This document shows positions 1 to 54,520 of a stretch of DNA of 54,520 bases, in pieces (within the stretch, counting starts at the first letter, position 1; each line of letters starts with the position of its first letter). Source of the stretch: an uncultured SAR86 cluster bacterium (lineage in GTDB: Bacteria > Pseudomonadota > Gammaproteobacteria > Magnimaribacterales > AG-339-G14); NCBI GenBank assembly GCA_902595715.1, contig CACJRI010000002.1:117449-171968 (forward strand), in the 5' to 3' direction. Under the pieces are notes generated by a model that made no database searches, was not told the origin of the DNA, and saw only the letters and a list, made by a program, of their open reading frames with translations. The translations under genes were made by a program, and so were the position numbers.

Positions 1-709
1 GAATGCCTTGCTCTTTAGAAGATAAAATATCTTCTCTTGAACTAATACCGCTTTCAGACACCACAATCACATCTTTGGATATTTGCTTGGCTAATTCTAT
101 TGCTAAATTTTTATTGACTTCAAATGTTGTGAGGTCTCTATTATTAATACCTAATAATCTTGGATCGACGGTCAAAGCTAAATTCAATTCATCTTCCGAG
201 TGAACTTCAATCAAAACATCCAGATTTAACTCTTCTGCTAATTGAGAAAAGTCCTTCAATTGTACTAAATCAAGAGCAGCAACTATCAAAAGTATACAGT
301 CTCCTCCTGAAGCCTTAGTTTCGTATATTTGATAAGGATCAATCATGAAATCTTTTCTTAAAATTGGTAATACGCAGTTGTTCCTTACCGCGTTAAGGTA
401 CTCTAATTTTCCTTGAAAAAATGGTTCGTCTGTGAGGATGCTTAAAGAAGTGGCGCCATTAGTTTCATAATCTTCTGCAATCTTTTCCGGCTCAAAGTCT
501 TGCCTTATAAGACCTTTGCTGGGCGATGCCTTTTTAATTTCAGCAATAATAGCTGTTTCTTCCTTAGAAACCTTCTTCGAAATTGCTTCAATAAAGCCTC
601 TTTTCTGATATTTTTCAAAATCTTCCTCTAAAGATGAAATCGGCCTATAAGAACTAGACTTTTTAACTGTTTCTTTAGTGGTTTCTATTATTTTATTAAG
701 GTGATTCAT
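1..709 (-). CDS. trpC: Indole-3-glycerol phosphate synthase TrpC (3' end cut by window edge)
   Basis: Converts CdRP to indole-3-glycerol phosphate in tryptophan synthesis. I translated the minus strand from the ATG at 709-707; the frame stays open to the window edge, so about 236 codons are visible and the C-terminus is missing. Family motifs are clear: EIKKASPSKG near residue 55, ILTDEPFF, LRKDFMIDPYQ and, close to the edge, SESGIS, which belongs to the phosphate-binding end of the TIM barrel. The start overlaps the end of trpD by 14 nt, so the two are co-transcribed and probably translationally coupled. It is a separate TrpC and shows no sign of the E. coli TrpC-TrpF fusion within the part visible. 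Confidence 0.95.
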   Translation of the reverse strand, partial: MNHLNKIIETTKETVKKSSSYRPISSLEEDFEKYQKRGFIEAISKKVSKEETAIIAEIKKASPSKGLIRQDFEPEKIAEDYETNGATSLSILTDEPFFQGKLEYLNAVRNNCVLPILRKDFMIDPYQIYETKASGGDCILLIVAALDLVQLKDFSQLAEELNLDVLIEVHSEDELNLALTVDPRLLGINNRDLTTFEVNKNLAIELAKQISKDVIVVSESGISSREDILSSKEQGI

Positions 710-1727
710 TGAAATTATTAGAAAAAGTAGCTAATTCTTTAAGCTTATCTAAGCCTGATCCTGACTTTATTACATCGATTGCTGTCTCAAATGCTTTTTC
801 AAAGCTACTTGCTAAGTCAGAAACATAAATCACAGCAGCAGAATTTAGACTTATTATATCTTCGCCTGATTTAAAGCCTTCATTTTGGAGAGTTGTCTTT
901 ATAAGCTCTAGACTTTGTGATGGAGAGTCTATTTGAAGGTCATTTAAATTTTTATGATGAATATCAAAATCTTTTGGATCAATTTCATACTCTTTAATTT
1001 TGTTATTTTCCAACTCCGCTACAAATGTTTTATCTACTGAACTAATTTCATCAAGACCATCTTTTGAATGAAAAACCATCGCTTTAATTGTTCCAAGATT
1101 TTTTAGAGTTTCTGCAACAGGTAAAACCCATTTAGGATCATAAACCCCAATACATTGCCTTTTTGCACCTGCTGGATTTGTGAGTGGTCCAAGCAAATTG
1201 AAAATAGTTTTATCGGCAATTCGTTTTCTCACTGGCATGACGTATTTCATTCCCGGATGAAAATTTTGAGCGAACATAAATCCAATTCCAACTTCCTCAA
1301 TACATTTAGCAACTTGATTTGGACTTAGACTCAAATTCACATTAGCTACTTCTAAGACATCAGCGCTGCCACTTTTTCCTGTTGCTGTCCTGTTACCATG
1401 TTTTGCAATTTTTACTTTCGCTGCTGCTGCTACCAATCCTGCAGTTGTAGATACGTTCATCATACTTTTACCGAGTCCTCCTGTTCCGCAACAATCAACA
1501 AGATTATCTTTTTCTTTCAAGTCAACTTTTAAGGAAGCAGCTCTCATTGCCAGAACAGCTCCAGTTAATTCATCTGATGTTTCTCCTTTTTTCGAAAGAC
1601 CAAGAAGAAAGTTTTCAATCTCTTGATCTGAGATCTTTCCAAAAAAAATTTCTTGTATGACATGAGCAGTTTCTTCTTGAGAAAGGTTTTTTGAAGAAAC
1701 TTTAGATATGATTTCCTTTGAATTCAT
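696..1727 (-). CDS. trpD: Anthranilate phosphoribosyltransferase TrpD
   Basis: Transfers phosphoribose from PRPP to anthranilate, second step of tryptophan synthesis. The 343-residue length is normal for the free-standing enzyme. The GTGG loop (CCGTGGLGKSMMNVST) near residue 80, the KHGNRTATGKSGSADVLE stretch and NLLGPLTNP are all characteristic. It begins inside the end of trpG (ATGA, 4-nt overlap) and its end overlaps trpC by 14 nt. In E. coli this domain is fused to TrpG; here the two are separate genes, as in Pseudomonas. Confidence 0.96.
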   Translation of the reverse strand: MNSKEIISKVSSKNLSQEETAHVIQEIFFGKISDQEIENFLLGLSKKGETSDELTGAVLAMRAASLKVDLKEKDNLVDCCGTGGLGKSMMNVSTTAGLVAAAAKVKIAKHGNRTATGKSGSADVLEVANVNLSLSPNQVAKCIEEVGIGFMFAQNFHPGMKYVMPVRKRIADKTIFNLLGPLTNPAGAKRQCIGVYDPKWVLPVAETLKNLGTIKAMVFHSKDGLDEISSVDKTFVAELENNKIKEYEIDPKDFDIHHKNLNDLQIDSPSQSLELIKTTLQNEGFKSGEDIISLNSAAVIYVSDLASSFEKAFETAIDVIKSGSGLDKLKELATFSNNFNESP

Positions 1728-2290
1728 ACTGTATTTAAAAAATTAGAAAGAAGTTTTTTCCCATCTTCAGTCATGATTGATTCTGGATGAAACTGAACTC
1801 CACTCACATTCAATTTGCAATGTTGAATCCCCATAATGGAACCATCTGCAGTTCTCGCATTAACAATAAAATCCTCAGAGAGAGTTTTTTCTTCAATAAC
1901 TAAAGAGTGATATCTAGTTGCAGTGAAATTATTAGGCATGCCTTCAAACAAGAAATTACCATCATGCTGTATTTCAGAGGTTTTGCCATGCATAAGTTGT
2001 TTGGCTTTTATGATATTTGCACCAAAGACTGCACCAATAGCTTGATGTCCCAAACATACGCCTAAAATAGGCTTATTTTCCTTAAAAGAATCAATAACTT
2101 GCATAGATATCCCAGACTCTTTTGGGGTACAAGGCCCAGGGGAAATTACAATATATTTTGGATCAAGTTTTTTTATTTCTTCTATCGTTATTTGGTCGTT
2201 TCTGAAAGTTTTAACCTCTTGCCCCAACTCTCCAAAATATTGAACAAGGTTATAAGTAAAAGAATCGTAATTGTCGATCATCAATAACAT
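1724..2290 (-). CDS. trpG: Anthranilate synthase component II (glutamine amidotransferase) TrpG
   Basis: Class I glutamine amidotransferase that supplies ammonia to TrpE. 188 residues. The nucleophile is Cys79 in GVCLGHQAIG and the His168/Glu170 pair lies in GVQFHPES, so the triad is complete. The N-terminal MLLMIDNYDSFTYNLVQYFG is typical of the TrpG/PabA family. In such small genomes one subunit may also serve p-aminobenzoate synthesis; that is inference. The start codon abuts the trpE stop codon with no gap, and the end overlaps trpD by 4 nt. Confidence 0.95.
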   Translation of the reverse strand: MLLMIDNYDSFTYNLVQYFGELGQEVKTFRNDQITIEEIKKLDPKYIVISPGPCTPKESGISMQVIDSFKENKPILGVCLGHQAIGAVFGANIIKAKQLMHGKTSEIQHDGNFLFEGMPNNFTATRYHSLVIEEKTLSEDFIVNARTADGSIMGIQHCKLNVSGVQFHPESIMTEDGKKLLSNFLNTV

Positions 2291-3742
2291 TTATGAACCT
2301 ATATTGTTAATTGCTTTGACTATTGCCATTGATTTATTGTTTACTTCTTCCCATTCCTTCTCTGCAACAGAATCAGCAACTATTCCTCCACCTGCTCCAA
2401 CATATATTTTTTTATCTTTGATGACAGCACTTCTAATGACAATAGCAGTATCCATATTACCTGACCAAGATATGTACCCTACTGCACCTCCATATATTCT
2501 TCTTCTTGAAACTTCCAGCTCGTCAATAATTTCCATGGCTCTTACTTTCGGGGCTCCCGTCAAGGTTCCTGCTGGGAAAGTTGCTCTAAGGGCGTCTATC
2601 GGTGAAATGTTATCTCTAACCTTTCCAACCACATTGGAAACCAAATGCATAACATGTGAGTATCTTTCAATAACCATTTTTTCATTGGTATTTACTGAAC
2701 CAATTTCAGCAACTCTGCCAATATCATTGCGTCCTAAATCTATCAGCATTAAATGTTCTGCTAATTCTTTGGGATCATTTTTGAGTTCATCTTCAAGTTG
2801 TTGGTCTTCTTTTTCATTTTTTCCTCGAGGTTTAGTTCCAGCAATTGGTCTGACAGTAATATCCCCATGCTCCAGTCTTACTAAAATTTCTGGAGACGAA
2901 CCAACTAATTGGTAATCTCCAAAATCTAAGAAAAACATGTAAGGAGAAGGATTTAATTTTCTAAGGGATTTATAGAGTTCAAAAGGAGGAAGATCAAAAT
3001 CTGCTGATCTTTCTTGAGCAAAGACGACCTGCATTACGTCTCCCTCAATTATGTAGTCCTTTATTTTTTCAATACACTTTGTGTACTGTTCGAAATTCAT
3101 ATTTGATTTGAAAGTTATTTCATTCTTAGATGTAACTTCTTCAGTTTTACTATCATCTTGAGATTCTAGTCTTTCTATCAACTCATCAATCTCGCTAAAT
3201 GTTTCTGAGTATGAATTTTCAATATTTGGATTTGAATAAAAAACAACTTCTAATGTTTTTTCTAGGTTATCAAAAATCATAACTTTGTCAGATATAAGTA
3301 AATTTATATCTTCTATTTCATGAGCTTCATTTTTTGAAGTATTTTTAAGTTTAGTTTCTATTAACCTAATGGATTCGTAGCCAAAAAAGCCTACTAACCC
3401 TCCAGAAAAGATTGGCAGATCTCCTGTATCAGGATAGAAATTTTCTTCTAAATAATTTTCAATGAAACTTAATGGGTCAGATGCAGAAATTTTTTCTTCA
3501 ATGCCCCCTAAGTTCAAAGAAATTTCACCATTCTTTACTTTTATTGAAGATTCTGAGGGTAATCCAATGATCGAATATCTACCCCATTTCATGTCGACTT
3601 CTGCAGATTCTAAAAAATAAGAGCCTTTTGACTTAAATTTTTCATAAATATCAATAGGTATAAGCTTTTCAGCCTTTATTTTCTTTGATAAAGGTACACG
3701 ATTATATGTACCTTTTTGACTGTAGAATTCCTTTTCTATCAT
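2291..3742 (-). CDS. trpE: Anthranilate synthase component I TrpE
   Basis: Chorismate-binding subunit making anthranilate with TrpG. 483 residues. The N-terminal ESAE-type motif (YFLESAEVD, about residue 43) corresponds to the Trp feedback-binding site of the family. The C-terminal catalytic domain has RPIAGTKPRGK, MLIDLGRNDIGRVAEIGSV, GTLTGAPKVRAMEIIDELE and GAGGGIVADSVAEKEW. Its ATG lies directly after the stop of the DUF192 gene (zero gap). There is therefore no room for a leader-peptide attenuator in front of trpE; control must come from farther upstream or from feedback inhibition. Confidence 0.96.
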   Translation of the reverse strand: MIEKEFYSQKGTYNRVPLSKKIKAEKLIPIDIYEKFKSKGSYFLESAEVDMKWGRYSIIGLPSESSIKVKNGEISLNLGGIEEKISASDPLSFIENYLEENFYPDTGDLPIFSGGLVGFFGYESIRLIETKLKNTSKNEAHEIEDINLLISDKVMIFDNLEKTLEVVFYSNPNIENSYSETFSEIDELIERLESQDDSKTEEVTSKNEITFKSNMNFEQYTKCIEKIKDYIIEGDVMQVVFAQERSADFDLPPFELYKSLRKLNPSPYMFFLDFGDYQLVGSSPEILVRLEHGDITVRPIAGTKPRGKNEKEDQQLEDELKNDPKELAEHLMLIDLGRNDIGRVAEIGSVNTNEKMVIERYSHVMHLVSNVVGKVRDNISPIDALRATFPAGTLTGAPKVRAMEIIDELEVSRRRIYGGAVGYISWSGNMDTAIVIRSAVIKDKKIYVGAGGGIVADSVAEKEWEEVNNKSMAIVKAINNIGS

Positions 3743-4150
3743 TTAATTTAGGACTAATTTTGAATTATTCTTAATATTATTTAATGAAAACCAGCCTTTA
3801 GTTAGTTCTAAAGCATATTTGGCGGGTTCAGAAGAGCAAACAGAATCAAGCGATCTTGGAAATAAATTTTTTACTTCAATCAATGTCATATCTTCTCTAA
3901 AGAATCCAAGATCTAAAGAAATGTATGTATTTTTCATCCACATACATCTTTTACCTGCATTTTTCCAAATGAATAACATTCCGTCTGAATTTGATAAATC
4001 TTTTCTATACATTAGACCTTTTGATTTCTCTCTTTGAGAAATAGCCAATTCTACGCATAAATTTACTTTCTCAATAGAAATTGAACTGCATTGTTTATCA
4101 GAACTAGCTAAAACTGGAGACAATAAAAGAAGAAAAAGTAATTTAATCAA
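3743..4150 (-). CDS. Exported DUF192 family protein
   Basis: 135 residues. The first ~15 residues ([13 protein letters not shown]) form a signal peptide, so the mature protein should be periplasmic. The rest matches DUF192: a KVNLCVELA strand, [15 protein letters not shown], then [20 protein letters not shown] and ISLDLGFF. The biochemical role of DUF192 is not established. The start overlaps the end of rpe by 8 nt and the stop abuts trpE, so it is embedded in the rpe-trp run at the place where many gammaproteobacteria have gph. Four cysteines in the mature part could form disulphides. Confidence 0.82.
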
Positions 4151-4811
4151 TTAAAGATTTTAAATTTGAAATTGTTTCTTTGTAATTTTTTGTATTAAAA
4201 ATAGCAGAGCCTGCAACAAAAGTATCGGCACCTGCCTTAGAAACTTCAGATATATTTTCTTTTGAAATACCTCCATCAACTTCTAATCTAATCTCTTTAT
4301 CTAAGGAATCTATCTTCTTTCTGAGTTTTTTAATTTTAGGAATTGTTGAGTCTATGAACTTTTGTCCTCCAAAACCGGGGTTAACACTCATTAGCAAAAC
4401 CAAATCTAATTCGGACAGAATAGAATTTATTGTGCTCAAAGGTGTGGCTGGATTAAGGACCATGCCAGCTTTTAAATCATAATTCTTTATCGTTTGGACG
4501 CATTTGTGTATATGTTCGGTCGCTTCTGGATGAAAACTTATAACAGAAGCACCTGCTTCTGCGAAATCATCAATGAGTCTTTCTACTGGCTTTACCATTA
4601 AATGCACATCTATTGGAGCTTTAATTCCATAATCAATTAGAGACTTACACACCATAGGGCCAATAGTAAGATTGGGTACGTAGTGATTATCCATTACGTC
4701 AAAGTGAATCCAGTCGGCACCAGCTGATAAAACGGCATCAACTTCCTTACCTAGTTGAGAAAAATCTGCAGATAAGATTGAAGGGGCGATTACATTTTTT
4801 TGTTTTGCCAT
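4143..4811 (-). CDS. rpe: Ribulose-phosphate 3-epimerase
   Basis: Interconverts ribulose 5-phosphate and xylulose 5-phosphate in the pentose phosphate pathway. 222 residues, normal length. Motifs: [17 protein letters not shown] at the N-terminus, [18 protein letters not shown] with the metal-binding His and Asp, [17 protein letters not shown] and EVDGGI. It lies upstream of trpE on the same strand, as rpe-gph-trpE does in Pseudomonas, but gph is absent. It follows murU after 13 nt. Confidence 0.97.
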
Positions 4812-4824
4812 AAGCAGAAGTTTA

Positions 4825-5484
4825 CTATTCGACTACTAACGCGTCTAACAAGTTCATCTCTTTTTTTGAGTTTAAATTTATTAATTCCCCAGAATAAATC
4901 TCACCTGTAACTTCATTTTGTTTTACATACTTTTGAAGTAAATCGGTCCACAAATCATAATAATCTTCTTTAAGATCTTTGAAAATTTTTGGATTTATCA
5001 GTGCTATACCCGCATAAGTTAGATTGTTTTTTGTTATTGAATTTTTTACGATACCAGCTTCTAAATATGCATCTTTTGATTTTTTTTCTTTAAAAAAAAT
5101 TAAATGAGCTGCCTTTTTCAATTTAAAGTCTATAAATTTTTCAAAAGGGAAATCACTCCATAGATCTCCGCTTAATAACAAAAAAGGTTCTTTTTGAAGA
5201 AGTCTTTTGGCTTTTATAAGAGCACCGCCAGTTCCTTGAATTTCTTCCTCATAAGAAAAATTTATTTTTAGACCATATTTTTCTCCTCTACCAACCGATC
5301 TAATTAGTTTGTTTGATAGGTAGTGTGTATTTATAACTACATTTTTAAAACCTGCTTTTTTAATTTTTTTAAGGTTCCAATGAATCAGGGGTTTGTTTTT
5401 TACTTTGATCAATGGCTTCGGTAATTTTTCTGTAAAAGGTCTGAGCCTCTTTCCAAAACCAGCTGCAAGGATGAATACTCTCAT
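4825..5484 (-). CDS. murU: Sugar-phosphate nucleotidyltransferase, MurU type
   Basis: 219-residue nucleotidyltransferase. The N-terminal [20 protein letters not shown] is the pyrophosphorylase signature, followed by a [10 protein letters not shown] loop and an LLSGDLW metal-binding Asp. Its partner amgK lies upstream with a 4-nt overlap. This pair is the MurU/AmgK arrangement known from Pseudomonas, in which MurU makes UDP-MurNAc from MurNAc-1-phosphate in peptidoglycan recycling. The function is assigned from family plus partner; a generic sugar-1-phosphate nucleotidyltransferase is the alternative. Confidence 0.85.
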
Positions 5485-6500
5485 AATGTTTTAAGTCTTT
5501 GCTCCAAAATTGGTATTAAGTTTTTAAAGAAATCGCTATAGCGTTTTGTTTCATTGTATTCTGAGGATGTATTTGTTAAATAGTTAAGAATGGTTTTAAA
5601 ATCTTTTAATCTTTCAGATCTATTTAAACTTAAAAAAACTTGAGATAGTTTTCCCAATATTCTTGTCTGTCTTTGTAGGCTTGCAAAATCAATCATTCTT
5701 TTGGCGTCTGAAGATTTAAGTGAAGCGCTTTTAGCAATTTGTGAGTTTTCTACATAAAAATCAAGCCAATTGCTTATCTCCTCATCCGTCCACTCAATAT
5801 AAAGATCTTTAAATAGAGAGGCTAGGTCTATTCCCAAAGGACCAATTAAAGCATCTTGGAAATCAATTACACCGATTTTTTCTTCCGACAATGAAATTAA
5901 ATTTCTTGATTCAAAATCATAGTGGCCTATGACTTGAGGATGATCTTTGAGTTCTGAAATTATTATCGAATAAAATTCATCTATTTCCTCATTTAGCATC
6001 TGAAGTTCAGGAGCATTTAGAAATTCTTCTAAAAAGAATCTTTTAAATAAATTTAGATTATTTTTTGTAATATTTTCAAAATCTGAAAAGATGCTTTTAT
6101 CTAATTCTATAACTTCAATCTTATGAATTTGTTCTATAGCTAATTTGATTAATTTATTTGAATTTTGTTTATTCAAATAAAATTGCAAAACGTCATCTCC
6201 AAAATCTTTAACAATTAAAAGTCCAAGTGTCTCATTTTTAAAGTAAATATCTGGCACATTGACTTTTGCCTTTTTAAATATTTTTGCTTTTGTGCAAAAG
6301 GACTCAATACTTTCATCAATGCCTTTAGGCACCACCATTAAAATAGAGCTTTTATCTTTGTAAGGAATTCGAAAAAACGTCCTTTGACTAGACTCTATTC
6401 TGAGCTTTTCACCTTTAGACAGTATCTCTTTGTTTGATATACCAATGCTTTCTGATACCCAATTTAAGGATTCAGCGGAAATATCGCTAGGCTGAATCAA
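5481..6500 (-). CDS. amgK: Anomeric sugar kinase, AmgK type (aminoglycoside phosphotransferase fold)
   Basis: 339 residues with an APH-type kinase fold. The catalytic loop is VIGHYDFESRNLIS (Asp as base, Asn as metal ligand) and the second metal Asp lies in IGVIDFQDALIGPLGIDLAS. In Pseudomonas AmgK phosphorylates MurNAc and GlcNAc at the anomeric position and feeds MurU; the 4-nt overlap with murU supports that role. Both genes are divergent from lptD, which is the Pseudomonas arrangement. A 5-nt gap separates it from the SDR gene upstream. Confidence 0.85.
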   Translation of the reverse strand: MIQPSDISAESLNWVSESIGISNKEILSKGEKLRIESSQRTFFRIPYKDKSSILMVVPKGIDESIESFCTKAKIFKKAKVNVPDIYFKNETLGLLIVKDFGDDVLQFYLNKQNSNKLIKLAIEQIHKIEVIELDKSIFSDFENITKNNLNLFKRFFLEEFLNAPELQMLNEEIDEFYSIIISELKDHPQVIGHYDFESRNLISLSEEKIGVIDFQDALIGPLGIDLASLFKDLYIEWTDEEISNWLDFYVENSQIAKSASLKSSDAKRMIDFASLQRQTRILGKLSQVFLSLNRSERLKDFKTILNYLTNTSSEYNETKRYSDFFKNLIPILEQRLKTL

Positions 6501-6505
6501 AATTT

Positions 6506-7366
6506 TTATGAGTCTATCGCTGCTTGAGGAGGAGGAATATCATCTGGTACAAAAAAGTCCGGCGCTAGCTGAGCGAAAGGTACTTCAGCATATTTTGAAA
6601 AATCCTTCACTCCATTATCAGCTAACAAATTATCATCAATACAAAAATTACCAGTGAAATCTTTAGAATCTTTTGTAAGAATTACATACGCTGCATCAGC
6701 CATAATTTCAGGAGTTCTAGAAACTTTTACAGTTTCATCTCCGCCAAGAATATTTTTTACTGCAGCCGTTGCAATGGCTGTCCTAGGCCATAAAGCATTT
6801 ACTGCAACTCCTTGCTCTTTGAATTCCTCTGCCATTCCTAATACACAAAGGCTCATGCCAAATTTAGCTATCGAATAAGCGACACTATTTGCAAACCACT
6901 TAGGATTCATATCAAGAGGAGGAGACAAATTCAAAATATGAGGATTTTCAGCTTTAAGCAAAAAAGGAAGGCATTTTTTTGATGTTAAAAAAGTTCCTCT
7001 TGCGTTTATTTGGTTCATTAAATCGTATCTTTTCATGTCGGTTTGAAGGGTATTAGTCAATTGAATAGCACTTGCATTATTTACACATATATCAATACCG
7101 CCAAAATGTTCTGCTCCCTTGTTTACAGCATCTTCCAGTTGGTCTTCAAACCTTACATCGCATAAAACAGGAAAAGCTTTTCCTCCAGCTTCTTCAATTT
7201 CTTCAGCAGCTGTATAAATTGTTCCAGGAAGCTTAGGATGAGGTTCAGCTGTTTTAGCGGCCAATATTACATTGGCTCCATCTTGTGCTGCTCTTTTTGC
7301 AATCGCCAACCCTATCCCTCTTGAAGCTCCTGAAATGAATAAAGTTTTATTTGTTAATGTGCTCAT
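6506..7366 (-). CDS. SDR family oxidoreductase, HSDL2-like
   Basis: 286-residue short-chain dehydrogenase. The cofactor loop is SGASRGIG near residue 11, followed by CVNNAS, the catalytic-type Ser in NLSPPL and the YSIAK Tyr-x3-Lys pair. The insertion LAAKTAEPHPKLPGTIYTAA after strand two is characteristic of proteins resembling hydroxysteroid dehydrogenase-like 2. The substrate is unknown; the family is usually linked to lipid metabolism. It is the first gene of the minus-strand run that continues through amgK, murU and rpe to trpC. The 92-nt gap to lptD must hold both divergent promoters. Confidence 0.85.
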   Translation of the reverse strand: MSTLTNKTLFISGASRGIGLAIAKRAAQDGANVILAAKTAEPHPKLPGTIYTAAEEIEEAGGKAFPVLCDVRFEDQLEDAVNKGAEHFGGIDICVNNASAIQLTNTLQTDMKRYDLMNQINARGTFLTSKKCLPFLLKAENPHILNLSPPLDMNPKWFANSVAYSIAKFGMSLCVLGMAEEFKEQGVAVNALWPRTAIATAAVKNILGGDETVKVSRTPEIMADAAYVILTKDSKDFTGNFCIDDNLLADNGVKDFSKYAEVPFAQLAPDFFVPDDIPPPQAAIDS

Positions 7367-7398
7367 AAAAATTCTCTAAGTAAAAATAAATATTTTAA

Positions 7399-7416
7399 AC
7401 AGAATATAAATTCTGT
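7399..7416. repeat. Operator-like inverted repeat between the SDR gene and lptD
   Basis: A perfect 7-bp inverted repeat, ACAGAAT-ATAA-ATTCTGT, sits in the middle of the 92-nt divergent intergenic region. Its size and position fit an operator for a dimeric regulator controlling one or both flanking transcripts. No such regulator is encoded nearby, so this is only a candidate. Confidence 0.35.
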
Positions 7417-7458
7417 ATATCTCTAATATTAAATATTTTTAAAGGTAAAATAGCTATC

Positions 7459-9507
7459 TTGAATAAAATATTTAATTTTCTTTTTTTCACTACTTTTTGT
7501 TTTGGTAGCCTATTTGCTTCCAATATTGAATTTAATGCAGACAAAACCTCCTTTGACACAAAAAATAAATTTTTATTGTTAGAGGGCAACGTATCTCTAA
7601 AAATTGAAAATCTTCAATTTAAAGCCGACCAAGTAAGTTTGGATAATAAAAATAAGGTTTTTTCCAGCGAAAAGATTAGATTTTCTTCATTGGATGACTT
7701 TCTTTATGGACAAACCAAGTTTGTGAGTGTCTCTGAAGATAAAACGATCATGAAGGATGTAGAATTTTCAAGCTGTCCTTGTGAAGACAAAATATGGTGG
7801 GTCGAATCAGAAGAATTGGAGTTTCAAAATAGCAATAATCTTCTTTCAGCAAAAAAAAGTAGGTTAATTGTGCAAGGAAAAACTCTGGCTTACTTAAATA
7901 AAGCAAATTTTCCAATTAGCGCAAAAAGAAAGACTGGAATTCTTCTTCCTGAAATTTCTATAAATGAAAGGTCTGGTTTAGATCTAAAAATTCCCGTTTA
8001 CCTAAATCTTAAAGAAAACCTTGATTTGACTGTTGAACCTAGATTAATGACGCAAAGAGGTTATGGAATAACAAATCAACTCAGATATTTAGGAAGAAAT
8101 TATGAAGGATTTTTTAATTCTTCAATTTTATTTGACGATGAATCGTCCTTTAAAACACTTGAAAGAGATGAAACTAGGTGGTCATACAATTTATCACACC
8201 AACAAAAAGTCAAAGATAATGTTTTTTTTAATTTAGAAACTTCTTCTAGCGGAGATCCTTTCTACTTATCTGATCTAGGAAGTTTTATGAGCGGACTTTC
8301 CAGAACCTTTGTCTTGCCCCAGAAAACCGATCTAACATTTTTTGATAAAAACCTCTTTGTTAAAGCAGATATAAATTCCTTCAAACTTACCAATCCACTT
8401 GGAGTTAATCAATTTCAAAGGATGCCAGGAATTGAAATGAAATATTTTATAAATAGAAAAAACTTTATTTTTCATCTTAGATCTGATTTGGCAAATTTTA
8501 GAAAGGGAGGTTCATTTAGAAACGAAGAAAAACAAAGAGTTCAAAGATTGATATTAAAACCAAAATTTTCTTATGCCTTATTCAAAAATAACTATCTTTT
8601 GGAAACTTCTTTCTTGATAAATTATATTCATCTAGAAACAAATTTGAACGAAGCTAGTTCCATTTTGCCAACTTTAAAATTAAATCAATCTTTAAAATTT
8701 TACAAACAACATAATTCAGAAAGATTTATATTTGAACCTTTCTTAAACATTTCTATTTCGGATCAAAAAAAAATACTTAACGATCTAATGATTGATTCTG
8801 GCATCAGAATGACATCCTTAAATGAAGATGCAAATTTTGGAGACCTGTTCTTTAGTTATCAAAAGGACTTAAACATAGGAGCGAAACTCTTTAGAGCAAA
8901 TTCAAGAAAAAAAAATTTAAGTTTGAAGGTAGAAAAATTATTTTCCTCAAGAAAAAAAAGTATCTTTTATGATGAAATTAGATTGGATTTACCTGAACCT
9001 TTTTCAATTAAATTTAATTATAAGTCCCCCCTAGGAGTTGTATTTAATTCTAATATTTCTATAGACGATGATAAAAATTTTTCATCCTATAAAAATACTC
9101 TGAAGATAGACTCAAAAGAGTACAAAATATCTTTTAGTCATTATCTTGTAAAAAATATTCAAATTTTTAATTTAAGAGAGAATTACTTAGAAATGAAGAA
9201 AATAAATTCTTTTGATTTTACGGCAAAATTTAACTTATCTAAAAATTGGGCTGGAGGCTTTAAATTTATAAATGATTTGGAACATAAAAAAAATATTAAT
9301 TCTGTTATTTCTTTAGATTATGAAAATGATGGCATGACAGTAGGCATAGCTTATTTGAAATCTATTGAGCTTGACTGGTTTAGTATTTTGGAAAATAGTA
9401 CTTTTAGGGATTATCATAAAGATAGATTTAGACTATTTTTTGAACTAAAAGGTCTTGGGTCTATAGGAAGACCAAAGGAAGATTACCTAAAGAGAAGAAG
9501 TTTATGA
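7459..9507 (+). CDS. lptD: LPS-assembly outer-membrane protein LptD
   Basis: Outer-membrane beta-barrel that inserts LPS into the outer leaflet with LptE. 682 residues, about 100 shorter than E. coli LptD. A signal peptide covers about residues 1-20 (FNFLFFTTFCFGSLFAS). An OstA/LptA-like jellyroll follows (IEFNADKTSFDTKNKFLLLEGNV), then the LptD landmark SSCPCEDKIWWVESEELEF and KRKTGILLPEIS, and the barrel ends with FELKGLGSIGR. The start is TTG, with AAAGGT about 12 nt upstream. The adjacent Cys-Cys pair near the C-terminus of the E. coli protein is not present. It heads the lptD-surA-pdxA-rsmA-apaH operon. Confidence 0.9.
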   Translation: MNKIFNFLFFTTFCFGSLFASNIEFNADKTSFDTKNKFLLLEGNVSLKIENLQFKADQVSLDNKNKVFSSEKIRFSSLDDFLYGQTKFVSVSEDKTIMKDVEFSSCPCEDKIWWVESEELEFQNSNNLLSAKKSRLIVQGKTLAYLNKANFPISAKRKTGILLPEISINERSGLDLKIPVYLNLKENLDLTVEPRLMTQRGYGITNQLRYLGRNYEGFFNSSILFDDESSFKTLERDETRWSYNLSHQQKVKDNVFFNLETSSSGDPFYLSDLGSFMSGLSRTFVLPQKTDLTFFDKNLFVKADINSFKLTNPLGVNQFQRMPGIEMKYFINRKNFIFHLRSDLANFRKGGSFRNEEKQRVQRLILKPKFSYALFKNNYLLETSFLINYIHLETNLNEASSILPTLKLNQSLKFYKQHNSERFIFEPFLNISISDQKKILNDLMIDSGIRMTSLNEDANFGDLFFSYQKDLNIGAKLFRANSRKKNLSLKVEKLFSSRKKSIFYDEIRLDLPEPFSIKFNYKSPLGVVFNSNISIDDDKNFSSYKNTLKIDSKEYKISFSHYLVKNIQIFNLRENYLEMKKINSFDFTAKFNLSKNWAGGFKFINDLEHKKNINSVISLDYENDGMTVGIAYLKSIELDWFSILENSTFRDYHKDRFRLFFELKGLGSIGRPKEDYLKRRSL

Positions 9508-10757
9508 AATTTAATTTTTTTGTTTTTTTTGTTTTATCAAATCTAATTTTTTCGGAAGTTGAATTTCTTGATCGCATAGCAGTCATTGTTGACGAAGGCA
9601 TCATTATGGAATCTGAAGTAAATGATGCTTTAGCACAAACAATAAATAATTTTAAAGAAAATGGAGAAAGACTCCCTCCAAATGAAATTCTTTTTCAAAG
9701 AGTGCTGGAAAGATTAATCATTGATGAAATTCTTTTGCAGAAGGCAAAAAAATTTGGAGTAAGAATTAGCGATCAAGAATTGAATGAAGCATTAGCCAAC
9801 TTTGCAGATCAAGATGGGCTATCTCTGAAAGAATTCAAAGAAAAAATTGAAAGAGAAAGTAAATCTTTTGTACTTTTCAGAGAAGAAATGAAAGCGGAAA
9901 TGATTAAAAGAAGAGTTCAATCTGGCTTGGTAGGACCCAAGGTCGTAATTTCTGAAGAAGAAGTAATGAATTACATTAACTCTGCAGAAGGAGAAAATCT
10001 TTTTTCTATTGAGTACAAAATTAATCAAATATTACTTAAAAATGATGATGAGGAAGATCTAAAGAAAGCAAAAGCCATAATCAACGAAATAGAAAACGGT
10101 CTTTCTTTCGAAGAAGCACAAAAAAATTACTCATCATTATTTGATAATGACCAAAACGGAAGTTTGGGTTGGCGTACAAGATCTCAAATACCCACTTTAT
10201 TTTCAAAAAAAATTATTGAAATGGAAAAAAATGAAATTTTCGGACCTATAAAAAGTGGAGCAGGAGTGCATATCATAAAGCTAGAAGACATAAGAGGAGA
10301 AACTATACAAACAGAATCGCAAACCTTAGTCCAACATATACTCATAAAAGAGTCAGAAATTAGAAGCGAAAAGCAAGCTAAAGATCTTATAGATAGCTTG
10401 CACACCAGATTAAGAAATGGTGAAGAAATGTCAATTTTAGCAAGAGTATATTCTGATGACTCTGGTTCAAAACTTGATGGAGGAAAACTAGACTGGGCTC
10501 CGCTTGGCATTTATGACAAAAAATTCGAAGAAATAATGCTAAAAACCGATACAGATAGTTTTAGCAAACCATTCAAAAGCTCTTTTGGATGGCATGTTTT
10601 GAAGGTTCTAGATAGAAGAGAAAAAAATATTTCAGATGATTTGCTCAAAGATAAAGCATATGGAATTCTTTTTCAAAGAAAATACAGAGAACAACTCCAA
10701 AATACACTTGAAGAAATTAGGGCAGAAGCTTTTGTTGATATAAAAATCTCTTCATGA
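9504..10757 (+). CDS. surA: Periplasmic chaperone and peptidyl-prolyl isomerase SurA
   Basis: Chaperone that escorts outer-membrane proteins such as LptD. 417 residues: a signal peptide (FFVFFVLSNLIFS), the SurA N-terminal helical domain (VIVDEGIIMESEVNDAL onward), then two parvulin-type domains at about 170-270 (NQILLKNDDEEDLKKAKAI ... GVHIIKLEDIRG) and 275-380 (VQHILIKESEIRSEKQAKD ... FGWHVLKVLDRRE). It starts within the lptD stop codon (ATGA overlap), so its dosage is tied to one of its main clients. Confidence 0.95.
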   Translation: MKFNFFVFFVLSNLIFSEVEFLDRIAVIVDEGIIMESEVNDALAQTINNFKENGERLPPNEILFQRVLERLIIDEILLQKAKKFGVRISDQELNEALANFADQDGLSLKEFKEKIERESKSFVLFREEMKAEMIKRRVQSGLVGPKVVISEEEVMNYINSAEGENLFSIEYKINQILLKNDDEEDLKKAKAIINEIENGLSFEEAQKNYSSLFDNDQNGSLGWRTRSQIPTLFSKKIIEMEKNEIFGPIKSGAGVHIIKLEDIRGETIQTESQTLVQHILIKESEIRSEKQAKDLIDSLHTRLRNGEEMSILARVYSDDSGSKLDGGKLDWAPLGIYDKKFEEIMLKTDTDSFSKPFKSSFGWHVLKVLDRREKNISDDLLKDKAYGILFQRKYREQLQNTLEEIRAEAFVDIKISS

Positions 10758-11698
10758 AAAAATTTTTCATATCTCCTGGAGATCCAGCTGGGATTGGTCC
10801 AGAAATTACACTTCGAGCATTATCAGAAAATAAGAGTATTCAGAAATATTTTGTTTTAGCTGGAGATAGAGATTTTTACCAAGATTTGATTGAAACAAAT
10901 GATATTGACTTAAAACTTGTTGATAAAGAGCCCAAAGAAAATGGCATTTTCTTTAAACACTTCCCTTTGCAAAACGAAGTTATTCTTGGTCAACCAGATA
11001 TCTCGAATGCAAACTATGTAATAGATATCCTTTCACATGGTGCTTTGGGTTGTTTGAATAATGAGTTTAAAGGCCTTATTACAGGACCAGTAAACAAAGA
11101 AATCATAAATCAGTCAGGATTCGAATTTTCGGGCCATACAGAATTTTTATCTGATGTTGCAAATGTAAAAAAAGTTGTAATGCTTCTGATGAATGAAAAG
11201 TTAAAAGTAGCTCTTCTAACGACTCATATTCCTCTTTCTGAAGTACCGCTTAAAGTAACAAAAAAAAATTTGAAAGAAACAACATCCATTATTGTTAAAG
11301 AATTTAAAAAAACTTGGAAAATTTCAAACCCATCGGTATGTATATTGGGACTAAATCCTCACGCTGGTGAAGGAGGTTACATAGGTCATGAAGAGGAAGA
11401 AATCATCAAGCCTTTTGTAAATTCTGCCAATGAAAATATTTATGGCCCTATTTCTGCTGATACAGCTTTCATAAATCAAAATATTAAAAAATATGATGTT
11501 TTTTTGGCTATGTACCATGATCAAGCTCTGCCAGTAATTAAATCTATGGGTTTTGGAAATACGCTTAATATTACTCTAGGACTGCCATTCATAAGAATAT
11601 CCGTTGATCATGGAACTGCTTTTGATCTAGCAGGAAAAAATATAGCTGACTTCTCAAGTATGAATGAAGCGCTAAAGACTTCTATGAAATTTCTTTAA
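10754..11698 (+). CDS. pdxA: 4-hydroxythreonine-4-phosphate dehydrogenase PdxA
   Basis: NAD-dependent enzyme of pyridoxal phosphate synthesis. 314 residues. Motifs: SPGDPAGIGPEI at the N-terminus, GPVNKEIINQSGFEFSGHTE with a metal-binding His, LGLNPHAGEGG, the metal-binding MYHDQALPVIK and SVDHGTAFDLAGK. It overlaps surA by 4 nt and is separated from rsmA by a single base, keeping the order conserved in E. coli and Pseudomonas. Confidence 0.97.
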   Translation: MKKFFISPGDPAGIGPEITLRALSENKSIQKYFVLAGDRDFYQDLIETNDIDLKLVDKEPKENGIFFKHFPLQNEVILGQPDISNANYVIDILSHGALGCLNNEFKGLITGPVNKEIINQSGFEFSGHTEFLSDVANVKKVVMLLMNEKLKVALLTTHIPLSEVPLKVTKKNLKETTSIIVKEFKKTWKISNPSVCILGLNPHAGEGGYIGHEEEEIIKPFVNSANENIYGPISADTAFINQNIKKYDVFLAMYHDQALPVIKSMGFGNTLNITLGLPFIRISVDHGTAFDLAGKNIADFSSMNEALKTSMKFL

Positions 11699-11699
11699 A

Positions 11700-12461
11700 A
11701 TGTATCCAAAAAAAAGATTTGGACAGAATTTCTTAACTGATAAAAAATTATTAGAGGATTTAGTTAAGCTCATAGATATCTCCATTGAAGATAAAATTTT
11801 GGAGGTCGGCCCAGGAAAAGGTGATTTGACAGATAATTTAATTAAATTCTGTGATTCTTATTATGGAATTGAAATAGATAAAGATCTATTTAGTTTTTTA
11901 GTAACTAAATTTCCAAAAAATAAAGGTTCTTTTTTCAACTTGGATATTTTAAATCTGAAGCTTAGTGAAATTGTTGATTCAAGCAATATAAGAATAATTG
12001 GCAATATTCCTTACAACATATCTAGTCCTCTCCTAGATTGGTGTGAAAAAAACTTTGAAAGAATAAACGATATGCATTTTATGCTTCAGAAAGAATTTGC
12101 CTTAAGGTGCGCTGGAAATAAAGATTCTTCATCTTATGGAAGATTAAGTGTGATTTGCAATTATTTATATGAAGTAACAATCTTAAAGGATGTACCAAGA
12201 GACTATTTTGATCCAAAACCCAAGGTAGACAGTCTCTTTGTAAGATTTACTCCAAAAATGAAAAAAATAAATCGTAAAGAGTTAAATTCTTTGAAAGAAA
12301 TTACTAGAGCTTTATTCAATAAAAAAAGAAAAAAAATATCCAATTCTTTGAGAGATATCTTAGATGACGACAGGCTAGATAAGTTAGATTTGGATTTAAA
12401 CCTTCGACCAGATCACCTTTCGCTAAAAGATTATCTAAAAATATCTGCACTTTTAAAATAA
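11700..12461 (+). CDS. rsmA: 16S rRNA dimethyladenosine transferase RsmA (KsgA)
   Basis: Dimethylates two adjacent adenines in helix 45 of 16S rRNA. 253 residues. It has the KKRFGQNFLTDKKLLEDLV N-terminus, a SAM-binding LEVGPGKGDLT, the catalytic GNIPYNISSPLL (NIPY motif) and a C-terminal helical domain ending PDHLSLKDYLKIS. The stop and the apaH start overlap (TAATG). The apaG gene that often lies between rsmA and apaH is missing here. Confidence 0.97.
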   Translation: MYPKKRFGQNFLTDKKLLEDLVKLIDISIEDKILEVGPGKGDLTDNLIKFCDSYYGIEIDKDLFSFLVTKFPKNKGSFFNLDILNLKLSEIVDSSNIRIIGNIPYNISSPLLDWCEKNFERINDMHFMLQKEFALRCAGNKDSSSYGRLSVICNYLYEVTILKDVPRDYFDPKPKVDSLFVRFTPKMKKINRKELNSLKEITRALFNKKRKKISNSLRDILDDDRLDKLDLDLNLRPDHLSLKDYLKISALLK

Positions 12462-13279
12462 TGTCTAATTATGTAGTTGGTGACATACAAGGTTGTTATG
12501 AAGAATTCGCAGAAGGTTTAAGACTTATTGAATTTGATGCCTCAAATGATTTTTTATGGATTACCGGGGATCTTGTAAATAGAGGACCAGATTCCTTAAA
12601 TGTCATTAAACATATTCACTCCATAAGAAGTGCTGTACATATTGTTCTTGGAAATCATGATTTGCACTTCCTGAACTGTTTCTACAACAAAAATAGGTTA
12701 AGTAAAGCTGATACCTTTGAATCACTTATCAATCATAAAAGAGTATCAACAATGGCTAATTTTCTTTTAGAACAGCCTTTTGTTTTCTCAAAAAGAATTC
12801 AAACCACAAAAAGATCAATTAAAGTTGGGATGGTACATGCCGGTATTCCAAAAAATATGTCTCTTAAAAAAGCGGAAACTTTATCAAAGCTTTCTAGTCT
12901 TAAACTTAAAAGTAATCCAAAAAAAGTTTTAAAAGAAATCTTTGAAAAAGATAAAAAAAAATACTCTATTGATTCAATAAGCGGTGCAATAAATTTTTTT
13001 ACGAGGGCAAGGGTAATAAATAAAAATGGGCTGCCAAATTTTGCTTTCAAAGGGAAAATAAAAGATATTCCGTCTCATTTGTTTCCATGGTTTGATGAGA
13101 AGAATAAGGTAATGGATGATCTTGATTACCTTGTTTTTGGTCATTGGGCGGCTCTTGAGGGCAAGACAAATTTATCAAAAATCATAGCTATGGATACTGG
13201 ATGTTGTTGGGGAAAAGAACTAACATTTTTAAGGCTTGAGGATAAAAAAAAATTTGTAGTAAAGAGTAAAAAAGGATGA
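12461..13279 (+). CDS. apaH: Symmetrical diadenosine tetraphosphatase ApaH
   Basis: Hydrolyses Ap4A to two ADP and also removes Np4 RNA caps. 272 residues. The metallophosphatase motifs are intact: VVGDIQGCYEE at residues 5-15, GDLVNRGPDSL, VLGNHDLHFL and the late FGHWAALEG and AMDTGCCWG. It overlaps rsmA by one base and cca by 4 nt (ATGA). Confidence 0.95.
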   Translation: MSNYVVGDIQGCYEEFAEGLRLIEFDASNDFLWITGDLVNRGPDSLNVIKHIHSIRSAVHIVLGNHDLHFLNCFYNKNRLSKADTFESLINHKRVSTMANFLLEQPFVFSKRIQTTKRSIKVGMVHAGIPKNMSLKKAETLSKLSSLKLKSNPKKVLKEIFEKDKKKYSIDSISGAINFFTRARVINKNGLPNFAFKGKIKDIPSHLFPWFDEKNKVMDDLDYLVFGHWAALEGKTNLSKIIAMDTGCCWGKELTFLRLEDKKKFVVKSKKG

Positions 13280-14358
13280 AGGTTTTTTTAGTAGGAGGAG
13301 CAGTAAGAGATGACTTATTGGGCATTCCGTTTAGTGAGAAGGATTGGGTTGTAGTGAATTCATCCCATAAAGAAATGATTGAAAAAGGTTTCAAACAAGT
13401 CGGAAAAAACTTTCCAGTTTATTTACACCCCAAGACAAAAGAAGAATATGCCTTGGCAAGAAAAGAAACAAAGACAGGAAAGGGTCATAAAAATTTTACT
13501 TTTGACACGAAATCAAAAATTTCACTTCAAGATGACTTAAAAAGAAGGGATATAACAATCAATGCTATTGCGAAAGATGAGTCTGGAAATATATTTGATC
13601 CATATGGAGGCATTAAGGATTTAAAAGATCGAAAGATTCGAATAATCTCTGAAGCTTTTTCTGAAGATCCTTTAAGACTTTTTAGGGTTGCAAGATTTAA
13701 ATCAAAGCTAGCTGACTTTAATTTTTCAATTACGAGAGATACCTTAGAAGTCTTGAAGTCAATGTCTTCAGGCGATGAAATAAGCTTTCTCTCTGGAGAA
13801 AGAATTTGGGATGAAACACAAAAAGCTTTGAGTTACAAAAATTCTAGCAAATACTTTACAACGTTAAAAAAAGTAAATGCCCTTAAATATTTTGAAGGGC
13901 TTGAAAAAGTATATTCAAGAAATTTGAAGTTGCTTAAAAGAATTGATAATAAAAAAAATATGATTCAAGAAAAATGGGCAATAATTAACCTTGCTTCTAA
14001 TGAAGCAGATGTAATTGAAGAAAAGATCAGAGTTCCTAATAAAGTTTCAAATTTCAGAAAAACTCTTAATGGAATATTTCAATTAAACAAAGAAAAGAAA
14101 AAGATAAGTGCAAAAAATATTTTAACGAACCTTAATAAGATGAATTATTTTAGAGATGAATCAAATTTATTAAATTCTTTGAAATTGCTTCAAAACTTGG
14201 AATTAATCTCTTCCGAAGAGATCAAAAAGTGGAACTCCCTTTTGAATAATCTTAAGAAGATAAAAATAAAAACAACAAATCTAAGCTCGAAAGAAATAAA
14301 AGAAAAAATCTATCAAGAAAGACTAGAGATGATTAAAGGCTACAAAAATGACTTATAA
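13276..14358 (+). CDS. cca: CCA-adding tRNA nucleotidyltransferase
   Basis: Adds or repairs the 3' CCA of tRNAs. 360 residues. The N-terminal head has VFLVGGAVRDDLLG, the catalytic-type KDWVVV (position of the DxD pair), RRDITINAIAKDE, GNIFDPYGGIKDLKDRKIRII and RLFRVARF, all typical of class II enzymes. It lacks an obvious C-terminal HD phosphohydrolase domain and is shorter than E. coli Cca (412 aa). Its 3' end overlaps the next gene by 11 nt. Poly(A) polymerase is the alternative, but length and the lack of a long basic tail favour Cca. Confidence 0.9.
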   Translation: MKVFLVGGAVRDDLLGIPFSEKDWVVVNSSHKEMIEKGFKQVGKNFPVYLHPKTKEEYALARKETKTGKGHKNFTFDTKSKISLQDDLKRRDITINAIAKDESGNIFDPYGGIKDLKDRKIRIISEAFSEDPLRLFRVARFKSKLADFNFSITRDTLEVLKSMSSGDEISFLSGERIWDETQKALSYKNSSKYFTTLKKVNALKYFEGLEKVYSRNLKLLKRIDNKKNMIQEKWAIINLASNEADVIEEKIRVPNKVSNFRKTLNGIFQLNKEKKKISAKNILTNLNKMNYFRDESNLLNSLKLLQNLELISSEEIKKWNSLLNNLKKIKIKTTNLSSKEIKEKIYQERLEMIKGYKNDL

Positions 14359-15070
14359 AACTGCGCTTGTCACAGGAGGAGCAATTAGAATTGGCAAAGA
14401 TATATGCAAAAAACTTCATGAAAATGGCTATAACATTATTTGCCACTACAATAAATCAGAGGATGCCGCAAAGGCTCTTAAATCTGAATTAAATGAATCA
14501 AGAAAAAATAGTTGCGAGGTATTCAGTTTAGATTTGAACAACCTAAATCAAGTAGAAGATCTTTTAGAAAAGATTAATAAAAATTTTCATTCTTTAGATT
14601 TATTAGTAAACAACGCTTCCTCTTTTTTTAAAACAGATTTAGAAAACCACCAGGATTCTGATTGGGATGACCTAATTAACTCAAATTTGAGAGGACCATT
14701 CATATTAGCAAAACACTGTAAAAAAATGCTTTCAGAGTCCAAAGGTCTAATTATCAATATATCTGATGCAATGGTTAATCGAGGAATGAAAAATTACGTT
14801 ATTTATTCTATGGCAAAAGCTGGACTTGAAAATTTAACTAAAACTCTAGCTCGAGAACTTGCCCCCGAAGTAAGAGTAAATGCTATAGCCCCAGGGGCAA
14901 TTTTATTGCCATCAGATGGTTCATCAGCAGAGGAAGAGTTAGTGAATGAAATTCCTTTGAATAGAATTGGAACAGAGAGAGATATTTCAGATGCGGTAAT
15001 AGGTTTGACAAAATTTTCTTATGTAACGGGTCAGATCTTAAAAATTGATGGCGGCAGATCTTTAAATTGA
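14348..15070 (+). CDS. folM: SDR pteridine reductase, FolM/PTR1-like
   Basis: 240-residue SDR enzyme. The cofactor loop is TGGAIRIGKDI; the Arg in TGxxxRIG, replacing the usual Gly, marks the pteridine reductase branch. VNNAS, the catalytic-type Ser region (INISDAM), YSMAKAGLENLTKTLARELAP and NAIAPGAILLP follow. It probably reduces dihydrobiopterin- or dihydromonapterin-type substrates. folK and folB lie 3.6 kb away on the other strand, consistent with a pterin role. It overlaps cca by 11 nt. Confidence 0.82.
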   Translation: MTYKTALVTGGAIRIGKDICKKLHENGYNIICHYNKSEDAAKALKSELNESRKNSCEVFSLDLNNLNQVEDLLEKINKNFHSLDLLVNNASSFFKTDLENHQDSDWDDLINSNLRGPFILAKHCKKMLSESKGLIINISDAMVNRGMKNYVIYSMAKAGLENLTKTLARELAPEVRVNAIAPGAILLPSDGSSAEEELVNEIPLNRIGTERDISDAVIGLTKFSYVTGQILKIDGGRSLN

Positions 15071-15097
15071 TGTATATTTACTTTTTTTGAGAAAAGC

Positions 15098-16147
15098 ATG
15101 AATAGTAAATTTAAAGGGGAATATTCAGGTACAAAAAGTGTGTCTGAAAGACATGAAATTGATCAAAAGAAACTTCAAGATTATTTAAGTGACAAATTAA
15201 CAAACTTTGGGAAAATAAATGCAATTGAAGAATTCGTTGGAGGTCAATCCAATCCTACCTACCTTTTAAAAACTCAAAGCGAGTCTTACGTTTTAAGAAG
15301 AAAACCTCCAGGCAAGCTTTTGAAATCTGCTCATGCTGTTGATAGAGAGTACCAAGTAATTGCTGCCTTAAATAAAACTGACGTTCCTGTTCCAAAAGCT
15401 TATATACACTGTGAAGATGAAACTATTATCGGAACAGAATTCTTTCTCATGAGCTTTGTTGATGGCGAAGTGATGTGGGAGCCCCATATTCCGAAAGCAT
15501 CCAATGAAGAAAGACAAAAAATTTATCATTCGATGAACGAAACAATTGCACAGTTACACAGCGTTGATCATAAAAGTATTGGATTGGAATCTTTTGGGAA
15601 ACCAGGAAATTATGTTGGCAGACAAGTAGCAAGATGGTCCAAACAATATGTTGCATCGGAAACAAGAGAAATAAAATCTATGAATAATCTTATGGAGTGG
15701 TTGCCAAAAAATCTACCTGCTGAAAAGGCTACCAAACTTGTTCATGGTGATTTTAGCTTGAGTAATGTGATGATCGACTTAAATACCTTTAAGATTTGTG
15801 CGATATTGGACTGGGAGCTTTCTACACTTGGAGATCCCGCTGCGGATTTTAGTTATCACTGTATTCAATATAAGTTGAATCCTGTTTTGTCTGATGAAAA
15901 ACAATGTAAAGAATTGGGCATTCCTACTGAAATGGAATATTTGGAAATGTATGAAGAAAAAACAGGCTATCAAATAAAGTCAGAATGGAATTTGTATATG
16001 GGCTTTAACTTATTTAAGTTAGCAGCGATTAGTCAAGGAATAATGGGCAGAGTCAGAGACGGTACAGCAGCAGGAAAAAATGCTGACTCTTTTGGCGAAA
16101 ATGCCGTTATGATGGCTGATGAAGCATGGAAATTAATTAACGAGTGA
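15098..16147 (+). CDS. Phosphotransferase family protein, ACAD10/11 N-terminal-like
   Basis: 349-residue APH-fold kinase. FVGGQSNPTYLL is a glycine-loop equivalent, YVLRRKPPGKLLKSAHAVDR carries the lysine region, LVHGDFSLSNVMID the catalytic Asp and AILDWELSTLGDPAADFSY the metal Asp. The family is found alone or fused to acyl-CoA dehydrogenases and is believed to phosphorylate hydroxyacyl compounds; the substrate here is unknown. It is followed at 7-10 nt spacings by two hot-dog proteins and a transporter, suggesting one acyl-CoA catabolic operon. Confidence 0.8.
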   Translation: MNSKFKGEYSGTKSVSERHEIDQKKLQDYLSDKLTNFGKINAIEEFVGGQSNPTYLLKTQSESYVLRRKPPGKLLKSAHAVDREYQVIAALNKTDVPVPKAYIHCEDETIIGTEFFLMSFVDGEVMWEPHIPKASNEERQKIYHSMNETIAQLHSVDHKSIGLESFGKPGNYVGRQVARWSKQYVASETREIKSMNNLMEWLPKNLPAEKATKLVHGDFSLSNVMIDLNTFKICAILDWELSTLGDPAADFSYHCIQYKLNPVLSDEKQCKELGIPTEMEYLEMYEEKTGYQIKSEWNLYMGFNLFKLAAISQGIMGRVRDGTAAGKNADSFGENAVMMADEAWKLINE

Positions 16148-16154
16148 GGTAAAA

Positions 16155-16637
16155 ATGTCAAAAATAAAAATGCCAGTAGAAAAAAGTCATATCATGATGT
16201 TTGCTAGGTCAATTGGTGACGCAAATCCAAAATATTATGAAGAAAAGAATGAAGACGTCATTGCTCCTCCTACTTTCATTCAATCTAGCGCTCAATATGA
16301 TCCTGACTATTTTTTAAGACCAAAAATTGGTGGGGATAATTGGTTTGGATCAGGTAAAGAATCTACAGGAATGAAATCATCAGGTTCTGGTTCAGGTGGT
16401 GGCGGAGCAGCTATGGGCCTTCATGCAGAACAACATTATGAATATCACCAACCTCTTAAAGTGGGTGATGTTATTAGTGCTGAAGTAAAACCTGGCAAAT
16501 CTTGGGAAAAAGAAAGCAAAAGAGCTGGGAAATTAAAATTTAGTGAGAGCGTAACGGAATACAGAAATCAAGATGGAGAACTGATTATCACTGCAACTTC
16601 CGTTGGCGTAGTTACAGAAAAACCTGTAGAAAATTAG
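16155..16637 (+). CDS. FAS1-like dehydratase half (MaoC-like N-terminal domain)
   Basis: 160 residues. The N-terminal MFARSIGDANPKYYEE and IAPPTFIQSSAQYDP fit the FAS1-like (MaoC N-terminal) hot-dog domain. A long Gly/Ser loop at about residues 74-95 precedes LHAEQHYEYHQPLKVGD and the last strands. Such halves lack the catalytic Asp/His pair and dimerise with a catalytic hot-dog partner; the MaoC gene 9 nt downstream is the obvious partner. Together they should hydrate or dehydrate an acyl-CoA. Confidence 0.8.
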   Translation: MSKIKMPVEKSHIMMFARSIGDANPKYYEEKNEDVIAPPTFIQSSAQYDPDYFLRPKIGGDNWFGSGKESTGMKSSGSGSGGGGAAMGLHAEQHYEYHQPLKVGDVISAEVKPGKSWEKESKRAGKLKFSESVTEYRNQDGELIITATSVGVVTEKPVEN

Positions 16638-16646
16638 GAGAAGGAT

Positions 16647-17066
16647 ATGTTGAAGAAAAATGAAATTAAAGTCGGAGATACTTATTCCGAAAAAATAGTA
16701 GAAGATTTGAAAAGAACGCAAATAGTTCAATATGCCGGTGCATCAGGAGACTATAACCCTCTTCATACTGATGATAAATTCACAAAAGAAATTGCTGGTT
16801 ATCCAGGTGTATTTGCCCACGGCATGTTATCGATGGGAATGACAGGTAAAATGCTGACAAATTTTGTCGGTGATGGAACCCTAAAAAAATATGGCGTTCG
16901 TTTTACTAATCAAGTTTGGCCTGGAGATTCTCTAGAAAGCACTGCAACAATAATAGACATCAAAGAAGAAGACGGTGAAACCCTTGCTGAAATTGCAATT
17001 GAAACAAAAAACCAAGATGGTGCAACTGTTATAACTGGTTCAGCTATTGCAAAAGTAGGTAAATAA
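16647..17066 (+). CDS. MaoC-like (R)-enoyl-CoA hydratase half
   Basis: 139 residues, single hot-dog domain. The catalytic loop YAGASGDYNPLHTDDKFTKE holds the Asp and His, followed by GVFAHGMLSMGMTGKML and RFTNQVWPGDSLESTATI. This is the catalytic half of a two-subunit hydratase/dehydratase whose other half is the gene just upstream. GGAG about 9 nt before the ATG is a good ribosome-binding site. Substrate unknown. Confidence 0.83.
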   Translation: MLKKNEIKVGDTYSEKIVEDLKRTQIVQYAGASGDYNPLHTDDKFTKEIAGYPGVFAHGMLSMGMTGKMLTNFVGDGTLKKYGVRFTNQVWPGDSLESTATIIDIKEEDGETLAEIAIETKNQDGATVITGSAIAKVGK

Positions 17067-17075
17067 CTAAACTTT

Positions 17076-18674
17076 ATGAACAATTCTTCTATTCCAGAAG
17101 TTGGTGGTCGTAGTGCAAAATTTGCACTAATTCTGCTTGTCATAGTCTATGTCTTTAATTTCATAGACAGACAGATCTTAACCATTCTTGCCGAAGATTT
17201 AAAAGCAGACTTAAATATCTCTGACAGCGACATTGGATTCTTGTACGGAACCGCTTTTGCAGTCTTTTATTCAGTAGTTGGAATTCCAATGGGAAAGCTA
17301 GCTGATACTTGGAATAGAAAAAATTTAATAAGTTTGGGTTTAGCTTTTTGGAGTTTGATGACGTTTTTATCAGGAACTGCGAAATCCTTTTTGTCATTAT
17401 CAATTTACAGATTTGGTGTTGGAATTGGAGAATCCAGCGCATCTCCAGCCTCTTACTCGCTTTTATCTGACTATTTCTCCCCAAAAGTAAGAGCAACGGT
17501 ACTTTCAATTTATGCTAGCGGACTCTATATAGGTTCAGGAATAGGTATATTCATTGGAGGACTTATAGTCGATAACTGGAATGAAGCTTTTCCCATAATA
17601 TCTGAAGCTCCTTTTGGATTAAAAGGATGGCAAGTAGCTTTTATGGCAGTTGGTCTCCCAGGAATTTTACTTGCTCTCATAACATGGCAGATTAAAGAAC
17701 CGCCTAGAGGCCTAAGTGAAGGACTTGCAGAAACCAAAAAAGAAAACCCCCTCAAAGCAGCATTTGGAGAGCTAATAGGGTTAACGCCTATTGGACTGCT
17801 TCAAGCTGAAAATACTCAAAAAGAGTTAATAAGAAATTTTGCTTTGTTAATTTTTGTTTTATCTGGGGCTTATTGGTTAATTCAGACGACCGGAGACTAT
17901 CTACAATGGATTGCATTTGGGATAGGTTTTTATATCGTATGTAATTGGATCCAAGGACTAAGAATTAGAGACAAGGTCGCTTTTGAATTGATGTTCAAAA
18001 GTAAGGCTTTATTACTTGGTCTTTTGGCTTTTCCTTTCATAACTTTCGTTACCTATGCATTAGGCGCCTTTGGACCTGCCTTTTACATAAGAAATTTTGA
18101 CATGACCGCCTCTGAGGTTGGTGTTATCTATGGTTTGATTACTGCTTTTGGATCCATGGTAGGAGTAATTGGGGGTGGTTTCGTTGGAGATAAACTTAGG
18201 GAAAAGTACACAAATGGAAAGCTCTATTTGATAATGGCATCTGCCCTATTAACTGCAATAACAGGTTTGGGGTTTTTGTATTCTCCTGAAGCCAATATCT
18301 CTTTTGCTTGGAAATTTTTCTATCATGTTTCCTCAACAGCTTGGTTAGGCTGTGCTGCATCAACTGTAACTGAACTTGTTTTACCAAGGTTAAGAGCTGT
18401 GGCAAGTGCATTTTTTATCTTAATGCTAAGCATGGGTGGATTAGCTCTTGGACCATATTTGACCGGCATGTTGAGTGATATTTATACAATACAGTTTCTT
18501 GCTGAAGGGATGAATAAATCAATGGCAGAAGCAATTGGGTTAAAACAAGCCCTTGCTCAGTCTTTGATAGTTTTATTAGTACCAATGGTTTTATTAGGGA
18601 TTGCTTGTATGTTTTTGAAAAAAGATGAAGAGAATCTTTTTGTTAAAGCGAGAAATCTAGGTGAAGCTATTTAA
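17076..18674 (+). CDS. MFS transporter, spinster-like
   Basis: 532 residues with about 12 membrane segments. The N-terminal FNFIDRQILTILAEDLKADL and GFLYGTAFAVFYSVVGIPMG and the loop GKLADTWNRKN are the spinster-type MFS signature. An enlarged central part (about residues 190-300) separates the two halves and includes two extra hydrophobic segments. It closes the phosphotransferase/hot-dog cluster, so its cargo may be a lipid or organic acid used by those enzymes; that is inference. The 3' end overlaps folK on the other strand by 18 nt. Confidence 0.82.
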   Translation: MNNSSIPEVGGRSAKFALILLVIVYVFNFIDRQILTILAEDLKADLNISDSDIGFLYGTAFAVFYSVVGIPMGKLADTWNRKNLISLGLAFWSLMTFLSGTAKSFLSLSIYRFGVGIGESSASPASYSLLSDYFSPKVRATVLSIYASGLYIGSGIGIFIGGLIVDNWNEAFPIISEAPFGLKGWQVAFMAVGLPGILLALITWQIKEPPRGLSEGLAETKKENPLKAAFGELIGLTPIGLLQAENTQKELIRNFALLIFVLSGAYWLIQTTGDYLQWIAFGIGFYIVCNWIQGLRIRDKVAFELMFKSKALLLGLLAFPFITFVTYALGAFGPAFYIRNFDMTASEVGVIYGLITAFGSMVGVIGGGFVGDKLREKYTNGKLYLIMASALLTAITGLGFLYSPEANISFAWKFFYHVSSTAWLGCAASTVTELVLPRLRAVASAFFILMLSMGGLALGPYLTGMLSDIYTIQFLAEGMNKSMAEAIGLKQALAQSLIVLLVPMVLLGIACMFLKKDEENLFVKARNLGEAI

Positions 18675-19118
18675 CTTATTTTTCCAAATTTCTGAGATTT
18701 TTACTTGATGCTTAGGATGAATCAAGTCAGGAGCAATTTCTGCTAAAGGCTCTAAAACAAATCTATACAGATCAATGTCTTTGTGAGGTATATCTTTGCC
18801 TAAAGCTTTACCTACGTATTTTCCGTAAAGCAACAAATCAATATCTATTTCTCTATCGGAAAACTTTTCTGACCTATCTTTTCTGCCAATTTTTTTTTCG
18901 ATGTCTTTCAACGCACCAACAACCTTTTCTGCAGAATCTTCAGTTATAAAACAAACTACTTGATTAAGAAAATCTTCACCTACAAAGCCTTCTGATTTTG
19001 TTTTATAAGTTTTTGATTCTTTTTCTAATTGGTAAACCTGGCTTAAAAGTTCTTTTGCTTTATTTAAATTTTCCTCCGGCTTAATGTTACTGCCAAGACT
19101 TAAATATATTTTTGGCAT
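18657..19118 (-). CDS. folK: HPPK, 6-hydroxymethyl-7,8-dihydropterin pyrophosphokinase
   Basis: Pyrophosphorylates hydroxymethyl-dihydropterin in folate synthesis. 153 residues, normal length. It starts IYLSLGSNIKPEENLNKA and carries the HPPK signature GRKDRSEKFSDREIDIDLLLYG with the ATP/Mg-binding Asp pair. It shares one base with folB upstream and ends 18 nt inside the convergent MFS gene. Confidence 0.95.
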   Translation of the reverse strand: MPKIYLSLGSNIKPEENLNKAKELLSQVYQLEKESKTYKTKSEGFVGEDFLNQVVCFITEDSAEKVVGALKDIEKKIGRKDRSEKFSDREIDIDLLLYGKYVGKALGKDIPHKDIDLYRFVLEPLAEIAPDLIHPKHQVKISEIWKNKLNSFT

Positions 19119-19471
19119 TATCTTGAGCGGAAAATTGTCAGCCCCACTTCTTTTGATCCACGAAGAGCGCCAGGCTTGGATACAGATAGAGAAAGGTTTA
19201 ATACCCTTTCGTCTTGCATGATAATTTTTGAAATTTTTTCAGCAAGAGCTTCAATAAGCTGAAAAGAAGATTTTTCTACAAATTTTATTATTTTCTTTGA
19301 TGTGGTTTTATAGTCAAAAGTATCCGCTAAGTTGTCTGACTTAAAAGCTTTTTTGATATCAACTTCTACTTCGTAAGATATTTTTATGAGTTGCTTAACC
19401 TCTCTCTCCCAATCAAAGACCCCTATTATGGCTTCAATCTCTAAATCTTTTACAAAAATCTTATTGGACAT
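19118..19471 (-). CDS. folB: Dihydroneopterin aldolase
   Basis: Makes hydroxymethyl-dihydropterin for FolK. 117 residues, normal length. IFVKDLEIEAIIGVFDWERE is the FolB N-terminus (GVFDWERE motif), DYKTTSKKI follows, and SFQLIEALAEKISKII and KPGALRGSKEVGLTI (family Lys) close it. It overlaps tsaD by 11 nt and folK by 1 nt, so tsaD-folB-folK form one transcript. Confidence 0.93.
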   Translation of the reverse strand: MSNKIFVKDLEIEAIIGVFDWEREVKQLIKISYEVEVDIKKAFKSDNLADTFDYKTTSKKIIKFVEKSSFQLIEALAEKISKIIMQDERVLNLSLSVSKPGALRGSKEVGLTIFRSR

Positions 19472-20477
19472 TTTCTAAACTCCATCTTGGTGCAACATCA
19501 ATCCTAAAATCTTTGGTCTGGTCCTTTATTTTTTGAAAACCTGCAAAAGCAATCATTAGTCCATTATCAGTACAGTGTTTTTGATCTGGATAATAAAGAT
19601 TTATTGTTCCTTTGTGCTTTTCTAATTCTTCTCTAAGGTATTTGTTAGCAGCAACTCCGCCGGATAAAACTAGTGATTGACTGTTTTCAATTAGGCATGC
19701 CTTTAGGGATTTTTTTACTAAACAATCTATTGCAGCATTTTGAAACTCAAAAGCAATATCGTTTACTTTATCCTCTGAAAGGTCCTCTTTTTCAGATAAA
19801 TCCTTCACCTTATAAAGTACAGATGTTTTTAAGCCGCTAAAACTAAAATTTAAGTCCTTTGAATCAATCATGGGTCGTGGAAAAGAAAAATGATTTTTTC
19901 CTTTAGAAAGCAAAGCTCTCTTTTCAATTTCTGGACCACCTGGATAACCCAATTTCAACAATTTTGCTGTTTTATCAAAAGCCTCTCCCACAGCATCATC
20001 CTTTGTTTGTCCAATGACTTTATATGCATTGGGCGAAGAAACTTTAACTATCAAAGTATGTCCTCCTGAGACCAATAAGCTAATAAAAGGATAATTTAAA
20101 TCGTCTGCATCGTATTTTGCCATAATCAAATGTGCTTCCATGTGATGTATAGGTATCACAGGAATATCTAAAGCATAAGATAAAGAGTTTGCGAAGCCTG
20201 CTCCAACCATTAAAGGACCTCTTAAACCAGGGCCATTAGTAAACGCAATTGCTTCTATATCTTTTAAAGAGATACTTGAATCTTTCATTTTATTTTTTAA
20301 TAAGGGCAAGAGTCGATTAATGTGATCTCTAGCAGCTAACTCAGGAACTACTCCCCCATATAAGTCATGTTCCTCAGCCTGACTGTATAAAGCCTCGAAT
20401 ACAATTTGACTGGCTTTACCATCATATAGAGCAATTCCGGTTTCATCGCATGAAGTCTCTATTCCCAATATTTTCAT
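19461..20477 (-). CDS. tsaD: tRNA t6A37 threonylcarbamoyltransferase TsaD
   Basis: Transfers threonylcarbamoyl to A37 of ANN-decoding tRNAs with TsaB and TsaE. 338 residues. It begins KILGIETSCDETGIALYDG, has the metal-binding HHMEAHL, LVSGGHTLIV, a DDAVGEAFDKTAKLL loop and LVLSGGVAANKYLR. It is divergent from rpsU across a 64-nt gap, a standard gammaproteobacterial arrangement. Confidence 0.97.
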   Translation of the reverse strand: MKILGIETSCDETGIALYDGKASQIVFEALYSQAEEHDLYGGVVPELAARDHINRLLPLLKNKMKDSSISLKDIEAIAFTNGPGLRGPLMVGAGFANSLSYALDIPVIPIHHMEAHLIMAKYDADDLNYPFISLLVSGGHTLIVKVSSPNAYKVIGQTKDDAVGEAFDKTAKLLKLGYPGGPEIEKRALLSKGKNHFSFPRPMIDSKDLNFSFSGLKTSVLYKVKDLSEKEDLSEDKVNDIAFEFQNAAIDCLVKKSLKACLIENSQSLVLSGGVAANKYLREELEKHKGTINLYYPDQKHCTDNGLMIAFAGFQKIKDQTKDFRIDVAPRWSLENVQ

Positions 20478-20494
20478 TTAAATTAAAAGTTATT

Positions 20495-20521
20495 TTGCAA
20501 AATATCTTAACTCTCTATAGA
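20495..20521 (+). promoter_or_regulatory. Putative sigma70-type promoter of rpsU
   Basis: TTGCAA at 20495-20500 and TATAGA at 20516-20521 are separated by 15 nt, about 20 nt before the rpsU ATG. The same TCTATAGAAT-like -10 block occurs in front of tRNA-Phe (43882-43891). Prediction from sequence only. Confidence 0.45.
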
Positions 20522-20541
20522 ATTGCCTGCCTAATATAAAT

Positions 20542-20760
20542 ATGCCTATTATAAAGCTAAAAGATAACGAATCTTTCGATTCTGGACTCAGAAGATTTAA
20601 AAGGTCTTGTGATAAAGCTGGAATCATCTCTGAAATAAGAAAAAGAGAATTTTACGAAAAGCCTACCTCCGTCAGGAAAAGAAAAGCTGCAGCAGCAGTT
20701 AAGAGACAAGCTAAAAGAAGAAAGTTCGGCAAAATGCCGCCTTTAAGAGCAAGAGTTTAA
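20542..20760 (+). CDS. rpsU: Ribosomal protein bS21
   Basis: Small-subunit protein. 72 residues, highly basic, with the family's [20 protein letters not shown] and [20 protein letters not shown]. The stop codon is directly followed by the yqeY start. The classical downstream genes dnaG and rpoD are not here; yqeY is followed by the convergent ribE. Confidence 0.97.
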
Positions 20761-21210
20761 ATGTCTAAAGATCTTAAAAGCTTGATTAAAACTCAAGTAA
20801 CAATTTCTATGAAAGATGGTGACAAGTTTAGAACTACTGTTTTAAGAATGATTCTTGCGGAAATCCAAAAGATTGAAATTGAAGAAAAGTCAGATCTAGA
20901 TGAACTTCAAATTACCTCAATTCTTGAAAAGATGATTAAACAAAGAAATGATGCAATTTCACAGTTCGAACAAGCGAAAAGGCAAGAATTGGCTGATAAA
21001 GAAAAACAAGAAATTGAAATCATTAGGGAATTTTTACCTGAACAAATGTCAGAAGATGAGGTTTCTGAATTAGTTTCTAAAATTATCTCCGAGGTTGGTG
21101 CTCAGGATATGAAAGATATGGGTAAAGTAATGGGGTCTTTAAAACCTTTGATCTCCGGTAAGGCAGATGCCGGTGTTGTTAGTCAATTAGTAAAAAAAGC
21201 TTTAAGTTAA
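20761..21210 (+). CDS. yqeY: GatB/YqeY domain protein
   Basis: 149 residues. DGDKFRTTVLRMILAEIQKIEIE, EKMIKQRNDAISQFEQAKRQ, EIIREFLPEQMSEDEV and MGKVMGSLKPLISGKADAG are typical of YqeY, which resembles the tRNA-binding tail of GatB. Its role is uncertain. It sits against rpsU with no gap, the common linkage, and its last 9 nt overlap ribE on the opposite strand. Confidence 0.93.
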   Translation: MSKDLKSLIKTQVTISMKDGDKFRTTVLRMILAEIQKIEIEEKSDLDELQITSILEKMIKQRNDAISQFEQAKRQELADKEKQEIEIIREFLPEQMSEDEVSELVSKIISEVGAQDMKDMGKVMGSLKPLISGKADAGVVSQLVKKALS

Positions 21211-21795
21211 TTTTTTAACAGTCTCAACTATAGAAATCGTTTGTTGGTCTGCTTCAACATTTACAAAATCACCTTTTTTCAGAAAAGATAAATTAGTTTT
21301 AGAAATAGTTTCTGGAATTATAGAAATTGTAAAAAAATTATTTGTCACATTAACGACAGTCAGACTGATTCCATTTATAGAGACATACCCTTTTTTGAAA
21401 ATGTATCCTTTCAAATTAGAAGGAATTTTAATTTTAAGAATTCTTTCTTTTTTATTCTCAAAACTTATTATTTCAGCAATATTATGCACGTGACCAGAAA
21501 CAAAATGCCCTCCTACTTCATCACCGATCTTTAACGATCTTTCTAAGTTAAATGGTATGGAAGAAAATTTCTCTGAGATGTTGGTTAATTTTATTGATTC
21601 ATGCACAACATCAAATTCAATCAGATCTTTTTTGAAATGAACTACTGTTAAACAAACACCATTGACTGCAACGCTGTCTCCCTTCTTTAATTTTTTTGTG
21701 AAATTAGAGGGAACCGTTACGGATAACTTATATCCGTAATCCTTTTCTTCAAATTTTACCTTCTTTGATAAAGCCTGAACTATTCCACTAAACAT
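21202..21795 (-). CDS. ribE: Riboflavin synthase alpha chain
   Basis: Dismutates two 6,7-dimethyl-8-ribityllumazine to riboflavin. 197 residues with the internal duplication of the family: MFSGIVQAL, VNGVCLTVV and FDVVHES in the first barrel, GGHFVSGHVHN at the junction, then KGYVSINGISLTVV and ISIIPETISKTNL in the second. The order pyrE-ribE on this strand has a 3-nt gap. No FMN riboswitch is visible upstream. Confidence 0.95.
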   Translation of the reverse strand: MFSGIVQALSKKVKFEEKDYGYKLSVTVPSNFTKKLKKGDSVAVNGVCLTVVHFKKDLIEFDVVHESIKLTNISEKFSSIPFNLERSLKIGDEVGGHFVSGHVHNIAEIISFENKKERILKIKIPSNLKGYIFKKGYVSINGISLTVVNVTNNFFTISIIPETISKTNLSFLKKGDFVNVEADQQTISIVETVKKLT

Positions 21796-21798
21796 TTT

Positions 21799-22353
21799 TT
21801 ATTTTTTAAGTTCCGAAATTTTTGCTATGGAATGTATTTTAATGCCTTGCTCAGCATAAAACTCTTGAAAAGTTTTATCCGAGTCATAAGGTTCTTCTCT
21901 ATCCAAAGCTACTATTGCTCCCACAAAAGCCCCTTTGTTGTTTTTGATAATTTCTATTGAGTTCTTTATGGCAGTTCCAGCGGTTAAAACATCATCTATC
22001 AATAAAGCTTTCTTTCCTTCCAAATTTCCCATAACGATTCCTCCTTCGCCATGACTTTTCTCTTCCTTTCGGTCAAAAGCTAAAGGAATATTTTTTTTTG
22101 TTGCTTCAAAATATTTAGTTGCAACAACTGATGCCAAAGGAATACCTTTATAAGCAGGGCCGAAAAATAAATCAAAATCTATCTTCAAGTCTAAAATTTT
22201 AGATACATAGCAATCAGCTAAAAAAGAAAGCGATTCTGAATCAAAAAAAGCAGCGATATTAAAAAAATAATCGCTTTCCATGCCAGATTTCAGTTTAAAA
22301 CTTCCAAACTTTAGTGCTTCTAATTCAATGGCTTTATCTAAAAAATCTTGCAT
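21799..22353 (-). CDS. pyrE: Orotate phosphoribosyltransferase
   Basis: Makes OMP from orotate and PRPP. With the ATG at 22353-22351 the protein has 184 residues and begins MQDFLDKAIELEALKFGSFK, aligning with known PyrE N-termini; a longer reading from a TTG at 22383 would add ten unlikely residues. DYFFNIAAFFDS, FFGPAYKGIPLAS and the PRPP loop ALLIDDVLTAGTA are diagnostic. Only 29 nt separate it from the divergent gmk start, so the two promoters must overlap each other or the coding sequences. Confidence 0.93.
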   Translation of the reverse strand: MQDFLDKAIELEALKFGSFKLKSGMESDYFFNIAAFFDSESLSFLADCYVSKILDLKIDFDLFFGPAYKGIPLASVVATKYFEATKKNIPLAFDRKEEKSHGEGGIVMGNLEGKKALLIDDVLTAGTAIKNSIEIIKNNKGAFVGAIVALDREEPYDSDKTFQEFYAEQGIKIHSIAKISELKK

Positions 22354-22382
22354 ATTGGTTTCAACGTTTCCATACTTTATCA

Positions 22383-23006
22383 ATGCCTGAAAATCTCCAC
22401 AAACTTTTTGTTATTTCCAGTCCCTCTGGGGGTGGCAAAACTTCTTTGATAAATAAGCTTTTTGAAGATTCAAGATCTGCAAACTTTGAAAAAAGTATTT
22501 CAGATACTTCAAGACAAAAACGTCAAGGAGATTTAGAAGGTAAAGATTATTATTTTTTATCTGAAAAAAAATTCAAGGATAAAATTAAAAAAGAAGAATA
22601 TGTTGAATACGCAACTGTCTTTGGGAATTTCTATGGTACTTCAAAGGAAGAAATAGAAACAAAATATAATAACTCAAATCTAGTTTTAGAATTGGATTGG
22701 CAAGGTGCTTATGCTGTTAAAGAACTATTTGATGATGCTATGTTAATTTTTTTAATTCCTCCGTCTTTAGAAGATTTGAAACAAAGGTTGATCAAAAGAA
22801 ATCTAGATTCGTCTGAAGCAATAGAAAATAGACTATCGGAAGCAAAAAAAGAAATCAGTAAGTCTGAAATGTATGATTATTTAGTCTTAAATGATGATTT
22901 CGATAGAGCCTTTGAAGATCTTTCACAAATTCTTTTTGAAGGTATTTCTCCTGTAGATTTTAATTCAAGAGCATCTAAAGACTTGATTAAAAGATTAGTA
23001 GAATAA
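22383..23006 (+). CDS. gmk: Guanylate kinase
   Basis: Phosphorylates GMP to GDP. The ATG at 22383 gives 207 residues, the length of the E. coli enzyme; an upstream in-frame ATG at 22314 would place 23 extra residues inside pyrE and is rejected. Motifs: FVISSPSGGGKTSL P-loop, SDTSRQKRQGDLEGKDYYF GMP-binding stretch, EYATVFGNFYGT and LELDWQGA. It heads gmk-rpoZ-spoT-ridA-recG. Confidence 0.95.
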   Translation: MPENLHKLFVISSPSGGGKTSLINKLFEDSRSANFEKSISDTSRQKRQGDLEGKDYYFLSEKKFKDKIKKEEYVEYATVFGNFYGTSKEEIETKYNNSNLVLELDWQGAYAVKELFDDAMLIFLIPPSLEDLKQRLIKRNLDSSEAIENRLSEAKKEISKSEMYDYLVLNDDFDRAFEDLSQILFEGISPVDFNSRASKDLIKRLVE

Positions 23007-23050
23007 TCAATAAAAATTAAGTAGAATCCATCTCCTCAAGAGGTTAATGC

Positions 23051-23320
23051 ATGGCTAGAATTACTGTCGAAGATTGTTTAAAAAAAATCCCTAATAGATA
23101 CGAAATGGTGAAACTTGCTGCTAAGCGAGTTAAACAACTGGCTATAGATGGTAGAGAGCCTACCATTGACCCTGAAGACGATAAGCCTACAGTAATTGCT
23201 CTTCGAGAAATTGCTGCAGGAACTGTAACTCTAGAAAACATTGACAGCTTCAACTTTGATGCTTTTGAAGAGGAACTGTCTGACCAATTAACTTCAGACG
23301 ACGAAGAAGGCATAGAATAA
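23051..23320 (+). CDS. rpoZ: RNA polymerase omega subunit
   Basis: 89 residues. [29 protein letters not shown] and [17 protein letters not shown] are the omega signature. AAGAGG about 8 nt before the ATG serves as ribosome-binding site. Position between gmk and spoT is conserved in gammaproteobacteria; omega also forms part of a ppGpp-binding site in E. coli RNA polymerase, and spoT follows directly. Confidence 0.96.
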
Positions 23321-23347
23321 CTTTTTTTTGGTAAACTCTCTTTGCTA

Positions 23348-25525
23348 ATGGCAACAGAGACAAAAAACCTTAATAAACTCACCAAAAACCTTGGAAAATA
23401 TCTTGATCAAGATCAACTTGAACAAGTAAAAAAGGCTTATTTTTTTGCCGCAAATGCTCATTCGGGTCAGTTTCGAGTGAGTGGAGATCCTTATGTGTCT
23501 CACCCTCTTGCTGTTGCAGAAATACTAGGAAATTTAAAGATGGATCAAGACTGTTTATCTGCTGCAATGCTTCATGATGTTATTGAAGATTCAGGTATTC
23601 CCAAGACTTTTTTAAAGAAGGAATTTAATAAAGAAGTTGCTAACTTAGTTGATGGTGTTAGCAAGCTGGATAAAGTTGAATTAACCTCAAAAAAAGACTT
23701 GCAAGCCGAAAGCTTTCAAAAAATGGTTCTTGCGATGTCAGAAGATATAAGAGTAATTGTTGTCAAGCTTGCAGATAGATTGCACAACATGAGAACAATA
23801 AAATTCCTTAATCAAGAAAAAAAATTAAGAATAGCTAATGAAACCATTGAAATATACGCGCCAATCGCTCACAGACTGGGAATGCATCAAATTTATAGAG
23901 AGCTTGAAGACTTGGCATTTGAGATTTTATACCCATTAAGGTTTAGGGTTATTGAGGAAGCTGTAAAGAGAAATACCAGAGGAAGAAAAAAGATTTTAAA
24001 AAAAGTTGAAACTTCCATAAGTCAAAAATTACAAGAACAAGACTTGGATTGTGCGATTTCAAGTAGAAGAAAGCATTATTATGGAATTTATAAAAAAATG
24101 AAAAGACAGTCCAAAACTTTGAAAGAGGTGTTGGATGTTTATGCTCTGAAAATCACCACATCAAATGCTATGGACTGTTACAAAGCGCTGGGCGTAATAC
24201 ATAATGCCTTTAATCCTATTGAAGGAAGGTTTAAAGACTATATAGCCATACCAAAATCCAATTCCTACCAGTCACTTCACACTGGCATCATGACTTTTGA
24301 AGGACTGCCTGTAGAAATTCAGATCAGAACTAGTGAAATGGATGAATTAGCCGAGTTTGGAATAGCGGCACATTGGGTTTATAAATCCGGAGAAAAGGAT
24401 AACCCAGTGCAAGCCAGAGCGAGAAGGTGGGTTAATGGCTTGATGGAAATAAATGCTCGATCAGAAGATGCTTCGGATTTTGTCGAAGTCATCAAAACAG
24501 GGTTAGTATCCAATGAGGTTTATGTTTTTACTCCGCAAGGAGATATCATTGATTTGCCTAAGGACTCTACACCTATTGATTTTGCTTTCGCCTTGCATTC
24601 AGATATTGGACTGCATTGCAGTGGTTGCAGAATAAATAAAAATCTTGCTCCTTTAAGTGTTCCTTTAGAAAGTGGACAGACTGTAGAAATTATTACGGAT
24701 AAAGTTCCTCAAACTAACCCAAGCTGGCTGGATTTTATTCGAACATCAAGAGCAAGATCAGCTATCCGTCATAATTTAAAAAATCTTAAAGAGTCAGAGG
24801 CTAGAAAGTTTGGAAAACGACTTTTAGAGCAATCTTTATTCCCTCATCAAACAAAATTAAGAGATGTCCCTAAAAATAAAATGAAAAAGCTTCTCACCTC
24901 TTTGAACTATAAAAGCGTAAGAGAATTGTTGGAAAGTATTGGCTCAGGAAAAAGATCTAGTCTGGTTGTTGCACAACAAGTCATGCAATTTCTTGATGAG
25001 AAAGAGAATGATGAAATTCAATTTTCTAACTTACAAATTACTGGTGCAGAGGGTCTAGTAGTAACTTACTCAAGTTGCTGTCGTCCTATTCCAGGAGACC
25101 ATATAATTGCCCACTTCTCAACAAGTAGAGGAATTGTTATTCACCAAGAAAGGTGTAAAAACATCTTGCCAATTCGACATGATCCAGCTTTGTGTTCGCC
25201 AGTGCAGTGGGAAGATACTCTGTCAGGAGACTTTTCAGTAGAGATAAAAATTGTTGCAGAAGATAAAGCTGGAATACTTGCAGAAGTTTCAGCTGTTATT
25301 GCAGAGTATTCGACTAACATTGAAAGTATAAAAAGTGATCCGCCTAGTGGAAATAAAGTGGATCTCTATATTTTGCTTGCAGTAACGGACAGAGATCATT
25401 TGGCAAAAATATTAAGAAGACTGCGTCGTAAAGACTTTGTCATATCAGCAACAAGAATACATAGTTGGGAGCAAAGAAATGCTACCCTTCCAATTATTGA
25501 TGAGGAAATAAGTGAAGATAGTTGA
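23348..25525 (+). CDS. spoT: Bifunctional (p)ppGpp synthetase/hydrolase SpoT
   Basis: Controls the stringent response. 725 residues from the ATG at 23348; a TTG six bases upstream is possible but less likely. The HD hydrolase domain is intact (AHSGQFRVSGDPYVSHPLA, MLHDVIEDSG, LADRLHNMRT). The synthetase domain has YGIYKKMKRQ and PKSNSYQSLHTGIMT. A TGS domain (VYVFTPQGDIIDLP), a zinc-finger/RIS-type region (SSCCRPIPGD) and a C-terminal ACT domain follow. No other RelA/SpoT gene lies in the window, so it may be the only long one; that is inference. Confidence 0.96.
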   Translation: MATETKNLNKLTKNLGKYLDQDQLEQVKKAYFFAANAHSGQFRVSGDPYVSHPLAVAEILGNLKMDQDCLSAAMLHDVIEDSGIPKTFLKKEFNKEVANLVDGVSKLDKVELTSKKDLQAESFQKMVLAMSEDIRVIVVKLADRLHNMRTIKFLNQEKKLRIANETIEIYAPIAHRLGMHQIYRELEDLAFEILYPLRFRVIEEAVKRNTRGRKKILKKVETSISQKLQEQDLDCAISSRRKHYYGIYKKMKRQSKTLKEVLDVYALKITTSNAMDCYKALGVIHNAFNPIEGRFKDYIAIPKSNSYQSLHTGIMTFEGLPVEIQIRTSEMDELAEFGIAAHWVYKSGEKDNPVQARARRWVNGLMEINARSEDASDFVEVIKTGLVSNEVYVFTPQGDIIDLPKDSTPIDFAFALHSDIGLHCSGCRINKNLAPLSVPLESGQTVEIITDKVPQTNPSWLDFIRTSRARSAIRHNLKNLKESEARKFGKRLLEQSLFPHQTKLRDVPKNKMKKLLTSLNYKSVRELLESIGSGKRSSLVVAQQVMQFLDEKENDEIQFSNLQITGAEGLVVTYSSCCRPIPGDHIIAHFSTSRGIVIHQERCKNILPIRHDPALCSPVQWEDTLSGDFSVEIKIVAEDKAGILAEVSAVIAEYSTNIESIKSDPPSGNKVDLYILLAVTDRDHLAKILRRLRRKDFVISATRIHSWEQRNATLPIIDEEISEDS

Positions 25526-25886
25526 AACAGATAATGCTCCTAAGGCTATAGGGACCTACTCCCAAGCTGTGAAAGTTAATGGTTTTTTATTTATTTCAGG
25601 TCAGATTCCCTTAGACCCTTCAACGATGGAATTGGTTGAAGGAATTGAAAATCAAATCAATCAAGTTTTTGAAAATATCAAGCAAATTTTAAAAGCCGAC
25701 GGAATGGATTTTTCAAATGTAGTTAAACTTTCTGTGTTGCTTGAAGACTTAAGTCACTTTGAGAAAGTTAATGAAATTATGGCCCAAATATTTTCAAAGC
25801 CCTATCCTGCAAGAGCTGCATATGAAGTATCCAAATTACCAAAAGGAAGTTCAGTAGAAATCGAAACCATCGCTTTTAAAGAGTGA
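25512..25886 (+). CDS. ridA: Enamine/imine deaminase RidA
   Basis: Hydrolyses reactive enamines from PLP enzymes. 124 residues. NAPKAIGTYSQAVKVNG, LFISGQIPLDP, NIKQILKADGMDFSNVVK and YPARAAYEVSKLPKGSSVEIE with the conserved Arg are diagnostic. The start is GTG, 14 nt inside the spoT end, and its stop overlaps the recG GTG start by 4 nt, so translation is coupled along the operon. Confidence 0.95.
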   Translation: MKIVETDNAPKAIGTYSQAVKVNGFLFISGQIPLDPSTMELVEGIENQINQVFENIKQILKADGMDFSNVVKLSVLLEDLSHFEKVNEIMAQIFSKPYPARAAYEVSKLPKGSSVEIETIAFKE

Positions 25887-27976
25887 AAAGCAAATCGCTT
25901 CAAAAAAACATCTCGGAAATAAAAGGGGTTGGTCCCAAAGTAGAAGAAGAGCTAAATAAAATTGGTATTAATAATATCCAAGACGCTCTCTTCTTATTGC
26001 CAAAAAAATACGAAAATAGAACAAAATTAACTTCTATAAAAGATTTAATTCCAGGAGAAGCTTTTCAATTTGAGGGTGAAATTCTTGAAAGTAAAACCAT
26101 ATTTCCAGGTAGAAGGTCTTTTATGGCAAGAATATCTGACGGCACAGGATTTTTACAAATTAGATTATTCTATTTTTCGTTTGCTCAAGCCAAAGCTTTT
26201 AAAGTTGGTCTGCATGTTAGAGGCTATGGTGTTATTAGGACTAATGGGTCTTTGCTTCAAGTGTTTCATCCAAGCTATAAAATCTTTGCATCATCCAAAC
26301 GTCCTGTTTTAGATAATACCCTTACACCAATTTATTCTCTTGGTTCCACAAAACTTACTCAATTTAGAGCAAGAAACATAATTAAAGAATGTTTAAAAGA
26401 AATTGAGGAACTAAATCTCAACGAAAAGGAGATTGATTCAATATTCAAACAAAAAAAAATTAGTTCTTTATCTGTAAAAGATGCTTTACTGAAAATTCAC
26501 AGCCCTTCCGTTGATGATGACATTATTAAAATCAATAGTTATAAGCACGAAGCTCAAGAACGTTTAATAGTAGAAGAGTTAGCAACGAATCTAATTGGAG
26601 TCAAAATTGCCTCCGAAAAAATAAATAAGCTCAAAGCGAAACAAATGCCAATTTCCACAGAAGAAGTAACGTTATTTAAAGAAAATTTACCTTTCAAATT
26701 AACTAATGCCCAAGAAAGAACAATTAAAGAAATTTCAGATGATATATCTCTTACCAAGCCTATGAGGAGATTGGTCCAAGGTGACGTGGGGTCAGGAAAA
26801 ACAGTAGTAGCAGCTGTGAGTATGTACATCTCTGCAAAAAATAATACTCAGTCTGTTCTGCTCTGTCCCACAGAGGTTTTAGCTGAACAACATTTCAAAA
26901 ACTTTTCAGTATGGTTTAAAAACTCAAATATAAAAATTGAACTTTTAACTGGAAAAATGCCTGTTTCGAAAAGAAGAGGAATCTATCAAGACTTAGAAAA
27001 TGGCGTAATTGATATTTTGATCGGTACGCATGCAGTCTTTCAAGATAAAGTGAAAATGAAAAATCTTGGACTTGTTGTAGTTGATGAACAACAAAGGTTT
27101 GGCGTTAAGCAAAGATTTGATTTAGTGAAGAAAAGTTCCAATCAAATAATGCCCCATCAATTATTCATGACCGCTACCCCTATACCAAGAACCTTAGCAA
27201 TGACAATTTTTGCCGATCTAGAAACCTCGAAAATTGATGAATTACCTCCGGGTAGAAAACCAGTAGAAACTCTGGTTTATAGTGATAAGAAGAAAGATGA
27301 AATAGTAAAAAGATTGGAAAACGTATGTAAATCCGGCAATCAAGTTTTTTGGCTTTGTACTATGATTGAAGAGTCCGAAAATCTAGATGTTCAAGCTGCA
27401 GATGAAGCCAAAGAATGGATTAAAGAGAATACGAATGGTTTAAATATTGGCCTTGTGCACAGCAAACTTTCAAAAGATCAAAGAGATAAGGCAATAGAGA
27501 ATTTCAGAAGTGGCAAAACCCATGTACTGGTCTGTACGACTGTTATTGAAGTCGGTATGGATGTTCCTAATGCAAGTTTAATGGTTATTGAAAATGCCGA
27601 AAGACTTGGTTTGAGTCAATTACACCAATTAAGGGGAAGAGTCGGTAGGAAAGCAGATTTAGATGCTTATTGCGTTTTAATTTATCACGGAGAGATTGGA
27701 GAAATTGCTAAGGCAAGGCTTGAAGCAATGAAATCTACTAATGATGGATTTGAAATCTCAGAAATTGATATGAAACTGAGAGGTACTGGAGAAATTTTAG
27801 GCACCAAACAATCTGGAGGAATAGAACTTAAAATCTCAGATTTATCTAGAGATGCTCACTTAATAAAAAAAGCAGAAAAACTGGTAGAAGGTTTAAATCG
27901 AAAAGACGAAGAAATATCTAAAATCCTTCTTGATAGGTGGCTAGGCGATAAACAAAATTTGATTATCGCCCAGTAA
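25883..27976 (+). CDS. recG: ATP-dependent DNA helicase RecG
   Basis: Branch-migrating helicase for fork regression and recombination. 697 residues, starting at GTG (GTGA overlap with ridA). The N-terminal wedge/OB domain begins about residue 60 ([12 protein letters not shown]). The helicase core has [13 protein letters not shown] (Walker A), [11 protein letters not shown] (DExx box), [11 protein letters not shown], and [19 protein letters not shown] (motif VI). Stops 7 nt from the convergent hppA stop. Confidence 0.96.
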
Positions 27977-27983
27977 GAAAAAA

Positions 27984-29966
27984 TTATAGCAATGGGGAAA
28001 TAACTAAACTCACTATTGCCATAACATTAATAAGAATATTCATTGAAGGCCCTGAAGTATCTTTAAACGGATCGCCCACAGTATCTCCAACGACGGCAGC
28101 CGAATGAGTATCGGTACCCTTCCCTCCAAGGTTTCCTTTTTCGATATATTTTTTGGCGTTATCCCAAGCTCCGCCGGCATTAGCCATCATCAAAGCCATC
28201 GCAACACATCCAATTAATCCACCGCCAAGCATTCCTCCCAAAGATTCTGCGCCTAAACCAAAACCTACTACAGCAGGCGCACCTACTGCGATAATGCCTG
28301 GAATGAGCATTCTTTTCAAAGCTGCTGAAGTCGCAATATCAACACACTTCGCAGTATCTGGTTCTGCATTTCCTTCGAGTAATCCTGGAATTTCCCTGAA
28401 CTGTCTTCTGATTTCATTGATCATTTCAAAGGCTGCGTCTCCAACTGCAGTCATTGTGATTGAAGAAATTAAAAAGGGAATTGAGATACCGATAAACATA
28501 CCAACTAAAACACGAGGATCTGAGAGAAGCAGTTCAAACTCTCCTTTATTATGAGCAACCGTTTCTACGAAGGCTGCGATTATAGCCAAAGCTGCTAAGG
28601 CAGCTGCACCAATTGCAAAGCCCTTTCCGATGGCTGCAGTTGAATTTCCGACTTCATCCAAGCCATCAGTGATTTCTCTAGTCTCAGGACCCATGCCAGA
28701 CATTTCAGCTATGCCACCAGCATTGTCTGCAACAGGCCCATAAGCATCTATAGCCATGGTTATACCGACTGTAGCAAGCATTCCTACGGCAGCTATTCCC
28801 ACTCCGTATAGACCAGTCAAACTTGTTGATATCCAAATAATTGTTGCAAGCACAAGGATTGGAAGAACCACAGATTGCATGCCAACAGCTAATCCAGTAA
28901 TCATTACAGTTGCTGGGCCAGTCTCTCCTGATTTTGCAATCTGCCTAATTGGACTGCTTCCGGTGTAATACTCAGTAATTAATCCTATGAGTACTCCTCC
29001 GACTGCTCCAGTGAGAACAGCAAGCCAAATATTCACAAAACCTTCTCCAATTAGTAATTGGATTAGAAAATATGCGGCTATGATAAATAAAACTGCCGAC
29101 CCTATGGTGCCTGTTCTTAAGGCAGCATCAGGAGACATAGAGGAGAATGCTTTGACAATAATTATTCCCAGAACAGAAGCTATCAGCCCTACAGAAGCAA
29201 GTGCAAGAGGTAAAAGCATCATTCCAGAATCATCTAATGTTGATGCAATAGCAATTGAAGCAATCATTGCCCCGCAATAAGATTCAAAAATATCAGAACC
29301 CATTCCAGCAACATCGCCGACATTGTCTCCAACGTTATCTGCAATTACACCTGGGTTTCTTGGATCATCTTCAGGAATTCCTGCCTCAACCTTACCAACT
29401 AAATCAGCTCCAACATCCGCACTTTTAGTATAAATTCCACCACCTACTCTTGAGAATAAAGCTACACAGGACGCACCCATTCCAAATCCTTCGATAGCTC
29501 TTGCAGTAGCTGGATCTCCTCCAAAATAAAAATACAATCCTCCTAATCCAACTAGCCCTAAAGAAGCTACACACAAACCCATAATCGATCCGCCATAAAA
29601 GGCAATTGAAAGGGCTACTTTTGAACCTTTTTCAGCTGCAGCGGTTGCTGTTCTGGAGTTTGCTTTCGTAGCAGAAAACATACCAAGCCATCCTGCTAAA
29701 GAGGAAGAAAGAGCTCCTGCAGTAACTGCAAGTGCAGTATTAAAACCAAGAGCTAAATAGGATAAGGCGATTAAAACTAAAACAAAGAAAAATAAGTATG
29801 TGTATTCTCGTCGCATAAAAACCATTGCTCCTAAGTGTATTTGGTCAGCAATTTTTTTTACTTTTTCAGAACCTTCGTCATAACTGACAACAATAAAATA
29901 AATAACTAATGCAATTAGCAAGCCGAAAAGGCCGAAAATTGGCGGCATAGAAATATAAGTTTCCAT
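27984..29966 (-). CDS. hppA: Membrane-bound ion-translocating pyrophosphatase, K+-dependent type
   Basis: Couples PPi hydrolysis to H+ or Na+ pumping. 660 residues, about 16 membrane segments. The PPi/Mg site is intact: [20 protein letters not shown] near residue 176-195, [21 protein letters not shown] near 210-230, and the late [15 protein letters not shown]. The stretch G440NSTAAIGKG has Ala444 and Gly447, where K+-independent enzymes have Lys and Thr, so this should be the K+-dependent branch. Which ion is pumped cannot be told here. It follows the symporter gene on the same strand after 53 nt. Confidence 0.95.
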
Positions 29967-30019
29967 AAGTGACTCTCCCGAGAATAAAAACGCTAATTTA
30001 GCAGATTAGTAACTATTTT

Positions 30020-31255
30020 TTAACTAATAAAATCTTTTCTTGAAAGCTGATTTTCTGAATTTGCAACAATGCAAGAGATAGTTGCATCTCCTGATACGTT
30101 TACAGCTGTTCTTAACATATCTAACAATCTATCAACGCCAATGATTAAAGCGATTCCTTCAACTGGTAACCCAACTTGTTGAAGAACCATGGCTAACATG
30201 ATTAGCCCTACTCCGGGAACTCCAGCAGTTCCGATTGAGGCCAGAGTTGCTGTGATAATAACCATTAAATATTCCATCATGCTCAAATCAACTTGATATA
30301 CCTGAGCAATGAATACCGTTGCTACACCCTGCATGATTGCAGTGCCATCCATGTTTATGGTTGTTCCCAAAGGAATACAAAAAGAACTTACAGATTTATC
30401 GACGCCAAGCTTTTCTTCTACAGTCTTTAAAGTTACGGGCATGGTCGCGCTGCTTGAAGATGTGCTGAAAGCAAAAATGATAGCTTCTCTCATTTTTGAA
30501 AAGAAAATAAAAGGATTAATTTTTGCTAACGAAGTTAGTAATAAGCTATAAGTAAAAACAGCATGAAATATTAAGACTCCTACAACAATTAGAAAGTAGT
30601 TAATCAAAGTAAAGATAATTGATAATCCCAAAGATGAAAAAGTTGAAAATATCAAACAAAATACTCCGACTGGAGAAAGCCAAATTACAAAATTAACAAT
30701 GTTTAAGATAATTTCATTTAAATCTATGAAGAACGATCTTATCTTAGAAGTCTCGTTTGAAATCTTATTTACACCATAACCAAATAACATAGCAAATATG
30801 ATGATTTGAATCATATTTCCCTCCGCCATAGCTTCAATTGGATTACTGGGAAATAAATTTACAAAAGTATCTTTAAGAGATGGAATAGCATCTTGTTCAA
30901 AAGACGAATCGCTTACCATGCTGACACCATTTGCCATTTCAAAGAAAGAACTCACAAATAAAGCGCTTATAATTGCCAATGCAGTAGTGAATAAATAAAG
31001 TGCAATTGCTTTAGAGCTGATAGACAGGAGTTGCTTATCAGAAGTTAGGTTTGAAACTCCCACAACCAAAGATACAAAAACCAATGGAACAACTAATAAT
31101 TTAAGAAGAGAAAGAAAAATACTTCCTAAGGCGTCAATAAATTCTGAAAAGATATTTAAAAAACTTGGTAAATTATCTTGAAAGACAGAATTAGAGATAC
31201 TTCCTAAAATTATTCCGAGAAGCATCCCTAGAAGGATTTTTGCGGTTAAAGACAT
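30020..31255 (-). CDS. Dicarboxylate/amino acid:cation symporter (DAACS family)
   Basis: 411 residues of the GltP/DctA type. LLKLLVVPLVFVSLVVGVSN lies in an early helix, the first hairpin has FSTSSSSATMPVTLKTVEE (serine-rich motif), then PLGTTINMDGTAIMQGVA (NMDGT motif), ASIGTAGVPGVG in hairpin two and GVDRLLDMLRTAVNVSGDA. The NMDGT motif contributes to Na+ coupling in the family. Substrate (glutamate, aspartate or C4-dicarboxylates) cannot be decided. It sits 6 nt after rubredoxin. Confidence 0.92.
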   Translation of the reverse strand: MSLTAKILLGMLLGIILGSISNSVFQDNLPSFLNIFSEFIDALGSIFLSLLKLLVVPLVFVSLVVGVSNLTSDKQLLSISSKAIALYLFTTALAIISALFVSSFFEMANGVSMVSDSSFEQDAIPSLKDTFVNLFPSNPIEAMAEGNMIQIIIFAMLFGYGVNKISNETSKIRSFFIDLNEIILNIVNFVIWLSPVGVFCLIFSTFSSLGLSIIFTLINYFLIVVGVLIFHAVFTYSLLLTSLAKINPFIFFSKMREAIIFAFSTSSSSATMPVTLKTVEEKLGVDKSVSSFCIPLGTTINMDGTAIMQGVATVFIAQVYQVDLSMMEYLMVIITATLASIGTAGVPGVGLIMLAMVLQQVGLPVEGIALIIGVDRLLDMLRTAVNVSGDATISCIVANSENQLSRKDFIS

Positions 31256-31261
31256 TTGAGA

Positions 31262-31453
31262 TTAGTAGCTTTTCCCACCCTCCAAAGGAACCATCTCAAA
31301 ATCTTCTTTTCCAACTCCGCAGTCAGGACAAACCCAGTCAAACGGAACATCTTCCCATTTTGTTCCAGGTTCAATGCCGTCTTCAGGCCAACCTTCTGCT
31401 TCATCGTAAATCAATCCGCAGACAATGCATTCCCACTTAATGTATTCTTCCAT
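31262..31453 (-). CDS. Rubredoxin
   Basis: 63-residue iron-sulphur electron carrier. The two Cys-x2-Cys-Gly knuckles are [15 protein letters not shown] and [13 protein letters not shown], the four ligands of one Fe. [13 protein letters not shown] between them is typical. Divergent from ubiA across 43 nt, a linkage also seen in Pseudomonas. Redox partner unknown. Confidence 0.97.
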
Positions 31454-31496
31454 AACTAAATAAGTTTAATATCTTTATGAGGATTGGATTATATTC

Positions 31497-32348
31497 ATGT
31501 TGGGCATTTTAAAAAACTATTTTTTCCTTCTAAGACTAGATAAACCCATTGGTGTGTATCTTTTATTGTGGCCGTCTTTAGCCGCATTGTGGCTTGCCTC
31601 TGAAGGCAATCCAGAGCTTTTGATAGTAATAATTTTTTGTCTTGGAAGTTTTTTTATGAGATCCGCAGGTGTAATCATCAACGATTACTTTGATCAAGAC
31701 GTTGATAGAAAGGTATTGAGAACATTTAAAAGGCCTTTAGCTAATTATTCTGTCTCAAATAAAGAAGCCCTTGCCTTGTTTTTAATATTGATGATTTTGT
31801 CATCAAGTTTGCTTCTTTTTTTAAATCTCAAAAGTTTTTATATAGCTTTATTCTGCATTCTGTTAATTTCTACCTATCCTCTGATGAAAAGATTTTTTCC
31901 AATTCCTCAACTTTACTTGGGAATTTGTTACTCCATGGGAATATTTATGGCTTATGCATTCTATCAAGGAGTATTTCCTTTAAATTGTTGGTTGTTGTTT
32001 TTTGGAAACATTTTTTGGGTACTTGCCTACGATACAGTTTACGCATTGTCAGACAGACAAGATGATTTGTTAATCAGCGTAAAAAGCTCAGCAATTTTTT
32101 TTCAAGGTAAAGAAAAGTTAATTTTATGGATAAGTTATTTTTTACTTATAACTTTTCTTCTTTTGATAGGAATTTTTAATTCCTTTTCTTTATTATATTT
32201 TTTTGTAGTATCAGGAAATATTTTTTTTATCCTTTTTTTGATGATCGCTACTAATTTTGACAAACCTTCGGATTGTTCGAAATTTTTTAGAAAAAACCAT
32301 TGGCTGGGTATAGGAATATTTTTAAGCTTTGTTGCTGCTTTTGTATAA
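31497..32348 (+). CDS. ubiA: 4-hydroxybenzoate polyprenyltransferase UbiA
   Basis: Membrane enzyme attaching the polyprenyl chain in ubiquinone synthesis. 283 residues, about eight membrane segments. LRLDKPIGVYLLLWPSLAAL opens the protein; the two Asp-rich sites are NDYFDQDVDRKVLRTFKRPL and YDTVYALSDRQDD. ubiC, often upstream, is not present. Its stop codon is followed at once by the start of the DUF482 gene. Confidence 0.95.
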   Translation: MLGILKNYFFLLRLDKPIGVYLLLWPSLAALWLASEGNPELLIVIIFCLGSFFMRSAGVIINDYFDQDVDRKVLRTFKRPLANYSVSNKEALALFLILMILSSSLLLFLNLKSFYIALFCILLISTYPLMKRFFPIPQLYLGICYSMGIFMAYAFYQGVFPLNCWLLFFGNIFWVLAYDTVYALSDRQDDLLISVKSSAIFFQGKEKLILWISYFLLITFLLLIGIFNSFSLLYFFVVSGNIFFILFLMIATNFDKPSDCSKFFRKNHWLGIGIFLSFVAAFV

Positions 32349-33497
32349 ATGAAGGAAATAAAATTTAATAATTCAATAAGCTCAATAGATAAAGAAAACT
32401 GGAACAAACTAATTCCAGATAATGATTACCCTTTTTTAAAATATGAATTTCTTGAGCTTCTTGAAAAAACAAATTGTGTCGGAAAAAATACAGGTTGGCA
32501 TCCTGCACACATTTCTATAGAAGAGAGTTCTGAAATCTTAGGGGCAATGCCGCTCTACATTAAAACCGATTCCTCTGGGGAATTTGTTTTTGACTACTCT
32601 TGGGCAAACGCTTTTTATCAACATGGTCTGGATTATTACCCTAAATTAGTTTCCTCCATACCTTTTACTCCTGCTACTGGCCCAAGAATTCTTTATCAAG
32701 AGAAAGAATCCGCTGATCATATATTGTCTCTAATCCTTTCTGGTGTGAAAAAGCTTAGCGAGGAAAATAATATATCTTCTTGGCATGTCTTGTTTCCAGA
32801 AGAAAAAGACATAGCTTTGTTTTCTGATAAATCTCTCAGTGTTAGGAAAAATGCTCAGTTTATTTGGTTCAATGAAAACTTTAATACATTCGAGGACTTC
32901 ATTGAAACTTTTAGATCTAGACATCGAAAAAACGTAAAAAAAGAAAGAGAAAAAGTTTTAAACCAAGGTATAGACATACAAACTTTCTCAGGAACTGATT
33001 TGAATCAGGAGTTGATGATGCAGTTTTATGAATTTTATTTATCAACAAATTTAAAACGCAGTGGGCATTTTGGATATCTTACAAAAGAATTTTTTGAACG
33101 ATGTCTTGATACGATAAATGAAAATATCGTTCTTGTTATTGCAAAAGATACAAACAGTGATTCCTTGGTTGGGGGATCAATGTTTTTTAAAGATAAAGAA
33201 AATTTATATGGGCGTTATTGGGGCTGCTCAGCTGAATACGATTGTTTACATTTTGAATGCTGTTATTACCAAGGAATAGAATTTGCAATTAAAAATAAAC
33301 TCAACAAGTTTGATCCTGGCGTTCAAGGTGAACATAAAATTAAAAGAGGTTTTAAGCCGACAATTACATATTCTGCACATTGGATTTCTGAACCCAATTT
33401 TAAAGATGCAATAGAAAATTTTGTGAATAACGAAGAACAACATATAAATGCCTATGTCAAAGCCACAAGCAAATATCTCCCTTTCAAAAGTATTTAA
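32349..33497 (+). CDS. DUF482 (GNAT-superfamily) protein
   Basis: 382 residues. DYSWANAFYQHGLDYYPKL and IPFTPATGPRIL match the DUF482/COG3146 signature, and TFRSRHRKNVKKEREKVLNQ and HKIKRGFKPTITYSAHWI complete the FemAB/GNAT-like second half. The substrate is not known; members are often called peptidogalycan-biosynthesis or acetyltransferase proteins on weak grounds. No gap to ubiA; its end overlaps the glycosylase gene by 50 nt. Confidence 0.85.
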   Translation: MKEIKFNNSISSIDKENWNKLIPDNDYPFLKYEFLELLEKTNCVGKNTGWHPAHISIEESSEILGAMPLYIKTDSSGEFVFDYSWANAFYQHGLDYYPKLVSSIPFTPATGPRILYQEKESADHILSLILSGVKKLSEENNISSWHVLFPEEKDIALFSDKSLSVRKNAQFIWFNENFNTFEDFIETFRSRHRKNVKKEREKVLNQGIDIQTFSGTDLNQELMMQFYEFYLSTNLKRSGHFGYLTKEFFERCLDTINENIVLVIAKDTNSDSLVGGSMFFKDKENLYGRYWGCSAEYDCLHFECCYYQGIEFAIKNKLNKFDPGVQGEHKIKRGFKPTITYSAHWISEPNFKDAIENFVNNEEQHINAYVKATSKYLPFKSI

Positions 33498-34092
33498 AGA
33501 TCACAAATCAAAAGAAAAGATTTTTTATCTAGTCAAAAAAGACAAAGATTTAATTGATTTATTTATCAATTTTTCTAATTTTGGAGAATATAAAAGGGAC
33601 AAAGGCTTTAAAGGAATTTTACAACTGATAATTGAGCAACAATTATCTGTTGCATCAGCAAATGCAATATATAAAAAGCTTAAGACTAAAATGCCAAATA
33701 TCTCTCCGCAATCTTTCTTAAAAATAAAAGAAGCAGATCTTAAAAAATGTGGTTTGAGCAAGCAGAAAATTAATTACTTAACGGGTTTTGCAAAAAAATG
33801 TGAAAATAAAGAAATCAATTTTAGGAAAGTTCATAGAATGGATGATGAAAATTTAGTGAAAGAAATTACTAAAATTAAGGGTATTGGCCCGTGGACAGCT
33901 CAATGTTATATGCTTGCATCATTAAGTAGAGATGATGTGTGGCCGGTTGCAGACTTGGGTTTAATGGAAGCAGTTAAAAGAATAAAAAGACTTAAGAAGA
34001 GGCCCTCAGAAGAAGATATGGAAAAAATATCACAAATTTGGAGACCTTATAGAAGTACTGTAGCTAATGTGCTATGGGCATCTTACGACTGA
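33448..34092 (+). CDS. DNA-3-methyladenine glycosylase II (AlkA-type HhH-GPD)
   Basis: Excises alkylated bases. 214 residues, lacking the N-terminal TBP-like domain of E. coli AlkA. GILQLIIEQQLSVASANAIY, the helix-hairpin-helix ITKIKGIGPWTAQCYML and the catalytic Asp in DVWPVADLGLMEAVKR are all present. The first 17 codons overlap the DUF482 gene; a second ATG lies two codons in. No downstream start fits better. Confidence 0.9.
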   Translation: MPMSKPQANISLSKVFKDHKSKEKIFYLVKKDKDLIDLFINFSNFGEYKRDKGFKGILQLIIEQQLSVASANAIYKKLKTKMPNISPQSFLKIKEADLKKCGLSKQKINYLTGFAKKCENKEINFRKVHRMDDENLVKEITKIKGIGPWTAQCYMLASLSRDDVWPVADLGLMEAVKRIKRLKKRPSEEDMEKISQIWRPYRSTVANVLWASYD

Positions 34093-34128
34093 ATTTTAAA
34101 ATGAATAAAATCTCTATAGACTAAATAA

Positions 34129-34569
34129 ATGTTCAAAACTTATCGAAATTTAAAAAACTTGCATAGCCTTTACGAGCAGAATTTTGTTTTAATAAATAAG
34201 CTCTCTGGCGAACTCGATAAACATAATAAATTCTCTTTTCAAGTGGGGAATCTTGAAATCAAAAGTAAGGTAAGCATTTCAAAGAAGGAGTTATCAAAAT
34301 TTACTGATGAATTACAATTCAAAATCAATGATGTTACTGGAATCAAAGATATTGTTATCAAATGCAGAACTTACAAAGAAGCTAAGATGATGGAAGTAAT
34401 AGAATTTCAAAATTTTCATAAAGACTTGTTGTCTATTTTTAAATTAATAAAAATGAATTTCGAAAAAGACGAACGTCTACAATGGAATCTTTTTATGAAT
34501 CAATTTTTGAATTATTCTATTCTTCATGGAAGAGCAATTGAAGATTATTTACCTTCATGGGTTCAATAG
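34129..34569 (+). CDS. yqiB: DUF1249 family protein, YqiB-like
   Basis: 146 residues. YRNLKNLHSLYEQNFVLINKL, a CRTYKEAKMMEVIEFQ segment corresponding to the family's YHDArmaEV, and DERLQWNLFMNQFLNYSILHGR fit DUF1249. It lies next to yqiA as in E. coli, which supports the assignment despite divergence. Function unknown. A TCTCTATAGA -10-like block is found about 20 nt before the ATG. Confidence 0.75.
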   Translation: MFKTYRNLKNLHSLYEQNFVLINKLSGELDKHNKFSFQVGNLEIKSKVSISKKELSKFTDELQFKINDVTGIKDIVIKCRTYKEAKMMEVIEFQNFHKDLLSIFKLIKMNFEKDERLQWNLFMNQFLNYSILHGRAIEDYLPSWVQ

Positions 34570-35101
34570 TTCAGCAGAATCAAAAAAGTCAAAAATTTTA
34601 GACTCTTATTTAAAAGAGGAAAAATTAATTAAATTAGAATCCCCTAACCTAAATACCTCTCCCTCAAGAGCTATCTCTCAAATAGAAAAAATAATTAACG
34701 AATGTTCAAACAGGGTTTGTTTGGTAGGAAGTTCTCTCGGGGGACTTTATGCAACTTTTGTAGCAGATAAACACAATCTTAGATCAGTGACCATAAATCC
34801 AGTTGTAAGAAATCATATCTCCGGAATGAAAGACTTAATAGGTTCACATAAAAACTTTCACACAGATGAAGAATATGAATTTACAATGCAAGATTACTTG
34901 GATTTACAAAAATTGGGGCTGAAAGAACTTAAGAATCCTTTAAATCACTTTTGTCTTATAAAGATGTCAGATGAAGTTTTGGATCACAATAAAACATTCA
35001 CATATTTTTCCAAATCTTATCTACTGAGCGAAAAAGGAGGAAACCATAGTTATGATGACTTTTTTGAAAAAATTCCTTTGATTTTAGACTATATGTACTA
35101 A
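34526..35101 (+). CDS. yqiA: YqiA family esterase (UPF0227)
   Basis: 191-residue alpha/beta hydrolase. IIYLHGFNSSAESKKSKIL is the N-terminal family signature, the nucleophile Ser lies in VGSSLGGLYAT, SDEVLDHNKT holds the Asp region and GGNHSY the catalytic His. A TTG at 34538, giving MKIIYLHGF, matches E. coli YqiA better than the ATG at 34526 and could be the true start. It overlaps yqiB by 44 nt (ATG) or 32 nt (TTG). Its stop codon overlaps the first NtrC-like site of the next promoter. Confidence 0.85.
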   Translation: MEEQLKIIYLHGFNSSAESKKSKILDSYLKEEKLIKLESPNLNTSPSRAISQIEKIINECSNRVCLVGSSLGGLYATFVADKHNLRSVTINPVVRNHISGMKDLIGSHKNFHTDEEYEFTMQDYLDLQKLGLKELKNPLNHFCLIKMSDEVLDHNKTFTYFSKSYLLSEKGGNHSYDDFFEKIPLILDYMY

Positions 35102-35110
35102 AATAGTGCA
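35094..35110 (+). promoter_or_regulatory. NtrC-like operator site 1
   Basis: TGTACTA-AAA-TAGTGCA matches the NtrC consensus TGCACYA-N3-TRGTGCA at all but one defined position. It lies upstream of the type II glutamine synthetase, whose locus also encodes NtrB and NtrC. It overlaps the yqiA stop codon. Confidence 0.6.
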
Positions 35111-35137
35111 AAACTAGCACTAAATAAAGACAAAAAA

Positions 35138-35154
35138 TGCACTATTTTATAGCA
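35138..35154 (+). promoter_or_regulatory. NtrC-like operator site 2
   Basis: TGCACTA-TTT-TATAGCA has a perfect left half and two mismatches in the right half of the NtrC consensus. Its centre is 44 nt (about four helical turns) from site 1. It partly covers the putative promoter that follows. Confidence 0.5.
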
Positions 35155-35170
35155 ATTACTTTGCTAATAT
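35150..35170 (+). promoter_or_regulatory. Putative glutamine synthetase promoter, degenerate sigma54-like over an extended -10
   Basis: TAGCAA-N5-TTGC has the sigma54 spacing and the -12 GC, but AG replaces the GG of the -24 element. The same bases run into TTTGCTAATAT, an extended -10 for sigma70. Which of the two is used cannot be decided from sequence. Confidence 0.4.
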
Positions 35171-35202
35171 TTTCTCCTAATTTTATTTACACGGAGAATA
35201 TA

Positions 35203-36183
35203 ATGACAGACTTTAAAACGTACGAATATATTTGGCTAGACGGATACACTCCAGAAGCAAATTTGCGAAGCAAAGTAAAGGCTACCGATGAAGATTCAGC
35301 TCCAGACTGGTCTTTTGATGGTTCATCAACACAACAAGCAGAAGGAGGAAGTTCAGACTGTCTTCTGTTACCTGTTCAAACATATAAAAACCCTAACGGG
35401 CATGACTTAGTAATGACTCAGGTGCAGGCAGCAGATCATACTACTCACCCTTCTAATTTTAGAGCTGCAGCTGCTGAAGTAGTTACAGATGAATGGTGGT
35501 TTGGATTCGAACAAGAATTTTTCTTCACCGATCCAAAAACAGGCGAACCCCTGGGCTGGGAAGACGGAACTCCCAGAGAACAAGGTGAATACTATTGTGG
35601 TGTTGGGGCGAGCAATGTTGTGGGTAGAGAAATTTCAGATGCCCATCTACATGCTTGTCTGGATCTTGGAATCACTTTGACAGGAACAAATGCCGAGGTT
35701 GCCCTAGGACAATGGGAATACCAATGTTTCGGAAAAGGAATTAAGGCTGCAGACGACTTATGGGTTAGCAGATACCTTCTTTTCAAGATAGCCGAAGAAT
35801 GTGGTGTCGGAGTGAACATTCATCCTAAGCCAAAAACTGGAGACTGGAATGGTTCCGGAATGCACACTAACTTTTCAAATGAAGAAATGAGATCTAGTGG
35901 CTCTAAAGAATTATTTGAAGGTATGTGTGAAAAACTAGGAAAAGTACACGAAGAAGGAATAGCTTCATACGGTTCTGATAATGATATGAGATTGACTGGT
36001 CTTCACGAAACTCAGAAAATCACAGAATTTTCATACGGAGTAAGTGATAGAGGAGCTAGTATTAGAATTCCGGTTTATACAGTTGAACATGACTGGAATG
36101 GATACCTTGAAGATAGAAGACCTGCTTCAAATGCGGATCCTTATAAAATTTTGGCTCACATAGTAGGTACCCTTACTAAATAA
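35203..36183 (+). CDS. glnA: Glutamine synthetase type II (eukaryotic-type GSII)
   Basis: Makes glutamine from glutamate and ammonia. 326 residues from the ATG at 35203, which has GGAG 6 nt upstream; a longer reading from 35137 would add an implausible hydrophobic leader. The N-terminal YIWLDGYTPEANLRSKVK and PDWSFDGSSTQQAEG identify GSII. GFEQEFFF carries the first Glu ligands, VNIHPKPKTGDWNGSGMHTN the ATP/ammonia region, and SDRGASIRIP and YLEDRRPASNADPY the last active-site residues. The gammaproteobacterial norm here is the 470-residue GSI. GSII lacks the adenylylation site, so control would be at transcription. Confidence 0.93.
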   Translation: MTDFKTYEYIWLDGYTPEANLRSKVKATDEDSAPDWSFDGSSTQQAEGGSSDCLLLPVQTYKNPNGHDLVMTQVQAADHTTHPSNFRAAAAEVVTDEWWFGFEQEFFFTDPKTGEPLGWEDGTPREQGEYYCGVGASNVVGREISDAHLHACLDLGITLTGTNAEVALGQWEYQCFGKGIKAADDLWVSRYLLFKIAEECGVGVNIHPKPKTGDWNGSGMHTNFSNEEMRSSGSKELFEGMCEKLGKVHEEGIASYGSDNDMRLTGLHETQKITEFSYGVSDRGASIRIPVYTVEHDWNGYLEDRRPASNADPYKILAHIVGTLTK

Positions 36184-36196
36184 ATCTCGAAAGTGT

Positions 36197-36269
36197 AAAA
36201 ATGTCTAAGGCCTTAGGATCAACTCTTATAAAAAAAGTTAAGAGCTTGATCCTTGGTCTTAACATTTTT
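36197..36269 (+). terminator. Long hairpin between glnA(II) and ntrB
   Basis: Left arm 36197-36228 and right arm 36239-36269 pair around a 10-nt AT loop: CTCTTA/TAAGAG plus GGATCAA/TTGATCC with one bulge, then a looser lower stem, ending in ATTTTTA. It probably terminates most glnA transcripts and leaves ntrBC with low read-through, as at E. coli glnA-glnLG. Confidence 0.7.
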
Positions 36270-36304
36270 AATTTTAAATACTCGAATTTAATAATTTTTC
36301 AAAC

Positions 36305-37399
36305 ATGATTTTTTTTGAAAATATCCTTGATGAGTTATCAGCAAAAATTCTTGTGACAGATGATAACTTAGATGTTCTTTTTCTCAATAAATCAGCTGAA
36401 GACTATCTTTGCGCCACTCTTGAAGAATCAAGAGGAAAAAATATAGACAAAGTTTTTAAAGAGAAAATAAGTAATGAATTGGAACTTCAAGAAATTTTAG
36501 AGAAAAAAAAATCTCTAAAACGTCACATTACGACAATTTTTTTAAAAGATAACCTTCAAAAAAAAGCTTCTTTCACTGCTTCCTACTTTGCTAATGAAGA
36601 ATTTAAAGGAATTATTTTTGAATTTTTTGATAATTCTAAGCCAGAGTCTTTTGCAGATAAAATGAAAAAAAGAACTGCGGCATCAGTAACTCAAGCCTTC
36701 TCTAGAGGACTTGCACACGAAATCAAAAATCCATTAAGCGGTATTCGTGGTGCAGCTCAGTTGCTGGCTCAAAAAATTGAAGATCCGAAGAAAAATAAAT
36801 TAGCAAATATTATTCTCAAAGAGTCAGACAGGCTTGCGAGCATTGTAAACAAGGTTTCTGAAAATAGTTTTAAGCTAGAACAAACTTTCCAAAACATTCA
36901 TACCATCTTGGAAAAGATTCCTGCCTTTGTGAAAAACATAGAAAATCAAAGGGTCCAAATTGTTAAGGATTATGACCCTAGTTTGCCTCTTATTGAAATC
37001 GATAATTCTCTTATTTCTCAAGTATTTTTTAACTTAGCGACCAATTCTATTGAAGCGTTTAAAAAAAATAACTCTTCAGGAAAAATTACTATAAGAAGTA
37101 GAGTTGCTTATGAAGTCTTCATTAACAACAAAAAATATAATACCGCCTGCCAAGTAGATTTTATTGATAATGGTCCGGGCATTCCAGATGATATTATTGA
37201 TTCTGTTTTCTTCCCTTTAGTTTCATCAAAAGAAATTGCTTCAGGATTAGGCTTATCCATTGTTAAAGGAATTATCAATCAGCACCATGGATCTATTGAT
37301 TGTTCCAGCGATGACACAGGAACAACATTCACAATTCTTTTACCTATTTCAGAAATAAACTTTGAAAAGACAAAAGCAAGCGAAGGGATAAATGGCTAA
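36305..37399 (+). CDS. ntrB: Nitrogen-regulation sensor kinase NtrB
   Basis: 364-residue soluble histidine kinase. The N-terminal PAS-like domain covers about residues 8-110. The H box has phospho-acceptor His138 in SRGLAHEIKNPLSGIRGAAQ, the N box includes FNLATNSIEAF, and DNGPGIPDDI and ASGLGLSIVKGI complete the ATPase domain. It responds to PII in the known system. It overlaps ntrC by 8 nt. Confidence 0.93.
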   Translation: MIFFENILDELSAKILVTDDNLDVLFLNKSAEDYLCATLEESRGKNIDKVFKEKISNELELQEILEKKKSLKRHITTIFLKDNLQKKASFTASYFANEEFKGIIFEFFDNSKPESFADKMKKRTAASVTQAFSRGLAHEIKNPLSGIRGAAQLLAQKIEDPKKNKLANIILKESDRLASIVNKVSENSFKLEQTFQNIHTILEKIPAFVKNIENQRVQIVKDYDPSLPLIEIDNSLISQVFFNLATNSIEAFKKNNSSGKITIRSRVAYEVFINNKKYNTACQVDFIDNGPGIPDDIIDSVFFPLVSSKEIASGLGLSIVKGIINQHHGSIDCSSDDTGTTFTILLPISEINFEKTKASEGING

Positions 37400-38789
37400 A
37401 AATAAAAAAATCTGGATAGCTGATGATGACGAATCAATTAGATTTGTTCTTGAATCAGGTTTATCTGAAGCTGGTTTTAATGTCTCAACTTTTGAAGATG
37501 GTAATGAGGTTGTAAATAAGCTAGATATAGAATCGCCCCATCTTCTGCTTACCGATTTAAAGATGCCAGGCAGAGATGGCATGGATTTATTGGAAACTTT
37601 TCGTAACGATCATCAAAAAATACCCATCATTATAATGACAGCTCATTCAGATTTAGACACTACAGTGGAGGCTTTCGAGGCAGGTGCTTGGGATTACATA
37701 GCCAAACCTTTCGATTTAAATACGGCTATAGAAAAAATTAACAAAGCTATTTCTGAAAAGAAAAATGTACAAAAGAAACTTTCAGAAAAAGAAGAGATTA
37801 GTCTCAGGGCAGGAAAGATTCTTGGTAAATCACCGGCAATGCAAGATCTTTTTAACTCAATAGGAAAACTGTCTCACTCTGATAGCACAGTTTTATTAGT
37901 TGGTGAATCAGGGACAGGAAAAGAATTAGTGTCTCAAGCAATCTTTGAACACTCAGATAGATCAAATAAAAAGTTAATCTCTCTAAATGTTGCTGATATA
38001 CCTGTCGAGCTATTAGAGTCTGAGTTATTCGGTCATGAAAAAGGCGCCTTCAAAGGTGCTGGTGATCAAAGAATAGGTAGATTTGAGCAAGCTGATAAAG
38101 GAACTCTTTTTTTAGATGAAGTTGGAGATATGCCTTTAGAAACTCAAACTAGAATAATAAGAGTTTTATCAAGTGGAGAGTTTTATAGAATTGGAGGAAA
38201 TAGCCCTATTAAAGTTGATGTGAGAATTATTGCTGCAACTAACCAAAACCTTGAAGAAAAAGTGAAGAATGGCTCATTCAGAGAAGATCTTTATCACAGA
38301 CTTAATGTAATAAAAATTAATTTACCTCCTTTACGGGACAGAAAGGAGGATATTCTTTTGTTAACTAGTTATTTCTTAAAAAAATTCTCAGAAGAAGCAA
38401 AAATTAAAGTTAAAGTTCTTAGCAAAGAGGTTGAGGAACTTTTTGAAAATTTGATCTGGCCTGGAAATGTCTTGCAATTACAAAATGTTTGTCAGTCTTT
38501 AACTTTACTTTCTTCTGGTCAAGAGATTTCTATGAGCGATATCCCTAAAGACCTATCTTTACAAAGAAAGGGTCCGGAAATGAGTTGGAGTGATATGCTC
38601 GAATCATGGGCTTCAAAAAAATTACTTAAGGGAGATGATCATATTCTAAACAGCGCTACTCCAATATTTGAAGGTACAATGATAAAGGCTGCTCTAAAGG
38701 CAACAAAAGGGAAAAAAAGTGAAGCGGCTAAACTTCTTGGTTGGGGCAGAAATACTCTAGCTCGAAAGATTACCGAGCTTGATCTTTAA
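37392..38789 (+). CDS. ntrC: Response regulator NtrC with altered GAFTGA loop (GAFKGA)
   Basis: 465 residues. Receiver domain with phospho-acceptor Asp55 (LLLTDLKMPG) and conserved MTAHSD and KPFD. The AAA+ domain has Walker A GESGTGKE (171-178), Walker B TLFLDEVGDMP and the arginine finger region FREDLYHRLNVI. Its L1 loop reads EKGAFKGAG, with Lys221 (AAA at 38052-38054) where sigma54 activators have a near-invariant Thr. The C-terminal Fis-type helix-turn-helix (KKSEAAKLLGWGRNTLARKI) is intact. Everything else is conserved, so the protein is probably functional but may not act on sigma54. Overlaps the convergent rhodanese gene by 4 nt. Confidence 0.93.
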   Translation: MAKNKKIWIADDDESIRFVLESGLSEAGFNVSTFEDGNEVVNKLDIESPHLLLTDLKMPGRDGMDLLETFRNDHQKIPIIIMTAHSDLDTTVEAFEAGAWDYIAKPFDLNTAIEKINKAISEKKNVQKKLSEKEEISLRAGKILGKSPAMQDLFNSIGKLSHSDSTVLLVGESGTGKELVSQAIFEHSDRSNKKLISLNVADIPVELLESELFGHEKGAFKGAGDQRIGRFEQADKGTLFLDEVGDMPLETQTRIIRVLSSGEFYRIGGNSPIKVDVRIIAATNQNLEEKVKNGSFREDLYHRLNVIKINLPPLRDRKEDILLLTSYFLKKFSEEAKIKVKVLSKEVEELFENLIWPGNVLQLQNVCQSLTLLSSGQEISMSDIPKDLSLQRKGPEMSWSDMLESWASKKLLKGDDHILNSATPIFEGTMIKAALKATKGKKSEAAKLLGWGRNTLARKITELDL

Positions 38790-39193
38790 CTGATTAAAGG
38801 TAATTTTTCCGATACCCAATTATTTATTCCGCCTTTTAAGACGAAAACGCTAATTTCTTCTTTTTTTAAATCTGAAGCCATACGAGATGAATTTGTACCA
38901 TTTTGACATACCAATATTATTGGTTTGTTATCAGCTTTCGCTATTTCCTTCTTACAAGCCACTAGGTCAGGACCTACATGTATTGCTTGGCTAATTTTTC
39001 CTTCATCAAATTCTTTTTGAGTCCTTATATCAATAACTAGAGCATTTTTTTTATTGATTAAAACAACTCCTTTATGAGGTTCTAAATTAATTGCTTTTGA
39101 GACCCTATCCAATAAGTAAAGAGCAAATAATGAAAAGATCAAAGGAATAACAATAAACCAATTGTCGATTAAAAATTCAATAAAATATGGCAT
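38786..39193 (-). CDS. Membrane-anchored rhodanese, YibN-like
   Basis: 135 residues from the ATG at 39193; a longer reading to 39364 would run through gpmA and is rejected. One membrane helix at about 10-28 (WFIVIPLIFSLFALYLL) is followed by a rhodanese domain with ALVIDIRTQKEFDEGKI and the active-site Cys in LVCQNGTNSSRMA. E. coli YibN has the same layout and is also divergent from a phosphoglycerate mutase gene. Substrate unknown. Confidence 0.88.
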   Translation of the reverse strand: MPYFIEFLIDNWFIVIPLIFSLFALYLLDRVSKAINLEPHKGVVLINKKNALVIDIRTQKEFDEGKISQAIHVGPDLVACKKEIAKADNKPIILVCQNGTNSSRMASDLKKEEISVFVLKGGINNWVSEKLPLIS

Positions 39194-39230
39194 AAGCGCG
39201 ATATGATAAACGTAAAACTGATTTGAAACT

Positions 39231-39848
39231 ATGAATTCAGAAGAAAATTTTTCTAACTTAGTTCTTGTAAGACATGGGCAAAGCGAATGGAATGCAAAAA
39301 ATCTCTTTACAGGCTGGAAAAATCCAGGACTTACTGATAAAGGTCTGGAAGAGGCAAAAATCACAGGGGGTAAAATAAAAGAACAAAATATTATTTTTGA
39401 TATCCACTTTACCTCGGAACTAAAAAGAGCTCAGTTAACAGGAGAAATAATTCTGTCTGAGATTGATCAAGAAGCTTTAGAGACAGTAAAAAATATTGCA
39501 TTAAACGAAAGAGATTATGGTGAATTGGCTGGGCTAAATAAAGATGAATCGAGAGAGAAATGGGGAGAGGAACAGATTCATATATGGAGAAGGTCTTTTG
39601 ATCAACCGCCTCCCGGAGGAGAAAGTTTAAAAGATACGGCAGATAGAGTTATTCCGTATTTTGATAAAGTCATAAAGCCTTTTCTTAAAAAAAAGAAGAA
39701 TGTTTTGATATGCGCTCATGGAAACTCTCTTCGAGCACTTGTAATGCATATAGAAAAAATATCCCCTAAAGAGATAGTTAGAATAGAAATAGCTACAGGT
39801 GAGCCTATTTTTTATAAATTTAAAAATGAAAAATTTATTAGAACCTAA
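39231..39848 (+). CDS. gpmA: 2,3-bisphosphoglycerate-dependent phosphoglycerate mutase
   Basis: Interconverts 3- and 2-phosphoglycerate. 205 residues, the short form. LVRHGQSEWNAKNLFTGWKN holds the phospho-His, ERDYGELAGLNKDESREKWG follows, and ICAHGNSLRALVMHI carries the second His. It ends 4 nt inside the convergent hisF. Confidence 0.93.
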   Translation: MNSEENFSNLVLVRHGQSEWNAKNLFTGWKNPGLTDKGLEEAKITGGKIKEQNIIFDIHFTSELKRAQLTGEIILSEIDQEALETVKNIALNERDYGELAGLNKDESREKWGEEQIHIWRRSFDQPPPGGESLKDTADRVIPYFDKVIKPFLKKKKNVLICAHGNSLRALVMHIEKISPKEIVRIEIATGEPIFYKFKNEKFIRT

Positions 39849-40603
39849 AATCTTACTTCAAAACCTTCTCTCTGAAGGGCTTGTTTAACCTTTTTTATAG
39901 AAATTTCTTCGTAATGAAAAATACTTGCTGCAAGCAAAGCATCAGCTTTTCCAAGCTTTACAGCATCAACTAAATGATAAAGCTCTCCAGCTCCTCCAGA
40001 TGCTATAACAGGAATTGATAAATTTTTTGAAAGTTGAGCATACAAGTCATTATCAAAACCACTTTTAGTTCCATCTTTATCCATAGAAGTCATGAGAATT
40101 TCTCCTGCACCTAAATCCTGACCTTTTTTAGCCCACTCAACAGCATTTAGATCAGTTTTATTTTTACCTCCGTGAGAATAGACGTTCCAAATTTTTCCAT
40201 CCTGTTTAGCATCGATAGCTAAAACAATACATTGAGCTCCATATTCTTTGGAAGCCTCAACTATCAGGTCGGGATTTAGAATAGCGCTTGTATTAATAGA
40301 AACTTTATCAGCGCCTGATTTTAGAAGCATATCAATATCTTTAAGAGATTTTATTCCACCACCAACAGTAAAGGGAATAAAGACTTGTGATGCTATTGAT
40401 TTTACAGTTTCAATTGTTGTGGAACGCTCTTCAAAAGATGCGTCGATATCCAACATGCATATCTCATCTGCACCTTCAGCATCATATCTTTTAGCGGCTT
40501 CTGCTGGATCTCCAGCGTCAACAATATCCTTGAAATTAATACCCTTAACCACTCTTCCGCCTCTGACATCTAAACAAGGGATTATTCGAACTGCTAAACT
40601 CAT
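39845..40603 (-). CDS. hisF: Imidazole glycerol phosphate synthase subunit HisF
   Basis: Cyclase subunit, 252 residues. It begins SLAVRIIPCLDVRGGRVVKG with the catalytic Asp in CLDV, has FTVGGGIKSL, LAIDAKQDG, EILMTSMDKDGTKSG with the second catalytic Asp, and IASGGAGE. It works with HisH, encoded two genes upstream. It follows hisA after 4 nt. hisI/hisE are not downstream; gpmA comes in from the other side. Confidence 0.97.
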   Translation of the reverse strand: MSLAVRIIPCLDVRGGRVVKGINFKDIVDAGDPAEAAKRYDAEGADEICMLDIDASFEERSTTIETVKSIASQVFIPFTVGGGIKSLKDIDMLLKSGADKVSINTSAILNPDLIVEASKEYGAQCIVLAIDAKQDGKIWNVYSHGGKNKTDLNAVEWAKKGQDLGAGEILMTSMDKDGTKSGFDNDLYAQLSKNLSIPVIASGGAGELYHLVDAVKLGKADALLAASIFHYEEISIKKVKQALQREGFEVRF

Positions 40604-40607
40604 TTTT

Positions 40608-41324
40608 TTAAAACATCTCTAAAGCTTCTTTTAAGTTTATTTTATTTTCATAAAGTGAAACACCGCAGATAGCTCCTGTAACATTGGGAATTTTTGAAAG
40701 GTTTATCAAATCATTTATATCTTTTATTCCTCCCGAAGCTATAACGGGAAAAGGAGATAATTTTGCAACTTCAGATGTTTCTTCTAAATTGGGCCCAGAA
40801 AGCATGCCGTCTTTATTGATGTCTGTATAAATAATTGATTTGATAGGAAGCTCTTTATATGAATTGATCAAGTCTGAGGCTGATAATTTTGAAGCTTCTG
40901 TCCACGCTTCTGCAGCAAGAAAACCGTTCATTGCATCGATACCCAAAATGATTTTGTTTGGAAAGGTTATACAGGCTTTCGTAAATAGTTTTTTATCCTT
41001 TATAGCAATGCTTCCTAGAATTACATGATCAACACCAGATTCTAAGATTAAATCTAAGGTTTCAAGATCTCTTACCCCTCCTCCCAACTGAAGATTTACG
41101 TCTGGGAATTTTTCTTTAATCTCTAATACATATTCTAAGTTTTCAGGTTTACCTGATTTGGCTCCGTCCAAATCAACCAAATGAAGTTTATTTGTTCCTT
41201 TTTTTATCCAATGAGCTGCTGCATCGACGGGCTTTTCAAAGTAAATTTTAGTTGAGGATAAGTCTCCTTTTTGTAAACGAACACATTTTCCGCTTTGGAT
41301 ATCAATTGCAGGAATTGGCAACAT
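40608..41324 (-). CDS. hisA: ProFAR isomerase HisA
   Basis: 238-residue TIM-barrel isomerase of histidine synthesis. PAIDIQSGKCVRLQKGD at the N-terminus with the catalytic Asp, LQLGGGVRDLETLDLIL, IIYTDINKDGMLSGPN with the second catalytic Asp and VIASGGIKDINDL. It starts directly after the hisH stop. Confidence 0.96.
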   Translation of the reverse strand: MLPIPAIDIQSGKCVRLQKGDLSSTKIYFEKPVDAAAHWIKKGTNKLHLVDLDGAKSGKPENLEYVLEIKEKFPDVNLQLGGGVRDLETLDLILESGVDHVILGSIAIKDKKLFTKACITFPNKIILGIDAMNGFLAAEAWTEASKLSASDLINSYKELPIKSIIYTDINKDGMLSGPNLEETSEVAKLSPFPVIASGGIKDINDLINLSKIPNVTGAICGVSLYENKINLKEALEMF

Positions 41325-41933
41325 TTAAATCTTCCAATTGATAAAGTTTTCCAAAAATTTGAGACCTATTTCTCCACTTTTTTCAGGGTGAAATTGAGTA
41401 GCAAAAATATTCTCATTGGATAAAGACGAAACAAACTCCTCTCCGTAGTGTGTAGTGGTGATACTGGTTTCTGTGCTTGAGGCTACAAAAGAATGAACAA
41501 AGTAAAAAAATTGTTTATCTTCTATTCCTGAAAATAATTGGTGTTTTTTTTCAATCTTTACATTATTCCAACCCATGTGAGGAATTTTCAGATTTTCATT
41601 ATTTATGTCTTTTATTTTGGTAATGCTTCCATTAATTACGCCTAAACCCTTCTCTTTGCTTTCTTCGCTTGAATTGAAGAGAATTTGAAGACCTAAACAA
41701 ATTCCTAGAAAAGGTTTCGATTTTATTGCGTCCAATAAAGGAGTGATCATTTCCGTTTCTTTTAGTTTTTTTACACAAGAACCCATAGAACCTTGTCCTG
41801 GGAAAACAAGCTTATCAATACTTTTAAATTTATCAGGAGTATCAACTATTGAAACTTTTGAGCCAAGTGATTGAAGAGCTCTGGCTACCGAATGTATATT
41901 GCTGGCTCCGTAATCAATTACTCCTAGACGCAT
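41325..41933 (-). CDS. hisH: Imidazole glycerol phosphate synthase glutaminase subunit HisH
   Basis: Class I amidotransferase supplying ammonia to HisF. 202 residues from the ATG at 41933, giving MRLGVIDYGASNIHSVARAL; a longer reading to 41969 would start inside hisB. The nucleophile Cys lies in FLGICLGLQILF and the His/Glu pair in ATQFHPEKSG. It begins 4 nt after hisB. Confidence 0.96.
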   Translation of the reverse strand: MRLGVIDYGASNIHSVARALQSLGSKVSIVDTPDKFKSIDKLVFPGQGSMGSCVKKLKETEMITPLLDAIKSKPFLGICLGLQILFNSSEESKEKGLGVINGSITKIKDINNENLKIPHMGWNNVKIEKKHQLFSGIEDKQFFYFVHSFVASSTETSITTTHYGEEFVSSLSNENIFATQFHPEKSGEIGLKFLENFINWKI

Positions 41934-41937
41934 TAAT

Positions 41938-42525
41938 TTATAGCAAGCCTTTAGTGGAGGGGAGAACATCTCCTTTAGAAGGATCTACCATACATGCAGT
42001 CTTTAGAGCTAAAGCAAATGCTTTGAATATAGTTTCAGCTTGGTGATGAGCATTCTCCCCTTTAAGGTTATCAATATGAACAGTTGCAAGAGCTTTGTTG
42101 ACAAAACCATGGAAAAATTCTTTTAACAAGCTCAGATCGAAATCGTTAATCGATTCTTTTGTGAAATTTACATTCCAACTTAAACCAGGTCTTCCAGAAA
42201 AATCTACAACTACCCTTGATAAAGCCTCATCTAAAGGAGCGTATGCAGAACCAAATCTGAAAATACCTTTTTTATCGCCTAGAGCATTATTAAATGCTTC
42301 GCCAAGACTAATACCTACGTCTTCTACTGTATGGTGAGCATCCACCTCTAAGTCCCCTTTTGCATCTAAGTCGATATCAAACCCACCGTGTTTAGATAAT
42401 TGATCAATCATGTGAACAAAAAAAGGCAGATCTGCTTTTAAATTACTTTCTCCTTTACCATCCAGAGCTAGAGAAAGTTTTATTTGAGTTTCTTTGGTAT
42501 TTCTTTCTAATTCAGCTTTACGCAT
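41938..42525 (-). CDS. hisB: Imidazoleglycerol-phosphate dehydratase HisB
   Basis: 195-residue stand-alone dehydratase, without the N-terminal phosphatase domain fused in E. coli. [20 protein letters not shown] and [19 protein letters not shown] are the two Mn-binding HHxxE-type repeats. It is first in the hisB-hisH-hisA-hisF operon and divergent from mutY across 47 nt. Confidence 0.96.
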
Positions 42526-42572
42526 CTTAATCCTCTTTCAAAAAGACATTATAACGGACAGAAATCAGTAAA

Positions 42573-43595
42573 ATGATAAACATGAATCAATTTTCAAAAA
42601 AAATTATTGATTGGCAAAAAAACAAAGGAAGAAATAATCTTCCTTGGCAGAAAAAAAGTGCCTATGAAGTTTGGATTTCTGAAATTATGCTTCAACAAAC
42701 TCAAGTTGAAACTGTAATCCCATACTACAAGACATTCATAAATACCTTTCCTGAAGTAAAAACTCTGGCGAATAGTTCTGAAGAACAAGTTATGAGTTTG
42801 TGGAGTGGCTTGGGTTATTACTCTAGAGCAAGAAATATTCATAAAACCGCAAAAATAATTTTGAATGAACACAAAGGAAAATTGCCACAAGATTTTAAAA
42901 AATTAGTTGAACTTCCGGGTATCGGCCCTTCTACAGCAGGAGCAATCCTTTCCCTTGCATTTGAATTACCTGGAGTTATTTTAGACGGGAACGTAAAGAG
43001 AGTGATTGCTAGGTTTAAAGGCATTACTAATCCAATGGATAACAATGAGACTCAAAAAAAGGTGAAAAGTTTTGCACAAGCATTTTTACCAAAAAATTCA
43101 TTTAGAGAATATTCTCAGGGCATAATGGATTTAGGTTCTTTGTTGTGTAGGCCAAAAAATCCTATATGCAAAAGTTGTCCTATAAGCAAAAATTGTCAGG
43201 CTTTAAAATTAGGCATTCAAGAAAAAGTTCCATTTAAGAAACCTTCCAAACCAAAAAAAGAAAAAAAGATTGATTGGTTATTGATATCCTCGAAAAATAA
43301 GATATTGCTCAAGCGAAATGACAGCAAAGGTATCTGGAAAAATTTATGGCTTTTTCCTGACAAAAATTTTTTGAGTAAAGACAATATCTCATTACTTGAG
43401 AGAAAAAGATCACTCCCCAAAATTATTCATAATTTATCTCATCGAAAACTAAATATCTCAACGGTCAAATACAATATAAAAAATAAAGATAGATTAAAGA
43501 TAGATGGTTCAAGCTCAGTTTGGGTTAGCAAAGCAGATTCAGTTAAAATGGGTATACCAAAACCAATTAAAGAAATTATAGAAAATTATTTGTGA
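42573..43595 (+). CDS. mutY: Adenine DNA glycosylase MutY
   Basis: Removes adenine mispaired with 8-oxoG. 340 residues; the ATG at 42582 is an equally plausible start. Catalytic Glu lies in WISEIMLQQTQVETVIPYY, the HhH in LPGIGPSTAGAIL and catalytic Asp in VILDGNVKRV. The 4Fe-4S cluster ligands are LCRPKNPICKSCPISKNC. The C-terminal part is a Nudix-like 8-oxoG recognition domain. yggX starts inside its stop codon, the E. coli order. Confidence 0.95.
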   Translation: MINMNQFSKKIIDWQKNKGRNNLPWQKKSAYEVWISEIMLQQTQVETVIPYYKTFINTFPEVKTLANSSEEQVMSLWSGLGYYSRARNIHKTAKIILNEHKGKLPQDFKKLVELPGIGPSTAGAILSLAFELPGVILDGNVKRVIARFKGITNPMDNNETQKKVKSFAQAFLPKNSFREYSQGIMDLGSLLCRPKNPICKSCPISKNCQALKLGIQEKVPFKKPSKPKKEKKIDWLLISSKNKILLKRNDSKGIWKNLWLFPDKNFLSKDNISLLERKRSLPKIIHNLSHRKLNISTVKYNIKNKDRLKIDGSSSVWVSKADSVKMGIPKPIKEIIENYL

Positions 43596-43861
43596 AAACT
43601 GTTTTTTGTAGAAAATATAAAAAAGATTTACCTCAGATGGATAGAGCGCCCTTTCCTGGAGAGAAAGGAGAGCAAATTTTCTCAAGCGTTTCTAAAAAAG
43701 CTTGGATGGAATGGCTTCAACAGCAAACAATGCTTGTTAACGAAAAGCAGTTAGATTTGTCAAAAAAGGAGTCCAGAGATTATCTCAGTCAGCAACTTGA
43801 AAACTTTTTAAATAACGAATCTTTTGATAAGGCTGAAGGTTTTGTCCCTTTAGATAAATGA
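43592..43861 (+). CDS. yggX: Fe(2+)-trafficking protein YggX
   Basis: 89 residues, GTG start overlapping the mutY end by 4 nt. VFCRKYKKDLPQMDRAPFPG, WMEWLQQQTMLVNEKQLDL and the C-terminal AEGFVPL are diagnostic. The family is linked to iron handling and protection of Fe-S proteins such as MutY. Confidence 0.96.
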   Translation: MKTVFCRKYKKDLPQMDRAPFPGEKGEQIFSSVSKKAWMEWLQQQTMLVNEKQLDLSKKESRDYLSQQLENFLNNESFDKAEGFVPLDK

Positions 43862-43883
43862 CTTTATTAGCTTGCTAAATATC

Positions 43884-43889
43884 TATAGA
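43884..43889 (+). promoter_or_regulatory. Putative -10 element of tRNA-Phe
   Basis: TATAGA, followed by AT, lies 15 nt before the tRNA. The best -35 candidate, TTTATT at 43863-43868, is weak and falls at the end of yggX with a 15-nt spacer. Confidence 0.4.
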
Positions 43890-43904
43890 ATTTGATTTCT
43901 TTTT

Positions 43905-43980
43905 GCCCAGATAGCTCAGTCGGTAGAGCAAAGGACTGAAAATCCTTGTGTCGGTGGTTCGATTCCACCTCTGGGCACCA
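43905..43980 (+). tRNA. tRNA-Phe (GAA), with encoded CCA
   Basis: 76 nt folding as a full cloverleaf: acceptor arms GCCCAGA/TCTGGGC, D arm with AGCTCAGTCGGTAGAGC, anticodon loop CTGAAAA with GAA at 43938-43940, and T arm GGTGGTTCGATTCCACC, then ACCA. It is the only complete tRNA in the window. Its 3' 47 nt recur exactly twice downstream. Confidence 0.98.
43934..43980 (+). repeat. Attachment-site core, copy 1 (within tRNA-Phe)
   Basis: The 47-nt block from the 3' side of the anticodon 5' stem to the CCA end. It is identical to 44835-44881, and its last 46 nt equal 47202-47247. The crossover of tRNA-targeting tyrosine integrases usually lies in such a block. Confidence 0.9.
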
Positions 43981-44145
43981 CTCAAACCCTTTAGAATCAA
44001 TACTTTCAGACGATTTCAGTAGTTAGACACAGTTTGAAAGATTTGTGCACAGTCGTGCACATTTAGAATATTGTGCAAAAATACATGATTGATAGAAAAT
44101 ATTAAAAAGATAAAATCAATATAAGAAAATTAATACATATTAGTT

Positions 44146-44760
44146 ATGAAAAATTTACTTTTACTCTCACTTTTTTTCACTGGTGTAATTTCTACAAATG
44201 ACGATGTGTGGGAACCTACTAATGATTATCATCTTAAATGTTTTAATTCGATAGTTCTGTATTCAAAAAATAAAGAGGATTTCAAAGATAATCAGGAAAT
44301 TTATGCTCACTACGATTTTGAGAAAGATAAGAAAGATATAACTTTTCTAAGAGAATATTTCGATTCTTGTTCCGATCTCGGCGACAACTGTTTAAAAAGA
44401 GATGATTTAATTGTGCTTGATAAAGTTACTAAAATTTTTTCTAAATTTGAATGGGAAAGACTGATTTCTAATAGAAAACTCTCTAACGATAAAGTGCATT
44501 CTTTCACTAAGCAATTTACTTGGAACATTGGAACAGATACAGGCGGCGCCACGAAATATACAGAAGGTCACCCCCTAGGACTTTTTGATCCGGTACATTT
44601 AGATAGAGAAAATCTTACTTTAGGATTTAAAAAGTCGACTTATCAGTGCAGTTTAATAACTGCTGCCGAATATATAAGTGGGAAGAGTGCTCTAAATGAA
44701 AAACGAGATTCTTTGAATAAAGAACTTGTAGAAAAAAGAAAAAACAAACTAAGAATTTAA
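44146..44760 (+). CDS. Predicted exported protein of unknown function
   Basis: 204 residues, not recognised. Residues 1-16 (MKNLLLLSLFFTGVIS) look like a signal peptide. The mature part is charged, with five cysteines and a TKQFTWNIGTDTGGATKYTE segment; the last 30 residues are Lys/Arg-rich and probably a helix. It is the only gene of cassette A and is followed after 3 nt by a hairpin terminator. A periplasmic or surface role is inference from the leader only. Confidence 0.7.
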   Translation: MKNLLLLSLFFTGVISTNDDVWEPTNDYHLKCFNSIVLYSKNKEDFKDNQEIYAHYDFEKDKKDITFLREYFDSCSDLGDNCLKRDDLIVLDKVTKIFSKFEWERLISNRKLSNDKVHSFTKQFTWNIGTDTGGATKYTEGHPLGLFDPVHLDRENLTLGFKKSTYQCSLITAAEYISGKSALNEKRDSLNKELVEKRKNKLRI

Positions 44761-44763
44761 GCA

Positions 44764-44789
44764 TTTCATGCAAAGCATGAAAGGTTTTT
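44764..44789 (+). terminator. Rho-independent terminator of the cassette A gene
   Basis: TTTCATGC-AAA-GCATGAAA forms an 8-bp stem with a 3-nt loop and is followed by GGTTTTT. It begins 3 nt after the stop codon at 44760. Confidence 0.7.
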
Positions 44790-44823
44790 GGAGCAAGAAT
44801 TTTTAAATCCAATACCTTGCTCC
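44790..44823. repeat. Inverted repeat next to att copy 2
   Basis: GGAGCAAG (44790-44797) and CTTGCTCC (44816-44823) are perfect 8-bp complements with an 18-nt AT-rich spacer. It lies 11 nt before att copy 2. It could be a protein-binding site or a second hairpin. Confidence 0.55.
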
Positions 44824-44834
44824 ATAATGAGAAT

Positions 44835-44881
44835 GACTGAAAATCCTTGTGTCGGTGGTTCGATTCCACCTCTGGGCACCA
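44835..44881 (+). repeat. Attachment-site core, copy 2 (tRNA-Phe 3' end)
   Basis: Exact 47-nt repeat of 43934-43980, including anticodon GAA, T arm and CCA. The 5' half of a tRNA is missing, so it is a remnant of integration rather than a gene. Confidence 0.92.
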
Positions 44882-44910
44882 TTAATACAGCATTTTTTAA
44901 ATTTGAATTT

Positions 44911-44946
44911 TATGAACACTTATGAACACTAGTTTGAGTGTTCATA
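44911..44946. repeat. Arm-type repeats, left end of cassette B
   Basis: TATGAACACT occurs at 44911-44920 and again at 44921-44930, and its inverse AGTGTTCATA at 44937-44946. The same decamer recurs only at the other end of the cassette as far as I can see. Confidence 0.75.
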
Positions 44947-44985
44947 TTTTTCACATAGTTGCATTAGTTATGCTATTTTTTCAAC

Positions 44986-45540
44986 GTGAAAAAATTTATA
45001 TATGCAACAACCAGTTTTAATGACATTGAAAAAAATGACGTTGGGATTGTTGAAGATGAACTCTCAAATAATGAATTCAGAGTTAAATTCTTGAGATCGA
45101 ATAAAATTATTAGTGTCGGAAAGGGTCAATTAGATATATTTGATATTGAAAAGGTTGGTGATACTTTTGATCATAAAGTCTGTGACAGATGTTTTAAAAG
45201 ACTTCCAATTAATGATTTTCCAGATAACAGAATAAAAAAAGGTGGATTAATTACTAAAAGACCTTCATGTAAAGGTTGTAGAAAAATTAAAGATGGAAAA
45301 GGAATTTCTAAGAAAGATAGAGAAAGGTGGGAAAAAACAAAACCTAAAAATTATGATTTATTTGAATGTCCTATTTGCAATAAATCATCAATTGTCGGAA
45401 TAAGTAAAATTGTATTGGATCATAATCATCAAACAGGTGAAGTGAGAGGATATTTATGTGAGAGTTGTAATACTGGTATTGGTAGGTTTGATGATGATCC
45501 AACCATAGTTATCAGAGCAAAAGAATGGTTAGAAAATTAA
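44986..45540 (+). CDS. Putative type II restriction endonuclease, Hpy99I-like (beta-beta-alpha-Me, endonuclease VII type)
   Basis: 184 residues, GTG start. An N-terminal beta-rich part (about 1-60) is followed by two zinc-binding repeats, each with two CxxC pairs: Cys66/69 with 95/98, and Cys128/131 with 158/161. The second repeat holds VLDHNHQTGEVRGYLC, with Asp145, His146 and, after it, Asn162. Hpy99I as I recall it has the same plan (barrel, two zinc repeats, Asp148, His149, Asn165), with the same spacing. The C5 methyltransferase ends 4 nt into this gene on the other strand, as expected of a partner. A homing or junction-cleaving nuclease is the alternative. Confidence 0.82.
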   Translation: MKKFIYATTSFNDIEKNDVGIVEDELSNNEFRVKFLRSNKIISVGKGQLDIFDIEKVGDTFDHKVCDRCFKRLPINDFPDNRIKKGGLITKRPSCKGCRKIKDGKGISKKDRERWEKTKPKNYDLFECPICNKSSIVGISKIVLDHNHQTGEVRGYLCESCNTGIGRFDDDPTIVIRAKEWLEN

Positions 45541-46553
45541 AACAATGAATCAAGTATCGATTTTGCTATGTGTCTAGACAACAAAGGAGGGACAGAGTTT
45601 CCTATCATTTTATATTTGTTTGGAATGCTTTTCTCAATGAATTTAAAAGTGTCTGGGTAACTTTGAAATCTTGCAATTTCCCTTACTGAGTACCTTCTAT
45701 CTTCCAAAGGATGAAGAATCCCACTATTTTCAGGTGAAGATGTGGCAGTAATTGTTCCCATTATCTCTTTTCTTGAAAATCTCCTATAAAAATTTGGAGA
45801 TCTATATTTCTTAATATTATCTCTAATTCTTTGATGCCTTGGAGCAAGTTCATCATATGGAACATCTTTCCATGAACCACCTTCCTTAATGAACTTTACA
45901 ATGTTTTTTGAGGAAGGAGGAAGATCCCATACTTCTAAATTCTCACCCTTAGGAAGTTTCATGGAAATTACATCACCAACAGTTGGAGTCTCTATTCCTA
46001 AAGGTCTAGGAAAAAAATAATCTTTTTTCAATGATTTGAGATAACAAACGATGAAAACTCTAAATCTATTTGAAGGAACCCCAAAATTAGCAGCATTAAT
46101 TAATTCAAATTTTGTTATGTAACCTAGATTTTCCATTTCGTCTGAAAATCTATCAGTGAGAAGTTTGCCATCCTCATCTTTAGAAGATAAAAAACCTCTC
46201 ACATTTTCAAAAACTACGACCTTGGGTTTCTTTTTTTGATTTGTCACAACATTAATTACTTCAAGGAATAAGTTTCCATCTTTATCTTTTGTAGACTTCC
46301 TATTTCCTGCATTAGAAAAAGGTTGACAGGGTATGCCTGCAAGAACCACGTCTCCTTGAGGAATATTGGTTTTATTTACCTTAACAAGATCATCTATGAC
46401 GATCTCATGTTTAAGATTATATTCATATGTTTCCTTAACAGATGACCATATATCATTGGCATACACAATCTCATAACCTGCTTCTTTAAAACCAAAATCG
46501 AATCCTCCGCACCCAGAGAAAAGACTTATTATTTTCGGAGATGTTCTTGCCAT
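45537..46553 (-). CDS. C5-cytosine DNA methyltransferase
   Basis: 338 residues with the motifs in order: I IISLFSGCGGFDFGF, IV AGIPCQPFSNAG with catalytic Cys76, VI VVFENVRGF (Glu116), VIII PSNRFRVFIV, IX REIARFQSYPD and X IGNSVPP. The target-recognition region, about 190-270, is variable and does not reveal the site. It is convergent with the putative endonuclease and should protect host DNA from it. The 103 nt before its start hold AT-rich possible promoter sequence. Confidence 0.95.
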   Translation of the reverse strand: MARTSPKIISLFSGCGGFDFGFKEAGYEIVYANDIWSSVKETYEYNLKHEIVIDDLVKVNKTNIPQGDVVLAGIPCQPFSNAGNRKSTKDKDGNLFLEVINVVTNQKKKPKVVVFENVRGFLSSKDEDGKLLTDRFSDEMENLGYITKFELINAANFGVPSNRFRVFIVCYLKSLKKDYFFPRPLGIETPTVGDVISMKLPKGENLEVWDLPPSSKNIVKFIKEGGSWKDVPYDELAPRHQRIRDNIKKYRSPNFYRRFSRKEIMGTITATSSPENSGILHPLEDRRYSVREIARFQSYPDTFKFIEKSIPNKYKMIGNSVPPLLSRHIAKSILDSLF

Positions 46554-46656
46554 TTAAGATTTTTTGCAAATTTATTATTTTTATACACTTTAACTTTTAA
46601 ATGGTAACTTGAGTTTAAAAAAAACCAATAATAACTAGATAATATTTTTAGAATTG

Positions 46657-46959
46657 TTAAAACCAATTATGTGTATCGTATTCGATCTCATATTTATCAC
46701 ATAATTTTCTTAAGTCAGCAACGGTAAATCTTTCTTCAAAGGTGAACCCCTTCCAAAAGCAACAAAGAATAAATTTTGCTACATGTTTTTGGTGAATCAT
46801 CATAAAGTATTCATACTCATCGGTTCCCCAAAATTGCTTTACCCCATCACCAAGATCTTGCTCAGTAAAATGTAAGTTGCCTTTATCATCCCAATCAACA
46901 TGAACATTGTGATTAATCTTCCCTTGAGGAAGTTCGTATTCGCATTTAAATACTTGCAT
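46657..46959 (-). CDS. Small protein of unknown function in cassette B
   Basis: 100 residues, not recognised. I chose the ATG at 46959 because GGAG lies 6 nt upstream; two in-frame ATGs farther up (46980, 46971) are less well placed. It is rich in aromatic and acidic residues (HVDWDDKGNLHFTEQDLGDG, EYEYFMMIHQKHVAKF) and has no membrane segment or helix-turn-helix. It lies upstream of the methyltransferase on the same strand. It could be a regulator or accessory protein of the system, but nothing shows it. Confidence 0.65.
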   Translation of the reverse strand: MQVFKCEYELPQGKINHNVHVDWDDKGNLHFTEQDLGDGVKQFWGTDEYEYFMMIHQKHVAKFILCCFWKGFTFEERFTVADLRKLCDKYEIEYDTHNWF

Positions 46960-47087
46960 ATTTTTCTCCATAAGAAACATACCCGGAATTGAGTATATAA
47001 ATGTGAGTAATGGAATTTGAAATAAGAAGATATTTCTTTCTTTACACTTACTTATATGGGGATTTTTTTATGAAATTCAATGCGATA

Positions 47088-47153
47088 TGTGTTCATAATC
47101 TAGGGAAATCTTTCATCCTTTCTCATAAAAATATGAACACTAATATGAACACT
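47088..47153. repeat. Arm-type repeats, right end of cassette B
   Basis: TATGAACACT at 47132-47141 and 47144-47153, and the inverse TGTGTTCATA (one mismatch) at 47088-47097. They mirror the left-end set at 44911-44946 and lie 48-114 nt inside att copy 3. Confidence 0.75.
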
Positions 47154-47201
47154 AGAGTCTGGAACATGCACTAACAAAGGGTTTCTTTTTTCGAGTCATG
47201 C

Positions 47202-47247
47202 ACTGAAAATCCTTGTGTCGGTGGTTCGATTCCACCTCTGGGCACCA
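47202..47247 (+). repeat. Attachment-site core, copy 3 (tRNA-Phe 3' end)
   Basis: Exact 46-nt repeat of the tRNA-Phe 3' part, from the anticodon stem to CCA. It separates cassette B from the second methyltransferase/nuclease pair. Confidence 0.92.
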
Positions 47248-47298
47248 TTTATATTTATATTAATAACTTCTTTTATATTAATTATTTATAATTAACTT

Positions 47299-48297
47299 AT
47301 GAAGTATCCATATTTTGAAAAAATTGATTGTAACGAGTGGATGCGCAAACAAAAACCTAAGTCTATTGACTGCGTCATAACATCGCCGCCATATAATCTT
47401 GATATCAAATATTCAAGATATAAAGATAATATGTCTAGAAAAGACTATTTAGATTGGTTCAATCAGGTTACAAAAGAAATTAAAAGAGTTTTAAAAGATG
47501 ACGGGCATTTTTTTTTAAACGTAGGGTCAATTAATTCAGATCCATATGTGGCCATGGATGTTTGTAATGAAGTAAGAAAAGAGTTTGTTTTGCAAAATAA
47601 TTTCACTTGGGTAAAACATATTGCTGTGCATGATAAAGGCTATGGACAATACAAACCAATAACTTCCAAAAGATATACTAGTAATACCACTGAGAGCATT
47701 TTTCATTTTACAAAAGATGGAAATGTCGAAGTCAATAGACTTGCTATTGGTCAAAGAAATAAAACGCATGAAAAATATCCTGAACTATATAGTGAAAATA
47801 GACACCGCGCTGTTGCGAGAAGAAAAGTTTCTAAAAAGCTTGGTTTTTCAAACTATAAATCTTTTTTAGAAAGCTCGTCAGAAAAAGAAAAAAAAGAATT
47901 TGAAGTTATTCTCAAACAGGTTATGAAAGATGATCCCTATGATCCAAATAAACCAAAATGTATTGGCAATGCATGGTTTATTCCATACATTCCAACGAGT
48001 AAGCTTTCAAAAAATATTGGCGCAAAAAGTGATCACAACTTCAGAGAAATTAGCAGAGGTAATCACCCAGCGACCTTTCCTCTCCAACTGCCGATACAGT
48101 GTATTAAATTTAGTGGAATTAAAAAAGGAAGCATTGTTTATGATCCTTTTGTGGGAACTGGGACAACGGTCCTAGCTGCAAAAATATTAGGAATGAAGGG
48201 AGTTGGCAATGATATAGATGGTGATTATTTAAATTTTGCAAAAAAAAGAATTATTGCAGAAACTAAAGAGATACAGCAGGAGTTGAACTTAATTTAG
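47299..48297 (+). CDS. Site-specific DNA methyltransferase (m4C or m6A, beta class)
   Basis: 332 residues. Catalytic motif IV TSPPYN is at 28-33 and the SAM-binding motif I, DPFVGTGTT, at 282-290; this order defines the beta class. The region between (about 140-250) is likely target recognition. TSPPY occurs in both m4C and m6A enzymes, so the modified base is open. The next gene is convergent with a 4-nt overlap, probably its nuclease partner. Confidence 0.92.
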   Translation: MKYPYFEKIDCNEWMRKQKPKSIDCVITSPPYNLDIKYSRYKDNMSRKDYLDWFNQVTKEIKRVLKDDGHFFLNVGSINSDPYVAMDVCNEVRKEFVLQNNFTWVKHIAVHDKGYGQYKPITSKRYTSNTTESIFHFTKDGNVEVNRLAIGQRNKTHEKYPELYSENRHRAVARRKVSKKLGFSNYKSFLESSSEKEKKEFEVILKQVMKDDPYDPNKPKCIGNAWFIPYIPTSKLSKNIGAKSDHNFREISRGNHPATFPLQLPIQCIKFSGIKKGSIVYDPFVGTGTTVLAAKILGMKGVGNDIDGDYLNFAKKRIIAETKEIQQELNLI

Positions 48298-49085
48298 ATT
48301 TTTTTTATCCAATTTATAACTTCTTCTGTATTACCTGCAAAAACTTTTGATCCTGATGAAATATTCTTTCTTATTTTTTTAGTTTGAGCTTCGATAAACC
48401 TTCCATCAAGCTGTGCAATGAAATAATCATTGGAGTTATTTTCCAAAATAAATTCCTCTGAATCACTAATAAAGTGTTGTGTTTCAATAATTACATTATC
48501 CTGATGGCCGCCACCAACTTTTGTATACTTTTGAAAAATCCAAATATTTGCTGATCCATTTGTTCCAAAGGTATCTATATCTTTTCTAGTCTTTTGGGGA
48601 TCATTAATAAGATATTCATCTTTAGACAAAATCTTAGCAGCGTAAACCCATTTACTAGGTTTACATTTATAAAAATTAAAGCCAGTAGATTGGAGCCCTT
48701 CATTTAACATTTTTCTTTGGACTTGTTCTTCAACAGACTGCCTAGTTGAATCTTTACAAAAATTAATTTGCAGCCACTCGCTAGCATTTAAATATTCGTC
48801 TGCCATTTTTTTTATATGAAACCATGAAATATTTTCTGGGGAATCTAAACCATAAAGTATATGGTTCTTTGTTAATCTGCTTGGAATAGTTGTAAGTATC
48901 AATCTTTCTAATTCTTTATTTTCAGAGCTGAAATCTTTAAATGATTTATATTCTTTTTCATCAATTTCAATAATTTCTTTCCATAAATTAATTGCTTCTC
49001 TGAGATTGCTTCTATTGGTCTCCTGTCGGCTTATATCAATATTTTTGGCACCATTTCTTGAATTAGTTATTAAAACAACTGACAT
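48294..49085 (-). CDS. Putative type II restriction endonuclease (unrecognised family)
   Basis: 263 residues with no family I can name. Assignment rests on position: it is tail-to-tail with a lone DNA methyltransferase, sharing 4 nt, just like the pair in cassette B. Possible catalytic residues are acidic groups in GGGHQDNVIIETQHFI and YFIAQLDGRFIEAQTKK, which could be a PD-(D/E)xK core with Gln in the Lys position, but I cannot prove it. No membrane segment or signal peptide. Confidence 0.55.
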   Translation of the reverse strand: MSVVLITNSRNGAKNIDISRQETNRSNLREAINLWKEIIEIDEKEYKSFKDFSSENKELERLILTTIPSRLTKNHILYGLDSPENISWFHIKKMADEYLNASEWLQINFCKDSTRQSVEEQVQRKMLNEGLQSTGFNFYKCKPSKWVYAAKILSKDEYLINDPQKTRKDIDTFGTNGSANIWIFQKYTKVGGGHQDNVIIETQHFISDSEEFILENNSNDYFIAQLDGRFIEAQTKKIRKNISSGSKVFAGNTEEVINWIKKI

Positions 49086-49124
49086 ATATACACATTAACA
49101 TTAATTGATTTAAAAAAAATTGCT

Positions 49125-49502
49125 TTAAGCTTTTGCCCTGAGGAAATAAAAAGTAATAGCTGCTGCAACAAATTCAAAAAACATAAAAAATACAAATACC
49201 ATATCTGGTGTTCCGTCTAGAATTAAACTAAGAGCTCTTCCTAAACCAATCCCGAGCATAAAAACAAACATGCACCATAAAGCAGGAACCGTTAGACTTT
49301 TATTAAAAGCCCCTGAAATCCATAACAATACACAACCAATATATAGACCCATTACAGCTCTAAAGATATTGGATAAATTATTATTTGCTACTTCAATTCC
49401 ATAAAGAACGGGCAGAAACTCTTGAGGGTTAAGCCCATATCCCAAGGCAGCAGGAAATACCCCAAGAGAAATAAATAATAGAAAATATGATTCTTTAGTC
49501 AT
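49125..49502 (-). CDS. DUF4345 family membrane protein
   Basis: 125 residues with four membrane segments. NIFRAVMGLYIGCVLLWISG and LGIGLGRALSLILDGTPD are typical of DUF4345. Function unknown. It is the first gene beyond the accessory region that looks like ordinary chromosome; its upstream 99 nt separate it from the divergent CoA-transferase gene. Confidence 0.8.
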   Translation of the reverse strand: MTKESYFLLFISLGVFPAALGYGLNPQEFLPVLYGIEVANNNLSNIFRAVMGLYIGCVLLWISGAFNKSLTVPALWCMFVFMLGIGLGRALSLILDGTPDMVFVFFMFFEFVAAAITFYFLRAKA

Positions 49503-49601
49503 GATTACCTCTTTCTTCTAATTTTCTAAATTTACTATAATTTTTTTATAAATATAAAAACTTTTCTGCAAAGTTTATGCGTCCTTGTGTAATATTTAAT
49601 T

Positions 49602-50828
49602 ATGTCTAAGAAATTACTTTTGGATGGTTTAAAGGTTATTGATGCAGGTAGTTTTATTGCAGGACCAGTATCAACAACTATCCTTTCTGATTTTGGTGCT
49701 GAAGTTATCAAAATTGAACCGCCAAAAGTTGGTGATAGCTTAAGACATTTAATTACTCGAACAAAAAGAGTGAATCCAGTTTCCGATAAGGACTATTGTT
49801 GGCATCTAACCTCAAGAAACAAAAAAAGTTTGGCCTTAAATCTTGGAGCTCCAAAGGGACAAAAGATTTTGCAAGAACTCGTAAAAGTTTCTGATGTATT
49901 TGTAACTAATATGCCTCAAAGAATAAGAGACAAATTGAAAATTAATGCCTCAGACTTGCTGCCTTTAAATGAGAGACTGATTTATGGATCTTTGACAGGC
50001 TATGGTGAAGACGGTCCAGACTCGCACAGAACTGCATTTGATACGATGGCTTGGTGGGCAAGGAGTGGTTTAATGGATACCGTAAGACCGTCGGATAATT
50101 CTACTCCTGGAATGCCGCCCATAGGTATGGGAGATCAGCCTACAGGAGTATCTTTATTTGCGAGTATCATGACAGCTCTTTATAGAAGAGAAAAGACAGG
50201 CATAGGTGGAGAAGTAAATACTTCCTTAATGGCAAACGGCGCATGGTCAAATGGTTCATTCATCCAAGCAGCACTTTTTGATGCTGATTTTCCAGAGAAA
50301 AAGACTGAAGTTACTCCTCATCCTTTTGGTGGACGTTATGAAACTAAAGATGGCAGATATCTTTTATTGGCAATTATCGACGCGGCTAAAGAATGGCCAA
50401 AATTATTAAAAGCTCTCGATATTGAATATTTTAATGGTGATGAAAGATTTTCATCCTTTCAAAAAATGAACGAAAATTATCAAGAGCTTTATAAGGAACT
50501 TGAAAAAATATTTAAGAAATATGACTTGAATGAAATAGTTGAAAAATTAAGATTCTCTGAAGTAACTTTTGGTGTTCTTAGTAAATCTACAGATCATAAA
50601 AAAGATGAGCAATTCTTAAAAAGTGAGGTATTGGTTAACTTTTCGAAGGACAGTTTTGAAACAGAAAACTTAACTGTTAATAGTCCGGTATTTCTTAAAG
50701 ATGAGCCCAAAAAAACTCCTTCTAGAGGTCCAGAGTTAGGAGAACATTCCAAAGAAATTCTATCTGGCATTGGCATAGGTTCAAAAGAACTAGACAAGCT
50801 CAAAGAAGATGGGGTTATAGATTTCTAA
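49602..50828 (+). CDS. CaiB/BaiF family (class III) CoA-transferase
   Basis: 408 residues. VIDAGSFIAGPVSTTILSDF and GAEVIKIEPPKVGDSLR form the N-terminal signature, SRNKKSLALNL binds CoA, VTNMPQRIRDKL follows and the catalytic Asp is Asp147 in RTAFDTMAWWA. HPFGGRYETKDGRYLLLA is also family-typical. The acyl donor and acceptor cannot be told. UPF0114 follows after 58 nt. Confidence 0.92.
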   Translation: MSKKLLLDGLKVIDAGSFIAGPVSTTILSDFGAEVIKIEPPKVGDSLRHLITRTKRVNPVSDKDYCWHLTSRNKKSLALNLGAPKGQKILQELVKVSDVFVTNMPQRIRDKLKINASDLLPLNERLIYGSLTGYGEDGPDSHRTAFDTMAWWARSGLMDTVRPSDNSTPGMPPIGMGDQPTGVSLFASIMTALYRREKTGIGGEVNTSLMANGAWSNGSFIQAALFDADFPEKKTEVTPHPFGGRYETKDGRYLLLAIIDAAKEWPKLLKALDIEYFNGDERFSSFQKMNENYQELYKELEKIFKKYDLNEIVEKLRFSEVTFGVLSKSTDHKKDEQFLKSEVLVNFSKDSFETENLTVNSPVFLKDEPKKTPSRGPELGEHSKEILSGIGIGSKELDKLKEDGVIDF

Positions 50829-50886
50829 ATGGTAGAGAAAGATACTTTAAAAAAACTAGAATATAATATTCAAAACAGGGGAAATC

Positions 50887-51414
50887 ATGAGAACAATAGA
50901 AAATCTATTAGAGGGCTTAATCTATGCCAGCAGATGGCTATTAGCACCCATTTATATGATTTTGTGTCTTTGCTTGGCACTAATCGCCATAACTACAATT
51001 CAACACTTCATTCAATATGCTCCTGGTTTAATGAGCATGAAGTTAAAAGAAGTACTTTTGTTTGTACTGCAAGTGGTGGATCTAGCTTTAATAGCTAACC
51101 TTGTTGTGATGATTATTTTTTCTGGTTACGAAAACTTTATTTCTAAAATTGATGTTGCAAAAGATGACAGAGATAGACCGGATTGGATGGGATCAGTTGA
51201 TTTTAGTGATCTAAAAATTAAATTAGTTGCCTCAATTTTGGCTATATCTGGTATTGGACTGCTTGAAACCTTTCTTAAAATAGCTGGTTCAGGTGATGTT
51301 GCAGTGAGCGAAGTAGAGATTAAATGGATGGTAATCATTCACATCATTTTTATAATCTCTGGATTGCTTTTAGCAATGATGGATTATGTAGCCCATCGAA
51401 GCAGCAAACATTAA
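50887..51414 (+). CDS. UPF0114 (YqhA) family membrane protein
   Basis: 175 residues, about four membrane segments. ASRWLLAPIYMILCLCLALI, DLALIANLVVMIIFSGYENFIS and KLVASILAISGIGLLETFL match UPF0114. AGGGGA 5 nt before the ATG is a strong ribosome-binding site. Function unknown. It ends 4 nt from the convergent VTT-domain gene. Confidence 0.9.
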   Translation: MRTIENLLEGLIYASRWLLAPIYMILCLCLALIAITTIQHFIQYAPGLMSMKLKEVLLFVLQVVDLALIANLVVMIIFSGYENFISKIDVAKDDRDRPDWMGSVDFSDLKIKLVASILAISGIGLLETFLKIAGSGDVAVSEVEIKWMVIIHIIFIISGLLLAMMDYVAHRSSKH

Positions 51415-51418
51415 AAAT

Positions 51419-52054
51419 TCAAAAATATCTTTTTGCTAAAAGCCAAAACAGGAAAGGTATTACCGCAATACCTATAAATGCTATTGAGGCTGACTGACTA
51501 GTAAGAGCTGCTATTCCAATGAAGGCATAAACTACTGCAATCAATAAATTACTCACAATAATTACGGTTAGAAAAGTACTCCATTTCATGCCGGCTAAAC
51601 CAGCAGCAACAGTAGAAATTTCCGCTAGAGCTGGAGCAGGCCTGGCAATCAATAAAATACTGATGCCAAATTTTTTTGCCGCCTCTTCTGATCTTTCTAA
51701 ATCTTCCTGGCTGAGTATTTTTTTTGCTAAAGGTTTGGCAGCATACTTTCCTATCGCAAAGCCGATTATTGAACCCAAAGTAAGTCCTATCCAAATCACA
51801 GGTATGGATAAATAGAATCCTAGAATGGCTCCAGCAAAAGTATTGGTAACGCCATTTGGAATTGGTAAAAAAACATCTGCTGCCAATGCAAAGATAACCA
51901 AAATGGAGTTTAATAATTGATTGTTTCCACTCCATTCAATAAATTGATCTGTTAAGTCAGCTATCGATGACTCGAGTAGTGACAAAGGTAATATTATTGA
52001 AGTCAAAATAATTATGATAAAACCCAGAATCTTTAAGAGAGTATAGATATTCAT
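51419..52054 (-). CDS. VTT-domain (DedA/TVP38-like) membrane protein
   Basis: 211 residues, five to six membrane segments. ADVFLPIPNGVTNTFAGAILG and GSIIGFAIGKYAAKP in the first half, ISILLIARPAPALAEISTVAAG with the conserved Arg-Pro re-entrant loop, and GLAGMKWSTF match the VTT domain. Relatives act in lipid flipping or membrane homeostasis; its own role is unproven. Confidence 0.85.
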   Translation of the reverse strand: MNIYTLLKILGFIIIILTSIILPLSLLESSIADLTDQFIEWSGNNQLLNSILVIFALAADVFLPIPNGVTNTFAGAILGFYLSIPVIWIGLTLGSIIGFAIGKYAAKPLAKKILSQEDLERSEEAAKKFGISILLIARPAPALAEISTVAAGLAGMKWSTFLTVIIVSNLLIAVVYAFIGIAALTSQSASIAFIGIAVIPFLFWLLAKRYF

Positions 52055-52115
52055 TGATTTTTACATTTTATATGTTTGTCCAATAGGAAAAAATTTAATT
52101 CAAGATTTTTGTGAA

Positions 52116-52124
52116 TGTTAGAAT
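52116..52124 (+). promoter_or_regulatory. Extended -10 element before the DUF3604 gene
   Basis: TGTTAGAAT reads as an extended -10 (TGn plus TAGAAT). Transcription would begin near 52131, downstream of the ATG at 52125, which supports the later start at 52149. Confidence 0.4.
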
Positions 52125-52148
52125 ATGGCAGTTATACTGTCATTTCCG

Positions 52149-54122
52149 ATGTTTAAAAATATATTTTTTTTATTAGTAATTACTTTTTTTTTCTCTTGTT
52201 CTGAATTTGAGAAAAAAACAGAAAAAGAGTTGGCTCAAGAAAAATTCGGAGATATTCCTTTAGTCGAATACAAGCCTAGTCCCAATCCAGATAAAAATGC
52301 TTATTTTGGTGACTTGCATGTTCATACGGAAAATTCTTTTGATGCCTATTCCTTTGGCACTACCGCTTCTCCCGATGATGCTTATAAATACGCTAAAGGA
52401 GAAGCAATAAAGCATCCTACTGGTTATCACATTCAGTTATCAAGGCCTTTGGATTTTTATGCGGTCACGGATCATGGGGTATTTCTAGGTGTGGTTAAAG
52501 AAGCTGCTGATCCAGATAGTGAAATTGGACAATATGATATTACTAAGCCTCTACATAATTTGAATGAAAATGTAAGTAATAGTTTTTTGTCCATTATTAG
52601 AAGAGGAGGAATGTTTAGACCATTTGCTCAAGAATTGGCAAATAGTATCCAAGACGGAACTGTAGATATGAAGATTTTACAGAAAGTTATGAACGATACT
52701 TGGCTCAAAACGATTGAAGCTGCAGATCAAGCCTACGTTCCAGGTTCATTTACAACCTTTGCTGCCTATGAATATTCTTCATCGGTTGAGATTTATGATA
52801 CTTATTTGCACAGAAATGTAATTTTTAGAGACACAAAAAAATTACCCAAAAGAATTTTTACACGGGCCGACAGTTTAAATCCGGAAGACCTTTGGAAATG
52901 GATGGATGGACTGAGACTTAAGGGTATAGAAAGCTTGGCAATTCCTCATAATTCGAATATTTCAGGAGGTGCTGCTTTTAGGATGACTTACTATGACGGC
53001 AAACCCGTAGATGAAGCATATGCTCTGCAAAGAACAAGAAATGAGCCTTTAGTTGAAGTTACTCAAGCAAAGGGATCATCCGAAACGCATCCTTTACTAT
53101 CAAAAAATGATGAGTGGGCAGCATTTGAAATACCGGTAGAAAAGCAAGCTAAAGTTTTAGAAAATGCGAAAGGAAGTTATGTCCGAAACGCATACTTAAG
53201 AGGACTGACTTTAGCTGAACAAGGCATAACAAATCCCTACAAATTTGGCCTTATAGGGGCAAGTGACACTCATGTTGCTGGAGGTTCCTACAGTGAAGAA
53301 ACTTTCTTTTCAAAAATTGGTCTATTGGATGGAACTCCAGAACTAAGAGGTTCAGTTCCTTTTAATTGGGCTTTAGCTAAAGCTGCAAAAATCTTTAGAC
53401 CAGAATCTTTCTCTGAAATTAATGGTAAAGATTATATGGCAGTAACAGACAGACTGATAGGCTTCTCAGCTTCAGGTCTTACTGGAGTTTGGGCGAAAGA
53501 AAACACTCGCGAGGATATTTATGACGCCTTCAGAAGAAAAGAAACCTTTGCTACCAGTGGTCCAAGAATTAAAGTGCGCTTTTTTTCAGGGTATGATTTT
53601 GAAGATACAAAAATTAATGACTTGGATCTTGTTAAAAAAGCCTATGAGGATAATTTATCTATGGGTTCCACCATTAGTATAGAAAAAGATAAGGAACCAA
53701 AATTTTTGGTATGGGCTTCTGCAGACCCATTGGGTGCACCGCTTCAAAGAATTCAAATAATTAAAGGTTGGTTAGAAAACGGAGAACACCGTGAAAAAGT
53801 ATATGACGTTGTATGCTCAGATGGATTGGTTGTCAATTCATCCACTCATCGTTGTCCTGATAATGGTGCAAAAGTTAACATTGAAACCTGTGAAGTTACC
53901 CAAAATTCAGGGGCATCAGAACTTAAGTCCTTTTGGTTAGATCCTGATTTCTTGATAGATCAAAGAGCTTTTTATTACGTAAGGGTTTTAGAGAATCCAG
54001 TTTGTCGATGGTCAACTTGGGACTCGCTCAGAGAAGGTGTTGAACCAAGATCTGATATTCCTGCTACTATCCAAGAGAGAGCATGGACTTCACCAATATG
54101 GTTTGAACCGGTAAATTCTTGA
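52149..54122 (+). CDS. DUF3604 lipoprotein, probable PHP-like metallohydrolase
   Basis: 657 residues from the ATG at 52149; the ATG at 52125 would add eight residues before the signal. MFKNIFFLLVITFFFSC is a lipoprotein signal with the Cys at 17, so the protein should be lipid-anchored. GDLHVHTENSFDAYSFGT, YAVTDHGVFLG, IPHNSNISGG and GASDTHVAGG supply the His/Asp residues expected of a PHP-like metal site. FATSGPRIKVRFF lies late. DUF3604 proteins are common in marine bacteria; the substrate is unknown. Confidence 0.87.
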   Translation: MFKNIFFLLVITFFFSCSEFEKKTEKELAQEKFGDIPLVEYKPSPNPDKNAYFGDLHVHTENSFDAYSFGTTASPDDAYKYAKGEAIKHPTGYHIQLSRPLDFYAVTDHGVFLGVVKEAADPDSEIGQYDITKPLHNLNENVSNSFLSIIRRGGMFRPFAQELANSIQDGTVDMKILQKVMNDTWLKTIEAADQAYVPGSFTTFAAYEYSSSVEIYDTYLHRNVIFRDTKKLPKRIFTRADSLNPEDLWKWMDGLRLKGIESLAIPHNSNISGGAAFRMTYYDGKPVDEAYALQRTRNEPLVEVTQAKGSSETHPLLSKNDEWAAFEIPVEKQAKVLENAKGSYVRNAYLRGLTLAEQGITNPYKFGLIGASDTHVAGGSYSEETFFSKIGLLDGTPELRGSVPFNWALAKAAKIFRPESFSEINGKDYMAVTDRLIGFSASGLTGVWAKENTREDIYDAFRRKETFATSGPRIKVRFFSGYDFEDTKINDLDLVKKAYEDNLSMGSTISIEKDKEPKFLVWASADPLGAPLQRIQIIKGWLENGEHREKVYDVVCSDGLVVNSSTHRCPDNGAKVNIETCEVTQNSGASELKSFWLDPDFLIDQRAFYYVRVLENPVCRWSTWDSLREGVEPRSDIPATIQERAWTSPIWFEPVNS

Positions 54123-54160
54123 AATATTTATTTCTCTGATAGAAAATCTTTACTTCTGTA

Positions 54161-54520
54161 ATGAGTAATTTTTTAACAAAAATAAAAAGTCTTTTTCTTA
54201 TTAGTGCTTACAAAGTAATTGTAAGCTTTGAAAGAATTATCAATAAAGGGGTTGTTTTGGATTTTCTAGCCAAGGATTTCGTCAAGAATCCTTATAAAAC
54301 TTACAACTCAATGAGAAAACACAAACCCATTTTGTTTTCCCAGACTACAAGACTGCATTGGGTAACAAAAATGGAGTTTGCACAGGAAATGCTTAGAGAT
54401 AAAAGGTTTAGTGTAGATGATAGAAAATATCCAATTGCTGAACAAAGACGAAAAGAATTTAAAAAAGCTGGTAGGGAGATCATGTTAGAACAATTTGAAA
54501 ATCCAAGTATGTTAAAGCTC
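54161..54520 (+). CDS. Cytochrome P450 N-terminal part (cut by window edge)
   Basis: I translated the frame from the ATG at 54161; 120 codons are open to the edge. DFVKNPYKTYNSMRKHKPIL, TTRLHWVTKMEFAQEMLRDK and RFSVDD match the start of bacterial P450s (helix A, beta 1 and the LRDxRFS segment), and ENPSMLKL leads toward the usual DPPxHxxxR. The heme-binding Cys is outside the window, so the family call is likely but not proven, and the substrate is unknown. Confidence 0.75.
   Translation, partial: MSNFLTKIKSLFLISAYKVIVSFERIINKGVVLDFLAKDFVKNPYKTYNSMRKHKPILFSQTTRLHWVTKMEFAQEMLRDKRFSVDDRKYPIAEQRRKEFKKAGREIMLEQFENPSMLKL

Follow-up and report, generated by a model that had tools for sequence, protein, structure and literature searches.

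Islands that lack a recombinase are numerous in streamlined marine genomes, and their mode of movement is unclear. The tRNA-Phe locus of an uncultured SAR86 bacterium raises this question in compact form. The window, the whole stretch of 54,520 nucleotides analyzed here (G000:C2:117449-171968), belongs to a SAR86 genome of 1.21 Mb in 27 contigs that is 83% complete, and the sole tRNA in it is a tRNA-Phe (gaa). Next to this gene, an initial annotation had described two tandem segments that lie between identical copies of the tRNA 3' end and encode no recombinase. How could such segments have entered, and could they still leave?

Core repeats and extent of the foreign block

The 46-mer ACTGAAAATCC...GGGCACCA, identical to the last 46 nt of tRNA-Phe, is found exactly at 43935-43980, 44836-44881, and 47202-47247, and its expected number of occurrences in shuffled sequence is 0. 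Copies 1 and 2 have one extra base (GACTG) in common. The three copies enclose interiors of 855 and 2320 bp. Copies 2 and 3 have no 5' half and are ruled out as functional tRNAs; an assembly artefact is unlikely because other genomes have the same cassette ends and cargo. Searches of both bounded segments with Pfam, PHROGs, and, on all six frames, an HMM built from SAR86 integrases returned no recombinase, in agreement with the annotation. The locus thus displays an intact tRNA and direct repeats of its 3' end on both sides of each segment, supporting the proposal that site-specific elements which target tRNA genes use these repeats as att sites; the integrase that a tRNA-targeted tyrosine-integrase element would itself encode is missing from the segments. 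The features of the locus are as follows.

43905-43980, + strand: tRNA-Phe (gaa), the integration target, holding the first core copy (43935-43980)
43981-44835: cassette 1, class II ends, 855 bp, no integrase
44040-44063, + strand: left direct repeats of cassette 1, TTTGTGCACAGTCGTGCACA, kept in L142, L153, L169, and L277
44146-44760, + strand: 204-aa protein with a signal-peptide-like start, no family
44790-44823: right-end inverted repeat of cassette 1, GGAGCAAG...CTTGCTCC, kept in class II right ends
44836-44881, + strand: second exact core copy, 47 nt in common with the tRNA from 44835
44882-47201: cassette 2, class I ends, 2320 bp, no integrase
44911-44946: left arm-type-like sites TATGAACACT, at 44911 (+), 44921 (+), and 44937 (-)
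44986-45540, + strand: HNH/Endonuclease VII-like nuclease, matching a PADLOC Type II restriction enzyme model
45537-46553, - strand: C5-cytosine DNA methyltransferase
46657-46980, - strand: h107, a 107-aa orphan recurring near cassette right ends and at other SAR86 loci
47089-47097, - strand: inverted copy of the arm word, sequence GTGTTCATA
47132-47153, + strand: right arm-type-like sites TATGAACACT, at 47132 and 47144
47154-47201, + strand: conserved class I right end, from arms to core
47202-47247, + strand: third exact core copy, an exact 46-mer repeat
47248-49112: third segment, two genes, no closing core copy
47299-48297, + strand: N6/N4 methyltransferase of the third segment
48294-49085, - strand: restriction-endonuclease-like gene of the third segment
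49113-49502: resumption of the chromosomal backbone, which adjoins tRNA-Phe in empty-site relatives
49125-49502, - strand: DUF4345 gene of the backbone

Eight relatives of the same genus (L044-L051, from G001, G015, G004, G010, G006, G003, G014, and G011) have an empty site, in which tRNA-Phe is joined directly to a homologue of the window from 49113 onward with 87-90% identity. Judged by the point at which these relatives resume, the foreign block spans 43981-49112 and consists of three segments. The two bounded cassettes of the initial annotation stand, its right boundary at 47247 is corrected to 49112, and a third segment is added. The annotation had named alignment of relatives as a check on mobility; the empty alleles exclude a locus that is identical in all relatives. 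Other inserts occupy the tRNA-Phe site in L043, L021, and L052, so that both presence and content vary at one chromosomal site, as in additive islands.

Because its closing tRNA copy is absent, segment 3 must be a remnant or have entered in another way. The annotation had offered accretion of decayed islands as one explanation of the locus; segment 3 can fairly be called decayed, and this perhaps holds for cassette 1, but cassette 2 keeps both ends. In L043 (G005) and L021 (G009), a 2.2-kb segment of related sequence on the backbone side likewise has no closing tRNA copy and parallels segment 3.

Matched words at the cassette ends

In cassette 2, the subterminal 10-bp repeats at the left end are matched by those at the right. 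Measured from its left edge, TATGAACACT occurs at 29 and 39 bp in direct and at 55 bp in inverted orientation; from the right edge, it occurs at 70 and 58 bp. This layout resembles that of the arm-type sites of an integrase, and the putative arms flank the core in pairs.

The same anatomy recurs in other SAR86 genomes. The tRNA-Phe core is present in 160 of the 203 SAR86 genomes searched, about 50 of which have two or more copies. From the fetched loci we collected 47 distinct att-bounded tRNA-Phe segments of 0.65 to 9.5 kb, most of them 0.65-6 kb; because the set comprises one genome per species, picked in part by the class I pattern, its proportions are not population frequencies. Restriction-modification genes are a common cargo, and they also dominate the cargo in the window. 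The HMM of SAR86 integrases detected an integrase in 3 of the 47 segments only, namely L022 (382 aa), L025 (494 aa), and L273 (461 aa).

Matched repeats at both ends were found in 19 of the 47 elements, mostly at nearly the same positions, usually about 28, 38, and 55 bp from the left edge and about -70 and -58 on the right. The word itself differs between elements and is matched within each: at least eight different arm words occur (TATGAACACT, TATGAACAGT, TTTGAATACT, TTTGAACAGT, GGTGAACAG, TGTCCCCA, TAACACACT, AAGTCATCA, and GTGAACCTA). With a threshold set after seeing the data (K>=8), a shared end word of at least eight bases with at least four occurrences was found in 16 of the 33 elements of the first set, compared with 0.15% of dinucleotide shuffles, 0% of interior pairs of the same elements, and 7.8% of left and right ends taken from different elements, a figure that includes pairings with a common word. 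The TGAAYASY pair was seen at tRNA-Phe att ends only throughout the fetched loci, which total 2.6 Mb. Mainly because the three integrase-bearing elements L022, L025, and L273 have the same arm layout as the integrase-free ones, we infer that the end repeats are arm-type sites of an integrase. Class I right ends were found by pattern in 13 of the 203 SAR86 genomes (reversed control, 0) and in 2 of 369 genomes sampled at the level of Gammaproteobacteria, both from the SAR86 order.

Cassette 1 is built differently. Its left direct repeats read TTTGTGCACA/CGTGCACA, its right inverted repeat (GAGCAAG...CTTGCTC) lies 12 to 45 bp from the core, and no matching words, hence no paired arms, were found at its two ends. 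The inverted repeat recurs in the class II right ends of L101, L179, L183, L276, L277, and L286. Both ends of cassette 1 occur together in L142/L288, in the second segment of L286, and in L277, and singly in L169, L101, L179, L183, and L276. Given this recurrence, cassette 1 belongs to a second group with conserved ends, whose mode of movement is less clear.

Several further segments were observed. An older 1.8-kb cassette with possible metal-response genes, CsoR/FrmR-like by eye, is conserved in two genera (L023:3730-5550, L020:3296-5116, L026, L027, and L028). Some genomes keep the right tRNA copy of this cassette intact, and others (L026, L027, and L028) show 4-8 mismatches in it, lending some support to the earlier argument that perfect repeats speak against long decay. 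One-armed cassettes of 0.65-1.2 kb (L281, L283, L298, L299, and L020:2067-3249) have TAACACAC-type repeats at the left only. Each contains just one gene, which in most of them begins with a signal-peptide-like sequence and stops no more than about 20 bp short of the right core; aberrant excision or gene capture may have produced these cassettes. The array L245:9277-12460 (G114), in which backbone-like sequence follows tRNA-Phe directly and appears again after the third copy, reflects either a rearrangement or an assembly effect. Copies of h107 occur in the window (46657-46980), L015:9794-10117, L016:9605-9928, and L030:8100-8408; in L015 and L016 they lie away from tRNA-Phe, beside a gene for a nuclease-like protein of ~310 aa. 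For h107, no match was found in Pfam, PHROGs, or IMG/VR, and its AlphaFold model (pLDDT 77) has no PDB match below E 0.001.

Probable movement in trans and its alternatives

The bounded segments are probably non-autonomous tyrosine-integrase cassettes that are moved in trans. The core site would be the region from the anticodon loop to the 3' end of tRNA-Phe, to which each cassette would bring its own subterminal binding sites. The cassettes would be inserted and excised in trans by a tyrosine integrase that comes either from a phage infecting the same cell or from an autonomous element such as those of the L022/L025/L273 type. As each insertion would restore the tRNA, cassettes could accumulate in tandem. 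The initial annotation had already suggested such movement of cargo-only elements, and it is supported as the best explanation by the paired arm-like words, the empty sites, and the three comparisons that follow.

First, L153 (G129) and L142 (G140) differ by the exact presence or absence of a 2884-bp element plus one 46-bp core copy (2930 bp in all) between tRNA-Phe and a class II cassette, in flanks that are 95% and 97% identical. Second, over 1666 bp the L118/L279 element, which comes from a different family (G081), matches cassette 2 with 90% identity, and the two methyltransferases share 93% protein identity, whereas the neighboring MutY and Fe-traffic proteins are only 34% and 49% identical. 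This contrast is strong evidence that cassette 2 was transferred horizontally between families. Third, the integrase-free L272 (3.3 kb) and the integrase-bearing L273 (8.5 kb), from two genomes of one genus, both carry GTGAACCTA arms, agree over much of their final 130 bp, and are likely a pair of dependant and helper.

Among the SAR86 loci examined, no integrase with class I or class II ends was found. A helper resident in the window's genome, 83% complete as it is, was rejected: its only two recombinases are of the XerC/XerD type. Most carrier genomes likewise have XerC/XerD-type recombinases only, and because of this the helper appears not to be resident in the window's genome or in most carriers. 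This search was prefiltered, and for G017 a single match was reported, although this genome has the L022 integrase in addition to a housekeeping recombinase; divergent integrases may therefore be overlooked. Both the helper in trans and activity at the present day are what we infer from these patterns.

Pattern searches of IMG/VR for the 46-mer, the class I end, and the arm pair returned nothing, and its 24-mer matches are mostly complete tRNA-Phe genes, the few without a 5' half having other T-arm/acceptor ends. Relatives of the L022 integrase were found neither by pattern searches of IMG/VR nor among phage records. G047:C1:61934 fits the class I core pattern but has no arms or tRNA 3' end and is taken as a chance match. 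L016 (G046:C6) is a larger island that combines h107 with a 454-aa integrase and several DNA methyltransferase-like genes; a role for it as helper is not supported, as a tRNA-Phe gene was not detected there.

The main rival dispenses with an integrase: homologous recombination between tRNA-Phe copies, with 46-76 bp of identity, would move the cassettes after DNA uptake or transduction, and their ends would be relics of old integrase-driven insertions. The dearth of resident helpers in most carriers and the identity of tRNA copies across genera fit this explanation, as does the mosaic makeup of the cassettes. L118 matches cassette 2 in the left 1.67 kb only and differs in the right third, and L190/L244 share the right-most 247 bp of the window's cassette at 91%, so that the cassettes are mosaics; the element L285:1365-4083 (G112), with unlike arm words (TATGCACAGT left, TATGAACACT right), is a probable recombinant. 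We nevertheless consider this explanation unlikely, since it leaves unexplained why words match within elements, differ between them, and keep a fixed spacing. Recombination through the tRNA copies could also act alongside an integrase.

A narrower version of movement in trans, whose probability overlaps with that of the general one, holds that a specific phage packages the cassettes as its satellites and also supplies the integrase. Small size, defense cargo, and the missing integrase would suit satellites, and phage satellites have been described from the sea (PMC10803314, PMC11389934). However, capsid, packaging, or replication genes were not recognized among the cassette proteins scanned, most elements measure only 0.65-6 kb, and the att was not found on viral contigs in IMG/VR; this version is considered unlikely. 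That the segments are immobile remnants of once-autonomous islands that lost their integrase is highly improbable: segment 3 without a closing att, the unlike ends of cassette 1, and decayed right copies in segments of some relatives point that way, but both ends are retained in cassette 2 and in 15 further two-armed elements without an integrase, different families share cassette 2 DNA, and L153/L142 form an exact presence/absence pair.

Relation to known elements

The occurrence of similar cassettes across the SAR86 order suggests a shared pool of hitch-hiking genes that depend on a foreign enzyme. More tentatively, SAR86 may harbor an order-wide pool of MITE-like tyrosine-integrase cassettes, in which a tRNA core and matched pairs of arm sites enclose largely defense cargo and the many arm specificities follow different helper integrases. 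If so, streamlined cells would trade defense genes without keeping a recombination enzyme. The arm words hint at a way in which abundant ocean bacteria could swap restriction-modification systems, and paired, co-varying words offer a signature with which integrase-free cassettes can be recognized, grouped according to the specificity of their helpers, and assigned to integrases.

Cis-mobilizable elements (CIMEs) and integrase-less genomic islands are flanked by att sites and mobilized by the integrase of another element; CIMEs are usually deletion derivatives of one ICE. The SAR86 cassettes share the att flanks and may be mobilized by a foreign integrase, but they form an order-wide family with many arm words. 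Hitch-hiking elements in general have been described, and MITEs and CALINs are also non-autonomous and use an enzyme in trans (PMC11389934), but their ends are transposase ends or attC, whereas the SAR86 cassettes have a tyrosine-integrase core and putative arm sites in a tRNA. Tycheposons are tRNA-targeted as well, occur in streamlined marine bacteria, and carry exchangeable cargo; as cited in PMC10872708, they have a tyrosine recombinase and measure 4-200 kb, whereas the SAR86 cassettes have none and are mostly 0.65-6 kb.

Additive flexible genomic islands at tRNA genes have been reported for Alteromonas (PMC4119200) and, with 20-bp repeats at tRNA-Lys, for Ca. Methylopumilus (PMC10872708). 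These islands share the tRNA landing site, the repeated 3' tRNA fragments, and strain-variable gains and losses, but in the sections of these two sources considered here neither a paired arm-site anatomy nor an integrase-free family with matched ends was found described. The open-licence literature searched likewise yielded no description of matched, diversified arm sites on integrase-free cassettes. Additive islands anchored at tRNA genes are known; the family of integrase-free cassettes with paired arms looks like a new variant on this theme.
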